Below, in pieces: positions 1-64,000 of a stretch of 64,000 nucleotides of DNA. The DNA is taken from the NCBI GenBank assembly GCA_029946105.1, contig JAQSDW010000225.1:1-64000 (forward strand), given 5' to 3'. Position numbers and translations under genes: made by a program. A model generated the notes under the pieces. That model did not search any database and was not told the origin of the DNA. It saw nothing but the letters and a program-made list of their open reading frames with translations. Every line of letters starts with the position of its first letter. Position 1 is the first letter of the stretch. This DNA is from Reyranella sp. Lineage in GTDB: Bacteria > Pseudomonadota > Alphaproteobacteria > Reyranellales > Reyranellaceae.

Positions 1-996
1 GTAGACGAGCCGTTCCTCGTAACGATCGAAAGCGATGTCTCCGGCGAGGCGCCCCTCGATCTTCAGGGCGGCGAGGCCGTTCTCGGCCATTTCCTTCAGC
101 GCATCCTTTTCCGCACGGCCGCCCAGCTTCGTGTAGCGCGGCAGGATCGGCTTGCGCGGCTCGGGCATGTATGAGCAGCGCTGGGCGATCGCCAGGGTAT
201 TGTCGCAAGCCTCCGGCAAATCGGAGAAGACGCCGCGCATCTCGGCGGCCGACTTGAAATAGTGCTCCGGCGTCAGCCGGCGGCTATTGGGATCCTCGAT
301 GTGGGCGCCCTGCTCGATGCACAGAAGAACATCGTGCGCCTCGTACATCGAGGCCTTGGGGAAGTGGACATCGTTGGTTGCCACCAGCGGCAGATCGCGG
401 GCGTAGGCAAGGTCGAGCAGCGGCGCTTCTACCCGGCGCTCGCTGTCTTCGCCATGACGCTGCAATTCGACATAGAGCCTGTCGTCGAACAGGACCTGCA
501 GTCGTTCGAGCATATGGGTGGCGGCTGGAATCTGGCCGGCCAACAACAATCGTCCCACCCCACTGCTCGTACTGCCGGTGAACGCGAGAAGGCCCTGGCA
601 GTGACCCTCCAGTTCGGACAGGGGCAATGCCGCAATCGACCCGATCTTGAATTCGAGGTGCGCGCGGCTCACCAGACGCATCAGGTTGAGATAACCCTGC
701 TCGTTCTGGACGAGCAGAGTCAGCCAGTCGACCGCCGGCAGCTTGCTGGCCGTGGCGATCCCACCCTCTTCCTCCCGCCTGAGCCCGATATCGCAACCCA
801 TGATCGGTTGAACGCCGGCCTTTGCGGCGTACTGCGCGAACTCCAGGGCGCCAAACAGGTTATTGCGATCCGTGACGGCGACAGCCGGCATCGCATGCGC
901 CTTGGCAAGCGCCACGACGGCGTCGACCTTGTTGGCCCCTTCAGTGAGCGAATAGGCGGACCGGACCTTCAGATGGATGAAATCGGCGATGGGCAC
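1..996 (-). CDS. dnaE: DNA polymerase III alpha subunit, N-terminal part (cut by window edge)
   Basis: The frame is open from a GTG at 996 to the left edge (332 codons) and begins MPIADFIHLKVRSAYSLTEG, the usual start of the PHP domain of the replicative polymerase alpha subunit. The phrases TDRNNLFGALEF and GVQPIMGCDIGL follow, as in the family. The polymerase core lies outside the window. An in-frame TGA sits two codons before the GTG, so no longer start is possible. The start is 31 bases after the lolD stop on the same strand, so it may be co-transcribed with the lol genes. Confidence 0.93.
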   Translation of the reverse strand, partial: MPIADFIHLKVRSAYSLTEGANKVDAVVALAKAHAMPAVAVTDRNNLFGALEFAQYAAKAGVQPIMGCDIGLRREEEGGIATASKLPAVDWLTLLVQNEQGYLNLMRLVSRAHLEFKIGSIAALPLSELEGHCQGLLAFTGSTSSGVGRLLLAGQIPAATHMLERLQVLFDDRLYVELQRHGEDSERRVEAPLLDLAYARDLPLVATNDVHFPKASMYEAHDVLLCIEQGAHIEDPNSRRLTPEHYFKSAAEMRGVFSDLPEACDNTLAIAQRCSYMPEPRKPILPRYTKLGGRAEKDALKEMAENGLAALKIEGRLAGDIAFDRYEERLVY

Positions 997-1027
997 GACT
1001 CATCATCGCGCCTGGGCCTGTGGACTG

Positions 1028-1711
1028 TCAGGTCGCCAGCACGCCTTCCTTCAGTGTCACGGTGCGATCCATGCGCGCGGCAAGATCCGGGTTGTGGGTC
1101 GCGACCAGCGCCGCCATGCCGGTTTCCCGCACCAGGGCAAGGAGCTGGCGAAAGACGACGTCGGCAGTCGAGGCATCGAGATTCCCGGTCGGCTCATCGG
1201 CCAACAGCACCCGGGGCGCATTCGCCACGGCGCGTGCGATTGCAACACGCTGCTGTTCGCCGCCCGAGAGCCGGCCTGGACGATGGTCGCCGCGCTCCTT
1301 GAGTTGCACCATCGCCAGCAGGTCGGCGGCTCGCACACGGGCTTCGCTGCGAGACATGCCATTCAACATCTGTGGCAGCATCACGTTCTCGATCGCCGAG
1401 AATTCCGGCAGCAAGTGATGGTACTGATAGACGAAGCCCAGGAAGCGGCGGCGTAGCGCGGTCCGCCCGCGATCACCAAGGCGGCCCGTCGCCTTGGCAT
1501 CGAGAACGACCTCGCCTTCATCGGGCTGTTCGAGGAGCCCCGCAATATGCAGCAAGGTCGACTTGCCGCTGCCTGACTGGCCGACCAGGGCAACGATCTC
1601 ACCTGCCCTCAAGTCGAGTGAAACGCCCCGCAGGACCTCCAGCCGGCGATCTCCCTGCACAAAGGTGCGCTTGATCCCGTTCAAGGAAAGAGGAAAGGCC
1701 GAATCACTCAT
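1028..1711 (-). CDS. lolD: Lipoprotein-releasing ABC transporter ATPase LolD
   Basis: A 227-residue ABC ATPase with Walker [10 protein letters not shown] (44-52), signature LSGGEQQR (148-155) and Walker B LLADEP (169-174). It should power release of lipoproteins from the inner membrane to the periplasmic carrier LolA, working with the membrane subunits encoded just upstream. The LolD subgroup is assigned from context and from phrases such as [19 protein letters not shown]. Its ATG overlaps the preceding permease stop by 8 bases (ATGAGTGA), implying translational coupling. Confidence 0.95.
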
Positions 1712-2963
1712 ACCGAAGCCCCTCGACCGGATCGACCCGGGTGCTGCGCCAGGCTGGATAGGCCGCGGCTGCCAATGACAAAAGAATGGCCACGCCGACG
1801 ACGGTCCACACTTCTATCGCCTGAACCCTCACCGGCATGGAGGTGATGAAGTCGACCTCGGCGTTGCCGCCGCCCGACGCGCCGGTGATCGCCGACAGCA
1901 GTCGGCCGACCGACGGCATATTGGCGCAGATCAGAAGGCCGAGACTGGCGCCCACTGCCGTGCCGACCAGTCCGACCGCCGCTGCCGCAAAGAAGAACGC
2001 CCGCACGATCGTCCGCGGCGTCGCCCCCATCGTGCGCAGAATGGCAATGCTGCCCCGCTTCACGCGGACCAGCATGGTGAAGCTCGCCACGACGTTCATC
2101 GCCGCGACCACGACGATCAGCGTGAGGATGATGAACATCATGACCCGCTCGACCTGCAAGGCGCCAACGAACCGGGCATTGAGGCCCAGCCAGTCCGAAA
2201 TCTTCAAGTCTTCGCGGCCGAGCGATCGGCGCAGCTCTGCAGCCACGCGCGGCGCCGATGCGGGGTCGGCGAGTTCGAGATCGATGGAGCTCACGACGTT
2301 GTGGCCATACTCCAGATCCTCCTGCAGCATGTCGAGTGGCACGAAAACCAGGGCGCCATCGAACTCGTAGCGGCGCGTCATGAAGCTAGCCAGCACCTCG
2401 TAGTCCGAGTAACGGGGTGCGATCGTGCCATTTTCATTGAGCCGATGTGTGACCAGCGTGACCTTGTCGCCTGCCGCGACATTCAGAGCCTGTCGCAGCC
2501 TCTCACCCATGACCACGCCGGGTTTGGTCCCGAAGGCACCCAACTCGCCATGGACGATGTTCTTCGTCACGATATCTCGCGTCAGCAGATCGTCCGTCCG
2601 CACACCGCGCAGCATGACGCCTCGCGTCAGACTGTTGGCCATCACAAGAGCCTGGCGCTCGAGCGCCGGGCGCACGGCGCGCACGCCTGGCGTCTCGCGG
2701 AGCTTCGCCAGGAGCTCGGCCGTCGCCTGCAACATACCTCCCGTGGCCGTGATCACGACGTGTCCATTCATGCCGATGATACGGCCGAGCAACTGCTGAC
2801 GAAATCCACCCATGACGGACAGGACGACGATCAGCGTCGCCACGCCCAGCGCTACCCCGACAAGCGAAAATATCGCGATGAACGAGACGAAGCCCTCGCG
2901 CTGACGAGTGGCCAGGTAGCGCCAGGCCAGCCAGCGCTCGACAGCGGGCGCCCGGTCACTCAC
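1704..2963 (-). CDS. Lipoprotein-releasing system permease, LolC/LolE family (second copy)
   Basis: A 419-residue MacB/FtsX-type permease. It has an N-terminal membrane segment after [17 protein letters not shown], a large periplasmic domain, and three C-terminal membrane segments around residues 270-400. It ends DPVEGLRYE, the family's usual tail. It is clearly paralogous to the next gene upstream (shared patterns RYL..R..EGF.S.IA.FSLVG and RGV.LRG). It would pair with LolD and the other permease as an inner-membrane lipoprotein extractor. The start is GTG inside an 8-base overlap (GTGAGTGA) with the upstream permease stop. Which copy is LolC and which LolE cannot be decided by eye. Confidence 0.9.
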
Positions 2964-4269
2964 GGCGCAGTCCTTCGACGGGGTCGAGGCGCGATGCCCG
3001 CCATGCCGGATAGAGAGAAGCCAGAATCGCGAACACCAGTGCCATGCCCGCGATCACCGCCACTTCCATCCACTCGATGTGCGAGGGCATCTCAGCGAGC
3101 AGATAAAGCGTCTCGTCGAACAGAACGAGACCGAAGGTATGCTGCAACCATTGGCGAATCGCTTCGATGTTGCGGGCGAAGGCGAGCCCCAGGACGACAC
3201 CGATGATCGTTCCTGCCCCGCCGATCACCAGGCCATCGATCAGAAACACGCGCAGGATGGCGCCACGGCTTGCCCCCATGGTGCGCAGGATGGCTATGTC
3301 CGCGGTCTTCGTGCGCACGAGCATGACGAGGCTGGAGACGATATTGAATGCCGCCACCAGAACGATCAGCGTCAGCACCAGGAACATCACATTGGTTTGG
3401 GCCTGGACGGCAGAGAAGAAACTGACATTGGCCTGGAACCAGTCGAACACCCAACCCTGAAGGCCGACGGCCTGGGACACCAGACGGCGGCTGTCCGAGA
3501 GCGAGGCCTGGTCACCGACGAAGACCTCGATCCCCGTCACCTTGCTGCCGAGGCCGAGAAGGCGTTGAACGTCGGCCAGCGGGGCGTAGACGAAGTTGGC
3601 ATCGTAGTCGTACATGCCGGCGCAGAAAATCGCCGATACGCGCGCCGACACCGAGCGCGGCATGACGCCGAGCGGCGTCGCCACCGATACTGGCGAGACG
3701 AGTTGCAGGCTGTCGCCGACCTTGAGCCCCAGCAGATCCGCCAGCCGACGACCGATCGCCACCGAGAAGTCGTCGCCAAAGCCCTTGAGCGTGCCCCAGT
3801 CGATCGGCTTGTCATCGTCGCCGCGACACAAGCCTCGATAGCGTTCGCGGATGCCGGGCGATCCATCAATCGCGGCCGCCAGCGGCACGCGGGCCTGGAA
3901 ATCCTCGGGCCGCATCCCGCGCAGGATGACGCCCCGAACGCGATCTCCGATAACCGCCATGACTTGGCCCTCGGCAGTTTGAGTCGCGCTCACGATCCCC
4001 GGCACGGCCTTGATCCGGTCCAGCAGATCAGGCGTAGCATCCAGGCCGTCGCGGCTGCCCTGGACGCCGAGCTGTCCGCTGATGCCCGACATCTGCTTCA
4101 GCATCTCGACCCGGAAGCCGTTCATCACGGCCATGACCACGATCAAGGTGCCGACACCCAGCATGATGCCGACCAGCGAGAAGCCGGCGATCACCGAGAT
4201 GAACCCCTCTTCCCGGCGGGCCCGCAGATACCGGAAAGCGACCAGGCGTTCGACGGCAGCGAAGGCCAT
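2956..4269 (-). CDS. Lipoprotein-releasing system permease, LolC/LolE family (first copy)
   Basis: A 437-residue permease starting MAFAAVERLVAFRYLRARR. It has the same topology as its neighbour: one N-terminal membrane helix, a periplasmic domain, three C-terminal helices, and the tail DPVEGLRRE. The frame extends upstream, but starting at 4269 places the gene 19 bases after the proS stop and aligns its N-terminus with the paralogue. Together with the following permease and LolD it forms a three-gene unit for outer-membrane lipoprotein transport. Confidence 0.9.
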   Translation of the reverse strand: MAFAAVERLVAFRYLRARREEGFISVIAGFSLVGIMLGVGTLIVVMAVMNGFRVEMLKQMSGISGQLGVQGSRDGLDATPDLLDRIKAVPGIVSATQTAEGQVMAVIGDRVRGVILRGMRPEDFQARVPLAAAIDGSPGIRERYRGLCRGDDDKPIDWGTLKGFGDDFSVAIGRRLADLLGLKVGDSLQLVSPVSVATPLGVMPRSVSARVSAIFCAGMYDYDANFVYAPLADVQRLLGLGSKVTGIEVFVGDQASLSDSRRLVSQAVGLQGWVFDWFQANVSFFSAVQAQTNVMFLVLTLIVLVAAFNIVSSLVMLVRTKTADIAILRTMGASRGAILRVFLIDGLVIGGAGTIIGVVLGLAFARNIEAIRQWLQHTFGLVLFDETLYLLAEMPSHIEWMEVAVIAGMALVFAILASLYPAWRASRLDPVEGLRRE

Positions 4270-4288
4270 GATGGGTGGCGTCCTCCGT

Positions 4289-5602
4289 TCAGCCAAACCG
4301 CTGGGCGAGCTGATCGATCGGCAATTCCTCACGCGTGCCGGTCTTGCGGTTCTTCAACTCGACTTTGCCGGCCGCCAGCCCCTTGGGGCCGACAATGATC
4401 TGCCAGGGTGTGCCGATCAGGTCCATGTCGGCGAATTTGGCACCCGGGCGCAAGTCGCGATCATCGTGCAGCACGGTCACGGCCTTGGCCTGCAGGGCAT
4501 CGTAGAGCTTCACGCAAGCGCCCATGACGGCGCCGTCGTCGGGCTTCAGATTGACGATGGCGACCCGGAAGGGCGCCACGGACTCCGGCCAGACGATGCC
4601 GGCCGCGTCATGGCTCGCCTCGATGATGCCGCCGACGAGCCGCGACACGCCGATGCCGTAGGAGCCCATCTCGATCGTGATCTGCTCGCCGCCGGGGCCC
4701 GCCACAACCGCATTCATCGGCTTGGAGTACCTGGTCCCGAAGTTGAAGATATGGCCGACTTCGATCCCTCGGGCGGCAAGGCGTTCGCCTTCCGGGATCT
4801 TCTCGAAGGCATCCTTGTCATGCATCTCGTCGGTCGCGGCATAGAGCGACGTCCATTCGTTCACGATCGGCTGCAAGTCGCCCGAGTAGTCTATCGTGCG
4901 GCCCAGGATGTCCTTGTCGATCAGTCCCTTATGGCAGAACACCGCGCTTTCGCCGGTCTCCGCCAGGATAATGAATTCATGGCTGAGATCACCGCCAATC
5001 GGGCCGGTGTCGGCGCGCATCGGAATAGCCTTCAGGCCCATGCGGGCAAAGGTGCGCAGATAGGCCACGAACATGTTGTTGTAGGAACGGATAGCACCCG
5101 CCCTGTCGATGTCGAACGAATAGTTGTCCTTCATCAGGAATTCCCGGCCGCGCATGACGCCGAAGCGGGGGCGTACCTCGTCCCTGAATTTCCACTGGAT
5201 GTGATAGAGATTCTTCGGCAGATCGCGGTAGCTCTTCACACCGTCGCGGAAGATGACGGTGATCATTTCCTCGTTGGTCGGTCCGAACAGCATGTCGCGG
5301 TCGTGACGGTCCTTGATGCGCAGCATTTCCGGCCCGTATGCGTCATAGCGCCCACTCTCGCGCCACAGGTCGGCCGACTGGATAGTCGGCATCAGCACTT
5401 CCTGCGCACCCGCGGCGTCCTGCTCTTCGCGCACGATCCGCTCGATGTTCTTGAGGACGCGAAAGCCGAGCGGCAGCCAGGCATAGATGCCGGCGCTGGT
5501 CTGGCGAACGAGGCCGGCGCGCAGCATCAGACGGTGCGACACGATCTGCGCCTCGGCCGGATTCTCCTTCAAAGTCGGCAGGAAATACTGGCTCATCCGC
5601 AT
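4289..5602 (-). CDS. proS: Prolyl-tRNA synthetase, short alphaproteobacterial type
   Basis: A class II synthetase of 437 residues that charges tRNA-Pro. Start chosen at [19 protein letters not shown], the conserved N-terminus; the open frame upstream is low-complexity and not ProRS-like. Recognisable motifs include [21 protein letters not shown] and [16 protein letters not shown] (motif 2). The C-terminal anticodon-binding domain ends [12 protein letters not shown]. The length is far below the roughly 570 residues of E. coli ProRS, because the editing insertion between motifs 2 and 3 is absent. This is known for alphaproteobacterial ProRS. It heads a run with the lol genes on the minus strand. 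Confidence 0.95.
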
Positions 5603-5745
5603 GCTGAATCGGTCCTCGTTCGGGGGCGTCCGGGCTGGCGGCGGACTGTAGGGAACAGGTCTTGCAAAGGCAAACTTGGCCGCTGCTGACTGGTTTTGCA
5701 CAGGCAATGCCCGCACACTCAGCGCGACAACCGGGGGAGACAAGA

Positions 5746-7038
5746 ATGCTCGAGCGGATTTTCAAGCTGAGCGAGAACCGGACCAACGTCCGGACCGAGG
5801 TCGTGGCCGGGATCACGACCTTCCTGACCATGGCCTACATCATCTTCGTCAATCCAGCGATCCTCAGTGCCGCCAAGATGCCGTTCGGCGCGGTGTTTAC
5901 CGCCACCTGCGTGGCCGCCGCCATCGGCTGCATGCTGATGGCTTTCCTTGCCAACTATCCGATCGCCCTCGCCCCGGGCATGGGCCTGAACGCCTACTTC
6001 GCTTTCGGCGTCGTCGGCGGCATGGGGTACACTTGGCAGGTAGCGCTGGGCTGCGTGTTCTTTTCGGGCATCATCTTCTTCATCATCAGCGTGCTGCCGA
6101 TTCGAGAATGGATCGTCAATGCCATCCCCAAATCGCTCAAGATGGCAATTGCCGCCGGCATCGGCCTGTTCCTCGCCCTGATTGCCCTCAAGAACGCCGG
6201 CATCGTCGTCGCCAACCCGGAAACCCTCGTGACGCACGGCAAACTGACGAGCTGGCCTGTCGTCATGGCCGCGCTGGGATTTGCCCTGATCGTGGCGCTT
6301 GAATATCGCCGCGTCATGGGTGGCGTCATCATCGGCATCCTGGTGGTGACGGTAATCTCGATCCTGGCCGGGCAACAGAAGTTCGCAGGAATCTTCGATG
6401 TGCCGCCATCGATTGCTCCCGTGTTCCTCCAGATGGACCTCGCCGGCGCCCTTCAAGTCGGGTTGGTGACCGTGGTGTTCGCCTTCCTGTTCGTGGACCT
6501 GTTCGACAATACCGGAACATTGATCGCGCTGGCCCATCGAGGGGGCTTCATGCGTCCGGACGGTACCGTTCCGAGGCTCAGGGGTGCGCTGATCTCGGAC
6601 AGCGCCGCGGCCATGATCGGTGCCGCTGTCGGCACATCCACGACGACGAGCTACATCGAAAGCGCGTCGGGCATCAACGCGGGCGGCCGTACTGGCCTTA
6701 CCGCCGCAACGGTCGGCATTCTCTTCCTGCTGGCATTGTTCGTTGCCCCGCTGGCAGGCTCCATTCCTGCGTACGCTACCGCGCCCGCTCTGCTCTACGT
6801 CGCCTGCTTAATGGCGCGGGGCCTTACGGAAGTGGAGTGGTCCGACATCACCGAAGCGGCGCCCGCCGTCATCACCGCGCTCGCGATGCCGTTCACCTTC
6901 TCGATAGCCGACGGCATCGCTTTCGGATTCATTTCGTACGCCGGTATCAAGGTTGCGGCGGGTCGCTATGCCGACATCCATCCCGCGGTGGCAATTCTCG
7001 CTGTCCTGTTTGTGATCAAGTATCTGGTCATCGGATGA
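5746..7038 (+). CDS. NCS2-family purine (hypoxanthine/guanine/adenine-type) permease
   Basis: A 430-residue, strongly hydrophobic protein with about 12-14 membrane segments. It opens [33 protein letters not shown], typical of the AzgA/GhxP/PbuG branch of NCS2 nucleobase transporters. Further family phrases are [31 protein letters not shown] and SALIG-type [15 protein letters not shown]. It should import purine bases by proton symport; the exact base is not predictable. A purine-rich ribosome binding site (GGGGGAGA) precedes the chosen ATG. It is the only plus-strand gene in the first 37 kb and sits between DUF1467 and proS, genes that are usually adjacent. Confidence 0.9.
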
Positions 7039-7240
7039 TCAATGATTCAGTAGGGAAATTTGTTTGTCGTCGAACGACCTGCCATCCTAACAATTGTTCG
7101 GTGGGGGCCTGACGATCGAAAGAAAAGGTCTTGGCAAGGCTTCGGAGCCACGCTAAAGAGCCTGTCTCTTGGGCGCTGCCCGAGTTTAGGGAGGAGAGCG
7201 GCTTAAAAGCCGCCGAACGACGAGTTTCGGGGTAGAAGAG
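7039..7240. other. Non-coding spacer downstream of the NCS2 permease
   Basis: No convincing gene. On the plus strand it carries a small GC hairpin at 7198-7213 (GCGGCT, loop TAAA, AGCCGC), followed by the terminator at 7241-7275. It is a long 3' UTR or may encode a small RNA ending at that terminator. I do not recognise a known RNA family here. Confidence 0.4.
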
Positions 7241-7275
7241 CGGCGGGCCAAAAGCCCGCCGTTTCCTTTTTATTT
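7241..7275 (+). terminator. Intrinsic terminator after the NCS2 permease
   Basis: A perfect 8-bp GC stem (CGGCGGGC / GCCCGCCG) with loop CAAAA, then TTTCCTTTTTATTT on the plus strand. It is suited to end transcripts from the permease or from a small RNA encoded in the spacer, before the convergent DUF1467 gene. Confidence 0.85.
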
Positions 7276-7308
7276 CAATACTTTAGACAGATTTCTTAAG
7301 AATATAGA

Positions 7309-7557
7309 TTAGCTTCCCTCGACCATCCGACGGAAGCTGAAGACATCGGCCTCGTGCAGAGCATAAAAGGCCAACCAGAGCACCGCTGTGACGGCCGACG
7401 TGATGATGGCTTTCCGGAGCAGTTCGGGCCGCTCCGGAGCACCGTGCTCCTGGCCCTTCCCGGGCTTTTCGACACGACGTACACCCAGTGGCAGAACCGC
7501 AAACAGCACCGTCCACCACAGGACGATGTAGACCATGACGCCGGTGGCCCAGCTCAT
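7309..7557 (-). CDS. DUF1467 family small membrane protein
   Basis: An 82-residue protein with two hydrophobic segments (about 5-25 and 48-66). It starts MSWATGVMVYIVLWWTVLF and has the phrase AVLPLGVRRVEKPGKGQ, matching the DUF1467 family of alphaproteobacteria. Function unknown. It lies 13 bases after the mce stop, the position where this family is normally found. Confidence 0.85.
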   Translation of the reverse strand: MSWATGVMVYIVLWWTVLFAVLPLGVRRVEKPGKGQEHGAPERPELLRKAIITSAVTAVLWLAFYALHEADVFSFRRMVEGS

Positions 7558-7570
7558 GGCGTCGTGCTCC

Positions 7571-7975
7571 TCACACCTGTTCGAGTTCGATCAGGGTCCC
7601 GGCGAAGTCTTTCGGATGCAGGAACAACACGGGCTTGTCGTGGGCGCCGATCTTGGGCTCGCCATCGCCCAGCACCCGGGCGCCCTGGGACTTCAGTCTG
7701 TCTCGGGCGGCGTAGATATCCTCGACTTCGTAGCAAACATGATGAATGCCGCCATCGGCGTTGCGGGCGAGGAAATTCGCGATGGGAGACTTCTCGCCCA
7801 GCGGATGCAGGAGCTCGATCTTGGTGTTCGGCAGTTCCACGAAGACTACGGTCACGCCGTGCGCGGGCTGGGCCTTGGGAGCGCTCACTTTTGCCCCCAT
7901 GACGGTCCGGTACAGTTCCGTGGCCTTGGCGAGGTCCGGGACGGCAATGGCGATGTGGTTCAGGCGTCCGATCAT
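7571..7975 (-). CDS. mce: Methylmalonyl-CoA epimerase
   Basis: A 134-residue VOC-fold (glyoxalase-like) enzyme beginning MIGRLNHIAIAVPDLAKATE, with metal-ligand regions NHIAIAV, GGIHHVCYEVEDI and GTLIELEQV. It interconverts (R)- and (S)-methylmalonyl-CoA in propionyl-CoA metabolism. An upstream in-frame GTG (7987) exists, but GGAG lies 8 bases before the ATG at 7975, which I prefer. It follows rnj by 23 bases in the same transcription unit. Confidence 0.92.
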   Translation of the reverse strand: MIGRLNHIAIAVPDLAKATELYRTVMGAKVSAPKAQPAHGVTVVFVELPNTKIELLHPLGEKSPIANFLARNADGGIHHVCYEVEDIYAARDRLKSQGARVLGDGEPKIGAHDKPVLFLHPKDFAGTLIELEQV

Positions 7976-7998
7976 CAGGCTCTCCACACGTTCCCAGC

Positions 7999-9651
7999 CT
8001 AGATGCGGACGATGTGAACGTCCGTCAACGGCTTCTTGCCGAGGTGCGCGCGCACGACGCGCCGCACGGCCTGGCGGGACGCCTCCTCGATCCGCTTGTC
8101 GTCGCTTCGCTCCGACGTACTGAGATCAGCCAGCATCTCTTGCAATCCGGCGGCAATCGCCTCGGCAAGCGCGCCGCTCTCGTCGTCGATGCCCCGAAGC
8201 GACACCTTGGGCGGCGCCACGGCGCGGCCCTTGCGGTCGATGACCAGTGTCGCCGCAGCGGCGCCGTTCCACAGGAGCTTGCGGCGCTCGCGCAGCGCGC
8301 TGCCATCCAGTGGCACGAGACCGTCACCATCGCGGGCCAGGCGGCCCACCGGAACATGGTCGATGATCTCCGCCGGCCCCGGCGCCAGCCGCACCAGGGT
8401 GCCGTTCGGCGCCACGATCGTCTCCGGCACCTGGCAGGCCTTTGCCAAGGCCGCATGCTCCACCATGTGGCGAACCTCGCCATGGACCGGCAAGGCGATC
8501 TTGGGACGCACCCATTGGTACACCCGCACGAGCTCGTCGCGTGCGGGATGACCGGAAACGTGGATATCGGCATCGCGGTCGGTGATGACCTCGACGCCGC
8601 GGGCCATCAGCACATTCTGCAGGCGTCCGACGGAGCGCTCGTTGCCCGGGATGACACGCGACGAGAAGATCGCCGTGTCGCCCTCCTCCAGGACGATGTC
8701 GCGGTGCTCGTCATTGGCAATCTTGGCCATCGACGCCCGCACTTCGCCCTGGCTGCCGGTGCAGATGAACAGCACCTTGTCCTTCGGCAGATAGGCTCCG
8801 TCCTGCGGACTGACGCATTCGGGAAAATCAAGCATGTAGCCGCATTCCTGCGCCGCTTCGATCATGCGCAGCAGCGCCGGACCGGACAGAACCGGATGGC
8901 GTCCCGCCGCGACCGCCGCCAGGGCGATGCTTTCCACGCGCGCGAGGTTGGACGCAAAGCAGGTGACGGCGACGCGCCCTTTCCGTCCCTTGATCAGCTT
9001 CCTGAGATTGGTCCGCACCATCGCCTCGGAACCGGCCTCGCCCTCGACGAAGACATTGGTGCTGTCGCAGACCATCGCCAGCACGCCCTCATCGCCGATG
9101 CGCTGCAGCAACGCCTCGTCGGTCAGGTCGCCGATCAGCGGCTCGGGATCGATCTTCCAGTCGCCGGTGTGAAAGACGGTGCCGAACTTGGTCCGGATGG
9201 CCAACGCATTCGGTTCGAGGATCGAATGCGTCATGGTGATCATCTCGAGGTCGAACGGGCCGAGGCTGAACTTGCCGCCGAGCGGGATTTCCGTGATCCG
9301 GACGGCGTCGATCAACCCGGCCTGCGTGAGCTTGCGCCGCAACACCGAGGCCGCGAACGGCGTGGCGTAGACCGGGGCCTTCAGCCTTGGCCAGAGATCA
9401 GCCACCGCGCCGAGATGATCCTCGTGGGCATGCGTCAGCACGATGCCGATCAGGTCCTTGCGCCGCTCCTCGATGAAAGAGGGATCCGGCATGATGACAT
9501 CGACGCCCGGCATGGTGTCGTCGCCGAAGGCGATGCCGAGATCGAGCATCAGCCATTTGCCGGCATGGCCGTAGAGATTGAGGTTCATGCCGATCTCGCC
9601 GGCGCCACCCAGTGCGAGAAACAGCAGCTCGTCGGCCGACGGAACGGTCAT
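7999..9651 (-). CDS. rnj: Ribonuclease J
   Basis: A 550-residue metallo-beta-lactamase/beta-CASP nuclease. It starts MTVPSADELLFLALGGAGEIGMN and carries the metal-binding motif LTHAHEDHLGAV. It also has the phrases FHTGDWKIDPEP, DSTNVFVEGEAGSE, CTGSQGE and VSGHPARDEL. It acts in 5'-3' exonucleolytic and endonucleolytic RNA decay and rRNA maturation. The ATG overlaps the coaX stop in ATGA (9648-9651), so the two are translationally coupled. Confidence 0.95.
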   Translation of the reverse strand: MTVPSADELLFLALGGAGEIGMNLNLYGHAGKWLMLDLGIAFGDDTMPGVDVIMPDPSFIEERRKDLIGIVLTHAHEDHLGAVADLWPRLKAPVYATPFAASVLRRKLTQAGLIDAVRITEIPLGGKFSLGPFDLEMITMTHSILEPNALAIRTKFGTVFHTGDWKIDPEPLIGDLTDEALLQRIGDEGVLAMVCDSTNVFVEGEAGSEAMVRTNLRKLIKGRKGRVAVTCFASNLARVESIALAAVAAGRHPVLSGPALLRMIEAAQECGYMLDFPECVSPQDGAYLPKDKVLFICTGSQGEVRASMAKIANDEHRDIVLEEGDTAIFSSRVIPGNERSVGRLQNVLMARGVEVITDRDADIHVSGHPARDELVRVYQWVRPKIALPVHGEVRHMVEHAALAKACQVPETIVAPNGTLVRLAPGPAEIIDHVPVGRLARDGDGLVPLDGSALRERRKLLWNGAAAATLVIDRKGRAVAPPKVSLRGIDDESGALAEAIAAGLQEMLADLSTSERSDDKRIEEASRQAVRRVVRAHLGKKPLTDVHIVRI

Positions 9652-10412
9652 TTCCTGCTGCGCTTGTAGATCTCGATCAACCCGCGTGCGGTAATGTCGG
9701 GCACGGTCTGCTCGATCACCTCGATGGAGCCTTCGAACACCGGCGCCAGTCCACCCGTCGATACCACCTTCATCGGCCGGCCAAACTCCTTCTTGATACG
9801 ATTCACAATGCCTTCGATCAGCCCGACATAGCCCCAGAACACGCCGGTATGCATGCAGGCGACCGTCGTCGTGCCGATCACCTGCCGGGGCTTCTCGACG
9901 ACAATGCGCGGCAGCAGCGCAGTGGCATTGACCAACGCCTCGATCGACAGGTTGATACCCGGCGCGATGGCTCCCCCGCAGTAGCTGCCTTCCTCGTCGA
10001 CGACGTCGAAGTTGGTTGCCGTGCCGAAATCCACGACCACGACCGGTGTGTTGGGAAACAGGATGCTGGCACCGACGCTGTTGCAAATGCGATCGGCACC
10101 GGCGCCCGCACCCTTGACCTTGATGCCAAAGACCACGCCGGGGTCCCCGAGGAACATCGCCTCGCAATTGAAGTAACGCGTGCAGAGCCGCCGCAGGTTG
10201 AAGTTCGCATTCGGCACGACCGAACCGATGATGGCGGCCGTGATGGACTTGGGATCAATGCCTTCCATAGCCATGAGCTGGAACAGCCAGACCGCATGCT
10301 CATCGGCGGTGCGCATGGCCGAGGTATGCTGGCGCCATTCACCGACGATCCGATCTCCATCGACGACGCCGAACTTGACGTTGGTATTGTTGACATTGAT
10401 GGCAAGAAGCAT
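9648..10412 (-). CDS. coaX: Type III pantothenate kinase
   Basis: A 254-residue kinase of the CoaX type, first step of coenzyme A synthesis. It starts MLLAINVNNTNVKFGVVDGD (phosphate-binding loop region), with DFGTATNFDVV, GGAIAPGINLS and STGGLAPVFEGS as in the family. It lies 12 bases downstream of birA and overlaps rnj by 4 bases. Confidence 0.95.
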   Translation of the reverse strand: MLLAINVNNTNVKFGVVDGDRIVGEWRQHTSAMRTADEHAVWLFQLMAMEGIDPKSITAAIIGSVVPNANFNLRRLCTRYFNCEAMFLGDPGVVFGIKVKGAGAGADRICNSVGASILFPNTPVVVVDFGTATNFDVVDEEGSYCGGAIAPGINLSIEALVNATALLPRIVVEKPRQVIGTTTVACMHTGVFWGYVGLIEGIVNRIKKEFGRPMKVVSTGGLAPVFEGSIEVIEQTVPDITARGLIEIYKRSRK

Positions 10413-10424
10413 CGCATCTTCTCC

Positions 10425-11159
10425 TCAAGCCGCACGGCCCAGCAATTCGCCGGACACGATTTTGCGCGGACCCGCCGGCGTCTCCAGCAACAATGCGCCT
10501 TCGCGATCCAGGCCGGCGAAGCGCCCGCGGACAAGCTCCTCTCCCAGTCGGACGTCGACTTCGATGCCGAGCGGTCCTGCCCTGTCGAGCCACGCCGCTC
10601 GCACGGTCTCAAAGCCATCGCGGCGCCATTCCGCAAGACGCCGGCTCAATGCCCGAGTGAGCTGTTCCAGCGCCCCCTCCACCGAACCACCGAGTGCCGC
10701 ACCGGGGTAGCGCATGTCCGCCAGCTGCGGCGCGAAGCGCACATTGATACCGATGCCCGCGACGACATGTTCGACGATACCGCCTTGGCCGATCGAGCTT
10801 TCGAGCAGGATGCCCGCGATCTTGCCGCCATCGACCATGACGTCGTTCGGCCATTTCACCCTCACGTCGCGTCCGGCCGGGACGACATCGGCGACCGCGA
10901 GGGCCGCGACGAAGCCGAGTTCGGTGGCGCGCGGCGGAGCACAGACAGGTCGCAGGATGGTCGAGCTGTAGAGATTGCCAGCCGGCGATGCCCAGTGCCG
11001 GCCACGGCGGCCCCGGCCGCCGGTCTGTTCACGGGCCCAGACGACAGTGCCCTCGGCGGCGCCGGCGTCGGCCAGGCGCGCCGCCTCATCATTGGTGCTG
11101 CCGACGCTGTCGAGGGCGACCAGCGTCCACCCGTCCGGCAGGACGGGCGTCGCGGTCAC
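10425..11159 (-). CDS. birA: Biotin-[acetyl-CoA-carboxylase] ligase (monofunctional BirA)
   Basis: A 244-residue biotin protein ligase with the catalytic signatures GSTNDEA, AREQTGGRGRRGRHWASPAGNLY and VKWPNDVMVDGGKIAGIL. It attaches biotin to carboxylase carrier domains. It lacks the N-terminal DNA-binding domain of E. coli BirA, so it is not expected to be a repressor. The start is GTG at 11159 within a GTGA overlap with the nuoN stop, coupling it to the complex I operon. Confidence 0.93.
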   Translation of the reverse strand: MTATPVLPDGWTLVALDSVGSTNDEAARLADAGAAEGTVVWAREQTGGRGRRGRHWASPAGNLYSSTILRPVCAPPRATELGFVAALAVADVVPAGRDVRVKWPNDVMVDGGKIAGILLESSIGQGGIVEHVVAGIGINVRFAPQLADMRYPGAALGGSVEGALEQLTRALSRRLAEWRRDGFETVRAAWLDRAGPLGIEVDVRLGEELVRGRFAGLDREGALLLETPAGPRKIVSGELLGRAA

Positions 11160-12607
11160 GGGAACAGGCCTTTCGCCGCCGCGGCCGCGATCAGGCTGAG
11201 AGGCTGCGGTGCCAGCGAGAACAGGGTCACCAGGATCGCCGACGCGAATGCCACGGTGCGGTAGACGCCGAACGGCGTACTGTCGAGCGCGTCGGTCGCC
11301 TCGTCGAAGTACATGACCTTGACGATACGCAGGTAATAGTACGACGCCACCACGGACGCGAGCACGCCCAGCACGGCAGGAATGAAGAGCTTGGCCTCGA
11401 CGGCAGCGATGAAGATGTAGAGCTTGCCCCAGAAGCCCGCGAGCGGCGGAATGCCCGCCAGCGAGAACATGAACAGCAGCATCGCGAAGGCCATCATCGG
11501 CTGGCTCTTGGCCAGGCCCGCCAGATCGGCGACGCTTTCCACCATGACGCCCCGACGCTTCATCATCAGGATCGTGGCGAACACGCCCAGCGTCATGACG
11601 AGGTAGATGGCGAGGTAGAAGACGATCGACTGGATTCCCTTCTCGCTGCCGCTCGCCAGGCCCAGCAGCACGTAGCCGACATTGCCGATCGACGAGTAGG
11701 CCATCAGTCGTTTGATGTTCTGCTGGCGCAGAGCCGCGAACGCCCCCAACGCCATCGACAGCACAGCGGCCACGACAATGATCTGCTGCCACTGCGGGAA
11801 CAGCGGCTTGAACGGCCCCATCAGGACGGAAACCATCAGCGAGACGGCGGCGATCTTCGGCGCCACGGCGAACAGCGCCGTCACCGGGGTTGGCGCGCCT
11901 TCGTAGACATCGGGAGTCCACATATGGAATGGAACGGCGGAAACCTTGAACGCGAGGCCCGCCACGACGAATACCAGCCCGACGACGACACCGAATTCGG
12001 CGGCCTTGCCGTCGAGCAGGGCCCGCGAGATCTGGACGAACGCCGTGCCGCCACAGAAGCCGTAGATCAGCGAGGCGCCGAACAACAGCATGCCGGAAGC
12101 GACCGACCCCAGGACGAAGTACTTAACGCCCGCCTCGGTCGAGCGCAGGCTGTCCCGTTGAAAGGCCGCGATGACGTAGAGCGCCAGGGACTGGAGCTCG
12201 AGGCCGACATAAAGGGACATGAGGTCGTTGGCCGATATCATCAACATCATGCCCAGTGTCGCGAGCGCGACCAGAACCGGGTATTCGAAACGCCATGCCT
12301 TGGCCTGCTCGAAATAGGCTCGCGACATTAGAACCGCGATCGAGGCGCCGATCAGCACCAGGGCTTTCATCGTGGCCGTCAGCCGGTCGACGATGAAAAG
12401 CGAGGCGAAAGCCGTTCCCTCGCGGTAAGGCGCGAACAGCAGCACCGCCGTCACCAGCAGTACGACCGAGGTCGCCACCGAAACGAACGGAGTGGCCACC
12501 TCGCCACGAACGACGCCGTAGATCAGCAGCAGCATTGCCGAAGCTGCCAGAAAGAGTTCCGGCCGTGCCAGCGTCCAGGATTCGAGACCGACAACCATGT
12601 TCATCAC
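11156..12607 (-). CDS. nuoN: NADH-quinone oxidoreductase subunit N
   Basis: A 483-residue antiporter-like membrane subunit of complex I with about 14 helices and family phrases such as LQSLALYVIAAF and GVKYFVLGSVASGMLLFG. It takes part in proton pumping. The first codon is GTG at 12607; in-frame ATGs at 12604 and 12598 are alternatives. It is the last nuo gene and overlaps birA by 4 bases. Confidence 0.95.
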   Translation of the reverse strand: MMNMVVGLESWTLARPELFLAASAMLLLIYGVVRGEVATPFVSVATSVVLLVTAVLLFAPYREGTAFASLFIVDRLTATMKALVLIGASIAVLMSRAYFEQAKAWRFEYPVLVALATLGMMLMISANDLMSLYVGLELQSLALYVIAAFQRDSLRSTEAGVKYFVLGSVASGMLLFGASLIYGFCGGTAFVQISRALLDGKAAEFGVVVGLVFVVAGLAFKVSAVPFHMWTPDVYEGAPTPVTALFAVAPKIAAVSLMVSVLMGPFKPLFPQWQQIIVVAAVLSMALGAFAALRQQNIKRLMAYSSIGNVGYVLLGLASGSEKGIQSIVFYLAIYLVMTLGVFATILMMKRRGVMVESVADLAGLAKSQPMMAFAMLLFMFSLAGIPPLAGFWGKLYIFIAAVEAKLFIPAVLGVLASVVASYYYLRIVKVMYFDEATDALDSTPFGVYRTVAFASAILVTLFSLAPQPLSLIAAAAAKGLFP

Positions 12608-12617
12608 TCCCGGCCGC

Positions 12618-14132
12618 TCACGGCACCAACGCCGCGGTGCGGGCGAGCTTCAGGGCGGCCTGATAGTCGCCAATCAACTTGTCGACGGCGGGTGCCATCG
12701 GATCGAGGAAGGAGCTGGGATAGATGCCCATCCACAAGGTGATCAGCACCAGCGGCAGGAACACGGCAATCTCGCGCCGGTTCATGTCGAGGATACCCTT
12801 CAGCGAATCCTTGGTGAGCTCGCCGAAGACGATCTTGCGGTAGAGCCAGAGCGCGTAGGCAGCTCCCAGAATGATACCCGTGGTCGCCAGGAACGCCACC
12901 CAGGTGTTGGCCTTGAACGTTCCGACCAGGACCAGGAATTCACCGACGAAGCCCGACAAGCCCGGCAGCCCGACGCTTGCCAGGGTGAAGAACATGAAGG
13001 TGAAGGCATAGCGCGGCATCCGGTGGACGAGGCCGCCGTAGGCCGCTATCTCGCGGGTATGCATGCGATCGTAGACGACGCCGACGCAGAGGAAGAGCGC
13101 GGCCGAGACGATACCGTGGCTCAGCATCTGGAAGATCGAGCCCTGGACGCTCTGCATGTTCATGATGAAGGCGCCGATCGTGACGAACCCCATGTGGGCG
13201 ACCGACGAGTAGGCGATCAGCTTCTTCATGTCCTCCTGCACCAGCGCCACCAGCGAGGTGTAGATGACGGCAACGATGCTGAGGCCAAAAACCAGAGGTG
13301 CGAAATACTGCGACGCCTCGGGCAGGAGAGGAATCGAGAACCTGAGGAAGCCGTATCCACCCATCTTCAGCAACACGCCGGCCAGGATCACCGATCCGGC
13401 GGTCGGCGCTTCGACGTGGGCATCGGGCAACCAGGTATGGACGGGCCACATCGGCACCTTGACCGCGAAGGACGCGAAGAAGGCGAGCCACAGCCAGCAC
13501 TGCCAGGTGAACGGCAGCTCGAGCTTCTCCATGGCCGTCGGCAGATCGGTCGTGCCGACCTGCCAGTAGATGGCGATGATCGCCAGCAGCATCAGCACCG
13601 AGCCCAGCAGCGTGTAGAGGAAGAACTTGAAGGCCGCGTAGACCCGCCGCTTGCCGCCCCAGACACCGATGATCAGGAACATCGGGATCAGGACGCCTTC
13701 GAAGAAGACATAGAACAGCGCCAGATCGAGGGCGCAGAACATGCCGACCATGAAGGTCTCGAGGACCAGGAACGCGATCATGTATTCCTTGACGCGGACC
13801 TGAACCGACTCCCAGCTCGCCAAGATGCAGATCGGTGTCAGCAGCGTCGACAGCAACACGAAAAACAACGATATGCCGTCGATGCCCACGTGATAGCCGA
13901 TCGAGAGCGCGGGCACCCAGTCGAGCTTTTCTTCGAACTGAAAGCTGGCCTTGGTGGGATCGAAGCGCACCCACAGCACGAGCGAGACCAGGAAGGTCGC
14001 AAGCGACGTCAGCAACGCGGCGCTGCGGCAGTTGCGGTCCACCGCTTCCTTCGGGCCATTGACGACCAGGCAGAACAGCGCCCCCACCAGGGGCAGGAAG
14101 GTGACCAGGGAAAGGATCGGCCAGCTCGACAT
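12618..14132 (-). CDS. nuoM: NADH-quinone oxidoreductase subunit M
   Basis: A 504-residue antiporter-like proton-pumping subunit with about 14 helices, starting [20 protein letters not shown]. Characteristic stretches are [37 protein letters not shown] and [16 protein letters not shown]. It lies between nuoL and nuoN, 10 bases before nuoN. Confidence 0.96.
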
Positions 14133-14138
14133 CGGGCC

Positions 14139-16112
14139 TTACCTCGCCGACAGCATGAAGTAAGTGACGAGGCCTGCCACGCCGACCAGCATCACGAAAG
14201 CATAGTGGTAAAGATAACCGCTCTGGAAGCGGCTGAGCACGCCCGCCATGTCCTGCGCGCGCGCGGCGATGTTGTCGGGCCCGAGGCCATCGATTACTGC
14301 CCCGTCGCCCTTCTTCCAGAGCACGCGGCCGATGGCCAGCGCCGGCTTGACGAAGACCGCGTCGTAGATCTCGTCGAAGTACCACTTGTTGAAGAACAGG
14401 GCGTGCAGGCCGGGGAAAGCCTTGACCGTCCGAGCCGGCATGTCTGTCCTGACGATGTAGTAGTAATAGCTCAAAAGGATGCCGGAGACGGCGAAGACCA
14501 GTGGGATGATCTTCACCCAGAGCGGCACTGCGTGCGCGTGATGGAGAACCTCGCCGGTCGACCGAATGGCAATCGACTGCCCCCAGAATTCCTTCCAGTC
14601 GTGGCCGACGAACCAGTCGTAGGCTACCAGGCCCGACAATGCGGCGCCGATGCCCAGGACGTAGAGCGGGATCAGCATGACGGCGGGCGATTCATGGGCA
14701 TGGTCCCAGGTGTGATGATCGCCGCGGTACTTGCCGTAGAAGGTCATGAACATCAGGCGGGTCGAATAAAAGGCCGTCATGAAGGCCGCGATGACGCCCA
14801 GCCAGAAGGCGATCGTGCCGACTGTCGTGTGAACGCCGAAGGCCGACTCGAGCATGATGTCCTTGGAATAGAAGCCCGCGAATCCCAGGCCGTTGCCCAG
14901 GATGAAGGGCACGCCGATACCCGATAGTGCCAACGTACCGATCCACATCAGGATAAACGTTTGCGGCGCCTTCTCGCGCACGCCACCCATCTTTCGCATG
15001 TCCTGCTCGTGATGCAGGCACGTGATCACCGAGCCTGAGCCCAGGAACAGCAGCGCCTTGAAGAAGGCATGGGTCATGAGATGGAACATCGCCGCCGAGT
15101 AGGCGCCGACACCACAGGCGAAGAACATGTAGCCGAGCTGGCTGCAGGTCGAATAGGCAACGACACGCTTGATGTCGAACTGGGTGAGGCCGACGGTCGC
15201 CGCGAAGAAGGCCGTCGCCGCGCCGATGAGAGCGACCACCTGGAGCGCCATCGGCGCCAGCTCGAACAGGGGCGAGAGCCGGCAGACCATGAATACGCCC
15301 GCCGTCACCATGGTCGCGGCATGGATCAGGGCGGAAACCGGGGTCGGGCCTTCCATGGCGTCCGGCAGCCAGGTGTGCAGGCCGATCTGCGCTGACTTGC
15401 CCATGGCGCCGACGAACAGCAGAAGACACGCCGTCTCCAGCGCCGGCAGGTTCATGCCGAGGAACTGGATACGCATTTGGGCCATTTCCGGCCCCTTGGC
15501 GAAGATGTCGGCGAAGCCCACGGAACCGCTCAGCATCCAGATGGCGAAGATCCCGAGGGCGAAGCCGAAGTCGCCGATGCGATTGACGATGAAAGCCTTC
15601 ATGGCCGCCGCATTGGCCGACGGCTTGTCGTACCAGAAGCCGATCAGCAAATAGGAGGCGAGGCCCACGCCCTCCCAGCCGAAGAAGAGCTGAACCAGGT
15701 TGTCGGACGTCACCAGCATCAGCATGAAGAAGGTGAACAGGCTGAGGTAGGCCATGAAGCGCGCGATACTGGTGTCCTCGGCCATGTAGCCGACCGAATA
15801 GACGTGGACCATGGACGACACGCCAGTGACTACGATCAGCATCACCGCCGTCAGCGTGTCGACGCGCAGCGCCCAGTCGACGTCGAACGTTCCCGATCCG
15901 ATCCAGGTGAAGAGCTTGACCACGATCAGCTTGCCGCTCTCCGGCCCGAAGCCGATACGGATGAACACGAAGACCGACAGTGCCGCGGCGATCAGCAGCG
16001 CCGCGCACGTCACGATCTGGGCCGGGCGGTCGCCGATCACTCGACAGAACAGGCCGGCGATGGCCGCGGCGAGCAGCGGCAGGAGGACGATGAGCTTGAC
16101 GGCAAGGTCCAT
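14139..16112 (-). CDS. nuoL: NADH-quinone oxidoreductase subunit L
   Basis: A 657-residue distal proton-pumping subunit with about 16 helices. It starts [20 protein letters not shown]. Signatures are [36 protein letters not shown] and [20 protein letters not shown]. The long amphipathic C-terminal lateral-helix region is present. The frame is open upstream, but that part overlaps nuoK and is not NuoL-like; the ATG at 16112 gives the normal N-terminus. Confidence 0.96.
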
Positions 16113-16126
16113 GGTCGTGCGCGCCC

Positions 16127-16438
16127 CTAGCCCTTCATCGCGTTGATGTCTTCGACCTCGATGGTGCCGCGATTGCGGAAGTACACCACGAGGATGGCAA
16201 GCCCGATGGCCGCCTCGGCGGCTGCCACGGTCAGCACCAGCATGGCAAAGACCTGGCCGACGACATTGCCCTGGAAGACCGAGAACGCCACGAGATTGAT
16301 GTTCACCGCCAGCAGCATCAGCTCGACACACATCAGGATGACGATGACGTTCTTGCGGTTGAGGAAGATGCCCAGGATCCCCAGGGTGAACAGCACCGAG
16401 GCGACCGTGAGATAGTGCGCGAGACCGATGGTCATCAC
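16127..16438 (-). CDS. nuoK: NADH-quinone oxidoreductase subunit K
   Basis: A 103-residue subunit with three membrane helices, including the conserved buried glutamate in [17 protein letters not shown]. It belongs to the membrane arm of complex I. The GTG start at 16438 overlaps the nuoJ stop in GTGA; an ATG at 16435 is the next codon and equally plausible. Confidence 0.95.
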
Positions 16439-17049
16439 ACTCCTCCCCGCGTCGGCACCTTGACCACGGTCATGGTCTGCTCCTTGGTACGGTTGATCTG
16501 GTCGCCGACCTTCTGGCGACGGACACCCGGGCGGGTACGCAGCGTCAGCACGATGGCGCCGATCATGGCCACCAGCAGCACGACACCAGCGACCTGGAAC
16601 AGGTAAAAATACTGAGTGTAGAGCACCCGACCGATGGCGCGGGTGTTATCGGTCGCCAGCACCTGAGCGCCCTGGGTATTGAGCCCCGAAATCGTCGTCG
16701 AGCCGGCGCCGACGATGCCCAGCCCCAGCAGCATCTCGGCGAACAGGACGGCACCGATCAGCGCGCCGACGGGAAAGTATTTAAGAAAGCCTTCGCGCAG
16801 TTCGGTCAGGTTGATGTCGAGCATCATCACGACGAACAGGAACAGCACCGCCACGGCGCCGACATAGACGATGACCAGGATCATCGCGATGAATTCGGCG
16901 CCGATCAGCACGAACAGCGCCGCGGCATTGAAGAAAGCGAGGATCAGGAACAACACCGAGTAGACCGGGTTGCGCGAGACCACGACCATCGCGCCCGCCG
17001 CGACGGTAATCGCGGCGAAGACGTAGAAGGCCAGAGCCTGAAGCAGCAT
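16435..17049 (-). CDS. nuoJ: NADH-quinone oxidoreductase subunit J
   Basis: A 204-residue membrane subunit with five helices. It opens [23 protein letters not shown] and contains [17 protein letters not shown] and the conserved third helix [19 protein letters not shown]. It is part of the complex I membrane arm near the quinone site. It is 23 bases after nuoI. Confidence 0.95.
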
Positions 17050-17072
17050 GTTCTCCCCTCCCCACGCCTGGC

Positions 17073-17561
17073 TCAGCGATACGCGGCGTCGGCGTGGAGG
17101 TTGGCCGCGATCAGGCTCTCCCAGCGGTCGCCGTTCGCGAGCAGCTTATCCTTGTTGTACATCAGCTCCTCGCGGGTCTCCGTCGAGAATTCGAAATTCG
17201 GACCTTCGACGATGGCATCGACCGGGCAGGCTTCCTGGCAGAAGCCACAGTAGATGCACTTCGTCATGTCGATGTCGTAGCGCGTGGTACGCCGACTGCC
17301 GTCGTCGCGCGGCTCGGCTTCGATGGTGATCGCCTGGGCCGGACAAATCGCCTCGCAGAGCTTGCACGCGATGCAGCGTTCCTCGCCGTTGGGATAGCGA
17401 CGCAGCGCATGCTCGCCGCGAAAACGCGGGCTGAGCGGTCCCTTCTCGTGGGGATAGTTCACCGTCACCTTTGGCTTGAACATGTACTTGAGCGTGAGCG
17501 CAAAGCCCGAGACCAGCTCGGTCAACAGGAAGGCGCGCGCGGTGCGGTCGAGAGAGGCCAT
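17073..17561 (-). CDS. nuoI: NADH-quinone oxidoreductase subunit I
   Basis: A 162-residue ferredoxin-like subunit carrying clusters N6a and N6b. Two CxxCxxCxxxCP motifs are visible: [12 protein letters not shown] and [12 protein letters not shown]. It transfers electrons between NuoG and NuoB in the peripheral arm. It starts [19 protein letters not shown], 12 bases after nuoH. Confidence 0.96.
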
Positions 17562-17573
17562 TGTGCGATCTCC

Positions 17574-18611
17574 CTAGTGCTTCGGAACCCAGCCGCCGAA
17601 CTGAAGCACGGCGGCGGTGAGGACGACCCAGCCGAGCGAGACGGGCAGGAACACCTTCCAGCCCAGCCGCATCAACTGATCATAGCGGTAGCGGGGCAGC
17701 GTGCCCTTGGTCCAGCTGAAGACGAACAGCAGGAACGCGATCTTGAGCGCGAACCAGACAACGCCGGGCACGTAGGTGAAGGGCGCATGCGGGATCGGCG
17801 ACATCCAGCCGCCCAGGAACAGCACGGCGCCCAGCGCCGAGAGCAGGATCATGTTGGCGTATTCGCCGAGGAAGAACAGGCCAAAAGTCATTGCCGAGTA
17901 TTCGGTGTGGAAGCCTGCGACGAGTTCGGCTTCGGACATCGGTAGATCGAAGGGCGTGCGATTGGTTTCCGCCAGGGCCGACACGAAGAAGATCACGAAC
18001 ATGGGCAGCAGCGGCAGGAAGTACCAGTGCCAGAACCACCCCGATTGGGCGACCACCACGTCGGACAGGTTGAGCGAGCCCACGCAAAGCAAGACCGTGA
18101 TCAGCACGAAGCCGATCGAAACCTCGTAGGACACCATCTGTGCCGCCGAGCGCAGCGCGCCGAGAAAGGCGTATTTCGAGTTCGATGCCCAGCCGGCAAT
18201 GATGATGCCATAGACACCGAGCGAGGAGATAGCGAAGAGGTAAAGGATTCCGACGTTGATGTCGGCGATGACCCAGCCGTTGTCGAAAGGCACCACCGCC
18301 CAGGCGACCAGCGCCGTCATGAAGGTGATCATCGGCGCGATGATGAACAGCACACCGTTGGCGCTCGAAGGGATGATGGTCTCCTTCAACACCAGCTTCA
18401 GGCCGTCGGCGAAGGGCTGCAGCAATCCGAAAGGACCGACCACGTTGGGGCCCCGGCGCAACTGGATCGAGGCCCAGACCTTGCGGTCGACGTAGGTCAT
18501 GTAGGCCACGGACACCAGTAGCGGCACCGTGACGGCGAGGCACTGGGCCAACATGACGATGGCCTGGCCCAGCCAATTGGTCGTGAAGAACTGGATCAGA
18601 TCGGCGCTCAT
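17574..18611 (-). CDS. nuoH: NADH-quinone oxidoreductase subunit H
   Basis: A 345-residue membrane subunit with about eight helices. It forms part of the quinone channel. Typical phrases are [49 protein letters not shown] and [17 protein letters not shown]. It is 3 bases after the nuoG stop. Confidence 0.96.
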
Positions 18612-18614
18612 GCC

Positions 18615-20663
18615 CTACTCCGCTGCCATGAGTTGGGCGCGCGAGGCCATGCACTCGGCCATCGTCTTCGACGCCCGGCTGATCGGGCAAGTCATGTAGA
18701 AGTTGGCGATCGGCGACACGAACGGTGCGTCGGATACAGTCCCGGCCTTGCCGAACATTCCCCACGAACCCGCCGCCTGCTGATCGATCGCCGCGAAATT
18801 CCTGTTCACGGTGACGAGCCGGGCGCGAACCTCATTGAGCGAGTCATAGGGCAAGGTCTTACCCAGTCGCTCTGACAGCGCCCGCAGGACCGCCCAGTCC
18901 TCTCGAGCGTCGCCCGGCGGGTAGGCCGCGCGCTGACCAAGTTGTACCCGACCCTCGGTATTGACGTAAGTGCCGGGCTTTTCGGTGTAGGCGGCCCCCG
19001 GAAGGATGACGTCGGCGCGGTGAGCGCCTGCATCGCCGTGGTGGCCCTGATAGATTACGAAGGCCTTGCCGAGCCGCTTGGTGTCGATCTCGTCGGCTGC
19101 CAGGAGATAGACCACCTCGATTTCGCGCTTCTCGCAGCCGGCGAGAATGCCGGCGACATCGCGGCCGCCTTCGGCTGGAACAAGACCAAGGTCCAGACCG
19201 CCGACGCGTGCGGCCGTCGTATGCAGGATGGCGAAGCCGCTCCAGTCAGCCCGGACCGCATCCAACTTTTCGGCCAGGTCGCGCGCCAGTGCCAGGACAG
19301 CCGCGCCGTCTTCGCGGGCGAGCGCGCCCATGCCGATGATGATCAGCGGATGCTTGGCAGCCTTCAATTTCTCGAAAAAACCGAGCTTGCCGTCGACCAG
19401 GTCGCGCAGCGTGGCCGGGCCGGCTCCGAGGCGCTCGACGGGGTAGGTAAAATCGACCGCGGGGCCAACGCTGGCCATGGCGCAGTGCCCTGCCAGATAG
19501 CGCTTGCGCAGCCGCGCGTTCAGCACCGGGGATTCCCAACGCGGGTTGGTCCCGATCAGCAAGACCGCATCCGCGGAATCGATGCCGCGCACGCCCGGAT
19601 TGAAGATGTAGCTGCCCCGCGGCCCGCCATCGAGCTTGGCGCCGTCCTGGCGACAATCGATGTTGGGCGAGCCGAGCGCCGTCATCAGATCCTTGAGCGC
19701 TACCATGGCTTCGGCATCGCACTGGTCGCCGGAGATCGCGGCTATCTTGGCACCATCGAGCCCCTTGAGCTTGGCCTCGATCGCGCCGAAAGCCTGGTCC
19801 CAGGTCGCCTCGACCAGCTTGCCCGCGCGCCGCACGTAGGGCCGGTCAAGGCGCTGATGCCGGAGGCCGTCGAGCGCGTGGCGCGTCTTGTCGGAAATCC
19901 ACTCCTCGTTCACGTCGTCGTTCAGGCGCGGCAGAACGCGCATCACCTGCGCGCCGCGCGTGTCGACGCGGATGTTGGCGCCAAGTCCGTCCATCACATC
20001 GATCGACTCGGTCTTGCTGAGTTCCCATGACCGCGCCTCGAAGGCGTAGGGCTTGGATGTCAGCGCGCCCACGGGGCAGAGATCGACCAAGTTGCCCGAG
20101 AGTTCGGTACTGAGCGCGTGCTCGACATAGGTCGTGACTTCCATGCTCTCGCCGCGGCCTGTCGCGCCCAGTTCCTCGACGCCAGCCACTTCGGTCGCAA
20201 AACGGATGCAGCGTGTGCAGTGGATGCACCGGTTCATCGACGTCTTGACCAGCGGGCCCAGTTCCTTGTCGGGCACGGCGCGCTTGTTCTCGTGGTAGCG
20301 ACTGCGGTCGAAACCGTAGGCCATCGCCTGGTCCTGCAGATCGCACTCGCCGCCCTGGTCGCAGATCGGGCAGTCGAGCGGATGATTGATCAGCAGGAAC
20401 TCCATCACGCCGTTGCGTGCCTTCTGCACCATCGGTGTGTTGGTGTGGATCACCATGTTTTCCATGACCGGCATGGCACACGAGGCGATCGGCTTGGGCG
20501 CCTTTTCCTGCTCGACCAAGCACATGCGGCAATTGCCGGCGATCGACAGGCGCTCGTGATAGCAGAAGCGCGGAATCTCGACACCCGCCAGCTCGCAGGC
20601 CTGCAGGACGGTGATGCCGGCCGGCACCTCGATCTCGACACCGTCGATCTTCATCTTGGGCAT
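18615..20663 (-). CDS. nuoG: NADH-quinone oxidoreductase subunit G
   Basis: A 682-residue iron-sulfur subunit of the peripheral arm. Residues 1-75 form the [2Fe-2S] domain (FCYHERLSIAGNCRMCLVE). The His/Cys cluster (HPLDCPICDQGGECDLQD) and the CxxC motifs near HCTRCIRF follow. The C-terminal half is a molybdopterin-oxidoreductase-like fold with no sign of a bound cofactor, as in other NuoG proteins. It is 15 bases after the nuoF stop. Confidence 0.96.
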   Translation of the reverse strand: MPKMKIDGVEIEVPAGITVLQACELAGVEIPRFCYHERLSIAGNCRMCLVEQEKAPKPIASCAMPVMENMVIHTNTPMVQKARNGVMEFLLINHPLDCPICDQGGECDLQDQAMAYGFDRSRYHENKRAVPDKELGPLVKTSMNRCIHCTRCIRFATEVAGVEELGATGRGESMEVTTYVEHALSTELSGNLVDLCPVGALTSKPYAFEARSWELSKTESIDVMDGLGANIRVDTRGAQVMRVLPRLNDDVNEEWISDKTRHALDGLRHQRLDRPYVRRAGKLVEATWDQAFGAIEAKLKGLDGAKIAAISGDQCDAEAMVALKDLMTALGSPNIDCRQDGAKLDGGPRGSYIFNPGVRGIDSADAVLLIGTNPRWESPVLNARLRKRYLAGHCAMASVGPAVDFTYPVERLGAGPATLRDLVDGKLGFFEKLKAAKHPLIIIGMGALAREDGAAVLALARDLAEKLDAVRADWSGFAILHTTAARVGGLDLGLVPAEGGRDVAGILAGCEKREIEVVYLLAADEIDTKRLGKAFVIYQGHHGDAGAHRADVILPGAAYTEKPGTYVNTEGRVQLGQRAAYPPGDAREDWAVLRALSERLGKTLPYDSLNEVRARLVTVNRNFAAIDQQAAGSWGMFGKAGTVSDAPFVSPIANFYMTCPISRASKTMAECMASRAQLMAAE

Positions 20664-20678
20664 TGCTGTTCTCCGCCC

Positions 20679-21962
20679 CTACTCGGCCGCCAGCTTTTCG
20701 GTGCGCGCGCGGATGCGGCGCTCCATCTCAGGTCGGAAATGCCGGATCAGGCCCTGGATCGGCCAGGCCGCCGCATCGCCCAGGGCACAGATCGTGTGGC
20801 CTTCGACCTGCTTGGTGACTTCCTCCAGCGCGTCGATCTCCTCGAGGCGCGCGTTGCCCGTCACCATGCGTTCCATCACGCGCCACATCCAGCCGGTGCC
20901 TTCACGGCACGGCGTGCACTGGCCGCAGCTTTCATGCTTGTAGAAGTAGCTGAGCCGCGCGATCGCCTTCACGACGTCCGTCGACTTGTCCATGACGATG
21001 ACCGCCGCGGTGCCGAGGCCCGACCGCTGGTCGCGCAGCGAGTCGAAATCCATCAGGACTGTGTCGCAGATCGACTTGGGCAGCAGCGGCACCGAGGCGC
21101 CGCCGGGGATCACCGCCAGCAGGTTGTCCCAGCCGCCGCGGACGCCACCCGCGTGACGATCGATCAGCTCGCGCAGCGGGATGCCCATTTCCTCTTCGAC
21201 ATTGCAGGGCTTGTTCACATGGCCCGAGATGCAAAAGAGCTTGGTCCCGGTATTGTTGGGCCGGCCTATGCCTGCGAACCACGCCGCTCCACGACGGAGG
21301 ATGGTGGGTGCCACGGCAATCGACTCGACGTTGTTCACCGTCGACGGGCAGCCGTAGAGGCCTGATCCGGCCGGAAACGGCGGCTTCAGGCGCGGCATGC
21401 CCTTCTTTCCTTCGAGGCTCTCCAACAGCGCGGTTTCCTCACCGCAAATGTAGGCGCCGGCGCCACGATGGACGTAGAGATCGAAATCCCAACCCGAACC
21501 ACAGGCATTCTTGCCGAGCAAGCCTGCTTCGTAGGCTTCGCGGATCGCGACGATGAGGTTCTGCGCCTCGTTGTAGAACTCGCCGCGGACGTAGATGTAG
21601 CCAGCGTTGGCACGCATGGCGAAGCCCGCCACCAGGCAGCCTTCAATGAAGAGGTGCGGGTCGTGCCGCAGGATGTCGCGATCCTTGCAGGTGCCGGGCT
21701 CGGATTCGTCGGCATTCACGATCAGGTAATGCGGACGGTCCTTCACTTCCTTGGGCATGAACGACCACTTTAAGCCGGTCGGGAAGCCGGCGCCGCCGCG
21801 GCCGCGCAGGCCGGACTTCTTCATCTCGTCGATGATGCCGTCGTGGCCCTTGTCGAGGATGGCCTTGGTGTTGTCCCAGGCGCCGCGCGCGCGCGCGCCG
21901 GCCAGGTGCCAGTCGTGGGCACCGTAGAGATTGGTGAAGATTCGGTCCTTGTCGCCGAGCAT
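20679..21962 (-). CDS. nuoF: NADH-quinone oxidoreductase subunit F
   Basis: The 427-residue NADH- and FMN-binding subunit with the N3 cluster. Visible signatures are [15 protein letters not shown] and [19 protein letters not shown] (NADH/FMN site), and [12 protein letters not shown] (4Fe-4S ligands). It oxidises NADH with NuoE. The start is 4 bases after the nuoE stop. Confidence 0.96.
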
Positions 21963-21966
21963 CGTC

Positions 21967-22548
21967 CTACTCGCTCCTCAGCGTCGTGGCGCCGCCGATC
22001 GGTGCCGACGTCTGTCGGTCGACCTGCGGGCCCGGTTTCGGCGTTTCGCCGCGCCGGAACGCGTCCAGCACCTTGGCCATCGAGGTTTCGTCGAGATCCT
22101 CATAGAAGTCGTCATTGATCTGGACGACCGGCGCATTCACGCAGCCGCCGAGGCACTCGACTTCCTGAACGCTGAAGGTTTCACCATCGGCCGCATGCTG
22201 GCAGGCCTTCATGACCGCCTCTGAGCCGCGCAGCCAGCACGGCGTCGTGGTGCAGACCTGCAACAGGTATTTCCCGCGCGGCTTGAGCTGGAACATCGTG
22301 TAGAAAGTGGCGATCTCGTAAACCCGGATCGGCGCCATATCGAGCAGCTTTGCGACCTCGTCCATCGCCACCCGCGGCAACCAACCCTGCTGGCGTTGCG
22401 CGAGGTCGAGCACGGCGATCACGGCACTGGCCTGGCGACCCGCGGGATAGTGCGACATCAATTCCCGGACCTTGGCCAGGTTCTCCGGCGTGAAGACGAA
22501 CTGGCCGACGTGCGGCACGTCCTTGGGATCGGCGGTGATCATCGCCAT
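21967..22548 (-). CDS. nuoE: NADH-quinone oxidoreductase subunit E
   Basis: A 193-residue thioredoxin-like [2Fe-2S] subunit (N1a). The four cysteines lie in [12 protein letters not shown] and [10 protein letters not shown]. It works with NuoF at the tip of the peripheral arm. The C-terminal tail (about 25 residues after [12 protein letters not shown]) is low-complexity and variable in the family. It is 11 bases after nuoD. Confidence 0.95.
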
Positions 22549-22559
22549 CTCATCGTCTC

Positions 22560-23744
22560 CTAGCGGTCGATCTCGCCGAACACGATGTCTAGCGAGCCGA
22601 TGTTCGCCGACATGTCGGCGAGCTGGTGGCCCTTCGTCATCATCTCGAGCGCCTGCAAATGCGGAAACCCCGGCGCGCGGATTTTGCAGCGATAGGGCTT
22701 GTTGGTGCCGTCGGACACCAGGTAGACGCCGAACTCGCCCTTCGGCGCCTCGACCGCCGTGTAGGTCTCGCCGGCCGGCACCTTGTAGCCTTCGGTGTAG
22801 AGCTTGAAGTGATGAATCAGGGCTTCCATCGAGCCCTTCATTTCACCACGACGCGGCGGCGACAGCTTGCGGTCATCGACCCTGACCGGTCCGCCCACCT
22901 TGCGCAGCGCCACGATGCACTGCTCCATGATGCGCACGCTCTGATACATCTCTTCGATGCGCACGAGGTAGCGTGCAAAGCAGTCGCCGGTCTTACCGAG
23001 GGGAATGTCGAAATCCATCCGGTCGTAGACGTCATAGGGCTGCGACTTGCGCAGATCCCAGGGAATGCCCGAGGCGCGGATCAATGGCCCGGAGAAGCCC
23101 CAGTCGAGCGCCTGCTCGGCCGACACGATACCGATGTCGACGGTGCGCTGGCGGAAGATGCGATTGTCGTTCAGCAGCTTCTCGATGTCCTTGAGGAACG
23201 GGATGAACTGCCTGATCCAGCCGTCCATCGAATCGAGCATGCCGTCGGGCAGGTCCTGGTGAACGCCGCCGGGCCGGAAGTAGGCCGCGTGCATGCGTGA
23301 ACCACTCACCTGCTCGTAATATTCCATCAGCAGCTCACGCTGCTCAAAGCCCCACAGCGGAGGCGTCAGCGCTCCCGTGTCCATGGCGAATGTCGTGACG
23401 TTCAGCAGATGGTTCAGGATGCGGGTGATCTCGGAGAACAACACGCGAATATACTGGCCGCGCTCCGGCGCGGTGATGCCGAGCAGCTTCTCCACGCCCA
23501 GCGCGAAGGCGTGCTCCTGGCACATCGGTGAAACGTAATCGAGGCGATCGAAGTACGGCACCGCCTGCAGGTAGCTCTTGTACTCGATCAGCTTCTCGGT
23601 GCCGCGATGCAGCAGTCCAATATGCGGATCGCAGCGCTCCACGATCTCGCCGTCCATCTCGACGACCAGACGCAGCACGCCGTGAGCCGCAGGGTGCTGC
23701 GGCCCGAAATTCATCGTCAGGGTCTTGATCTCGACGTCGGACAT
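22560..23744 (-). CDS. nuoD: NADH-quinone oxidoreductase subunit D
   Basis: A 394-residue quinone-site subunit related to hydrogenase large subunits. It begins [27 protein letters not shown] and includes [16 protein letters not shown] and DIVFGEIDR at the C-terminus. The frame continues upstream into arginine-rich sequence overlapping nuoC, so the start is set at 23744, one base after the nuoC stop. Confidence 0.96.
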
Positions 23745-23745
23745 G

Positions 23746-24378
23746 TCAGTTCGCCCCGGTCTTTGCCGGCGCCGGCGGCGAAGCCTTCTCGTCACCCGGC
23801 AGGACACGCTCGATGCCGCCTTCCCACGGGCTGAGGAAGTCGAAGCGGCGGAATTCCTGCGCGAGCTTCACCGGCTCGTAGACCACGCGCTTCTGAATAT
23901 CGTCCCAGCGCAGCTCGACGAAGCCGGTGAGCGGGAAATCCTTACGCAAGGGATGCCCCTCGAAACCATAGTCGGTGAGGATGCGCCGCAGATCTGGGTG
24001 GTCCGAAAACCACACGCCGTAGAGATCATAGGTCTCGCGTTCGAACCACCCGGCGGCGCTGTACACCGGCGCGGCCGACGGCACGGGCGTCGCTTCGTCG
24101 GTTGCGACCTTGATGCGGATCCGCAGGTTGTTCTTGAGGCTGAGCAGATTGTAGACGACGTCGAAGCGCTTCTCGCGCTCCGGCCAATCGACGCCACAGA
24201 TGTCGATCAGCTGCTTGAACAGGCATTTCGGGTCGTCACGCAGGAACGTGAGCAAACCGAGCAGCCTGTCCGGAGGACATTCCAGCATCAGTTCGCCAAG
24301 GCGGACATCGCAGCCCGTCACCGCGCCTGCGGTCGCGTGGACGATATGGTCGCCGAGTTCCTTCAGCGGTTCGTCCAT
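23746..24378 (-). CDS. nuoC: NADH-quinone oxidoreductase subunit C
   Basis: A 210-residue peripheral-arm subunit. The signature stretch [42 protein letters not shown] is characteristic. Separate nuoC and nuoD genes (no fusion) are usual in alphaproteobacteria. The start at [10 protein letters not shown] shares one base with the nuoB stop (TGATG), so coupling is likely. The open frame upstream belongs to nuoB's strand region and is not NuoC-like. Confidence 0.95.
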
Positions 24379-24911
24379 CAACGCACCAGCGTTCCGGTGC
24401 GGCGGATCTTCTTCTGGAGTTGCAGGATGCCGTACAGCAGGGCCTCGGCAGTCGGCGGGCAACCGGGGACGTAGACGTCGACCGGAACGATGCGATCACA
24501 ACCGCGCACGACCGAATAGCTGTAGTGATAATAGCCGCCACCGTTGGCACAGGAGCCCATCGAGATCACGTAGCGCGGTTCGGCCATCTGGTCGTAGACC
24601 TTGCGCAGTGCAGGAGCCATCTTGTTGGTGAGCGTGCCGGCCACGATCATCACGTCGGCTGCGCGCGGACTCGGCATCGGTGCGAAACCAAAACGGTCGA
24701 GGTCGTAGCGGCTCATCCAGCAGTGGATCATCTCGACGCCGCAGCAGGCGAGGCCGAACGTCAGTCCCCACATCGATCCCGTACGGGCCCAGGTGATGAG
24801 CTTGTCGAGCTGCGCAACGACGAAGCCCTTGTCGGCCAGTTCGTCGTTCAGTGCCCGCGACAGCGCCGCCTCGGCGGCAGTGCCCGGCTTGGGCGAAGTG
24901 ACTACTCCCAT
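24378..24911 (-). CDS. nuoB: NADH-quinone oxidoreductase subunit B
   Basis: A 177-residue subunit carrying cluster N2. Its cysteine ligands are visible in [17 protein letters not shown] and VPGCPPTAE. It passes electrons to quinone. It starts [10 protein letters not shown] at 24911 and overlaps the 3' end of nuoA by 10 bases. Confidence 0.96.
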
Positions 24912-25267
24912 TCCAGGGCTCCCTTGCGCCACTCGTAGATGAACCCGATCGTGAGCACGCCCAGGAACAACATCATCGACCAGAAGCCGAACAGGCCGAT
25001 GTCGCCCAGCGTCGCCGCCCATGGAAAGAGGAAGGCCACTTCGAGATCGAAAATGATGAACAGAATGGCGACTAGATAGAAACGCACGTCAAACTTGCCG
25101 CGTGCATCATCGAAGGGCGCAAAGCCGCACTCGAACGGCGAATTCTTCTCGGAATTGGGGTTCTGACGAGCGATCAGATACGACCCGCCGAGCATTGCGC
25201 AGACCAAGCCGAAAGCGAGGCCGAGGAAGATCAGGATCGGAAGGTATTCCCTAAGAAGATCTTCCAT
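24902..25267 (-). CDS. nuoA: NADH-quinone oxidoreductase subunit A
   Basis: A 121-residue subunit with three helices and the conserved loop [32 protein letters not shown]. It is the first gene of the fourteen-gene nuo operon. I prefer the ATG at 25267 (MEDLLREY), preceded by AGGGGTGG; a GTG two codons upstream (25273) is possible. The operon promoter must lie between this start and tRNA-Asp. Confidence 0.95.
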
Positions 25268-25308
25268 CGCCACCCCTTCGCCCTGCCTTGGGCCGCCAGT
25301 TGTGGGGC

Positions 25309-25385
25309 TGGCGCGAGCGACGGGACTCGAACCCGCGACCTCCGGCGTGACAGGCCGGCATTCTAACCAACTGAACTACGCCCGC
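25309..25385 (-). tRNA. tRNA-Asp (anticodon GTC)
   Basis: A cloverleaf of 77 bases with encoded CCA. Acceptor GCGGGCG pairs with CGCTCGC (one G-T pair). Anticodon stem CCGGC/GCCGG encloses loop CTGTCAC with anticodon GTC. The T arm contains GGTTCGAGTCC. It lies just upstream of nuoA on the same strand. Confidence 0.96.
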
Positions 25386-25518
25386 ATTAGCCCCAAACGG
25401 CGCGCGGAGAGATAAAGGAGCCCCTATGGGGTGTCAAGCATACCGCAGTCGCGAAGGCGTGCGTAAGTGCCCGATATCTCAATACTTTCCTCGCGCTGGC
25501 GGACGCTCCGCGAAATGA

Positions 25519-25593
25519 TGGTGGGCGATGACGGGATCGAACCGCCGACCTGTCCCGTGTAAAGGGAATGCTCTACCGCTGAGCTAATCGCCC
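25519..25593 (-). tRNA. tRNA-Val (anticodon TAC)
   Basis: 75 bases with encoded CCA. Acceptor GGGCGAT pairs perfectly with ATCGCCC. Anticodon loop TTTACAC gives TAC. The outermost anticodon-stem pair (27-43) is T-C, a mismatch; the other four pairs are intact. The T stem GGCGG/CCGTC has one G-T pair. Confidence 0.94.
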
Positions 25594-25629
25594 CGGCGCG
25601 CGTGGTAGCACAGCAGCGACCGAAACGCG

Positions 25630-25902
25630 CTAGTTGATCGCGTCCTTGAGGGCCTTGCTCGCCTTGAAGCGTGGCACGTTCGCCGCCGGAATCTTGATCT
25701 TCTCGCCCGTCTGGGGATTGCGCCCCTCGCCTGCCTTGCGCCTGGAAACCTGGAAGGTGCCGAAGCCGACCAGCAAGACCTTTTCTTTCTTCTTCAAGGA
25801 CTTGGTGACGACGGTCAAAATAGCATCGACGGCATTTGCCGCGTCCGTCTTGGACAGATTGGTCGAAGCGGCGACGGCGGCGATCAGATCGTGCTTGTTC
25901 AC
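25630..25902 (-). CDS. hup: DNA-binding protein HU
   Basis: A 90-residue HU/IHF-family nucleoid protein. It starts (GTG) with MNKHDLIAAVAASTNLSKTDA and carries the DNA-binding arm VGFGTFQVSRRKAGEGRNPQTGEKI. HU binds and bends DNA without strict sequence preference. AGGGG lies about 8 bases before the GTG. Its place after lon matches the common tig-clpPX-lon-hup order. Confidence 0.95.
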   Translation of the reverse strand: MNKHDLIAAVAASTNLSKTDAANAVDAILTVVTKSLKKKEKVLLVGFGTFQVSRRKAGEGRNPQTGEKIKIPAANVPRFKASKALKDAIN

Positions 25903-26017
25903 GGGCGAGCCCCTGCATGGTCCAGCAGCCTCAAGTGTAAGGGCCGCCTGAAAACGACGTCAACGTCCAATACCATATTTTGTGGGGCGACCAGTCACAA
26001 GGCGCATAAGTTGCGCC

Positions 26018-26054
26018 CAAAAACAGCGAAGCCCCGGACTGGCCGGGGCTTCGC
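26018..26054 (-). terminator. Intrinsic terminator after lon
   Basis: A 12-bp perfect stem (GCGAAGCCCCGG / CCGGGGCTTCGC, 26026-26054) is followed on the minus strand by TGTTTTTG. It lies about 20 bases beyond the lon stop and separates lon from hup transcription. Confidence 0.88.
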
Positions 26055-26073
26055 GTCGTTTCGTAGAGCCCGC

Positions 26074-28473
26074 TCAGTGTGCCCGGATGGCCTCAGGGCC
26101 CTCCGCCGGCTTGGCGGCAACGGCCTCGAGATCGTTCGGCCATTCGATGGCGACCAGTGGTTTGACCAGTGCCTTGGCAAGAACCTCGTCGACGGTTGAA
26201 ACCGGGACGATCTCCAACCCCTTTTTCACGTTGTCGGGGATCTCCGGCAGATCGCGCTCGTTCTCCTTGGGAATGAGCACGGTCTTGAGACCGCCGCGCA
26301 ATGCCGCCAGCAGCTTCTCCTTGAGGCCGCCGATCGGCAACACCCGTCCGCGCAGGCTGATCTCGCCCGTCATCGCCACGTCCTTGCGGACAGCCACGCC
26401 GGTGAGGGCCGAGACGATCGACGTGATCATGCCGACACCTGCCGAGGGACCATCCTTGGGAGTGGCGCCTTCCGGCACGTGCACGTGGATGTCGCGCTTC
26501 TCGAAGATGTTGTGCTTGATGCCGAACGCCGCCGCGCGCGAGCGGACATAGGCGTTGGCTGCCTGTACCGACTCCTGCATAACATCGCCCAGCTTGCCGG
26601 TGACGGTCACGCGACCGCGTCCCGGTACCAGCACAGCTTCGATCTGCAGCAATTCGCCACCGACTTCGGTCCACGCCAGGCCCGTGGTGATGCCGACCAG
26701 GTCCTCGAGCTCGGCCTCGCCGTAGCGGAACCGCCGCACGCCGGCGTACTTGTCGAGGTTCTTGCGCCCGATCTTGACCTTGGTCGCCCCCTTCATGAGG
26801 ATTTCCTTGGTCGACTTGCGGGCAAGGTTGGCGATCTCGCGCTCGAGATTGCGAACGCCGGCCTCACGCGTGTAGTAGCGCACGAGATCGCGCACCGCGT
26901 CGTCGTGGATCTCGAGTTCGCCCGGCCGCAGGCCGTTGGCCTCGACCTGCTTCAAGATCAGGTGCTTGCGGGCAATCGCGACCTTCTCATCTTCAGTGTA
27001 GCCGGCCAGGCGAATGATCTCCATGCGATCCATCAGCGGCTGGGCCATGCGCAGCGAGTTCGCCGTGGTGATGAACATCACGTTCGACAGGTCGTAGTCG
27101 ACCTCGAGATAGTGGTCGTTGAACGAGCTGTTCTGTTCCGGATCGAGAACCTCGAGCAGCGCCGACGACGGGTCGCCGCGGAAATCCGCGCCCAGCTTGT
27201 CGATCTCGTCGAGCAGGAAGAGCGGGTTGGACGACTTCGCCTTCTTCATGCTCTGGATGACCTTGCCCGGCAGCGAACCGATGTAGGTCCGACGATGGCC
27301 GCGGATCTCGGCCTCGTCCCGCACGCCGCCCAGCGACATGCGCACGAAATTGCGTCCCGTGGCCTTGGCGATCGACTTGCCGAGCGAAGTCTTGCCGACG
27401 CCCGGTGGGCCGACGAGGCAGAGGATCGGACCCTTCATCTTGTCGACCCGCTGCTGGACCGCGAGATACTCGAGGATGCGCTCCTTGACCTTCTCGAGGC
27501 CATGATGGTCGGCGTTGAGAATCTCCTCGGCGTACTTCAGATCCTTGATGATCTTGGTCGGCTTGCGCCACGGGATCGACAGCAGCCAGTCGAGGTAGTT
27601 GCGCACCACCGTCGCCTCGGCCGACATCGGGCTCATGGTCCGGAGCTTCTTTAGCTCGGCATTGGCCTTCTCGCGTGCTTCCTTGGACAGGCGCGTCTTG
27701 CGGATGCGCTTCTCCAGCTCGGAGACCTCGTCGCGACCGTCCTCGGTCTCGCCAAGCTCCTTCTGAATCGCCTTCATCTGCTCGTTGAGATAGTACTCGC
27801 GCTGCGTCTTCTCCATCTGGCGCTTCACGCGATTGCGGATCTTCTTCTCGACCTGCAGGACGCCGATCTCGCCTTCCATCAGGCCGAGGATGCGCTCCAG
27901 CCGCTTGGAGACCGAATCGAGTTCCAGCAGCTGCTGCTTCTCGGCAACCTTGAGGGCGAGATGAGCCGAGATCGTGTCGGCGAGCTTGGCCGGCTCCTCG
28001 ATCTTGTTGATCGAGACGACGACTTCCGGCGGCACCTTCTTGTTCAGCTTCACGTAGTTCTCGAATTCCGAGACCACGGTACGCGCCGCTGCTTGAAGCT
28101 CGGCCGACTCGGTGGCCGCCTCTTCCATCTCCACTGCGCGCGCCTCGAAGAAGTCGGTGCGATCCGTATAGCCGGTGACCCGCACGCGCCGTCCGCCCTC
28201 GACCAGCACCTTGACGGTGTCGTCGGGCAGCTTGAGGAGCTGGAGAACCGTGCCGAGCGTGCCGATGGTGTAGATGTCCTCGGGGCCCGGATCGTCCTGG
28301 CTGGCATTCTTCTGGGCGATCAAAAGGATCTGCTTGTCGTCCTTCATCACCTCTTCGAGCGCCTTGACGCTCTTCTCGCGGCCGACGAAGAGCGGAACGA
28401 TCATGCCGGGAAACACGACAATGTCGCGCAACGGCAGGACCGGGTAGACAGTTCCTTGAATGGGGGCGTTCAT
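26074..28473 (-). CDS. lon: ATP-dependent protease Lon
   Basis: A 799-residue LonA protease. The N-terminal substrate domain starts [23 protein letters not shown]. The AAA+ module has Walker [10 protein letters not shown] and Walker [10 protein letters not shown]. The C-terminal protease domain has catalytic Ser677 in [10 protein letters not shown] and the partner lysine in [10 protein letters not shown]. It degrades misfolded and regulatory proteins in the cytoplasm. It stands alone between two terminator-like regions, so it probably has its own promoter in the 173-base gap behind clpX. Confidence 0.97.
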
Positions 28474-28570
28474 GATGCCTCACAACGTACGCTGTTAGAG
28501 CTACTCGCCCCTCGGCCGCGATCCCCGGAATGGGCGATCTGCGGCACAAAATGACGCGCACTCGTCAGCA

Positions 28571-28640
28571 AAGATTGGCTTGAACAGGGGGTTGTTCAAG
28601 CCCCGTCGAGGATCGTCGGCGACAGGCATCGCCGACGCAG
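28571..28640 (-). terminator. Double hairpin downstream of clpX
   Basis: Two perfect inverted repeats lie in the clpX-lon gap: CGTCGGCGA/TCGCCGACG (28614-28637) and GGCTTGAACA/TGTTCAAGCC (28577-28602). On the minus strand the second is followed only by AATCTTTG, a weak U tract. They probably terminate or process the clpX transcript. A protein-binding role upstream of lon cannot be excluded. Confidence 0.55.
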
Positions 28641-28646
28641 CAAGAC

Positions 28647-29918
<1,272 letters not shown>

Positions 29919-30059
29919 GTTGTTAACGCACCTCCGCTTGGCGGCTCGCAGACTGCGAGCCCGCACACAAGACTATGTTAAACGCGACCCTAGGATGGCC
30001 ACAACATCAAAATATGGTGTGTCGGCAGCCGAAACAGAACCAATTGGTCGCGGTCGCCC

Positions 30060-30707
30060 TCAGGAGGCGGCCGCCTGGATGGTCGGAGTCGGCCTCTTTT
30101 GCAGCACTTCGTCGATCAGGCCGAACTCCTTCGCTTCCTGTGGGGCGAAGAATTTATCCCGCTCCATGGCTCGCTCGATCTCCTCGATCGTACGGCCCGT
30201 ATGGTCGACATACATCTGATTGAGCCGGGCCCGGGTCGACAATATCTCCTTGGCGTGGATTTCAATGTCCGTCGCCTGGCCCTGGGCGCCACCAGAAGGC
30301 TGGTGGATCATGATCCGGGCATTGGGGAGCGAATAGCGCTTGCCCTTTTGGCCGGCCATCAACAACAGCGACCCGGCCGACGCGGCTTGGCCGAACACCA
30401 GGGTCGAAATCTGCGGGCGCACGTATTGCATAGTGTCGTAAACAGCCAGCCCCGACGTCACCACCCCCCCGGGGGAGTTGATATAGAAGGAGATATCCTT
30501 GGCCGGATTCTCCGACTCGAGATAAAGCAGCTGGGCGCAGATCACGCCGGCCACATTGTCCTCGATTGGGCCGTTCAGGAAAACGATGCGTTCCTTGAGC
30601 AGCCTCGACCAGATGTCGTAGCCGCGCTCGCCGCGCGCCGATTGCTCGACGACCATCGGCACGTAGTAGTTGTTGTAGACTTCCAGCGGATCGCGGTCGC
30701 GAATCAT
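30060..30707 (-). CDS. clpP: ATP-dependent Clp protease proteolytic subunit ClpP
   Basis: A 215-residue serine peptidase that forms the ClpXP/ClpAP chamber. The triad is Ser110 (GQAASAGS), His135 (MIHQPSGG) and Asp184 (MERDKFF). The N-terminal stretch [27 protein letters not shown] is typical. It follows tig by 75 bases and precedes clpX. Confidence 0.97.
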
Positions 30708-30782
30708 CGCGTGGCCCCCTTTGTGACTGTCGTTCTAAAAGTGGCAGCGACGGCGGCCATCTTCAAGGCCGCCGGCTCCAGA

Positions 30783-32129
30783 TCAAATGGGCGCCGCTTC
30801 AGTTGGCTTTTCTTCTTCGGCTTCGCGAGCCGCCTTGAGTAGTTCCTCCGGGGTAACCGACTTTTCGGAGACCTTGGCGAGCTCGAGGATGAAGTCGACC
30901 GTCTTCTCTTCGAAGATCGGCGCACGAAGCTGGTCCTTCAGTTGCGCATTCTTGCCGTAGAACTCGAGGACCTGGCGCTCCTGCCCGGGGTAACGCATGG
31001 CTTCGCGCATCACCGCCTGATTGAGTTCCTCGGGCGTGACATCGATGCTGTTGGACCGACCAACGTCGGCCAGCAACAGGCCGAGACGAACGCGGCGCTC
31101 GGCGATCTCGCGGTACTCCTTGCGCATCTTCTCTTCGTCGCCCTCGGGCGTCTGGCCGTTCTTCTTGGCTTCTTCGATGCGCTGCCAGATCGCGTTGAAT
31201 TCACCTTCGACCAACCCCTCGGGCACCGGGAACTTGTGCAGGTCAGCAAGCTTGTCGAGCAAGTGCCGCTTGATCATCGAACGCGAAATCTGGCTGTAAT
31301 CCTGGCCGATCCGCTCGGCCACCGCCTTGCGCATCGCCTCGAGGTTTTCGAAGTTGTTCTTCTTCGCCAGCTCGTCGTCGGCGGGCTTGTCGACGAACTC
31401 CAGGATCTCCTTGATCGTGCACTTGAAGATGGCGTCCTTGCCCGCGAGTTCGGGCGCGTTGTAGTCGGCCGGGAACGTCACCTTGACGTCGATCGTCTTA
31501 CCGACTTCCGCGCCGGCGAGCTGGTCTTCGAAGCCCGGGATGAATGAACCGGAGCCGATTTCAAGCGTGTAGTCGGTGGCGGCACCGCCGGGAAACTCCG
31601 CTCCGTCGACCGAGCCCACGAAGTCGAGCTTGATCGCATCGCCCTTCTGCGCCGGGCGCGCCGGTTCGACCGGCTTCTGCTCCCGGTTCGCCTTGGCGAT
31701 CCGCTCGATCGCGTCGTCGACGTCCTTGTCAGGAACACTGGCCTTCAACCGCTCGAGTTCAACACCGGAAAAATCGACTTTGCCGATTTCAGGCAAAACC
31801 TCGATCGCGACTTCAAATTCGACGTCTTTGCCCTCTTCGAGCTGTTTGAGGTCGACGCGGGGCTGCAGCGCAGGCTTCAGTCCGCGGTCCTCGATAGCCT
31901 TGGCGGTGCTCGAATTCACCGCCTGCTCCAGGGCTTCACCATACAGGGCCTGACCGTACTGCTTCTTCAGCAGGCCAACCGGCACCTTGCCCGGCCGGAA
32001 GCCCGGCAGCGTCGCCGTCTGGGCCAGCTCGGCCAGGCGCTCGTCGACTTTGGCCGACAGGTCGCCGGCGGGAACGATGATCTTGAATTGCCGCTTCAGC
32101 CCTTCGGCCGAAAGTTCCGTCACTTGCAT
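30783..32129 (-). CDS. tig: Trigger factor
   Basis: A 448-residue ribosome-associated chaperone. The N-terminal ribosome-binding domain contains the GFRPGKVP signature. The FKBP-type PPIase domain is around residues 150-240 (GDAIKLDFVGSVDGAEFPGG). A long helical C-terminal domain completes it. Start at MQVTELSAEGLKRQ; the open frame upstream runs into the tRNA-Leu gene. It is the first gene of tig-clpP-clpX. Confidence 0.95.
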   Translation of the reverse strand: MQVTELSAEGLKRQFKIIVPAGDLSAKVDERLAELAQTATLPGFRPGKVPVGLLKKQYGQALYGEALEQAVNSSTAKAIEDRGLKPALQPRVDLKQLEEGKDVEFEVAIEVLPEIGKVDFSGVELERLKASVPDKDVDDAIERIAKANREQKPVEPARPAQKGDAIKLDFVGSVDGAEFPGGAATDYTLEIGSGSFIPGFEDQLAGAEVGKTIDVKVTFPADYNAPELAGKDAIFKCTIKEILEFVDKPADDELAKKNNFENLEAMRKAVAERIGQDYSQISRSMIKRHLLDKLADLHKFPVPEGLVEGEFNAIWQRIEEAKKNGQTPEGDEEKMRKEYREIAERRVRLGLLLADVGRSNSIDVTPEELNQAVMREAMRYPGQERQVLEFYGKNAQLKDQLRAPIFEEKTVDFILELAKVSEKSVTPEELLKAAREAEEEKPTEAAPI

Positions 32130-32150
32130 TTTCTCTCTTCCACTTCCGTC

Positions 32151-32235
32151 TGGTGCGGGCGGAGGGACTTGAACCCCCACGCCTTGCGGCACGAGAACCT
32201 AAATCTCGCGTGTCTACCAATTTCACCACGCCCGC
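32151..32235 (-). tRNA. tRNA-Leu (anticodon TAG)
   Basis: 85 bases with encoded CCA and the long variable arm of a class II tRNA. Acceptor GCGGGCG faces CGCCCGC. The anticodon stem CGAGA/TCTCG holds loop TTTAGGT with anticodon TAG. It sits 21 bases upstream of tig on the same strand. Confidence 0.95.
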
Positions 32236-32315
32236 CCGACATCTGCTCGCGCCATCGGGGCGTGCCGCGAGGGCGAATCGCGGGCCTCTTAGCCCGCGCC
32301 CGGCAAGCGGTCAAT

Positions 32316-33848
32316 TCAGCGGTCTTTTTGCCCGCCCGATTCGCCGGGACTGACAGCCGCGAGCGCGTCCGGGATTAGGCCAATCAGATCCTCGGCGATC
32401 AATCCCGGCCTCTCGAAGCGAAACGCACAATCGCCGTGGAGCCAGGCCGCCGCCGCACCGGCGGCGAGCGGCGACAGGCCCTGGGCGATGAGGCCGCCGG
32501 CAATTCCGGCAAGGACGTCGCCCGACCCCGCAGTCGCCAGCGTCGCCGGCGCGTGGACGTTGATGACGGCCCGACCATCCGGCGCGGCAACGACGGTATC
32601 CGGCCCCTTCAATAGGATGGTTGCCCCGCTCCGCCGCGCAGCCCGGCGCACCCTCTCGACCTTGCCGGGCACATCCGACAGGTCGGGAAAAAGGCGACGA
32701 AACTCACCTTCGTGCGGTGTCATCAGGACCGGGCCGCGGATCATTCCGAACAGGCTCGCCGGATTTGCGGCGAACACGGTGATCGCATCGGCGTCGAGGA
32801 CCACCGCCCTGCCCGTTGCCAATGCTGCAGTCACCGCACCTCGGGTTCTTTCGAAGAGCCCGGAGCCTGGACCGACAAGGATTGCGTTCCGCCGTTCATC
32901 GGCCAGCAGATGCGCAAAGCTCGCGCCGTCTTCGATTTCGGCCACCAGGTTGCCCGGCTCGGCCGCCTGGTAGACAGCCATTGCCGAGTTCGGTGTCGCG
33001 ATGGTCACCAGCCCTGCCCCGGTCCGACGTGCCGCCAGGGCCGCAAGCCTCGCCGCACCCGTGGCCAGAGCTCCACCCAGGACCGTCAGGTGCCCACGAG
33101 CGTATTTGTGGACCGCGCGATCCCAATGTCGAAAATTCTCCCGCCACAGCCCGGGCGCGTTCAGCCAGAGTTGAGGCGAAATCGTTTGCAGCACGGACGC
33201 GTCAATACCGATTTCGGCCACCTTGAGCATGCCGCAGCGTCGAAGCCCTTCGATCGAATAGTGTCCGGGCTTGGCGCGGAAGAAGGTGACGGTGCACTCG
33301 GCAATTGATGCGCGCCCCATGACCTTGCCACTGTCTCCATGCAGGCCGCTCGGCACGTCGACTGCAATCACGTGCAGGCCGTCCCTGTTCAGGCGGTCGA
33401 TCAACTCGCCGGCGATACCTTCGATCGGCCGGCCAAGGCCGGCACCGAACAGGGCATCAACAACCAGCGGATGACCTTCGAGCAGGTCGAGACTCGGCAC
33501 TTCTATCGGCCCTTCCCAGCCGCGCGCGGCCTTGGCGGCGTCGCCGCGGAGGGCGCCGCAGTCACCGAACAAAGCCACCCGAACCGGCCATCCGGCAGCA
33601 TGGAGATGACGCGCGGTCACAAAGCCGTCGCCGCCGTTGTTGCCGGGTCCACATAGAACGACGACCGGTCGCGGCAGATGACGTTCCAGGACGACTTCCG
33701 CCACCGCCCGGCCGGCTGCCTCCATCAGATCGATCCCGGGCGTACCGCTGGCTATGGCGGCAGCGTCAGCCCTCGCCATTTCCGCGCAATTCAGAAGAGC
33801 CAGATTGTCGGAGGGCGCCAGATCCCGCGACAGCGCTCTAGTGTCCAT
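32316..33848 (-). CDS. nnr: Bifunctional NAD(P)HX epimerase / ADP-dependent NAD(P)HX dehydratase
   Basis: A 510-residue fusion protein that repairs hydrated NAD(P)H. The N-terminal half is the epimerase (VVLCGPGNNGGDGFVTARHL, and the region around AVDVPSGLHGDSG). The C-terminal half is the ribokinase-like dehydratase, with TPHEGEFRRLFP, LKGPDTVVAAPDG and TAGSGDVLAGIAGGLIAQGL. Start at MDTRALSRDLAPSDN. It is 15 bases downstream of tRNA-His. Confidence 0.93.
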   Translation of the reverse strand: MDTRALSRDLAPSDNLALLNCAEMARADAAAIASGTPGIDLMEAAGRAVAEVVLERHLPRPVVVLCGPGNNGGDGFVTARHLHAAGWPVRVALFGDCGALRGDAAKAARGWEGPIEVPSLDLLEGHPLVVDALFGAGLGRPIEGIAGELIDRLNRDGLHVIAVDVPSGLHGDSGKVMGRASIAECTVTFFRAKPGHYSIEGLRRCGMLKVAEIGIDASVLQTISPQLWLNAPGLWRENFRHWDRAVHKYARGHLTVLGGALATGAARLAALAARRTGAGLVTIATPNSAMAVYQAAEPGNLVAEIEDGASFAHLLADERRNAILVGPGSGLFERTRGAVTAALATGRAVVLDADAITVFAANPASLFGMIRGPVLMTPHEGEFRRLFPDLSDVPGKVERVRRAARRSGATILLKGPDTVVAAPDGRAVINVHAPATLATAGSGDVLAGIAGGLIAQGLSPLAAGAAAAWLHGDCAFRFERPGLIAEDLIGLIPDALAAVSPGESGGQKDR

Positions 33849-33862
33849 GATGCATGAGCGAT

Positions 33863-33940
33863 TGGGGCGGCCGACCGGAATTGAACCGGCGACATCCAGA
33901 ATCACAATCTGGCGCTCTAACCAACTGAGCTACGGCCGCC
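33863..33940 (-). tRNA. tRNA-His (anticodon GTG)
   Basis: Includes the extra G at position -1 (33940) paired with C73, diagnostic of tRNA-His, and encoded CCA. Acceptor GCGGCCG/CGGCCGC is perfectly paired. Anticodon stem CCAGA/TCTGG encloses TTGTGAT with GTG. Confidence 0.96.
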
Positions 33941-33994
33941 ATCGTGGATCGCCCCCAACGAAGCGCGCCTTCCTACGCTCCGCCGGCCGGAGCG

Positions 33995-34705
33995 TCAAGA
34001 ATCGGCCGGCGTCGGCGGCAGAAGGCTATCGATGGCGCCGATCCAGACCGCGCGGGCCTCTTCGGACGACAGGCCGAAAAAATCACGCATGCGCGCCCAG
34101 CTCTCGAAATCGATAATGGCCTCGATCGCCAGGACGATCCGTCGACTGTCCAATTCTGATAAGATTGCGAGTTCTGCCTGGTACATCAGCTCGATCCTCT
34201 TGATCGTAGCTTCGCGAACGAAACGTATCCGCGTCCCGAGCTCCTCCGAGTCCCCCTTGTTGGCAAGGAGCGCCCGCCAGAGTGGCAGCCACTCCGTGCA
34301 CGTGTGCGCACGCCGTTCAACGTGAGCCCTCAGCCGGGTCTGCCGGTCGCCATCGGCGCCGGTTATCAGCGATTGGGTGTTGCCCTGGGCCAGCGCGTGG
34401 TCGGTCGCGGCGAGCCGCAATGCATGAAGGTCGGGAAATCGCTCGAAGACTGAGCGCACCGAATAGCCGGCTCGTTCGGCCACCTGCGCGGCCGTAGGAA
34501 CCTGTGGATTTTCCCTAAGCAACGCCAAGTACGCTTCGATGACCAATTGCCTGGTCCGCACACTGCGTAGTCGGCGACCGTCTGGGCGGCCGGATCCTGA
34601 GCGATCGGATCTATGTGTGGATGTAGAGGGCAATTTCCATTCAATCCAGGTCGTGCCTGCAAAACGGCAGAGATCTAAAGACTTATCCGCCAGATCATGC
34701 GCCAA
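33995..34705 (-). CDS. TetR-like transcriptional regulator (third of a tandem triplet)
   Basis: Up to 236 residues. The N-terminal helix-turn-helix is in PTAAQVAERAGYSVRSVFERFPD, preceded by DGRRLRSVRTRQLVIEAYLALL. The C-terminal helical domain ends FESWARMRDFFGLSSEEARAVWIGAIDSLLPP. It is clearly paralogous to the two genes upstream. Ligand and targets unknown. The start is uncertain: the first codon is TTG at 34705 with no clear ribosome binding site, and a TTG 24 codons later is an alternative. There is no in-frame ATG before the HTH. Confidence 0.8.
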   Translation of the reverse strand: MAHDLADKSLDLCRFAGTTWIEWKLPSTSTHRSDRSGSGRPDGRRLRSVRTRQLVIEAYLALLRENPQVPTAAQVAERAGYSVRSVFERFPDLHALRLAATDHALAQGNTQSLITGADGDRQTRLRAHVERRAHTCTEWLPLWRALLANKGDSEELGTRIRFVREATIKRIELMYQAELAILSELDSRRIVLAIEAIIDFESWARMRDFFGLSSEEARAVWIGAIDSLLPPTPADS

Positions 34706-34776
34706 GGCGCAATGATAAAGCTTACACCGTCCCTGCGCTTATTGCGAATTGCAACGATTGCAACAACGTCGATACC

Positions 34777-35427
34777 TCAGGGTGAGGGAGTTGGCGGAAG
34801 AATCCTGTCGATTGCCTGCACCCATGCTGCAGAAGCTTCGTCGAACGAGAGGCCAAATTGCTCGCGCATCCTCGCCCAGCTCTCGACATCCACTATGGCC
34901 TCGAGGGCGATCAGTGTTTGCCTCCGGGCCGTGTCTGGGAGTGTCGACAGCTCGGGTTCGTACATGTGCTCCATCAGGGACAGTACGCGCTCGCGCATCG
35001 TGCGGACGCGTGCCTTGAGTTCCTCCGAACCGTTCTGAAGCGAGATGAACGCGCGCCATAGCGGCAGCCAGTGTTCGGACGCACGGGCGCGGGTGTTCAC
35101 ATGGGACTCGATGCGCGCCGCACGGTCGCCGCCGCTATCACGCGACGCCGCCATCGCCACAACTTGGGTAATCGAATAGTCCGTCGCCGCGACCTGCAAG
35201 GCATTAATGTCCGGAAAGCGCTCGAAGACGGAGCGCACCGAGTAGCCGGCTCGCGCCGCGACTTTGGCAGCGGTCGGCAATACCGGCCATTCCTCTCTTA
35301 TGAGTGCGAGATAGGCCTCGACGATCAGCTGCCTGGTCCGTTCGCTGCGCAAGCGGCGGCCATCCGGTCGAGTGCGCCTTGGTGGGAAATCTTTTGGCAA
35401 AGCTTCCTCGATCACGACTGATCCCAC
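34777..35427 (-). CDS. TetR-like transcriptional regulator (second of a tandem triplet)
   Basis: 216 residues. It shares with its neighbours the block DGRRLRSERTRQLIVEAYLAL, the HTH PTAAKVAARAGYSVRSVFERFPD, the phrase HWLPLWRAF and the C-terminal VESWARMREQFGLSFDEASAAW. The effector is unknown. The start is GTG at 35427; a second GTG four codons on (35415) has GGGA in front of it and may be the true start. It is 16 bases after the first copy, so probably co-transcribed. Confidence 0.82.
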   Translation of the reverse strand: MGSVVIEEALPKDFPPRRTRPDGRRLRSERTRQLIVEAYLALIREEWPVLPTAAKVAARAGYSVRSVFERFPDINALQVAATDYSITQVVAMAASRDSGGDRAARIESHVNTRARASEHWLPLWRAFISLQNGSEELKARVRTMRERVLSLMEHMYEPELSTLPDTARRQTLIALEAIVDVESWARMREQFGLSFDEASAAWVQAIDRILPPTPSP

Positions 35428-35443
35428 AGTACATTCAACAACG

Positions 35444-36088
35444 TCACGCTCGTGACGGCGTCGCCGGAAGCAAGCGGTCGATGGCGCGAATCCAGACCGC
35501 GCAGGCTTCCTCGAACGACAGATTGAAGAATTCGCGCAGTCGTGCCCAGCTCTCCATGTCGGTAAGCGCTTCGAGCACGATCAACAGATGCTTGCGCTCG
35601 ATTTCTCCCAGCGTCGAAAGCTCTGGCCGGTACATGATTTCGAACCGGTCGATGGTTCGCTGTCGCGCGATGCGCAGGCGAAGCTTGAGTTCTTCCGACT
35701 CGTCAATCGTGTAGAGGAACACGCGCCAAAGTGCGACACCACGTTCGCAGGTTCCCGCCCTGGTCTCGACCTGTGATTTGATTCTGGTCTGCCGGTCGCC
35801 GTCGACGTGGCGAGGCGGCGCCAAGGCAGCCGCGTGCGCGAGTTGGTAGTCCACCGCCGCGACGCGCAAGGCGTTGAGATCGGCAAACCGCTCGAAAATC
35901 GAACGAACCGAGTAACCCGCTCGCTCGGCGATCTGCGCGGCTGTGGGCATCGATGGGCTCTCTCGCAACAGAGCCAGAAACGCCTCCATGATCAATTGCT
36001 TGGTCCGCTCACTGCGCAAATGGCGGCCATCGATGCGGGCGCGTTTGGCAGGTTGTTGAGAAGACACGTCAGCTTCGCCTGAGTTCAT
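35444..36088 (-). CDS. TetR-like transcriptional regulator (first of a tandem triplet)
   Basis: 214 residues from the ATG at 36088 (MNSGEADVSSQQPAKRARIDG). The frame could extend to a GTG at 36142, and neither has a strong ribosome binding site. HTH region PTAAQIAERAGYSVRSIFERFAD; C-terminal pattern MESWARLREFFNLSFEEACAVWIRAIDRLLP as in the two downstream copies. The three genes have diverged mainly in the middle (ligand pocket) region, which suggests different effectors. Confidence 0.82.
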   Translation of the reverse strand: MNSGEADVSSQQPAKRARIDGRHLRSERTKQLIMEAFLALLRESPSMPTAAQIAERAGYSVRSIFERFADLNALRVAAVDYQLAHAAALAPPRHVDGDRQTRIKSQVETRAGTCERGVALWRVFLYTIDESEELKLRLRIARQRTIDRFEIMYRPELSTLGEIERKHLLIVLEALTDMESWARLREFFNLSFEEACAVWIRAIDRLLPATPSRA

Positions 36089-36238
36089 GCCGACAGCCGC
36101 GACAGCATGACCAGCCGGCTCCCGTTTGGTTTGCAGCCACACGTTGAATCTACACTCGTCATGAGAATAGTATACGCCCCTCCCGGTGCGGTTTGCAGAA
36201 AATTCGTCACCAAAGCCCTGAAAAGGGCGCTGACGGGC

Positions 36239-37405
36239 TCAAGGGCGGAAATGACGGCCCAATCGGTCGATCGCCTTGTCCAGGGTCTCGTCATGCTTGC
36301 AAAAGCAGAATCGGGCAAAATGCCGGGGCGCCCGCACGGGCTCGTCATAGAACGCGCTGACCGGCACCGCCGTCACGCCTGCCTCGACTGTAATATGACG
36401 GCAGAAATCGTCGTCCGTCCCATTGAAGCCGAGCGGCCTGAAGTCGGTGGTTACGAAGTAGGTACCATGCGCCGGCAAGATGGCGAAACCGATATCGGCC
36501 AAGGCGACTGCCAGGCGATCGCGCTTGCGCTGCATATCCGCGGCCAGGGTCGAAAAGTAGCTGTCGGCCAGGCGCAAGCCTGCCGCCGCGCCCCACTGCA
36601 GGTTTGGCGGGGTCGTAAAGGTCATGAACTGATGGGTCTTCGCGATCGTCTTCATGAGTTCCGGTGCGGCCGTGATGTAGCCTACCTTCCAGCCCGTCAG
36701 GCTGAAACTCTTGCCGGCCGAGCCGATGCGGACGGTACGCGCGCGCATGTCCGGCAAGGTCATGATCGACACGTGCTGCCGATCGTCGAAGATGATGTGC
36801 TCATAAACCTCGTCGCAAACGGCATAGGCGTCGTGCTTGAGACATAGGCCGGCGATGAAATCTAGTTCCCCCCGATCGAACACTTTCGAGCACGGGTTCA
36901 TGGGCGTGTTGAATAGGATGAGCTTCGTGCGATCGCTGAAGGCCGCCGCCAGTTCCTCGCGCGGCAACCGCCACGTCGGCGGCTCGAGGCGCACCATCTT
37001 CGGAATGCCGCCGGCGCGGCGCACCATCGGCAGATACGAGTCGTAGAGTGGCTCGATCAACACGACCTCGTCGCCCGGTTCGATAAGGCCGAACAGACAG
37101 TCGCCCAGCGCCTCGGTGGCCCCTGACGTCACCAGCACCTCGGTCTGCCAGTCGACCTCCAGGTTCTGGAACCGCTTGGCATGATCTGCCACGGCCTGCC
37201 GCAATTCCGGGATGCCCATCATCGGCGGATATTGGTTGTGTCCGTTCAGCAGATAATCGGCAGCAGCAGCCCGGACTTCCTCCGGCCCCTTGTCGTCCGG
37301 AAAGCCCTGACCGAGATTTACCGACTGGTGCTCGCGGGCGAGAGCCGACATCACCTCGAAAACGGTGGTCCCCAGACTGGACATCAGCGCATTAGCGGAT
37401 TTCAT
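36239..37405 (-). CDS. PLP-dependent class I aminotransferase
   Basis: A 388-residue fold-type I aminotransferase. PLP lysine is K232 in GSAGKSFSLTGWKVGY. Other family positions are VNLGQGFPD (34-37 region), NGHNQYPPMMG, LFNTPMNPCSKVF and CDEVYEHIIFD. The closest characterised types by these motifs are kynurenine/methionine aminotransferases (YbdL-like) and DapC-like enzymes; the substrate cannot be fixed from sequence. It is transcribed away from glnB and shares the 197-base spacer with it. Confidence 0.88.
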   Translation of the reverse strand: MKSANALMSSLGTTVFEVMSALAREHQSVNLGQGFPDDKGPEEVRAAAADYLLNGHNQYPPMMGIPELRQAVADHAKRFQNLEVDWQTEVLVTSGATEALGDCLFGLIEPGDEVVLIEPLYDSYLPMVRRAGGIPKMVRLEPPTWRLPREELAAAFSDRTKLILFNTPMNPCSKVFDRGELDFIAGLCLKHDAYAVCDEVYEHIIFDDRQHVSIMTLPDMRARTVRIGSAGKSFSLTGWKVGYITAAPELMKTIAKTHQFMTFTTPPNLQWGAAAGLRLADSYFSTLAADMQRKRDRLAVALADIGFAILPAHGTYFVTTDFRPLGFNGTDDDFCRHITVEAGVTAVPVSAFYDEPVRAPRHFARFCFCKHDETLDKAIDRLGRHFRP

Positions 37406-37518
37406 CAGACATCCTGCGGAAGAGTAATTTTTAGGCAGTATTCTGTAGTTTTATTGATCATCCAGCTTGTTCTTTGATCAATCATCATCGTTTGGGCCGT
37501 CATACCTGTGATTAAGTA

Positions 37519-37534
37519 TGGCATGAAAAATGCT
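37519..37534 (+). promoter_or_regulatory. Candidate sigma-54 promoter of glnB(A)
   Basis: TGGCATGAAAAATGCT has GG and GC at the required 10-base spacing and fits the consensus TGGCACG-N4-TTGCW with two changes. Transcription would start near 37545, about 58 bases before glnB. This is expected for NtrC-controlled glnB in proteobacteria. No convincing NtrC site was found. Confidence 0.65.
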
Positions 37535-37536
37535 GA

Positions 37537-37941
<405 letters not shown>

Positions 37942-37997
37942 GAGCCAGGCCTTTTGGGGGCTGATGACCTAACCACCAGTAGAGGGACGTACGACAA

Positions 37998-39404
37998 ATG
38001 GACGCCAAACAGGTTCTCGCGTTGATCAAGGAAAAGGACGTCAAGTTCGTCGACTTCCGCTTCACCGATCCCCGCGGCAAGTGGCAGCACACGGCCCGCA
38101 TGGCCTCGGCCACCGATGAAGGTACGTTCGTCGACGGCGTGATGTTCGACGGCTCGTCGATCGCCGGCTGGAAGGCCATCAACGAGTCCGACATGATCCT
38201 GATGCCGGATCCCTCCACCGCCGTGCTCGATCCGTTCACCGCACAGACCACGCTCATCATCAGCTGCGACGTCGTCGAGCCTTCGACCGGCCAGCTCTAT
38301 GGCCGCTGCCCGCGCTCGACCGCCAAGCGCGCCGAAGCCTTCATGAAGTCGTCCGGCATCGGCGACACCGCAGTTTTCGGTCCCGAACTCGAATTCTTCG
38401 TATTCGACGACGTGCGCTTCCAGGTCGAGATGCAGGGCAGCTCGTTCAGCGTCACCTCCAGTGAATCGCCGTGGAACAGCAACGCCGAGTTCGAAGGCGG
38501 CAACATGGCTCACCGGCCCGGCGTCAAGGGCGGCTACTTCCCGGTCCAGCCGGTCGACTCGCACAACGACTTGCGCGCCGAGATGATGTCGGTCTGCACC
38601 GACATGGGCATCACCATGGAGATCCATCACCACGAAGTGGCGCCGGCGCAGAACGAGCTCGGCTTCCGCTTCGACACGCTGGTGAAGACCGCCGACAACG
38701 TGCAGAAGTACAAGTACACGCTGCACAACGTCGCCCACAGCTACGGCAAGACGCTGACCTTCATGCCGAAGCCGATCTACGGCGACAACGGCTCGGGCAT
38801 GCACACCCACCAGTCGATCTGGAAGGACGGCAAGCCGCTGTTCGCCGGATCGGGCTATGCCGATCTGTCGGAGACGGCGCTCTACTACATCGGCGGCATC
38901 ATCAAGCACGCCAAGGCGCTGAACGCCTTCACCAACGCCAGCACCAACTCCTACAAGCGCGTGATCCCGGGCTTCGAGGCGCCGGTGCTGCTGGCCTACT
39001 CTTCGCGCAACCGCTCGGCCTCGTGCCGCATCCCCTACTCGGCCTCGCCGAAGGGCAAGCGCGTCGAAGTCCGCTTCCCCGATCCGTCGGCCAATCCCTA
39101 CCTCGCGTTCGCTGCGATGTTGATGGCCGGCATCGACGGCATCAACAACAAGATCCATCCGGGCGACCCGATGGACAAGAACCTGTACGACCTGCCGCCG
39201 GAGGAACTCTCGAAAGTTCCGACCGTCGCCGGATCGCTGCGCGAGGCACTGAATTGCCTCGACGCCGACCGCACCTTCCTCACCAAGGGTGGCGTGTTCA
39301 CCGACGACCAGATCGACGCCTACATGGAACTCAAGTGGGAAGAGGTCTACAACTGGGAACACCAGCCGGCGCCGATCGAGTACAAGATGTACTACTCGAT
39401 CTGA
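37998..39404 (+). CDS. glnA: Glutamine synthetase type I
   Basis: A 468-residue GSI-beta enzyme that makes glutamine from glutamate, ammonia and ATP. Metal/substrate motifs are visible: [37 protein letters not shown] and [10 protein letters not shown]. Tyr397 in [10 protein letters not shown] is the adenylylation site. A purine-rich AGAGGGA precedes the ATG. A strong terminator follows. Confidence 0.98.
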
Positions 39405-39429
39405 TCCTTTCCGAATTTTCGGATCATGG

Positions 39430-39460
39430 AAGGGCCCGCTGTCGCGGGCCCTTCTTTTGT
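39430..39460 (+). terminator. Intrinsic terminator after glnA
   Basis: A perfect 10-bp stem AAGGGCCCGC / GCGGGCCCTT with loop TGTC, then CTTTTG, 26 bases past the glnA stop. Confidence 0.9.
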
Positions 39461-39496
39461 TGGAGGATGCCGCCCGCAGAACCGAGGGAACGGCAC

Positions 39497-40366
39497 ATGA
39501 GCGGCTGGATGGAAAAGGCGATGGACGAACTGCGCCCCTGGATCGGGCGCGTGCGCACGGTCGAGGACGATATCGGCATGATGGCCGTCCGTCGGGTGGC
39601 CGCCACCTTCGACGTCGACCCCGACAGCATCAAGCGTGGCGACGAACTGCCGCCGCACTGGTTCACGGTGTTCTTCACCGAGACGGTCCGCCAGGGTGAA
39701 CTCGGCCCCGACGGCCATCCCAACAAGGGCATTGTCCTGCCGCCGATCCCGATGCCGCGCCGCATGGGTGCCGGCCGCCGCGTGAAGATCATGGGCCGCC
39801 TGAAAGCCGGCGAGCCCGCGATCAAGAAGGCCGAGGTCGCCGACATCGTTCCCAAGACCGGCCGCTCCGGCGACATTTTCGTGCTCACCATGCGCCACAC
39901 GATCGAGCAGGCCGGCAAGACCATTGCCGTCGACACGTTCGACGCGATCTACCGCCCTGCCGTACCGCCCGGCCAGAAGACCACGGCAACCGTGGCCACC
40001 AAGGCGCGTAGCGACCACGCCTGGAGCCAGACCACCCAGCTCACCAATACGCTCAACTTCCGCTATGGCGGCCTCACCTGGAACGCCCACCGTATCCACT
40101 ATGACGGCGACTACACACGGAGCGAGGAAGGCTATCCGGCGATCGTTTCCAACGGCGGCCTGTCCATGCATCTGATGATCAATGCCGCCCTCGGCCACGG
40201 CGCGGGCACGCTGACCGGCCTCACCGCCCGCCTCGTCCACCCGCTGTGGGTCGGCGACCTGATCGAGGTTCGTGGCGAGGCTCCGAAGGACGGCCAACTC
40301 AGGATCTGGGCGGCCGACAAGAACGGCGTGCTGTGCGGCGAGATGGATCTGGAGTTCGCATCTTGA
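39497..40366 (+). CDS. HTD2/MaoC-like hydratase (mesaconyl-C4-CoA hydratase-like)
   Basis: A 289-residue double-hotdog dehydratase. The N-terminal FAS1-like hotdog domain is around residues 1-150. The C-terminal catalytic half contains FRYGGLTWNAHRIHYDGDYTRSEEGYPAIV, matching the catalytic Asp/His region of this family. The family includes mesaconyl-C4-CoA hydratase and type 2 hydroxyacyl-thioester dehydratases, and the substrate here is undetermined. The stop TGA overlaps the TTG start of the CoA transferase behind it, so they form a two-gene unit. Confidence 0.82.
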   Translation: MSGWMEKAMDELRPWIGRVRTVEDDIGMMAVRRVAATFDVDPDSIKRGDELPPHWFTVFFTETVRQGELGPDGHPNKGIVLPPIPMPRRMGAGRRVKIMGRLKAGEPAIKKAEVADIVPKTGRSGDIFVLTMRHTIEQAGKTIAVDTFDAIYRPAVPPGQKTTATVATKARSDHAWSQTTQLTNTLNFRYGGLTWNAHRIHYDGDYTRSEEGYPAIVSNGGLSMHLMINAALGHGAGTLTGLTARLVHPLWVGDLIEVRGEAPKDGQLRIWAADKNGVLCGEMDLEFAS

Positions 40367-41559
40367 ACGGCGGCCCTCTCGACGGTGTCCGCGTCGTCGA
40401 CCTCACGACCGTCGTCGTCGGACCGATCTGCACACGCACGCTCGCCGACTACGGCGCCGACGTGATCAAGGTCGAGGCGCCGGGCGGCGACCTGCTGCGC
40501 ACCATGGCCGAGGGCAGCCGCAATCCCGGCATGTCGGGCAAGTTCATCAACTTCAACCGCAACAAACGCTCGATCGTCCTCGACCTCAAGAAGAAGGACG
40601 GTCACGCGGCCATGCTCCGGCTGATCGAGCGTGCCGACGTCTTCGTAAGCAATGTCCGGCCAGAGGCACTCACCCGCGCCGGGCTCGACCACGCCAGCCT
40701 GGCCAAGCTCAATCCCAGGCTGATCCATTGCTCGATCCTGGCCTTCGGCCGCGGCGGCCGATACTTCAACCGCCCGGCCTACGATCCGGTGATCCAGAGC
40801 CTGTCCGGCGTGGCGGGCACCATCGCGCGCGCCACCGGCGAGCCGCGCTTCGTGCCCATGGTGATGAGCGATCACACCAGCGGACTGATCGCGGCCCAGG
40901 CGATCGGCTTCGCGCTCTATCGCCGCGAAAAGACCGGCAAGGGCGAGGCGATCGACGTGCCGATGCTTGAGAACATGGCGTCGTTCGTCTCGAGCGAGCA
41001 TCTCGGTGCCGCGACGTTCGATCCGCCGGTCGGCCCGACCGGCGATGGCCGCCTGCTCAGCCCCAACTACCGGCCGGTGCCGACCAAGGACGGCTACGTG
41101 ACGGTCCGGCCCAACACCAACGCGCAAGCCTTCGCCTTCTTCGACGCGATCGGCCAGCCCGAGCTGAAGACCGATCCACGCTTCGACAGTGCCGCCTCGC
41201 GCACCAGGAACGCCAAGGCCTATTTCGAGGTCCAGGCGAACAACCTCGGCGGCAAGACGACGGACGAGTGGGTCGAATTGTTCGACAAGCTCGACGTGCC
41301 GGCCGCCCGCTACAATTCGATCGACGATCTCCTGACCGATCCGCATCTTGCGGATGTCGGCTTCTTCCGGCCCGAGGAGCATCCGAGCGAAGGGCGCATC
41401 CGGCGGACGAAGCTGGCCAACAGCTTCTCGGGCGGCGCCCGCGAAGACGAGACCCACGCGCCGCTCACGGGCGAACACACTCGCGGGATCCTGGCCGAGG
41501 CCGGCTACTCCGACGCCGAGATCGACGCCCTCCTCGCTTCAGGTGGCGCCACCGGCTAG
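40363..41559 (+). CDS. CaiB/BaiF family (class III) CoA transferase
   Basis: 398 residues from a TTG at 40363 (LNGGPLDGVRVVDLTTVVVGP). The family's catalytic aspartate is D170 in VPMVMSDHTSG. Other typical phrases are LADYGADVIKVEAPGGD and FINFNRNKRSIVLDL. It moves CoA between carboxylic acids; donor and acceptor unknown. The TTG is supported by GGAG about 8 bases upstream and by the TTGA overlap with the hydratase stop. No ATG lies near the domain start. The pairing resembles Meh/Mct-type C4/C5 dicarboxyl-CoA chemistry, but this is only an analogy. Confidence 0.87.
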   Translation: MNGGPLDGVRVVDLTTVVVGPICTRTLADYGADVIKVEAPGGDLLRTMAEGSRNPGMSGKFINFNRNKRSIVLDLKKKDGHAAMLRLIERADVFVSNVRPEALTRAGLDHASLAKLNPRLIHCSILAFGRGGRYFNRPAYDPVIQSLSGVAGTIARATGEPRFVPMVMSDHTSGLIAAQAIGFALYRREKTGKGEAIDVPMLENMASFVSSEHLGAATFDPPVGPTGDGRLLSPNYRPVPTKDGYVTVRPNTNAQAFAFFDAIGQPELKTDPRFDSAASRTRNAKAYFEVQANNLGGKTTDEWVELFDKLDVPAARYNSIDDLLTDPHLADVGFFRPEEHPSEGRIRRTKLANSFSGGAREDETHAPLTGEHTRGILAEAGYSDAEIDALLASGGATG

Positions 41560-41994
41560 TGGACCAAATTCGAACGCGTTTCCGAACACGAGTTGTTCGG
41601 ACTCTGTTCGGCCAGAATTCACAAAACTCAGGCCCACTTGAATCAGACGATTTTTCGTCGACTCAAGCTCAAATCGCGGACTTGTTCGGGAATTCGGGCG
41701 TCCGCGAACACGATGAACGACGTTGGCAACGCGGCCACATGGCATCATCCAATGGCCCGGGACGAAGGTCGGGCCTGGCCGGATTTCTCTAGGCTCTTGC
41801 GCCGATCCGCTGGAGCGACCTTCCAGGAACCGAGAAAACGGGACGCCACCGGCCCACGAAAAAGGCCGCTCCGAGCAAGTGAACCGGGCGGCCCGCGCTT
41901 TACGCACGTCGTGGGGACCATAGCGAAAATATACCCCATATCCTGCTAAACCAGAAATTTATCCCTTGCATACCTGCCCTGCTCCGGACCGGCA
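41560..41994. other. Intergenic stretch without a recognisable gene
   Basis: About 435 bases between the CoA transferase and the frameshifted unknown gene. Reading frames here have no family resemblance or ribosome binding sites. The first half contains repeated GTTCGG and GAATTC words (41590-41700) with no clear symmetry. Part of this may be decayed coding sequence. Confidence 0.4.
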
Positions 41995-42506
41995 CTAATT
42001 GAGCAGCCCTCGGGCAGCCAGCGGCGGAATGTTGAGCCCAGCCTCCGAGAGCGCCGTGGCGAACGTCTTGAAGCGCTGCGCCGCAGCGCATGCGGCGGCG
42101 GCACCATCATCGCATCGAGAGAAGCCAGAAGTGGTCCGTCACGGCCATCTTGGGCCTGGACGCACAAGGCGATCAGGGTCGCCTCGTCGCTGCTTTGGCA
42201 CGCGCACGTCGGCGCGTGAATCTCGAGGGCGCGCCGAGTGCCGAAGAGGAGCACATCCATCAGGGCGGCGAAGTCGGCCAGGGCGTCGAGAAGGCCGGCC
42301 GTCCGGAAGCCGTCGACGAGAGCGGATCCCTCCAGCGCTAGTGTCCCGTCGTACTGCCATCCCGTCAGCTCGCACTGCCATTGCCGCAATGCCCACAGGA
42401 GGAAGCGCTCGCCGAGAGGCAAGGCACAGATACAGCCCGGCCGACCGCAGCTCGGAAGCGAGTCGGCCTGCGGAAGATCGGGGTCGCCGTCCATCGCGTT
42501 TCGCAT
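41995..42506 (-). pseudogene. Unknown gene divergent from hemP, probably frameshifted
   Basis: The frame from the ATG at 42506 (MRNAMDGDPDLPQADSLPSC) contains CGRPGCICALPLGERFLLWALRQWQ, GTRRALEIHAPTCACQ and DEATLIALCVQAQ. It resembles small, cysteine-containing hypothetical proteins of alphaproteobacteria, function unknown. After about residue 140 it turns into an arginine/serine-rich tail (to a stop at 41946). The -1 frame instead reads a sensible C-terminus, AQRFKTFATALSEAGLNI then PPLAARGLLN, with stop at 41995. The switch must fall between about 42085 and 42145, because the second frame has a stop just upstream. Either a real frameshift or a sequencing error. If uninterrupted, the gene would give roughly 170 residues. 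Confidence 0.55.
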
Positions 42507-42541
42507 CGGGTCCACTCGTCGTTGACGAAGCGGCCATATTA

Positions 42542-42562
42542 TGCAATTAAGAATTACTCGCA
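42542..42562 (+). promoter_or_regulatory. Candidate iron-responsive (Fur/Irr-type) box upstream of hemP
   Basis: A 21-base imperfect dyad running from TGCAATTAA to TTACTCGCA, in an AT-rich island, 22 bases before the hemP ATG and 36 bases before the divergent gene's start. TGC...GCA ends and the AT-rich centre resemble alphaproteobacterial Fur-family operators. The assignment is by appearance and by the hemP context. Confidence 0.5.
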
Positions 42563-42584
42563 CTATATCTTTAGAAGGTGCCAC

Positions 42585-42782
42585 ATGGACCAGTCACCGC
42601 CCTCTCTGGAGTCCTCCAATGTCGCGAATGACGGCGTCAAATGGGATGGGCCCAATCACGACATTCCGGCGGTCGACAGCAGCGCGCTGATGCATGGCCG
42701 GCGCGAACTCGTCATCCGGCACAACACCCAGACCTACCGCCTGCGCATCACCACTTCCGAGAAATTGATCCTGACCAAGTGA
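42585..42782 (+). CDS. hemP: Hemin uptake protein HemP
   Basis: A 65-residue protein. The C-terminal half, LMHGRRELVIRHNTQTYRLRITTSEKLILTK, is the HemP family signature. The N-terminal half is variable and acidic. HemP proteins are needed for or linked to haem uptake gene expression under iron limitation in several proteobacteria; the mechanism differs between species. No TonB receptor or haem ABC genes are adjacent here. AGAAGG lies about 8 bases before the ATG. Confidence 0.88.
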   Translation: MDQSPPSLESSNVANDGVKWDGPNHDIPAVDSSALMHGRRELVIRHNTQTYRLRITTSEKLILTK

Positions 42783-42856
42783 AGGAAGCCTGCGATGACG
42801 GCCGCCCCGTTCGGCGTTCGTCCCTGCCCTGATCGCCGATCGACGACAATCCGCCG

Positions 42857-43696
42857 CTAGATCGGCGGCTCGCCCTTGATCAGCACGCGCTGCATGATGC
42901 GCTTCTCGCCCACCGGATAGTCGATCATGACGCGGTGCATGGTGGCGCGGTTGTCCCAGACGACAATGTCGCCCTTGTTCCAGACATGGCCGAAATGGTG
43001 CTGCGGCTTGCGCGCCTCGTCGGCCAGTTCGTCGAGCAGTGCGTCACTCTCCGCCCTTTCCAGCCCGACGATTCGGTCGAGCCGGTTGGGGTTGAGATAG
43101 AGCGCCTTGCGCCCCGTGACCGGATGGGTCCGCACCAGCGGATGTTCGACATCCGGAGTCTCGGCGATTTCCTCCGGCGTGCGCGCCGACGGCCGGTTGC
43201 GCGCCCGCGGCGTGTCGTAACCGTGCATCGCGCGCTTGCCGTCGATCCGCTTCTTGGTCGCCTCCGGCAGGGCGTCGTAGACCGAGTGCATGTTGCAGAA
43301 CCAGGTCGAGCCGCCGTGGCTCGGGATCTCGATGCTGTGCAGCAGAGTGGCCTTGGCGGGCGTGGCGAAATACGAATCGTCGGTATGCCAGTCCTCGGCC
43401 CGGATCGCGGTCTTGTCGGTCGTGCCGTCGGTCATCAGCGTGCTCACCATCACCGAGACTTCCGGCACGTCGCCGCTGCGCTTGTAGCGCAGCAACTGGG
43501 TTTGCGGCTCGCCGAAGGCGCGGGCGAAATCGCGCGTCTCGGCGGGAGTCATGGGCGCCCCCGGAAGCACGACCAGCAGGTGCTCGGCGAGCGCCTGGTC
43601 CAGCATCGCAGCAAACGTGGGCTCGTTTGCCCTGGCGCGGTCGAGGCCTTCGATCCGCGCGCCCAGCGCGCCTTTCGATGAAACGATTTCAACCAT
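42857..43696 (-). CDS. TauD/TfdA family 2-oxoglutarate-dependent dioxygenase
   Basis: 279 residues from ATG 43696 (MVEIVSSKGALGARIEGLD). The iron ligands are visible: H104 and D106 in WHTDDSYF and H254 in ATMHRVM. The 2-oxoglutarate-binding arginine is probably R270 in IMQRVLIKG. Members oxidise taurine, alkylsulfates, 2,4-D and similar; the substrate is not predictable. It starts 8 bases after a small membrane-protein gene on the same strand, suggesting an operon. Confidence 0.88.
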   Translation of the reverse strand: MVEIVSSKGALGARIEGLDRARANEPTFAAMLDQALAEHLLVVLPGAPMTPAETRDFARAFGEPQTQLLRYKRSGDVPEVSVMVSTLMTDGTTDKTAIRAEDWHTDDSYFATPAKATLLHSIEIPSHGGSTWFCNMHSVYDALPEATKKRIDGKRAMHGYDTPRARNRPSARTPEEIAETPDVEHPLVRTHPVTGRKALYLNPNRLDRIVGLERAESDALLDELADEARKPQHHFGHVWNKGDIVVWDNRATMHRVMIDYPVGEKRIMQRVLIKGEPPI

Positions 43697-43704
43697 GACT
43701 AATC

Positions 43705-44214
43705 CTAGCGCGGCACCAGTCCGGAAACCAATTCCGCCAGCCAGACCTTGGCCCGGCGCAGTAGCGCCGTCACCCGCTGCCAGGCCGGCAGCGCACGCAC
43801 GAATCCATAGAGCCTGTCGCGCCACGCGAAGAGCCATATCTCCGAGGCCAGGAACCACGGCATCTTCACCAGGGTCGGTCGCAGGATCAGGTACAGCCGC
43901 GCCAACAGCGCCGTCGCCAGCATCTTGCCGGCGACAATGCTCACCGTGGCAAGCCCGAATTGGCCCTGGAGGGCAAACCACACGGCGGCCAGCTTGACGG
44001 GAAGCACCAGCGTCGAGGGCGCCACGAAGGCGAGCAGCGCAGCCCACGGCGGCAACCCGCGCAACCAGGTCTCCAGACGCGCGACTGGCGGCCATTTGGC
44101 CAGCGCCGCCATCGCGACGCCGAGATAGTGCAGCAGCACATCTTCGAAGAAGACGATCGCCGCCGCGATCGGGATGAAAGCCAGTTCGAGGGCGCGCTTG
44201 AGGTGCTGTTTCAT
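43705..44214 (-). CDS. Unrecognised hydrophobic protein
   Basis: 169 residues from MKQHLKRALELAFIPI. Hydrophobic stretches lie around 10-30, 55-80 and 83-112. Basic and aromatic segments follow (KMPWFLASEIWLFAWRDRLYGFVRALPAW), with a positively charged C-terminus. It is probably an inner-membrane protein; I do not recognise the family. It lies 8 bases upstream of the TauD-like gene and is divergent from the phosphatase pseudogene. Confidence 0.65.
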   Translation of the reverse strand: MKQHLKRALELAFIPIAAAIVFFEDVLLHYLGVAMAALAKWPPVARLETWLRGLPPWAALLAFVAPSTLVLPVKLAAVWFALQGQFGLATVSIVAGKMLATALLARLYLILRPTLVKMPWFLASEIWLFAWRDRLYGFVRALPAWQRVTALLRRAKVWLAELVSGLVPR

Positions 44215-44259
44215 AGGGCTGCCACTCAAACCACATAAAGTGTCAATATGGTGTTTACC

Positions 44260-45308
44260 ATGTTCAAGCGCCGCACGATGGCCCGGCTCGTCGCCGCGGC
44301 ATCCCTCACCCCCGCCTCCACCCTGGCGCAGCCGGCAGCCCCGCTGTCGCGCATCGCGTTCGGATCCTGTGCCGACCAGGCCAAGCCCCAGCCAATCTGG
44401 GACGCGATCCAGGCGTATCGGCCGGAGCTCTTCATTTTCGCCGGCGACAATGTCTACGGCGACTTCAAGGCGGCCGACGCCGGCAATCTCCGGCACGCCT
44501 ATGACGCGGCAACCAAGATCCCGGGCTACGCGAAGCTTTGCGACACCGTTCCTCATCTCGCTATCTGGGACGACCACGACTACGGCTCGAACGACGGCGG
44601 CGTGGAGTTTCCCCACAAGGCCATCGCCAAGGACGAGTTCCTGAAATTCTGGAAAGTGCCTGCCGACGACCCCAGACGCTCGCGCGAGGGGCTCTACACT
44701 GCACAGGTCTTTGGGCCGCCCGGCAGGCGCGTGCAGATCATCCTGCTCGATGTTCGCTGTTCCGCTCGCCGCTCAAGCTCACCGACCAGCGCGGTGCGCC
44801 AGGCAAGGAGCGCTATCTACCCGACCCGTCGCCCGCCAAGACGATGATGGGCGATACGCAATGGACGTGGCTTGCCGGTGAATTGCGCAAGCCCGCGGAC
44901 CTGCGCCTGATCGTGTCGAGCACACAGGTCCTGGCGGAGGGCCATGGCTGGGAGCGTTGGGGTAATTTTCCGCTGGAACGCCAGAAGATGTTCGACACGA
45001 TCCGCGCTGCCCGCGCCAACAATGTCGTCTTCCTCTCCGGTGACCGGCATATCGGGGCGCTTTACCGCGAGACGCCGCCAGGCCTCTATCCGCTGCACGA
45101 CATGACATCGAGCGGCATCAACCAGGTCTATGCTGCAGCCAGGGAACCGGGACCGAATCGCCTCGGCGATCTGCTGGCCGCGGCGAACTTTGGGTCCATC
45201 GATATCGATTAGCCCCGACGCGAGCTGACCCTTGCCTTGCGCGACATGCAAGGCGAGACTCGCCGCTCGGTGCACCTGCGCTTCGACGAGCTGAGGTTGC
45301 CCGCGTAA
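44260..45308 (+). pseudogene. PhoD-like metallophosphatase, broken by a frameshift and a stop
   Basis: The first frame reads MFKRRTMARLVAAAS (possible twin-arginine signal), then SRIAFGSCADQ, FAGDNVYGD and WDDHDYGSNDGG. It ends within ILLDVR at 44757. The next frame then continues without loss: FRSPLKLTDQRGAPGKERYL, SSTQVLAEGHGWERWGN, VVFLSGDRHIG. One base is missing near 44758-44760, where the family has a Tyr codon. That frame meets TAG at 45210-45212 after GSIDID. Sequence beyond it in the same frame (PRRELTLALRDMQGETRRS and on to TAA at 45308) still looks like the family C-terminus. An intact protein would be a periplasmic alkaline phosphatase D-type enzyme. Confidence 0.85.
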
Positions 45309-45329
45309 GCGGACGCCCTGCTCTGGCCT

Positions 45330-46310
45330 CTACTCCGGCTTGACGCCGGCTGCCTTCACGGCCGGCACCCATTTATCGATCGAGGCCTTGAGCAGGGCGC
45401 GCAGGCCGTCCGGTGTCGCCTCCTGCGGCGTCGGCACGTCAACGGCGAGTTCGGTCAGCCGCGCGCGGATCTTCTCGTCGGCCAGCGTCGCGAGCAGTGC
45501 CTGATCGACCTTGGCGATGATCTCCTTGGGTGTTCCCTTGGGCGCGAAGAAGCCGTTCCAGATCGTCACTTCATAGCCCTTGAGCGTGGCATCGATGGTC
45601 GGCACGCCGGGAAGCTGCGGTAACGGCTTCAGCGTGCTGACGCCCAGCGCCTTGATATTGCCGGCCTGGATCTGGGCCAGCACGTTCACCGCCTGGTCGA
45701 CCATGTAGTCGAACTGGCCGCTGACAAGATCATTCAGGGCCGGGCCGGTTCCCTTGTAGGGAATCTCCAGCACCTCGACCTGCATCATGCTGTTCAGCAT
45801 CAGGCCACCGAGATGCGAGGCGGCGCCGATACCGGCCATGCCGTATTGCACCTTCTTCTGGTTCGCCTTCACGTAGGCCTGGAACTCGGCGAAGTTCTTG
45901 ACCGGCAAGTCCTTCTTCACCACCAGCACCATCGGATTGGTACCGCCGAGGCCGATCGGCTCGAGATCCTTCTGGCTGTCGTAAGGCAGCGACTTGTAGA
46001 GCGCGATGTTGACCGCCAGCGTACCCATGTGGGTGAACAGCAGCGTGTAGCCGTCGGGCGTGGCCTTGGCAGCCTTGTTGACGCCGATGGTGCCACCGGC
46101 GCCGCCGACGTTCTCGATCACGATCTGTTGGCCCAGTGCCTCACTCATCCGCTGGCCGAGCACGCGCGCCAGCGCATCGGTCGGGCCGCCGGCCGCGAAC
46201 GGCACGATCATGGTGATCGGCTTGGTGGGATAAGCCTGCGCCAGGACGCTGAACGGCATCGCGGCAACGCCGATGGCAGCAGCGGCTGCCAGCAGGACAC
46301 GACGATTCAT
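45330..46310 (-). CDS. Bug-family tripartite tricarboxylate transporter substrate-binding protein
   Basis: 326 residues with a signal peptide (MNRRVLLAAAAAIGVAAMPFSVLAQA). The mature Bug fold opens YPTKPITMIVPFAAGGPTDALARVLG and includes GAGGTIGVNKAAKATPDGYTLL. Such periplasmic proteins bind carboxylates for TctAB transport or sensing. No TctA/TctB genes lie nearby, so this is an orphan receptor. It is 138 bases downstream of nirD on the same strand. Confidence 0.92.
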   Translation of the reverse strand: MNRRVLLAAAAAIGVAAMPFSVLAQAYPTKPITMIVPFAAGGPTDALARVLGQRMSEALGQQIVIENVGGAGGTIGVNKAAKATPDGYTLLFTHMGTLAVNIALYKSLPYDSQKDLEPIGLGGTNPMVLVVKKDLPVKNFAEFQAYVKANQKKVQYGMAGIGAASHLGGLMLNSMMQVEVLEIPYKGTGPALNDLVSGQFDYMVDQAVNVLAQIQAGNIKALGVSTLKPLPQLPGVPTIDATLKGYEVTIWNGFFAPKGTPKEIIAKVDQALLATLADEKIRARLTELAVDVPTPQEATPDGLRALLKASIDKWVPAVKAAGVKPE

Positions 46311-46448
46311 GGAGTTCCTCCCTGATTACCAAAAGCGAGCTACACTGTCCTCACACGCTCTGCAATGGCGTCACCCAGCCAAGACTTCAAGTTTGTCGTT
46401 TGTCGTGTTCTTTTCAATGTGCTGTCGCGCCCGTTCACGGACGGAACT

Positions 46449-46784
46449 TCACGCCGCCTTCTCCACGACGGCGCCGAGGGCGATGAACAGGCGCTCGCCC
46501 TCGATCCTTGTCGGAACCGTCCTTGCCGTGCCTTCGTCGGCACCGAGCGCCTTGCCCGTCTCGAGCGAGATCACCCAGTTGTGCAGCGGGCAGGTCACCG
46601 ACGTGCCATGCACGATGCCCTGCGACAGCGGCCCGCCCTTGTGCGGGCAATGGTCCTCGATCGCGAAGACCTGGCCTTCGGCCGTGCGGAACACCGCGAT
46701 CTTGCCCTCGGGCGTGTTCACGCAACGCGCGCCACGGCTTGGAATATCGTCGATCGAGGCGACTTCGACCCACTTCATGGTCAT
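46449..46784 (-). CDS. nirD: Assimilatory nitrite reductase small subunit
   Basis: A 111-residue Rieske-type protein. Cluster ligands C46 and H48 (CPHKGGPL), C65 and H68 (CPLHNW) are visible. It accompanies NirB in NADH-dependent reduction of nitrite to ammonium in the cytoplasm. The ATG (MTMKWVEVAS) shares one base with the nirB stop; an in-frame ATG follows two codons later. Confidence 0.93.
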   Translation of the reverse strand: MTMKWVEVASIDDIPSRGARCVNTPEGKIAVFRTAEGQVFAIEDHCPHKGGPLSQGIVHGTSVTCPLHNWVISLETGKALGADEGTARTVPTRIEGERLFIALGAVVEKAA

Positions 46785-49234
46785 CACTCGGCTGCCTCCG
46801 CAAAGCCAACCGTCGCCATCGGCCGGAACTCGTGCTTGTCCTTGCCCGAGACGCGCTCGGACCAAGGATCGACCTGGGCGAATTTCTGCGAGAACACGAA
46901 GCGGTCGAAATAGGCGCGCCTCTTTTCGCCATCCTGCACGATCTGGCGCCTGATCTCGTCGAGACCGACGCGCTTGGCCCATTTGTAGATGCGCTCAAGG
47001 TAACGTCCCTGCTCGCGATACATCTGGACAACGGCCACGATGTATTCGAGCGCCTCGTCCTCGGTCTTGACCTGACCCAGGATCTCCGTGCCCTTGATGT
47101 CGAGACCGGCGGCGCCGGCGAAATGGATCTCGTAGCCGGAATCGACGCAGATCACGCCCACGTCCTTGCAGGTGGCTTCGGCGCAGTTTCGCGGGCAGCC
47201 CGAGACCGCCATCTTGACCTTGGCCGGTGTCCACGAACCCCACATGAACTTCTCGATGCGGATGCCGAGGCCCGTCGAGTCCTGCGTGCCGAAGCGGCAC
47301 CAGTCGGTGCCGACGCAGGTCTTCACCGTGCGCAGGCCCTTGGCATAGGCATGGCCGGAGACGAAGCCCGCCTTGCCGAGGTCGGCCCACACCGCGGGCA
47401 GGTCTTCCTTCCGGACACCCAGCATGTCGATGCGCTGGCCGCCTGTCACCTTGACCGTCGGGATGGCGAACTTGTCGACGACATCGGCGATCGCCCGCAG
47501 CTCGTTGGAACTGGTGACCCCGCCCCACATGCGCGGCACCACCGAGAAGGTGCCGTCCTTCTGGATGTTGGCGTGGGCGCGCTCGTTGATGAAGCGCGAC
47601 TGGTAATCGTCGGCATATTCGTCGGGCCAATCGCTGACCAGGTAGTAGTTGAGCGCCGGCCGGCACTTGGCGCAGCCGCACGAGGTCTTCCACTCGAGCT
47701 CCTGCATGACCGAGGCCATCGTCTTCAGCGACTTCGCGACGATCAGGCGGCGGACGTCGTCGTGACCCAGCGCCGTGCAGGCGCACATCGGCTGGACGGC
47801 GGTGCGGTTGAAGGCGTCGCCCAGGGTCAGCTCCATGAGCTGTTCGACGAGGCCGGTGCAGGTGCCGCACGAGGCCGAGGCCTTGGTGTGGGCGCGCACC
47901 TCATCCAGCGTCGTGAGACCCTTCGCCTTGATCGTGCCCGTGACCTTGCCCTTGCAGATGCCATTGCAGCCGCAGATCTCGGCGTCGTCCGGCAGCGCGG
48001 CGACGGCAGCCCCGGGATCGCGCGCGCCGCCGCCCTGGAAAGCCGGCCCGAAGATCAGCGTGTTACGCATCTCCGAGATGTTCGTCGACTTCTTCTTGAG
48101 GTCGTTGAACCAGGCGCCGTCGCCCACCTCGCCGAACAGCACGGTACCGATGATCCGGTTGTCCTTCAGGATCAGGCGCCTGTAGACGCCGGCCGAAGCG
48201 TCGCGCAGCACGATCTCCTCGCGGTCGTCGCCGTCGGCGAAGTCGCCCAGCGAATAGACGTCGATACCGGTGACCTTGAGCTTGGTCGGCGTGTCGATGT
48301 GGACGAACCGCGCGGCCTCGTCGCCAGCGAGGTTGGCCGCAATGACGCGCGCCATCTCGTAGAGTGGCGCCACGAGACCGTAGACGTGGTCACCGATCTC
48401 GGCGCATTCGCCCAGGGCAAAGATATCCGGATCGGAGGTCCGCATGGCGTGGTCGACGACGATGCCGCGATTGATCGTGAGGCCTGCAGCCTTGGCCAGC
48501 GTCGCATTCGGACGGATGCCGGCGGCCATGATGACCAGCGTCGCCGGGATGGTGGTGCCGTCGGCGAGTTCGACGCCCTCGACCTTGCCGTTACCCAGGA
48601 TCTTCCTGGTGTTGGCCTTGGTGAGAACCTTGATGCCGCGCTCCTCGAGCGCCTTCTGCAGCAGATAGCCGGCGGCGGGATCGAGTTGCCGTTCCATCAG
48701 GGTCGGCATCAGATGAACGACTGTGACGTCCATGCCCTGTGCCTGCAGGCCGGCCGCGGCTTCGAGGCCGAGCAGGCCGCCGCCGATCACGACTGCCTTG
48801 GCGCGCGACTGGGCGGCCAGCAGCATGGCATTCACGTCGTCGAGGTCGCGGTAGGTGAGCACACCGGCGAAGTCGTGGCCGGGCACTGGGATGATCAGCG
48901 GATTGGAGCCGGTGGCGATGACGAGCTTGTCGTAGCTCTCCGTCACGCCTTCCGAGGACGTTACGGTCTTGGCAGCGCGATCGATCGCCTCGATCTTGTG
49001 GCCCTTGTAGAGAGTGATGCCGTTGCGAACGTACCAGCCGTCGCCGTGGATGATGATCTGTTCATAGTCCTTTTCACCCGACAGCACGGGCGAGAGCATG
49101 ATCCGGTCGTAGTTCACCCGGGGCTCGGCATTGAAAATCGTCACCTGATAGCGATCAGGTGCGGCCTCGAGCAGATGATCCAGCATGCGCCCCGGGGCCA
49201 TGCCGTTTCCGATGATGACGAGCTTCTCAGTCAT
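46784..49234 (-). CDS. nirB: Assimilatory nitrite reductase large subunit, NAD(P)H-dependent
   Basis: An 816-residue flavo-iron-sulfur-sirohaem enzyme reducing nitrite to ammonium. The FAD/NAD domain is at 1-300 (KLVIIGNGMAPGRMLDHLL, VVIGGGLLGLEAAAGLQ). BFD-like [2Fe-2S] cysteines are in CGCNGICKG and CGTCTGLVEQ. A further CxC..C is in SCGCAKCRP. The sirohaem/4Fe-4S ligands are in CVGTDWCRFGTQDS and SGCPRNCAEATCKDVG. Start at MTEKLVIIGN. It is preceded by a structured leader with a terminator (49256-49369) and a sigma-54-type promoter, so expression is probably set by nitrogen limitation and nitrate/nitrite. Confidence 0.96.
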   Translation of the reverse strand: MTEKLVIIGNGMAPGRMLDHLLEAAPDRYQVTIFNAEPRVNYDRIMLSPVLSGEKDYEQIIIHGDGWYVRNGITLYKGHKIEAIDRAAKTVTSSEGVTESYDKLVIATGSNPLIIPVPGHDFAGVLTYRDLDDVNAMLLAAQSRAKAVVIGGGLLGLEAAAGLQAQGMDVTVVHLMPTLMERQLDPAAGYLLQKALEERGIKVLTKANTRKILGNGKVEGVELADGTTIPATLVIMAAGIRPNATLAKAAGLTINRGIVVDHAMRTSDPDIFALGECAEIGDHVYGLVAPLYEMARVIAANLAGDEAARFVHIDTPTKLKVTGIDVYSLGDFADGDDREEIVLRDASAGVYRRLILKDNRIIGTVLFGEVGDGAWFNDLKKKSTNISEMRNTLIFGPAFQGGGARDPGAAVAALPDDAEICGCNGICKGKVTGTIKAKGLTTLDEVRAHTKASASCGTCTGLVEQLMELTLGDAFNRTAVQPMCACTALGHDDVRRLIVAKSLKTMASVMQELEWKTSCGCAKCRPALNYYLVSDWPDEYADDYQSRFINERAHANIQKDGTFSVVPRMWGGVTSSNELRAIADVVDKFAIPTVKVTGGQRIDMLGVRKEDLPAVWADLGKAGFVSGHAYAKGLRTVKTCVGTDWCRFGTQDSTGLGIRIEKFMWGSWTPAKVKMAVSGCPRNCAEATCKDVGVICVDSGYEIHFAGAAGLDIKGTEILGQVKTEDEALEYIVAVVQMYREQGRYLERIYKWAKRVGLDEIRRQIVQDGEKRRAYFDRFVFSQKFAQVDPWSERVSGKDKHEFRPMATVGFAEAAE

Positions 49235-49255
49235 GTGCCTGGCGGATCCCAAAAC

Positions 49256-49320
49256 AAAAAAGCTGCCCAACAGACCCTCGCCCCCTCGACAAAAAGGGAC
49301 GAATAGCCGTTGGCAGCTTT
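49256..49320 (-). terminator. Intrinsic terminator in the nirB leader (attenuator)
   Basis: On the minus strand AAAGCTGCCAAC pairs with GTTGGGCAGCTTT (one bulged G), a 12-bp stem closing a long loop, followed by six T residues and TTGTTTT context. It ends only 22 bases before the nirB ATG, so readthrough must be regulated for nirB to be expressed. Confidence 0.82.
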
Positions 49321-49325
49321 GCCTG

Positions 49326-49369
49326 GGGCGCCCGCCATTGGACGCCCATTAACGAGACTTCATTGCCTC
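49326..49369 (-). promoter_or_regulatory. Two-hairpin ANTAR/NasT-type RNA element in the nirB leader
   Basis: Hairpin 1 (49354-49369): stem GAGGC with GTCTC (one G-T pair), hexaloop AATGAA. Hairpin 2 (49326-49347): an 8-bp stem GGGCGTCC with GGGCGCCC (one G-T pair), hexaloop AATGGC. Both loops have A1 and G4, the known recognition features of ANTAR-domain antiterminators such as NasT/NasR. They are separated by 6 bases and followed within 6 bases by the terminator. No nasT gene lies in the window. Confidence 0.75.
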
Positions 49370-49380
49370 ACCAAGTACAG

Positions 49381-49396
49381 TGCATGAACCGTGCCA
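49381..49396 (-). promoter_or_regulatory. Sigma-54 promoter of nirBD
   Basis: On the minus strand TGGCACGGTTCATGCA fits the -24/-12 consensus TGGCACG-N4-TTGCA with a single change. The expected start site is near 49370, the base before hairpin 1 of the leader. An NtrC enhancer was not identified with confidence. Confidence 0.8.
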
Positions 49397-49541
49397 AATC
49401 GAGGGAGCCAATAACCTTCGATACCAGCGGGCTCGGCGCCGGCGGTCGGGAATGACCTCCGAATTTCTTGGCGAATTATTGAGCATGCCGTGCCATCGAT
49501 TGCCTCTTTGCGTTGTCTGGAGACGATCCTATGAGAATGGA

Positions 49542-50141
49542 ATGACTCCCCTTTCGCCACGCTTCCAAGCCGTCATCGACGACATCGATGCCGCCAACGC
49601 ACAGGATCCCCGGCAGGACAGCGTGGCCGGCACGCTCCGTCCGCGCGAAGTCGTCTATTCGGAGCGGATGTCGGAATGCCTGGCCCTACTCTATCCGGAG
49701 GCTTCGGAAGCCCTGCGCATCGCCGCCCGCGCCCAGCACATCTGCCGCTGGCAAATCCCTCGGCAAAACTATCGGCTTGGCCGCGAAGGCTACAATGCCT
49801 GGCGATCCGCTTGCCGCGATCATCACGGAGCGCTCACCTCGGCGATCATGCGCCGTCACGGCTATGCCGAAAACGAGATCGCGCAGGCCGCAAAAATCAT
49901 CCGGAAAGAGCAGCTCAAGCGCGATCCCGAGAGCCAGGCTCTCGAGAATGTCGTGGCCGTCGTCTTCGTCCAGCACTACCTGGACGAATTCGTGGCCGAC
50001 CACAAAGACTACGACGACGCCAAACTCGCCGACATCCTGAAGAAGACGCTGCGCAAGATGGACCCGACAGGCCATGCCGCGGTCCTCGCGCTGCCGCTGC
50101 CGGCGGGGACCGTGCGCATCATCGATATCGCGCTGAAGTAA
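49542..50141 (+). CDS. DUF4202 family protein
   Basis: 199 residues from MTPLSPRFQAVIDDIDAANAQDP. Family phrases are YSERMSECLALLYPEASEALRIAARAQHI, CRWQIPRQNYRLGREGYNAWR and IIRKEQLKRDPESQALENVVAVVF. Function unknown; the His/Asp/Arg-rich helical pattern suggests a hydrolase-like fold, but this is a guess. It is divergent from nirB, and an association of this family with nitrate/nitrite assimilation loci is plausible. The chosen ATG lies just after GAATGG; in-frame codons upstream overlap the nirB promoter region. Confidence 0.8.
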   Translation: MTPLSPRFQAVIDDIDAANAQDPRQDSVAGTLRPREVVYSERMSECLALLYPEASEALRIAARAQHICRWQIPRQNYRLGREGYNAWRSACRDHHGALTSAIMRRHGYAENEIAQAAKIIRKEQLKRDPESQALENVVAVVFVQHYLDEFVADHKDYDDAKLADILKKTLRKMDPTGHAAVLALPLPAGTVRIIDIALK

Positions 50142-50150
50142 GTCGGCGCG

Positions 50151-51218
50151 CTACGCCGTCTTCACCAGCTCCGCGATGGCCGCGCCCACCGTCTTGGTGT
50201 CGCCGTTGCCGCCGAGATCCTTGGTCCGCGGGTTGCCTTCGAGCAACGACTGAGCGATTGCGCGCTCGATGCATTCCGCCGCCTCGGGATAGCCGAGGTG
50301 ACGGACCATCATGGCGCCCGACCAGATCTGGCCGATTGGATTGGCAATACCCTGCCCCGCGATGTCGGGCGCCGAGCCATGGACCGGCTCGAACATCGAC
50401 GGGAACTTGCGCTCCGGGTTGATGTTGCCCGATGGCGCCACGCCGATCGAACCCGTGAGAGCGGGGCCGAGATCCGACAGGATGTCGCCGAACAAGTTGG
50501 AACCGACCACGACGTCGAACCAATCCGGGTTGCGCACGAAGTGCGCCGTCAGGATGTCGATGTGATACTGGTCGGCCTTGATGTTCGGATACTTCTTCCT
50601 CATCGCGTCGAAGCGCTCATCCCAGAACGGCATGGTGTGAATGATGCCGTTGGACTTGGTGGCCGAGGTGACGTGTTTTTTCTTGGTCGTGCTGGCGAAA
50701 TCGAAGGCAAACTTCATGACGCGATCGACGCCCTTGCGGGTGAAGATCGCCTGCTGAATTGCCATCTCGTCGTCGGTGCCCTGGAACATGCGGCCGCCGA
50801 CCGAGCTATACTCCCCCTCGGTGTTCTCGCGCACCACCCAGAAATCGATGTCGCCCGGCTTGCGGTTGGCGAGCGGGCTCGGCACCCCCTCGAACAGACG
50901 CACGGGCCGCAGGTTCACGTACTCGTCGAACTCGCGGCGGATCGGAATCAACAGGCCCCACAGTGACACGTGATCGGGCACGCCCGGCCAGCCGACCGCG
51001 CCCAGGAAAATGCTCTCGAAAACCTTGAGCTGCTCCATGCCGTCGTCCGGCATCATCTTGCCAGTCTTGGCGAAGCGGTCACAGGACCAGTCGAAGTCGG
51101 TGAATTCGAGTTCGAAGTTGAAGCGGCGGGCTGCGGCTTCGAGCACGCGAACGCCCTCCGGCAGAACTTCCTTGCCGATTCCGTCACCCGGAATGAGCGC
51201 GATCTTGTGCTTGGCCAT
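50151..51218 (-). CDS. Tartrate/D-malate dehydrogenase (isopropylmalate dehydrogenase family)
   Basis: A 355-residue beta-decarboxylating dehydrogenase. It starts MAKHKIALIPGDGIGKEVLPEG, with YVNLRPVRLFEGVPSPL, VVRENTEGEYSSVGGRMFQGT (the TtuC/DmlA-type variant) and GSNLFGDILSDLGPALTGSIGVAPSGNINP. It oxidises tartrate or D-malate with NAD+ and Mn2+. It converges on DUF4202 and is divergent from the amidohydrolase operon. Confidence 0.9.
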   Translation of the reverse strand: MAKHKIALIPGDGIGKEVLPEGVRVLEAAARRFNFELEFTDFDWSCDRFAKTGKMMPDDGMEQLKVFESIFLGAVGWPGVPDHVSLWGLLIPIRREFDEYVNLRPVRLFEGVPSPLANRKPGDIDFWVVRENTEGEYSSVGGRMFQGTDDEMAIQQAIFTRKGVDRVMKFAFDFASTTKKKHVTSATKSNGIIHTMPFWDERFDAMRKKYPNIKADQYHIDILTAHFVRNPDWFDVVVGSNLFGDILSDLGPALTGSIGVAPSGNINPERKFPSMFEPVHGSAPDIAGQGIANPIGQIWSGAMMVRHLGYPEAAECIERAIAQSLLEGNPRTKDLGGNGDTKTVGAAIAELVKTA

Positions 51219-51332
51219 TAATTCCTCCCAAAAAGCGCGCGGACCCTAGCAGCGCGACCTTGCCATGCAAGCGCGGCATTGCCCCTAGCAGATGCGCTTG
51301 GCAATATGAATGCTCGTTTACCAGGAGCAGCC

Positions 51333-53018
51333 ATGACCTACGACCTCAAGATCACCGGCGGTACCATCGTCGACGGGACGGGCAAGGCGGGCTTCGTCGG
51401 TGACGTCGGGATCAAGGACGGCAAGGTCGTGTCCCTCGGCAAGGCCGAAGGCGCCGCCACCACGACCATCGACGCAACGGGCAAAGTCGTGTCGCCCGGC
51501 TTTGTCGACGTGCACACCCATTACGATGCGCAGATCCTGTGGGATCGCATGCTCACCATCTCGCCTTGGCATGGCGTCACCACGACGGTGATCGGCAATT
51601 GCGGGTTCGGTGTCGCCCCGACCAAAGCCATTCACCGCAAGCTGATCATGCAGACACTCGAGAAAGTCGAGGGCATGAGCCTCGACGCGCTGCAGGCCGG
51701 ACTGGGCGAGACCTGGCCGTTCGAGACCTTCCCGCAATATCTCGACACGCTTGAGAAGCGCGGCTCGGCGATCAATGTCGCCGCCCTGTTCGGCCACACG
51801 CCGCTGCGCATGTTCGTCATGGGCGAGGAATCGACAGAGCGTGCCGCCACCGTCGACGAGGTTGGCGCGATGAAGAGACTGATGCGCGAGGCCATGGAGG
51901 CCGGCGCCATCGGCTTCGGCACGTCGGTGTCGGTGAGCCACAACGGCTATGCCGGCAAGCCGGTCCCCAGCCGCCAGGCCACCGTCGAGGAAATGGACTC
52001 GCTGGTATCGGTCATGGGTGAGCTGAAGCGCGGCCTGATGCAGATCACCATCGGCCGTGAATTCTCGACCCGGCACATGGCCGAGGTCAGCCGCAAGCAC
52101 GGCGTGCCCGTCACCTGGACCGCCCTCCTCTCCCACCTCTACGGCCCCGGCGGACATCGCAAGCAGCTCGACCTCGCCGCCGAACAGCGCAGGTCGGGAG
52201 CGATGGTCATCCCGCAGGTGAGCTGCCGGCCGCTCAACTTCGAATTCACCTTCGCCGAGCCGTTCATCTTCGACGTCATGAAGTTCATGAACGAGCTCGC
52301 CATCGAGGATGCCAAGGCCCCCGGCACGCGCCGTCGGGCCTATGCCGACCCGGCGTGGCGCGAGAAGCTGCGGAGCCAGGTGACGCCCCTCTTCCAGCGC
52401 TGGTGGGACCGCGTGGTCATCGCCTGGGCACCATCGGCCCGCGAACTCGAGGAAATGCCGCTCGCCAGCGCCGCCGCCAAGCTCGGCAAGGACCCGGTCG
52501 ACCTCGCCCTCGATCTGGCGCTCGCCAACGACCTGCAGGCGCGCTTCCGCATGGCCGTCATGAACTTCGACGAGAAGGAAGTGGCCGAGCTGATCACCGA
52601 TCCGCACACCATCATTGCCCTGTCCGATGCCGGCGCCCATGCCAGCCAGCTTTGCGATGCCTGCTACTCGACCCATCTGCTGGGCCATTGGGTGCGCGAG
52701 AAGAAGACGCTTACCCTCGAGGAGGCCGTGCATCACCTCACGCAGCGGCCGGCCGAGATGTTCGGCATCACCGATCGAGGCGTGCTGGCAGAGGGCCGTC
52801 CCGCTGACGTCGTGGTGTTCGACGCCGCGACCGTCGGACCCGGTCCGCTGAAGCGCGTCTACGATCTGCCGGCCGGTGCCGACCGCCTGGTGTCCGATGC
52901 GAGCGGCATCGATGCCGTGATCGTCAACGGCAGACTGATTCGCCAGAACAACAAGGATACTGTTGCCGCCAACGACAAGCTGCCCGGTCGTCTGCTACGA
53001 CATGGCCGCGCCGCCTGA
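51333..53018 (+). CDS. Amidohydrolase family 3 / N-acyl-D-amino-acid deacylase-like
   Basis: 561 residues from MTYDLKITGGTIVDGTGKAGFVGDVG, with an AGGAG ribosome binding site. Metal-binding motif VDVHTHYDAQ, followed by GNCGFGVAP and, late, LSDAGAHASQLCDA. The composite beta-sandwich and TIM-barrel layout is typical of D-aminoacylases, but SDAGAH differs from the SDG seen in characterised D-aminoacylases. The substrate is therefore open. It is the first gene of a three-gene plus-strand operon. Confidence 0.87.
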   Translation: MTYDLKITGGTIVDGTGKAGFVGDVGIKDGKVVSLGKAEGAATTTIDATGKVVSPGFVDVHTHYDAQILWDRMLTISPWHGVTTTVIGNCGFGVAPTKAIHRKLIMQTLEKVEGMSLDALQAGLGETWPFETFPQYLDTLEKRGSAINVAALFGHTPLRMFVMGEESTERAATVDEVGAMKRLMREAMEAGAIGFGTSVSVSHNGYAGKPVPSRQATVEEMDSLVSVMGELKRGLMQITIGREFSTRHMAEVSRKHGVPVTWTALLSHLYGPGGHRKQLDLAAEQRRSGAMVIPQVSCRPLNFEFTFAEPFIFDVMKFMNELAIEDAKAPGTRRRAYADPAWREKLRSQVTPLFQRWWDRVVIAWAPSARELEEMPLASAAAKLGKDPVDLALDLALANDLQARFRMAVMNFDEKEVAELITDPHTIIALSDAGAHASQLCDACYSTHLLGHWVREKKTLTLEEAVHHLTQRPAEMFGITDRGVLAEGRPADVVVFDAATVGPGPLKRVYDLPAGADRLVSDASGIDAVIVNGRLIRQNNKDTVAANDKLPGRLLRHGRAA

Positions 53019-53037
53019 ACCGATTAGGGAGAGAACA

Positions 53038-53340
53038 ATGATCCACGTCATCGCCATCATCACCGCCAAGCCCGGCAAGCGCGACGAAATCCTCAAGAAC
53101 TTCAAGGCCAACGTACCTGCCGTGCATGCCGAAAAAGGCTGTATCGAGTACGGCGCCACCGTCGACACCGATGGCGGCCCGTTCGCCAAGTTCGGCCCCG
53201 ATACCTTCGTGGTGATCGAAAAGTGGGAGAGCATGGATCACCTCAAGGCCCACGGTGCCTCGGAGCACATGAAGGCCTACGGCGCCAAGAACAAGGACCT
53301 CGTCGCCGAGCGCGCCGTCCACGTCCTGCAAAACGCTTGA
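53038..53340 (+). CDS. Antibiotic biosynthesis monooxygenase (ABM) domain protein
   Basis: A 100-residue ferredoxin-like ABM/YgiN-type protein: MIHVIAIITAKPGKRDEILKNF, EKGCIEYGATVDTD, and EKWESMDHLKAHGASEHMKAY. Such small dimeric enzymes oxidise quinols and other aromatics without a cofactor. It lies 19 bases after the amidohydrolase; its stop overlaps the next start (TTGA). Confidence 0.88.
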   Translation: MIHVIAIITAKPGKRDEILKNFKANVPAVHAEKGCIEYGATVDTDGGPFAKFGPDTFVVIEKWESMDHLKAHGASEHMKAYGAKNKDLVAERAVHVLQNA

Positions 53341-54140
53341 TCGCCGAGAGCGCCGTCGCCGCCTACGACCGCGACGGCGTCGTCTGCCTGCGCAATCAAT
53401 TCGACGCGCGTTGGACCCAGCGCCTGCGCGCGGCGATAGAACGTGACCTCGCTTCGCCCGGGCCGCATGCGACCAACTTTGCCGAAGGCAGCAGCGCGGG
53501 GAAGTTCTTCGGCGACATGTACATGTGGCGGCGCGATCCCGAGTTCCGTGCCGCCGCTCTCGAGTCTCCGGCAGGCGCCATCGCGGCCCGACTCATGGGC
53601 TCGTCCAACGTCGATTTCTTCTACGACCAGCTTTTCGTCAAGGAACCCGGCACGGCCCATCCGACGCCGTGGCACCAGGACCAGCCCTACTGGCCGGTGA
53701 CCGGCTGGCAGATCACCTCGGTCTGGATCGCGCTCGACGACATCGACCGCAGCAACGGCGCCGTCGAGTTCATCGCGGGTTCCCATCGCTGGGGCATCAA
53801 CTATCGTCCGACGCCGTTCCGCAAAGGACACGAAGCGAAGTTCACCGACAGCGATCTCGCGCAGATCCCCGACATCGACGCGGACCGCGGCAAGTACGAC
53901 ATCAGGTCATGGCGGATGGCGCCCGGTGACTGCCTGGTGTTCCACGCCATGATCGTCCATGGCGCCCCCGGAAACGATACGCCCGGCGCGCGCCGGCGCG
54001 GCCTGTCGCTCCGCTACACCGGTGACGACGTACGCTACGATCCTCGGCCGGGCACTTTCCAGTTCCCGCACAAGCCCGACCTTGCCGCCGGTGCTGCGAT
54101 GACGTGCGAGCTCTTCCCGCGGGTCTGGCCCAGGCAGTAA
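53337..54140 (+). CDS. Phytanoyl-CoA dioxygenase (PhyH) family protein
   Basis: 267 residues from a TTG at 53337 (LIAESAVAAYDRDGVVCLRN). Iron ligands are H113 and D115 in PWHQDQPYW, and a distal His in HAMIVHGAPGN. Typical PhyH phrases are VWIALDDIDRSNGAVEFIAGSHRWG. It is a non-haem Fe(II)/2-oxoglutarate oxygenase of unknown substrate. The frame is open upstream, but that part overlaps the ABM gene and is not PhyH-like. The TTGA overlap supports the TTG start. Confidence 0.87.
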   Translation: MIAESAVAAYDRDGVVCLRNQFDARWTQRLRAAIERDLASPGPHATNFAEGSSAGKFFGDMYMWRRDPEFRAAALESPAGAIAARLMGSSNVDFFYDQLFVKEPGTAHPTPWHQDQPYWPVTGWQITSVWIALDDIDRSNGAVEFIAGSHRWGINYRPTPFRKGHEAKFTDSDLAQIPDIDADRGKYDIRSWRMAPGDCLVFHAMIVHGAPGNDTPGARRRGLSLRYTGDDVRYDPRPGTFQFPHKPDLAAGAAMTCELFPRVWPRQ

Positions 54141-54145
54141 TTTCT

Positions 54146-54802
54146 CTACTTCAGGATGCCCCTGATCACGATGTCCTGCATGCCCTTGATGAGCAGCTCG
54201 CGATTCGACCAGGGGAACTCGGGCTTCATGATCATGGCGGCGACGACGCCGTGGATGCCCATCCAGCACAGCTCGGCACAGGTATCGGGCGGGTAGTTCA
54301 ATTTGACGCCCGACGCCTCGAGTTGGGACAGCAGCGCGACCAGCCGAGTGAACACGAGAGCGCCGCCAACCCCGGGGCGGGTCGGATCGTCGATCGGCAT
54401 GCGGTGGCCGACCTTGCGCACCGATTCGGGAATATTGTTGCCGATGAAGACCAGCCGGTACTCGTCGGGATGTTCCAGGCCAAAGCGCGCATAGGCGTCG
54501 CCGAAGCGGCGCACCCTCTCCAGGGGATCGCTGACGGTGTTCTCTATGTCGGTGATGCGTTCGATCAGGCGACCGAAGGTCTGGTCGCAAAGCGCCAGCA
54601 TCATCGCTTCCTTGTCGTGGAAGTAGAGGTAGAGCGCAGGCGCCGACACGCCCACCCGATCGGCGATCCGGCGGATCGTGGTGGCGTTGTAGCCCTCCTC
54701 GAGGAACAGCTCCTTCGCGGCCTGGAGGATCTCCTCCCGGCGCGTATGGCCCTCGCCTCGCTTTTTGCGACCGGACGCCACGGCTGTTGATAGGGCTGCC
54801 AA
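54146..54802 (-). CDS. TetR/AcrR family repressor of the divergent RND pump
   Basis: 218 residues. The N-terminal HTH is in TRREEILQAAKELFLEEGYNATTIRRIADRVGVSAPALYLYFHDK (about 20-64). The C-terminal ligand domain contains GLEHPDEYRLVF. The start is TTG at 54802 with AGGGAG 6-7 bases upstream; a GTG seven codons later is an alternative. It is divergent from the efflux genes across a spacer with two tandem palindromes, so it probably represses both directions. Confidence 0.9.
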   Translation of the reverse strand: MAALSTAVASGRKKRGEGHTRREEILQAAKELFLEEGYNATTIRRIADRVGVSAPALYLYFHDKEAMMLALCDQTFGRLIERITDIENTVSDPLERVRRFGDAYARFGLEHPDEYRLVFIGNNIPESVRKVGHRMPIDDPTRPGVGGALVFTRLVALLSQLEASGVKLNYPPDTCAELCWMGIHGVVAAMIMKPEFPWSNRELLIKGMQDIVIRGILK

Positions 54803-54838
54803 TTTTAACTCCCTGCTCTTGACTCTTAACTTAACATA

Positions 54839-54863
54839 GATAAGTTATCAATGATAAGTTATC
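54839..54863. promoter_or_regulatory. Two tandem palindromes, probable TetR operator
   Basis: GATAAGTTATC, a perfect 11-base palindrome, occurs at 54839-54849 and again at 54853-54863 (14-base period). They lie between the divergent TetR gene and the RND operon, the usual arrangement for AcrR-type control. Confidence 0.75.
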
Positions 54864-54914
54864 AATGATCAGTTTCCCCACTGAACATTGTAAACCTCGG
54901 AAGGAAGGCCCGCC

Positions 54915-56075
54915 ATGCGTCTCCCGCTCGATTGGTTGCCCCGGAAGGCCAGTTTTCCCAGGATTCCGCTCAAGTTCGTGCTGATTGCAGCCGGTACTGC
55001 AGTGGCGGGTGCAGCGGGTTTTGCCGCCCTGTCGTTGACGGCGAATGCCTCGCGCGTGCCGACCAACGAACCGGCCATGCGCCCGGCACGCGTCCTCGAA
55101 ATCGCCTATGGCAAGCAGGCCCTGTCCCTCGTTCTTGCCGGCACGGTCGTGCCTCGCATCGAGACCACCCTGGGGTTCCGCGTCTCCGGCAAGATCGTCC
55201 AGCGCTCGGTGGATGTCGGCACCATCGTCATGCCGGGCGACCTGATCGCGCAGCTCGATCCTGCCGACTACCGCCTCGCCGTCGATAACGCGCGCGCAGC
55301 ACTGGCCTCCGCCGAGGCCGACCATATCCGTGCCAAGGCCGATCACGAGCGCTATCAGGCGCTGCGTGGGGGTGCCGCCTTCACGCCGCAAACCCTTGAA
55401 CAGCGCCAATCGCTGGCAGCTACGGCGCTCGCGCGCGTCGACCAGGCGCGCAGCCAGCTCTCCTCGGCCGAGAACAATCTGGCCTACACCGAACTCCACG
55501 CCGACACCGCGGGCGTCGTCACCGCGGTGCAGGCCGAGGTCGGCCAGGTCATGGCCCAGGGACAGGGCGTCATCCGGTTGGCGCGCACCGACGAACTCGA
55601 GATCCTGGTCGGCGTGCCGGAGCATCGCCTGAAGGTGGTACGCGCCTCGGCCGCCGCCGGTTTCGAGCTGTGGTCCGACCCCGGCCATCGCCGCGCCGCC
55701 CGCCTGCGCGAGCTCTCGCCCAGTGCCGATCCCACGACCCGTACTTATCCGGCACGTTTCAGCATCGTCGACCCGCCCGAATTCATCGGCCTCGGCATGA
55801 CCGCGACGCTGAGCTTCGAGCGGCCTGACGCCGTGGAAGTGGCCGAAGTGCCGCTGGCTGCAATCTTCCAGCGCGGCACGCAACCCGCCGTCTGGGTCGT
55901 CGACAGGACCAGCGGCGCGGTCGAGCTGCGTCCCGTCACCGTCGCACGCTGGGGCAACGACACGGCGGCGATCCTCTCAGGCGTCAAGCAAGGCGAATTG
56001 ATCGCGACGGCGGGCGTGCACAAGCTCGAGACAGGCCAGAAGGTGAAGCCGGTGCAGCAGGCGGCACGGCCGTGA
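54915..56075 (+). CDS. RND efflux membrane fusion protein
   Basis: A 386-residue HlyD/AcrA-type adaptor. An N-terminal membrane anchor or signal lies at about 18-40 (FVLIAAGTAVAGAAGFAAL). The biotinyl-lipoyl half (LGFRVSGKIVQRSVDVGTIVMPGDLIAQLDPADY), a coiled-coil hairpin (about 125-185) and the beta-barrel domains follow. It links the inner-membrane pump to an outer-membrane channel, which is not encoded here. Its stop overlaps the pump's GTG start (GTGA). Confidence 0.92.
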   Translation: MRLPLDWLPRKASFPRIPLKFVLIAAGTAVAGAAGFAALSLTANASRVPTNEPAMRPARVLEIAYGKQALSLVLAGTVVPRIETTLGFRVSGKIVQRSVDVGTIVMPGDLIAQLDPADYRLAVDNARAALASAEADHIRAKADHERYQALRGGAAFTPQTLEQRQSLAATALARVDQARSQLSSAENNLAYTELHADTAGVVTAVQAEVGQVMAQGQGVIRLARTDELEILVGVPEHRLKVVRASAAAGFELWSDPGHRRAARLRELSPSADPTTRTYPARFSIVDPPEFIGLGMTATLSFERPDAVEVAEVPLAAIFQRGTQPAVWVVDRTSGAVELRPVTVARWGNDTAAILSGVKQGELIATAGVHKLETGQKVKPVQQAARP

Positions 56076-59000
56076 GTACCCGCACCAACCTCTCGGCGCT
56101 GGCGCTGAAATACAGCACGCTGACCGTCTTCTTCATGCTGGCGCTCAGCATTGCCGGCGTCTACGCCTTCTTCAGCCTCGGTCGCGCCGAGGATCCGCCC
56201 TTCACCATCAAGCAGATGGTGGTATCGGCGGCATGGCCCGGCGCCACTTCGCGCGAGGTCGAGCAGCAGGTCACCGACAAGATCGAGACCAAGCTGCAGG
56301 AACTGCCCTACTTCTTCAACGTCACGAGCTACACCAAGCCCGGCGAGACGGTGATCTACGTCTCGCTGCGCGACGACGTTCCGCCAGCCAAGGTGGCCGA
56401 CCTCTGGTACCAGGTGCGCAAGAAGGTAGGCGACATCCGCGGGAACCTGCCGCAGGGCGTGGTCGGACCGTTCTTCAACGACGAATACGGCGATACCTAC
56501 AGCCTGATCTGGGCTTTCGAATCGGACGGCTTCTCGCCGGCCGAGGTGAAGGACATCGCCAAGGCGGTGCGCCAGCGCATCCTGCGCGTGCCCGACGTCA
56601 CCAAGGCCGATCTGTTTGGCCTGCAGGACGAGAAGATCTACATCGAATTCAGCCACACGCGCCTGGCCATGTTGGGCGTGCCGGTCGACCAGATCCTCGA
56701 CGTCGTCCGCAAGCAGAACGCCATCGTGGCCTCCGGTACCGTCGAGACCAAGGGCGAGCGCGTGGCCGTGCGTGTCGATGGCGCCCCGACATCGGCCGCC
56801 GATCTCGCCAACCTGCCCTTTAGCGCCAACGGCCGCACCCTCACCCTGGGCGACGTCGCCGAGATCCGGCGCGGCTACCAGGATCCGCTGCAGCTCTCCA
56901 TGCGCTTCAAGGGCAAGTCCGTGATCGGCCTTGGTGTCGTCATGGCACCGGGCGGCAATGTCCAGACGCTCGGCAAGACACTCGAGGCCGCGATGGCCGA
57001 GGTCGAACGCGAGCTGCCGGTCGGAATCACCGTGCACCGCGTCGCCAACCAGCCGGAAGTGGTCGACAAATCGTTCGAGGAGTTCACCTCCTCTCTGCTT
57101 GAGGCTCTGGCCATCGTCCTGGTCGTGTCGTTCATCAGCCTGGGCGTCAGGACGGGCATCATCGTGGCGCTGTCGGTGCCACTGGTGCTCGCCATCACCT
57201 TCGTCGGCATGCTGCTGCTCGGCATCGACTTCCAGCGCATCTCGCTCGGCGCCCTGATCATCGCACTCGGCCTGCTGGTCGACGACGCCATCATCGCCGT
57301 CGAGATGATGATGGTGAAGCTCGAACAGGGTTTCGGCCGCACGGAGGCCGCCACCTTCGCCTACACCTCGACGGCGTTCCCGATGCTTACCGGCACCCTG
57401 GTCACGGCCGCGGGTTTCGTGCCCGTGGGCTTCGCCAAGTCGAGCGCCGGCGAATATACCAACTCGATCTTCTGGGTGGTCGGCATCTCGCTGATCGTGT
57501 CGTGGTTCGTGGCGGTGCTGTTCACGCCCTGGCTCGGCTACCGGCTGCTGCCGCAGCCCAAGGAGCAGCATTCCGACCCCTACCAGGGCCGGCTCTACAC
57601 GCTCTTCCGTCGTGTCCTCGTATGGTGCGTGACGTGGCGCAAGACCACCATCGCCATCACCGCCCTCGCCTTCCTGGGCTCCATGGGCCTGATGGGCCTG
57701 GTGCAGAAGCAGTTCTTCCCGACCTCGAACCGGCCCGAGCTGATCGTCGACATGCGGCTGGCCCAGGGCGCCTCGTTCGCCGCCACAAATGCCGAAGTGA
57801 CGAAGCTGGAGCGCCTGCTGGGCGCCAATCCGGACGTCAGCCATTACACCGCCTACGTGGGTGCCGGCAGCCCGCGCTTCTACCTGCCGACCGTGCCGGA
57901 ACTGGCCAATGCGAGCTTCGGCCAGATCATCGTCATGACCAAGGACCTCGAAGCCCGCGAGCGCGTGCTTGCGATGCTCAACAAGGCCTTCGCCGAGGAC
58001 TTCGAAGCGGTGCGAGCCCGCGTCCAGCGGCTGCAGAACGGCCCGCCGGTCGCCTACCCCGTCATGTTCCGCGTGCTGGGCGAGGACCCGCAGCAGGTCC
58101 GCGCCGTCGCCGGGAAGGTCCGCCAGGTCTTCAAGGCCGATCCGGCCACGCGCGACATCAATTTCGACTGGAACGAGCTCGCCAAGACCGTGCGGCTGGA
58201 AGTCGATCAGAACAAGGCGCGCGCGCTCGGCATCGACTCGCAGCTGCTCGGCAACACCCTGCAGACCCTGTTGTCGGGCGTGGTGGTGACGCAGTACCGC
58301 GACCGCGCCGAGAGCATCGACGTGGTCGCCCGCGCCGTGCCCGGCGAGCGGCTGAGCCTGGAGGGCCTGGAGGCGATCAACCTCCGGACCGCCAACGGCG
58401 GCGTGGTGTCCCTCGCCCAGATCGCGACGCTACGCTTCGAGCTCGAGGAGCCGATTCTTTGGCGCCGCAACAAGGACCTGTTGATGACGGTCCGCGCCGG
58501 CGTCATCGACGGCGTGCAGGGCCCCGATGTCGCCGACCGCATCGACAATGCACTGGCACCGGTGCGCGCCGGGTTGCCGGACGGCTATCGCATCGAGGTC
58601 GGCGGCGACAAGGAGGAGAGCGCCCGCAGCCAGGGCTCGATCTTCAGGATGATGCCCGTCATGGCCTTCCTGATGGTGCTGTTCCTGATGCTGCAGCTGC
58701 AGAGCTTCTCCAAGCTTGCGCTCGTCATGCTGACGGCGCCGCTCGGCATGATCGGCGTGGCGCTGTTCCTGCTCGCCTTCAACCAGCCCTTCGGCTTCGT
58801 CTCGCTGCTGGGCACCATTGCGCTTGCCGGCATGATCATGCGCAACTCGGTGATCCTGGTCGACCAGATCGACCAGGATATCGAAGCCGGCCACACGCAG
58901 TGGGATGCGGTGATCGACGCCACGGTGCGTCGCGCCCGTCCGATCCTGCTCACCGCCGGCACGGCCATCTTTGCCATGGTCCCGCTGTCGCGCAGCGTGT

Positions 59001-59185
59001 TCTTCGGGCCCATGGCCGTCGCCCTGATGGGCGGCCTGCTGGTCGCCACGGCGCTCACGCTGCTGTTCCTGCCGGCACTCTATGCCGCCTGGTTCCGGGT
59101 GAAGCAGCCAGAAACCGCCGCCGCCCCGGCGCTCGCCGCCGCCCCCGCCGGGCCACCGCCGCCGTACGCCCTGGCCGCGGAATAG
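56072..59185 (+). CDS. RND-family multidrug/solute efflux transporter
   Basis: A 1037-residue proton-driven pump with 12 membrane helices and two large periplasmic loops. It starts (GTG) MSTRTNLSALALKYSTLTVFF. Typical phrases are GRAEDPPFTIKQMVVSAAWPG, LGLLVDDAIIAVEMMMVKLE (TM4 with the conserved Asp pair) and GTIALAGMIMRNSVILVDQID. It belongs to the HAE-like group with long identity to YegM/MdtB-type or 'acriflavin resistance' pumps; the substrate is unknown. Regulated by the divergent TetR. Confidence 0.93.
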   Translation: MSTRTNLSALALKYSTLTVFFMLALSIAGVYAFFSLGRAEDPPFTIKQMVVSAAWPGATSREVEQQVTDKIETKLQELPYFFNVTSYTKPGETVIYVSLRDDVPPAKVADLWYQVRKKVGDIRGNLPQGVVGPFFNDEYGDTYSLIWAFESDGFSPAEVKDIAKAVRQRILRVPDVTKADLFGLQDEKIYIEFSHTRLAMLGVPVDQILDVVRKQNAIVASGTVETKGERVAVRVDGAPTSAADLANLPFSANGRTLTLGDVAEIRRGYQDPLQLSMRFKGKSVIGLGVVMAPGGNVQTLGKTLEAAMAEVERELPVGITVHRVANQPEVVDKSFEEFTSSLLEALAIVLVVSFISLGVRTGIIVALSVPLVLAITFVGMLLLGIDFQRISLGALIIALGLLVDDAIIAVEMMMVKLEQGFGRTEAATFAYTSTAFPMLTGTLVTAAGFVPVGFAKSSAGEYTNSIFWVVGISLIVSWFVAVLFTPWLGYRLLPQPKEQHSDPYQGRLYTLFRRVLVWCVTWRKTTIAITALAFLGSMGLMGLVQKQFFPTSNRPELIVDMRLAQGASFAATNAEVTKLERLLGANPDVSHYTAYVGAGSPRFYLPTVPELANASFGQIIVMTKDLEARERVLAMLNKAFAEDFEAVRARVQRLQNGPPVAYPVMFRVLGEDPQQVRAVAGKVRQVFKADPATRDINFDWNELAKTVRLEVDQNKARALGIDSQLLGNTLQTLLSGVVVTQYRDRAESIDVVARAVPGERLSLEGLEAINLRTANGGVVSLAQIATLRFELEEPILWRRNKDLLMTVRAGVIDGVQGPDVADRIDNALAPVRAGLPDGYRIEVGGDKEESARSQGSIFRMMPVMAFLMVLFLMLQLQSFSKLALVMLTAPLGMIGVALFLLAFNQPFGFVSLLGTIALAGMIMRNSVILVDQIDQDIEAGHTQWDAVIDATVRRARPILLTAGTAIFAMVPLSRSVFFGPMAVALMGGLLVATALTLLFLPALYAAWFRVKQPETAAAPALAAAPAGPPPPYALAAE

Positions 59186-59465
59186 CGCGGGAGTCGGGAG
59201 TCACACCACCGATCGCGTTGCGTATACGAAGAGTATCCGCCAACCACCTGTTTTCATTATAAAAAGAAGGTGGAAAGCGCCGGCGGCAGGAGTCACCAAA
59301 TGACTCGTTTTGGAATTGTCGCTTGGCGCTGACGCGGCCGGTTCGGCCTGTCTGCTTCAAGGATTTTCTCGAATTCCATGGCCGCCCTTCCTCCATCTGA
59401 AGAACTCATTGAGAGGAACATAGGATAGTATAATCGTCTTTCCAATAGGCGCCGCTTGCCGGCAA
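59186..59465. other. Non-coding spacer between the RND pump and pcp
   Basis: 280 bases between two convergent genes. No gene, tRNA or strong terminator was seen; it is AT-richer than its neighbours around 59240-59270 and 59400-59445. Confidence 0.4.
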
Positions 59466-60107
59466 TCAGGAAATCCGGCCCTCGGCGGTATGGATGTCGC
59501 CGTCGCGTGCCGCGCTTACTTCAAGAATGATCTCGATGCCGCGCACGATGTCGTCGAGTGCCATCGACGGCGCTCCGCCCAGGCGAGCAGCCTGCTCCGG
59601 CACATAGGGGATGTGCAGGAAGCCGCTGCGCATCGGAATCGGGTGACCGGCGGCCAGGTCCATCAGGGCATAGAAGATGTGGTTGCAGACGAAGGTGCCG
59701 GCGGTGTTCGACACCGCGGCCGGCAGGCCTGCCTTGCGCATCTCGGCCACACAGGCCTTGATCGGCAGCGTCGCGAAATGAGCCGCCGGGCCGTCCCGTA
59801 CCACCGGCTTGTCGATCGGCTGCTTGCCGTCGTTGTCGCGGATGCGGGCGTCCTGGATGTTGATGGCAACGCGCTCGAGGCAGAGTTCCGTTCGCCCGCC
59901 GGCCTGGCCGACACACAGGACGATGTCCGGCTTGATCTTGTCGATCGCCGTTCGCAACACCTTGGCCGAGTTGGCGTAGGAGGTCGGCAGTTGGGCGGTA
60001 TGGACGGCGATGCCGCCGATCCGCTTCTTGAGCTTTCCGACCGCGAGCAATGACGGATTGACGTCGTCGCCACCGAACGGCTCGAATCCCGTGACCAGCG
60101 CCTTCAT
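59466..60107 (-). CDS. pcp: Pyrrolidone-carboxylate (pyroglutamyl) peptidase
   Basis: 213 residues from MKALVTGFEPFGGDDVNPSL. The catalytic residues are visible: E78 (TELCLERVAIN), C141 (NTAGTFVCNHIFY) and H165 (FLHIPYVPEQ). Spacing is as in the C15 peptidases. It removes N-terminal pyroglutamate from peptides in the cytoplasm. The frame is open for ten codons upstream, but the ATG at 60107 gives the conserved start. Confidence 0.95.
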   Translation of the reverse strand: MKALVTGFEPFGGDDVNPSLLAVGKLKKRIGGIAVHTAQLPTSYANSAKVLRTAIDKIKPDIVLCVGQAGGRTELCLERVAINIQDARIRDNDGKQPIDKPVVRDGPAAHFATLPIKACVAEMRKAGLPAAVSNTAGTFVCNHIFYALMDLAAGHPIPMRSGFLHIPYVPEQAARLGGAPSMALDDIVRGIEIILEVSAARDGDIHTAEGRIS

Positions 60108-60120
60108 GCCTCTCCCCAAA

Positions 60121-60147
60121 CCGAAAGGGCGTCCCAAAAGGACGCCC
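60121..60147 (-). terminator. Terminator-like hairpin after the coxSLM-like operon
   Basis: 8-bp stem GGGCGTCC/GGACGCCC with loop CAAAA (plus-strand 60127-60147), followed on the minus strand by TTTCGGTTT, a weak U tract. It lies between coxM and pcp. Confidence 0.6.
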
Positions 60148-60175
60148 CGACGTTAGTCCGTATGGTAGCCGTCGG

Positions 60176-60973
60176 CTACTTGTTGGCGGCGTCGACCGCG
60201 CGGCGTGCCATGACGCCCACGAGATGGGCGCGATATTCGGCGCTGCCGTGGATGTCGCTGTTGAGGCCGTCGGCCGGGATCTTGATGTCCTTGATCGCCG
60301 CCGAGGAGAAGTTCTTGGAGAGCGCCTCTTCCATCGCCTTGACGCGGAAGACGGTGGCGCCGGCACCGGTCACCGCGACCCGCACGCCCGCAGCCGTCTT
60401 GGCCACGAACACGCCGACCATGGCATAGCGCGAGGCCGGGTTCGGAAACTTCATATAGGCCGCCTTCTCCGCCTTGGGAAAGCTGATGCCGGTGATCAGT
60501 TCGCCCTCAGCGAGCGCCGTCTCGAACAGGCCCTTGAAGAAGTCGTCGGCCGCGATCTTGCGGGTGTTGGTGCTGACGGTGGCATTGAGCGCCACAACCG
60601 CGCCCGGATAGTCGGCCGCCGGGTCGTTGTTGGCGACCGAGCCGCCCATCGTGCCGCGGTTGCGGACCTGCGGGTCGCCGATGTGGCCCGCAAGATAGGC
60701 CAGCGCCGGGATTGCCGCTTTGACGTCCGCCGAGCTCGCGACATCGGCGTGCCTGGTCATGCCGCCGATCACGACATTGTTGCCTTCGACCTTGATGCCG
60801 GCCAGTTCCTTCACGCCGCCGAGATCGACCACGTCGCTCGGGCGCGCCAGGCGCTGCTTCAGCGTCGGGATCAGGGTCATGCCGCCCGACATGACGCGGG
60901 CTTCGGTCTTGCCCTTCAGCAGGCCGATCGCGTCGGCGACCGACTTCGGACGATGGTAAGCGAAATCGTACAT
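60176..60973 (-). CDS. Xanthine dehydrogenase/CO dehydrogenase-family FAD subunit (CoxM-like)
   Basis: 265 residues. It starts [19 protein letters not shown], with the FAD-binding segments [14 protein letters not shown] and [22 protein letters not shown]. It passes electrons from the FeS subunit to the final acceptor in the three-subunit molybdenum hydroxylase. It is the last gene of the S-L-M operon. Confidence 0.92.
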
Positions 60974-61001
60974 CTCAATTTCCTCCGGTTACTCGGCCGC
61001 C

Positions 61002-63386
61002 CTATTCAGCCGCTTGGTGTTGGGCGCCCTGGATCGATTGCCACACGTTGAGGGGTGTGGCGGGCATTTCGACGTGCTTGACGCCGACCGGCGCCAGCGC
61101 GTTGTGGACCGCGTTCATCACGGCCGCCGGCGACGCGATCGCGCCAGCCTCGCCGCAACCCTTCACGCCCAGCGGATTGTGCGGGCAAGGCGTGACCTTG
61201 TAGCCGAGCTTGAACGACGGGAAGTTGTCCGCGCGCGGCATGGTGTAGTCCATGAACGAGCCGCTGATGAGCTGGCCCGTGTCCTTGTCGTAGACCGCGG
61301 CCTCGAACAGCGCCTGGCCGACACCCTGTACGATGCCGCCGTGAACCTGGCCCTCGACGATCATCGGATTGATGATGTTGCCGAAATCGTCGATCGCGGT
61401 GAAGGCCACGATCTCGGTCGTGCCCGTCTCCGGGTCGATCTCGAGCTCGCAGATCTGCGTGCCGGCCGGATAGACGAAGTTCGCCGGGTCGTAGAAGGCG
61501 TTCTCGTCCATGCCCGGCTCGACTTCGCCCAACGGATAGTTGTGCGGCACGTAGGCGGCGAAGACGACCTGGGCCAGCGGCACGTTCTTGTCCGTACCCG
61601 TCACCTTGAAGACGCCGTTGTCGAATTCGACGTCGGCGACCGACGCCTCCATCAGATGGGCAGCGATCTTCTTGCCCTTGGCGATGATCTTCTCGGTCGC
61701 CTTGATGATCGCCGAGCCGCCGACGGCCAGCGAGCGCGAGCCGTAGGTGCCCATGCCGAATGGCGTCGTCGCCGTATCGCCGTGGACGATCTCGATCTGA
61801 TCCATCGGCACGCCGAGCTTGTCGTGGATGATCTGGGCGAACGTCGTCTCGTGGCTCTGGCCATGGCTGTGCGCGCCGGTCATGACTTGGACGTTGCCGG
61901 TCGGGTTGAACTTGATCTGCGCCGCTTCCCACTGACCGACGCCGGCACCCAGCGAGCCGACGACCTGCGAGGGAGCGAGGCCGCAGGCCTCGATGTAGGA
62001 CGAGAAGCCGATGCCGCGCAGCTTGCCGCGCGACTTGGCCTCGGCGCGGCGGGCTTCGAAGCCCTTGTAGTCGGCGATCTTCATGGCCTCGTCGATGATC
62101 GGCGGGTAGTTGCCCGAATCGTACTGGAGCGCCACAGGCGTCTGGTACGGGAAGGCCGTCGACGGGATGAAGTTCTTCCGGCGCAGCTCCGCCGCGTCGA
62201 TCTTCATCTCGGCCGCGGCCTTGCTGACGATGCTCTCGATGACGAAGGTCGCTTCCGGCCGCCCGGCGCCGCGATAGGCGTCGACCGGCGCGGTATGGGT
62301 GAGTGCCGCCTTGACGTTGGCGTAGATGAGCGGCGTCGTGTACTGGCCCGCCAGCAGCGTCGCGTAGAGATAGGTCGGCACCGCCGTGGAGAAAGTCGAG
62401 AGATAGGCGCCCATATTGGCGATCGTCTCGACCTTCAGCGCCAGGAACTTGCCGTCCTTGTCCAAGGCCAGCTCGGCGTGGGTGACGTGATCGCGGCCGT
62501 GGCAGTCGGTCTGGAACGATTCGCTGCGCTCGGCCGTCCACTTGATCGGCCGGCCGACGCGCGAGGCCGCCCAGCACACCATCGTCTCGTCGGCGTAGCA
62601 GAAGATCTTGCTGCCGAAGCCGCCACCCACGTCGGGGGCGATCACGCGCAGCTTGTGCTCGGGGATACCCAGCACGAAGGCCGACAGGATGAGGCGCAGC
62701 ACATGCGGGTTCTGCGAGGTCGACCACAGCGTGTAGTGGCCGGTGCCCTTGTCGTACTCCGCCGCCGCGGCACGCGGCTCCATGGCGTTGGGAATGAGCC
62801 GGTTGTTGATGAGGTCGAGCTTGGTGACATGGGCCGCCTTGGCGAACGCGGTGTCGACATCGGCCTTCACGCCGATTTCCCAGTCGTAGACCATGTTGCC
62901 CGGCGCTTCGGGGTGAACCTCGGGCGCACCCTTGTCGAATGCCTTGGCAAGGTCGACGTTCGCCGGCCTGACGTCATAGTCGACCTTGATCGCCTCGGCC
63001 GCGTCCTTGGCCTCGTCGTAGGTGTTGGCCACGACCATGGCGACGGTGTCGCCGACATAACGCACGGTATCGACCGCCATCACCGGATGGGCCGGCGCCT
63101 TGTGCGGCTGGCCATGCTTGTCCTTGACCACCCAGCCGCAGATCAGGCCGCCGACCTTGGCGTCGACCAGATCCTTGCCGGTGAAGATGTTGACCACGCC
63201 CGACATCTTTGCCGCCGCGGAAGTGTCGATGCTCTTGATCTTCGCGTGGGCATGCGGCGAACGCAGGAAATACGCGTAGGTCGCCCGTGCGAGGGGCAGA
63301 TCGTCGACATAGCGACCGGTTCCCGTCAGGAAGCGCTTGTCTTCCGTCCGAAGAACGCGGGCGCCGATTCCGGAGGCGGCGGTCAT
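61002..63386 (-). CDS. Molybdenum hydroxylase large subunit, form II CoxL type
   Basis: 794 residues, starting [30 protein letters not shown]. The molybdopterin cytosine dinucleotide regions are seen in [14 protein letters not shown] and [16 protein letters not shown], and the active-site glutamate region in KGCGEAGAI. The active-site loop reads AYRGAGR (370-376), the form II (BMS/OMP-like) signature. True form I CO dehydrogenases have AYRCSFR. So CO oxidation should not be assumed, and other aldehydes or heterocycles are possible substrates. It starts 4 bases after the CoxS stop. Confidence 0.93.
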
Positions 63387-63390
63387 GGGG

Positions 63391-63876
63391 CTACACTCCT
63401 GCTGACTTCATGGCCGGTGCGGCGGCCAGGATTGCCTTCACGATATTGTGGTAGCCGGTGCAGCGGCAGAGGTTGCCCTCGAGCTCGCGGCGCACCGTCG
63501 CTTCGTCGAGCTGGTAGTTGTGGCGCTTCACCATGTCGATGGCGCTCATCACCATGCCCGGGGTGCAGAAGCCGCACTGCAGGGCGTGGTTCTCCCGGAA
63601 GGCTTCCTGCATCGGATGCAGCTTGTCGGCGCTCTCGGCCAGGCCCTCGATCGTGGTCACCTTCGATCCTTCGGCCTGGACGGCCAGGATCGTGCACGAC
63701 TTGATCGACTTGCCGTCGACGTGGACGACGCAGGCGCCACACTGGCTGGTGTCGCAGCCGACGTGTGTGCCTGTCATGCCGAGATGCTCGCGCAGGAACT
63801 GAACCAACAGCGTGCGCGCCTCGACCTTGCCCGAGACGGACTTGCCGTTGACGGTCATGGCGACGGAAATGGTCAT
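63391..63876 (-). CDS. Molybdenum hydroxylase [2Fe-2S] subunit (CoxS-like)
   Basis: 161 residues with two [2Fe-2S] clusters. The plant-ferredoxin-like set is in [16 protein letters not shown] plus the Cys in KSCTILAVQ; the second set is in [12 protein letters not shown] and [13 protein letters not shown]. It relays electrons from the molybdenum site of CoxL to FAD in CoxM. It is the first gene of the operon; the promoter should lie in 63877-64000, where no specific site was recognised. Confidence 0.94.
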
Positions 63877-64000
63877 TACTCTTCTCCCTTACTTATTGGT
63901 TCGGTGCGACCGCGATCGTGCGCACCCGCTGGGCGTTGAATCGACTGTCGCAAGCCGCTCCGGCGGCGGTCAAGCGAATTGCGGATGACAACCGATCCGC

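Follow-up and report, generated by a model that had tools for sequence, protein, structure and literature searches.

A putative sigma-54-driven, NasT-type antitermination leader with three hexaloops upstream of nirBD in Reyranella

ANTAR proteins recognize A1 and G4 in tandem RNA hexaloops, the last of which overlaps a terminator (PMC3369931, PMC8934654, PMC7496416), and SELEX with NasR points to a C:G closing pair below the loop (PMC7496416). Nitrate or nitrite releases the ANTAR protein NasT from NasS (PMC3795266, PMC6759348). Pseudomonas NalA, which lies before nirBD, is described as combining sigma-54/NtrC initiation with NasT antitermination (Romeo 2012; Nie 2024, via PMC12830290, PMC3973561; PMC9196836). 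By this precedent, AND control by the two inputs is already established for a nirBD leader.

Here we analyzed 64,000 nucleotides of a Reyranella genome (the window) and its nirBD leader, which we read, at a probability of about 0.88, as a sigma-54-driven, NasT-type (ANTAR) antitermination leader with a switch formed by its second and third hairpins, H2 and H3. The reading is based on the sequence and its conservation, covariation in the first hairpin (H1) and in H2-H3, the overlap of H3 with the terminator, the presence of NasT, NasS, RpoN and NtrC in the genome, and a sister leader; from these we infer where transcription starts, that NasT binds, that nitrate acts on the leader, that NtrC is needed and what H1 does. 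NalA shares with the Reyranella locus the sigma-54/NtrC promoter, a terminator-bearing leader RNA, NasS-NasT antitermination and the nirBD operon itself. The Klebsiella oxytoca nasF/NasR system likewise joins Ntr-controlled initiation to nitrate-dependent ANTAR antitermination at A1/G4 hexaloops with C:G closing pairs, but NasR is a one-protein NIT-ANTAR sensor, whereas the putative Reyranella NasT is a receiver-ANTAR protein with a separate NasS. No NIT-ANTAR one-component regulator was found in the genome, where the only ANTAR protein carries a receiver domain. The Enterococcus EutV attenuators also have tandem A1/G4 hexaloops with the last overlapping the terminator; they differ in having two hexaloops, an ethanolamine signal and a phosphorylated receiver, where NasT has a serine (in 'VVSI').

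Organization of the nirB leader

The genes for the large and small subunits of NADH-dependent assimilatory nitrite reductase, nirB (46784..49234; NCBIfam TIGR02374, 891 bits) and nirD (46449..46916; NCBIfam TIGR02378, score above cut-off), lie on the minus strand, and a DUF4202 gene (49542-50141, plus strand) diverges from them, sharing the intergenic region. The closest named relative of nirB is that of Reyranella aquatilis (92%). Reading toward nirB on the minus strand, we found a sigma-54 box, H1, H2, H3, a terminator with its U6 tract, and then the nirB ATG.

The predicted sigma-54 (-24/-12) promoter, TGGCACGGTTCATGCA (49381..49396, minus strand), departs from TGGCACG-N4-TTGCW at one position, is the only site with at most one mismatch in the 64-kb window, and places the predicted +1 at 49370. 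A one-mismatch box before nirBD had been claimed in a preliminary description of this locus, and it is conserved in relatives: TGGCACGGTTCATGC, identical in 10 of 11, is the most conserved block of the upstream and promoter region among Reyranella nirB promoters. The box by itself is little proof, since TGGCACG-N5-TGCW has 8 matches in the 5.6-Mb genome against 26 for a reversed-pattern control. Above the box there is otherwise little conservation in these promoters except for a 17-bp element, TGCTCAATAATTCGCCA (49469..49485, minus strand; consensus TGCCCAATAATTNGCCA), which keeps its sequence and its position about 87-90 bp upstream of the box. This element is a candidate enhancer site, perhaps for NtrC, and fits the published NtrC consensus weakly. 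A search for NtrC sites upstream of nirB gave several NtrC-like matches and no good fit, the matches being neither strong nor consistently placed.

H1, GAGGC-AAUGAA-GUCUC (49354..49369, minus strand), begins at about +2 and carries the first A1/G4 hexaloop; H2, GGGCGUCC-AAUGGC-GGGCGCCC (49326..49347, minus strand), carries the second. The preliminary description had located and folded these two correctly, and both hairpins are conserved in relatives. It also took them as a two-hairpin ANTAR attenuator; an attenuator before nirBD stands, but the pair that would exclude the terminator is H2-H3 rather than H1-H2, a third A1/G4 hexaloop, H3 (GGC-AAAGCU-GCC; 49312..49323, minus strand), having been missed. 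H2 and H3 would be the two hairpins of a dual-hexaloop core, with H3 the proposed antiterminator hairpin. In the window and in relatives, H1, H2 and H3 form a tandem series (at least two hairpins, stems of at least 3 bp, A1/G4 hexaloops), and in the window a C:G pair closes each loop.

The intrinsic terminator (49256..49320, minus strand), identified by its fold and conservation, consists of a long bulged stem (49320-49259; -35.5 kcal/mol when folded) followed by UUUUUU (49261-49256). A terminator with six U residues had been placed 22 bases before the nirB ATG; the terminator and its conserved U tract hold up, and the gap between the end of the tract (49256) and the ATG (49234) is 21 bases. 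A simple terminator scan did not list this terminator, presumably on account of the bulges in its long stem. The leader as a whole is more stable than 200 of 200 shuffled versions (z -4.2).

Of the three hairpins only H3 (49323-49312) overlaps the 5' arm of the terminator, which starts at 49320. When H3 was enforced, the lower stem of the terminator was lost and the fold reached -24.1 rather than -36.1 kcal/mol, a cost of about 12 kcal/mol; a protein holding H3 would therefore block termination. In the window H3 has 3 bp and -2.8 kcal/mol, and the unconstrained fold favors the terminator, so that H3 formation requires protein or timing. In folds of the growing RNA, H1 and H2 formed immediately. 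The position of H3 folded best as a small hairpin for as long as the terminator lacked its 3' arm; once this arm had been made, the terminator took over. A switch hairpin hidden within a terminator in this way is readily overlooked by a reader or a folding program.

As a separate observation, in the folds of some relatives a UGGCG in the H2 loop and 3' arm (window 49331-49337) pairs with a CGCCA just before the nirB start (49235-49250), which could be a translational layer or chance.

Regulators and a second leader in the same genome

The genome has one ANTAR gene (74.5 bits), encoding a 195-aa receiver-ANTAR protein; among PDB structures it matches ANTAR response regulators and NasR best. Next to its gene lie those for an NMT1_2 protein matching the nitrate-binding NrtA, for nrtBC and for a NirA-family reductase, and we read the first two genes as a nasT-nasS pair encoding a NasT-like protein and NasS. 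The genome search for nasS and nasT that had been proposed earlier accordingly returns one NasT-like ANTAR gene, adjacent to NasS. When the protein is aligned to PDB 6wsh, the aspartate of 'LMDI' is replaced by serine ('VVSI'), and a serine at the usual phosphorylation site would fit control by release from NasS rather than by phosphorylation. There is one copy of rpoN, and NtrC scores above the cut-off and has an NtrX-like neighbor; from the presence of NtrC we infer that it controls the nirB promoter. A consensus sigma-54 box (G000:C34:17432-17447) precedes the matched segment of rpoN by about 1 kb on its strand, and rpoN might be autoregulated through it.

A second leader with a sigma-54 box and three hexaloops lies between nasT and nasS (L002:9300-9450; G000:C83). 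Its box is TTGGCACATTTCCTGC; its hexaloop hairpins are, in order, GAGCUCCC-AAUGGU-GGGGGUUC, GGCAGGCC-AAUGGC-GGUCUGCC and GGAC-AACGAC-GUCC; and its terminator is GACGUCCUG...CAGGACGUC-U8, which the third hexaloop overlaps as in the nirB leader. Downstream follow nasS, nrtA, nrtB (TIGR01183), nrtC (TIGR01184), the NirA-family reductase (PRK09567) and a flavoprotein of the sulfite-reductase type. Since nasT has its own sigma-54-type box, TGGCACAGAAGTTGC (L002:8520-8535), which relatives also retain (TGGCACGGAAGTTGC in several of them), three sigma-54-type promoters serve the pathway when the boxes of both leaders are counted.

Conservation in Reyranella and Rhizobiales

In six Reyranella nirB leaders the box and all three hairpins are retained. 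Their terminators have an invariant outer arm and U tract, and an inner stem that covaries, being altered on both sides. H3 is present in seven of seven nirB leaders of type A. The preliminary description had staked its reading on an ANTAR regulator in the genome and on retention of the loops and terminator in relatives, and both are found. After the initial six, further leaders from the genus joined the comparison. Across 19 distinct H1 sequences, taken from both nirB and nasS leaders, 98.9% of stem cells are paired and 33 double changes occur; the covariation score of the stem is 0.91, compared with 0.23 in shuffles. The loop has A1 in 18 of the 19 and A2 and G4 in all, leaving positions 3, 5 and 6 free, and the C:G closing pair is constant (19/19); some H1s were recognized partly by their loop, so these loop counts are not fully independent. 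Choosing the best hairpin by energy alone gave the same hexaloop in most leaders, in some of them closed by an additional A-U pair, and a different hairpin in a few. As judged from these alignments, Reyranella leaders typically carry H1 as an additional A1/G4 hairpin.

Several leaders depart from this pattern. Two nasS leaders (G036 and G072) lack H1 and have H2-H3, with the +1 2-3 nt before H2. In the nirB leader of G010, the loop of H1 is not of A1/G4 type and position 1 of H3 is a G; in that of G072, position 1 of H1 is a G. Reyranella genomes with a 75% identical NirB (L009-L012) have A1/G4 hexaloops and a TGGCCCG-type sigma-54 box in related, divergent leaders, in which an intrinsic terminator of comparable form was not evident. 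One genome (G084) carries two nirB leaders with differing H1 loops (L152 on C90, L153 on C355), reflecting two copies or mixed strains. Another three-hexaloop leader (G010:C759; L174:3477-3519) precedes a membrane protein that, from its translation, resembles the formate/nitrite transporter family.

For wider searches we built R1, a covariance model of H2-H3 trained on sequences chosen for these hairpins, both leaders of the genome included; the C:G closing pair of H2 and H3 is present in 12 of 12 training sequences, which were selected with that feature in mind. Running a covariance model on the leader had been suggested at the outset, and R1 matches the window at 49312-49347 with 58.1 bits, a score that is not independent because the window is a training sequence. 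Elsewhere in the genome R1 found nothing convincing beyond the nirB and nasT/nasS leaders; a third match (C242, 28.4 bits), which has no A1/G4 H2, sigma-54 box or terminator, was dropped. Strong matches occur in 22 of 49 ANTAR-positive genus members and in 0 of 16 ANTAR-negative ones (Fisher p = 4e-4; like the other counts over relatives given here, uncorrected for kinship). Class-wide, matches with a promoter and U tract extend down to about 33 bits, and four matches below that level, which lack a promoter and looked like coding sequence, were rejected. A leader from another family (L196; G259:C1:2149845) has H2-H3 and a possible third A1/G4 hexaloop upstream, GATCGC-AAAGTT-GCGATT.

Applied to 79 Rhizobiales nirB loci, R1 finds its element upstream in 55. 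A scan for A1/G4 hexaloops with C:G closing pairs in Rhizobiales nas leaders gave H2 as GGCGUCC-AACGGC-GGGCGCC and H3 as CAGC-AAAGCC-GCUG, the Rhizobium H3 homologue having 4 bp and lying inside the 5' arm of the terminator. These nas-operon leaders match the Reyranella arrangement both in the succession of elements (a sigma-54 box, a hairpin at +1, H2-H3, then a terminator) and in their spacing; they differ in that the first hairpin, just downstream of the predicted +1, has a short non-ANTAR loop of 3-5 bases, and in that the leader heads the nas operon with nirB further downstream. The distance from +1 to H2 is 20-25 nt in nearly all Rhizobiales loci with a recognizable sigma-54 box (30 in L095, 4 in L103) and 23 in the window. 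Shared by Reyranella and Rhizobiales nas leaders, H2-H3 is thus the conserved dual-hexaloop unit and likely the antiterminator core. A +1 hairpin is a general feature, with a loop that is ANTAR-like in Reyranella. That the leader starts directly on its first hairpin, singled out earlier as unusual, proves to be the rule in both groups.

These comparisons bear on the alternative in which H1 and H2 serve as the ANTAR pair, the 3 bp of H3 are fortuitous, and NasT bound to H1-H2 would sterically stop the adjacent terminator. We consider this improbable. Both hairpins are stable, with A1/G4 loops and C:G closing pairs, H1 covaries strongly, and only a few bases separate H2 from the terminator base; however, it is in H2 and H3 that the Rhizobiales keep A1/G4, their first hairpin being short-looped, the two Reyranella nasS leaders without H1 retain H2-H3 with the +1 beside H2, and the published model wants a second hairpin that overlaps the terminator, which H2 does not.

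Proposed mechanism and relation to known RNAs

With H2-H3 as the switch, transcription by sigma-54 RNA polymerase would begin at about 49370, directly at H1, with NtrC its most likely activator when nitrogen is limiting. Without nitrate or nitrite, NasT would be held by NasS and most transcripts would stop at the U6 terminator. When either is present, free NasT would bind the A1/G4 hexaloops as they emerge, and NasT on H2 and H3 would keep H3 closed, so that the terminator arms could not pair and polymerase would read into nirBD. H1, as a third hexaloop, might allow early loading of NasT or offer a site for a second dimer. The logic is most likely sigma-54/NtrC initiation AND NasT antitermination.

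A more specific role for the third hexaloop is tentative, and we think it rather doubtful: H1-H2 may be a complete, terminator-independent NasT site, serving a purpose beyond the two-hexaloop design. Such a site could preload NasT before H3 emerges, lowering the nitrate threshold, or could make terminated leaders into NasT decoys that couple the nirBD and nasS operons.

It is very unlikely that readthrough is of secondary importance and that the leader mainly yields a short, stable RNA acting in trans, either as an sRNA or as a decoy for NasT. A terminated product would still expose H1 and H2 and so resemble EutX, the dual-hexaloop RNA bound by EutV (PMC8934654), and Pseudomonas NalA is described as a small RNA (PMC3973561, PMC9196836), but the terminator and H3 immediately precede nirB and are conserved along with it, and the layout is common to two operons of the genome. 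Least credible is a plain terminator with 5' stabilizing hairpins and no ANTAR-protein control. The Rhizobiales do have a +1 hairpin without an ANTAR loop, which may help to stabilize the RNA, but the hexaloops hold positions 1, 2 and 4 constant against variable stems and variable positions 3, 5 and 6, and strong matches in the genus are confined to genomes with an ANTAR gene.

Two Rfam families resemble the antitermination leader proposed here. The consensus of narK RNA (RF03032) opens with a sigma-54 box and has H2-like and H3-like hexaloops, with no H1 in the model; its gathering score of 43.2 bits was not reached by the window (15.0), by the nasS leader of the same genome (28.9) or by the relatives G036 (42.6) and G072 (40.1). 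The annotated RF03032 structure includes the first of its two hexaloop hairpins only (L180:974-1042; L002:9363-9401). For RF00625 (Pseudomonas sRNA P11; gathering score 70 bits), the window gave no match and the nasS leader 20.6 bits. Matched to L002:9289-9437, the P11 model runs from a sigma-54-like stretch through a CAACGauG loop and GGAC-AAAGGC-GUCC to a terminator, the order seen in the leaders here, and P11 could itself be a NasT leader of the NalA kind. This NalA-related consensus, tentatively the same RNA, has two hexaloops where Reyranella has three, and comes from another bacterial class with divergent sequence. The comparison suggests that the narK RNA and P11 entries are the same kind of ANTAR leader, with promoter DNA within the models. 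At the gathering score only tRNAs were found in the window, and permissive matches to mir-373 and other families were taken as chance.

The Reyranella leader is a known kind of system in a three-hexaloop variant, the number of hexaloops being what sets it apart from such leaders as they have been described; the preliminary description had already placed it in a known family, and NalA supplies the same sigma-54/NtrC and NasT combination before nirBD. On our reading, NasT-type antitermination would also operate in Reyranella and act on two operons there. The three-hexaloop leaders of this genus, set beside their two-hexaloop relatives, would offer a natural comparison for how ANTAR dimers choose their hairpins.
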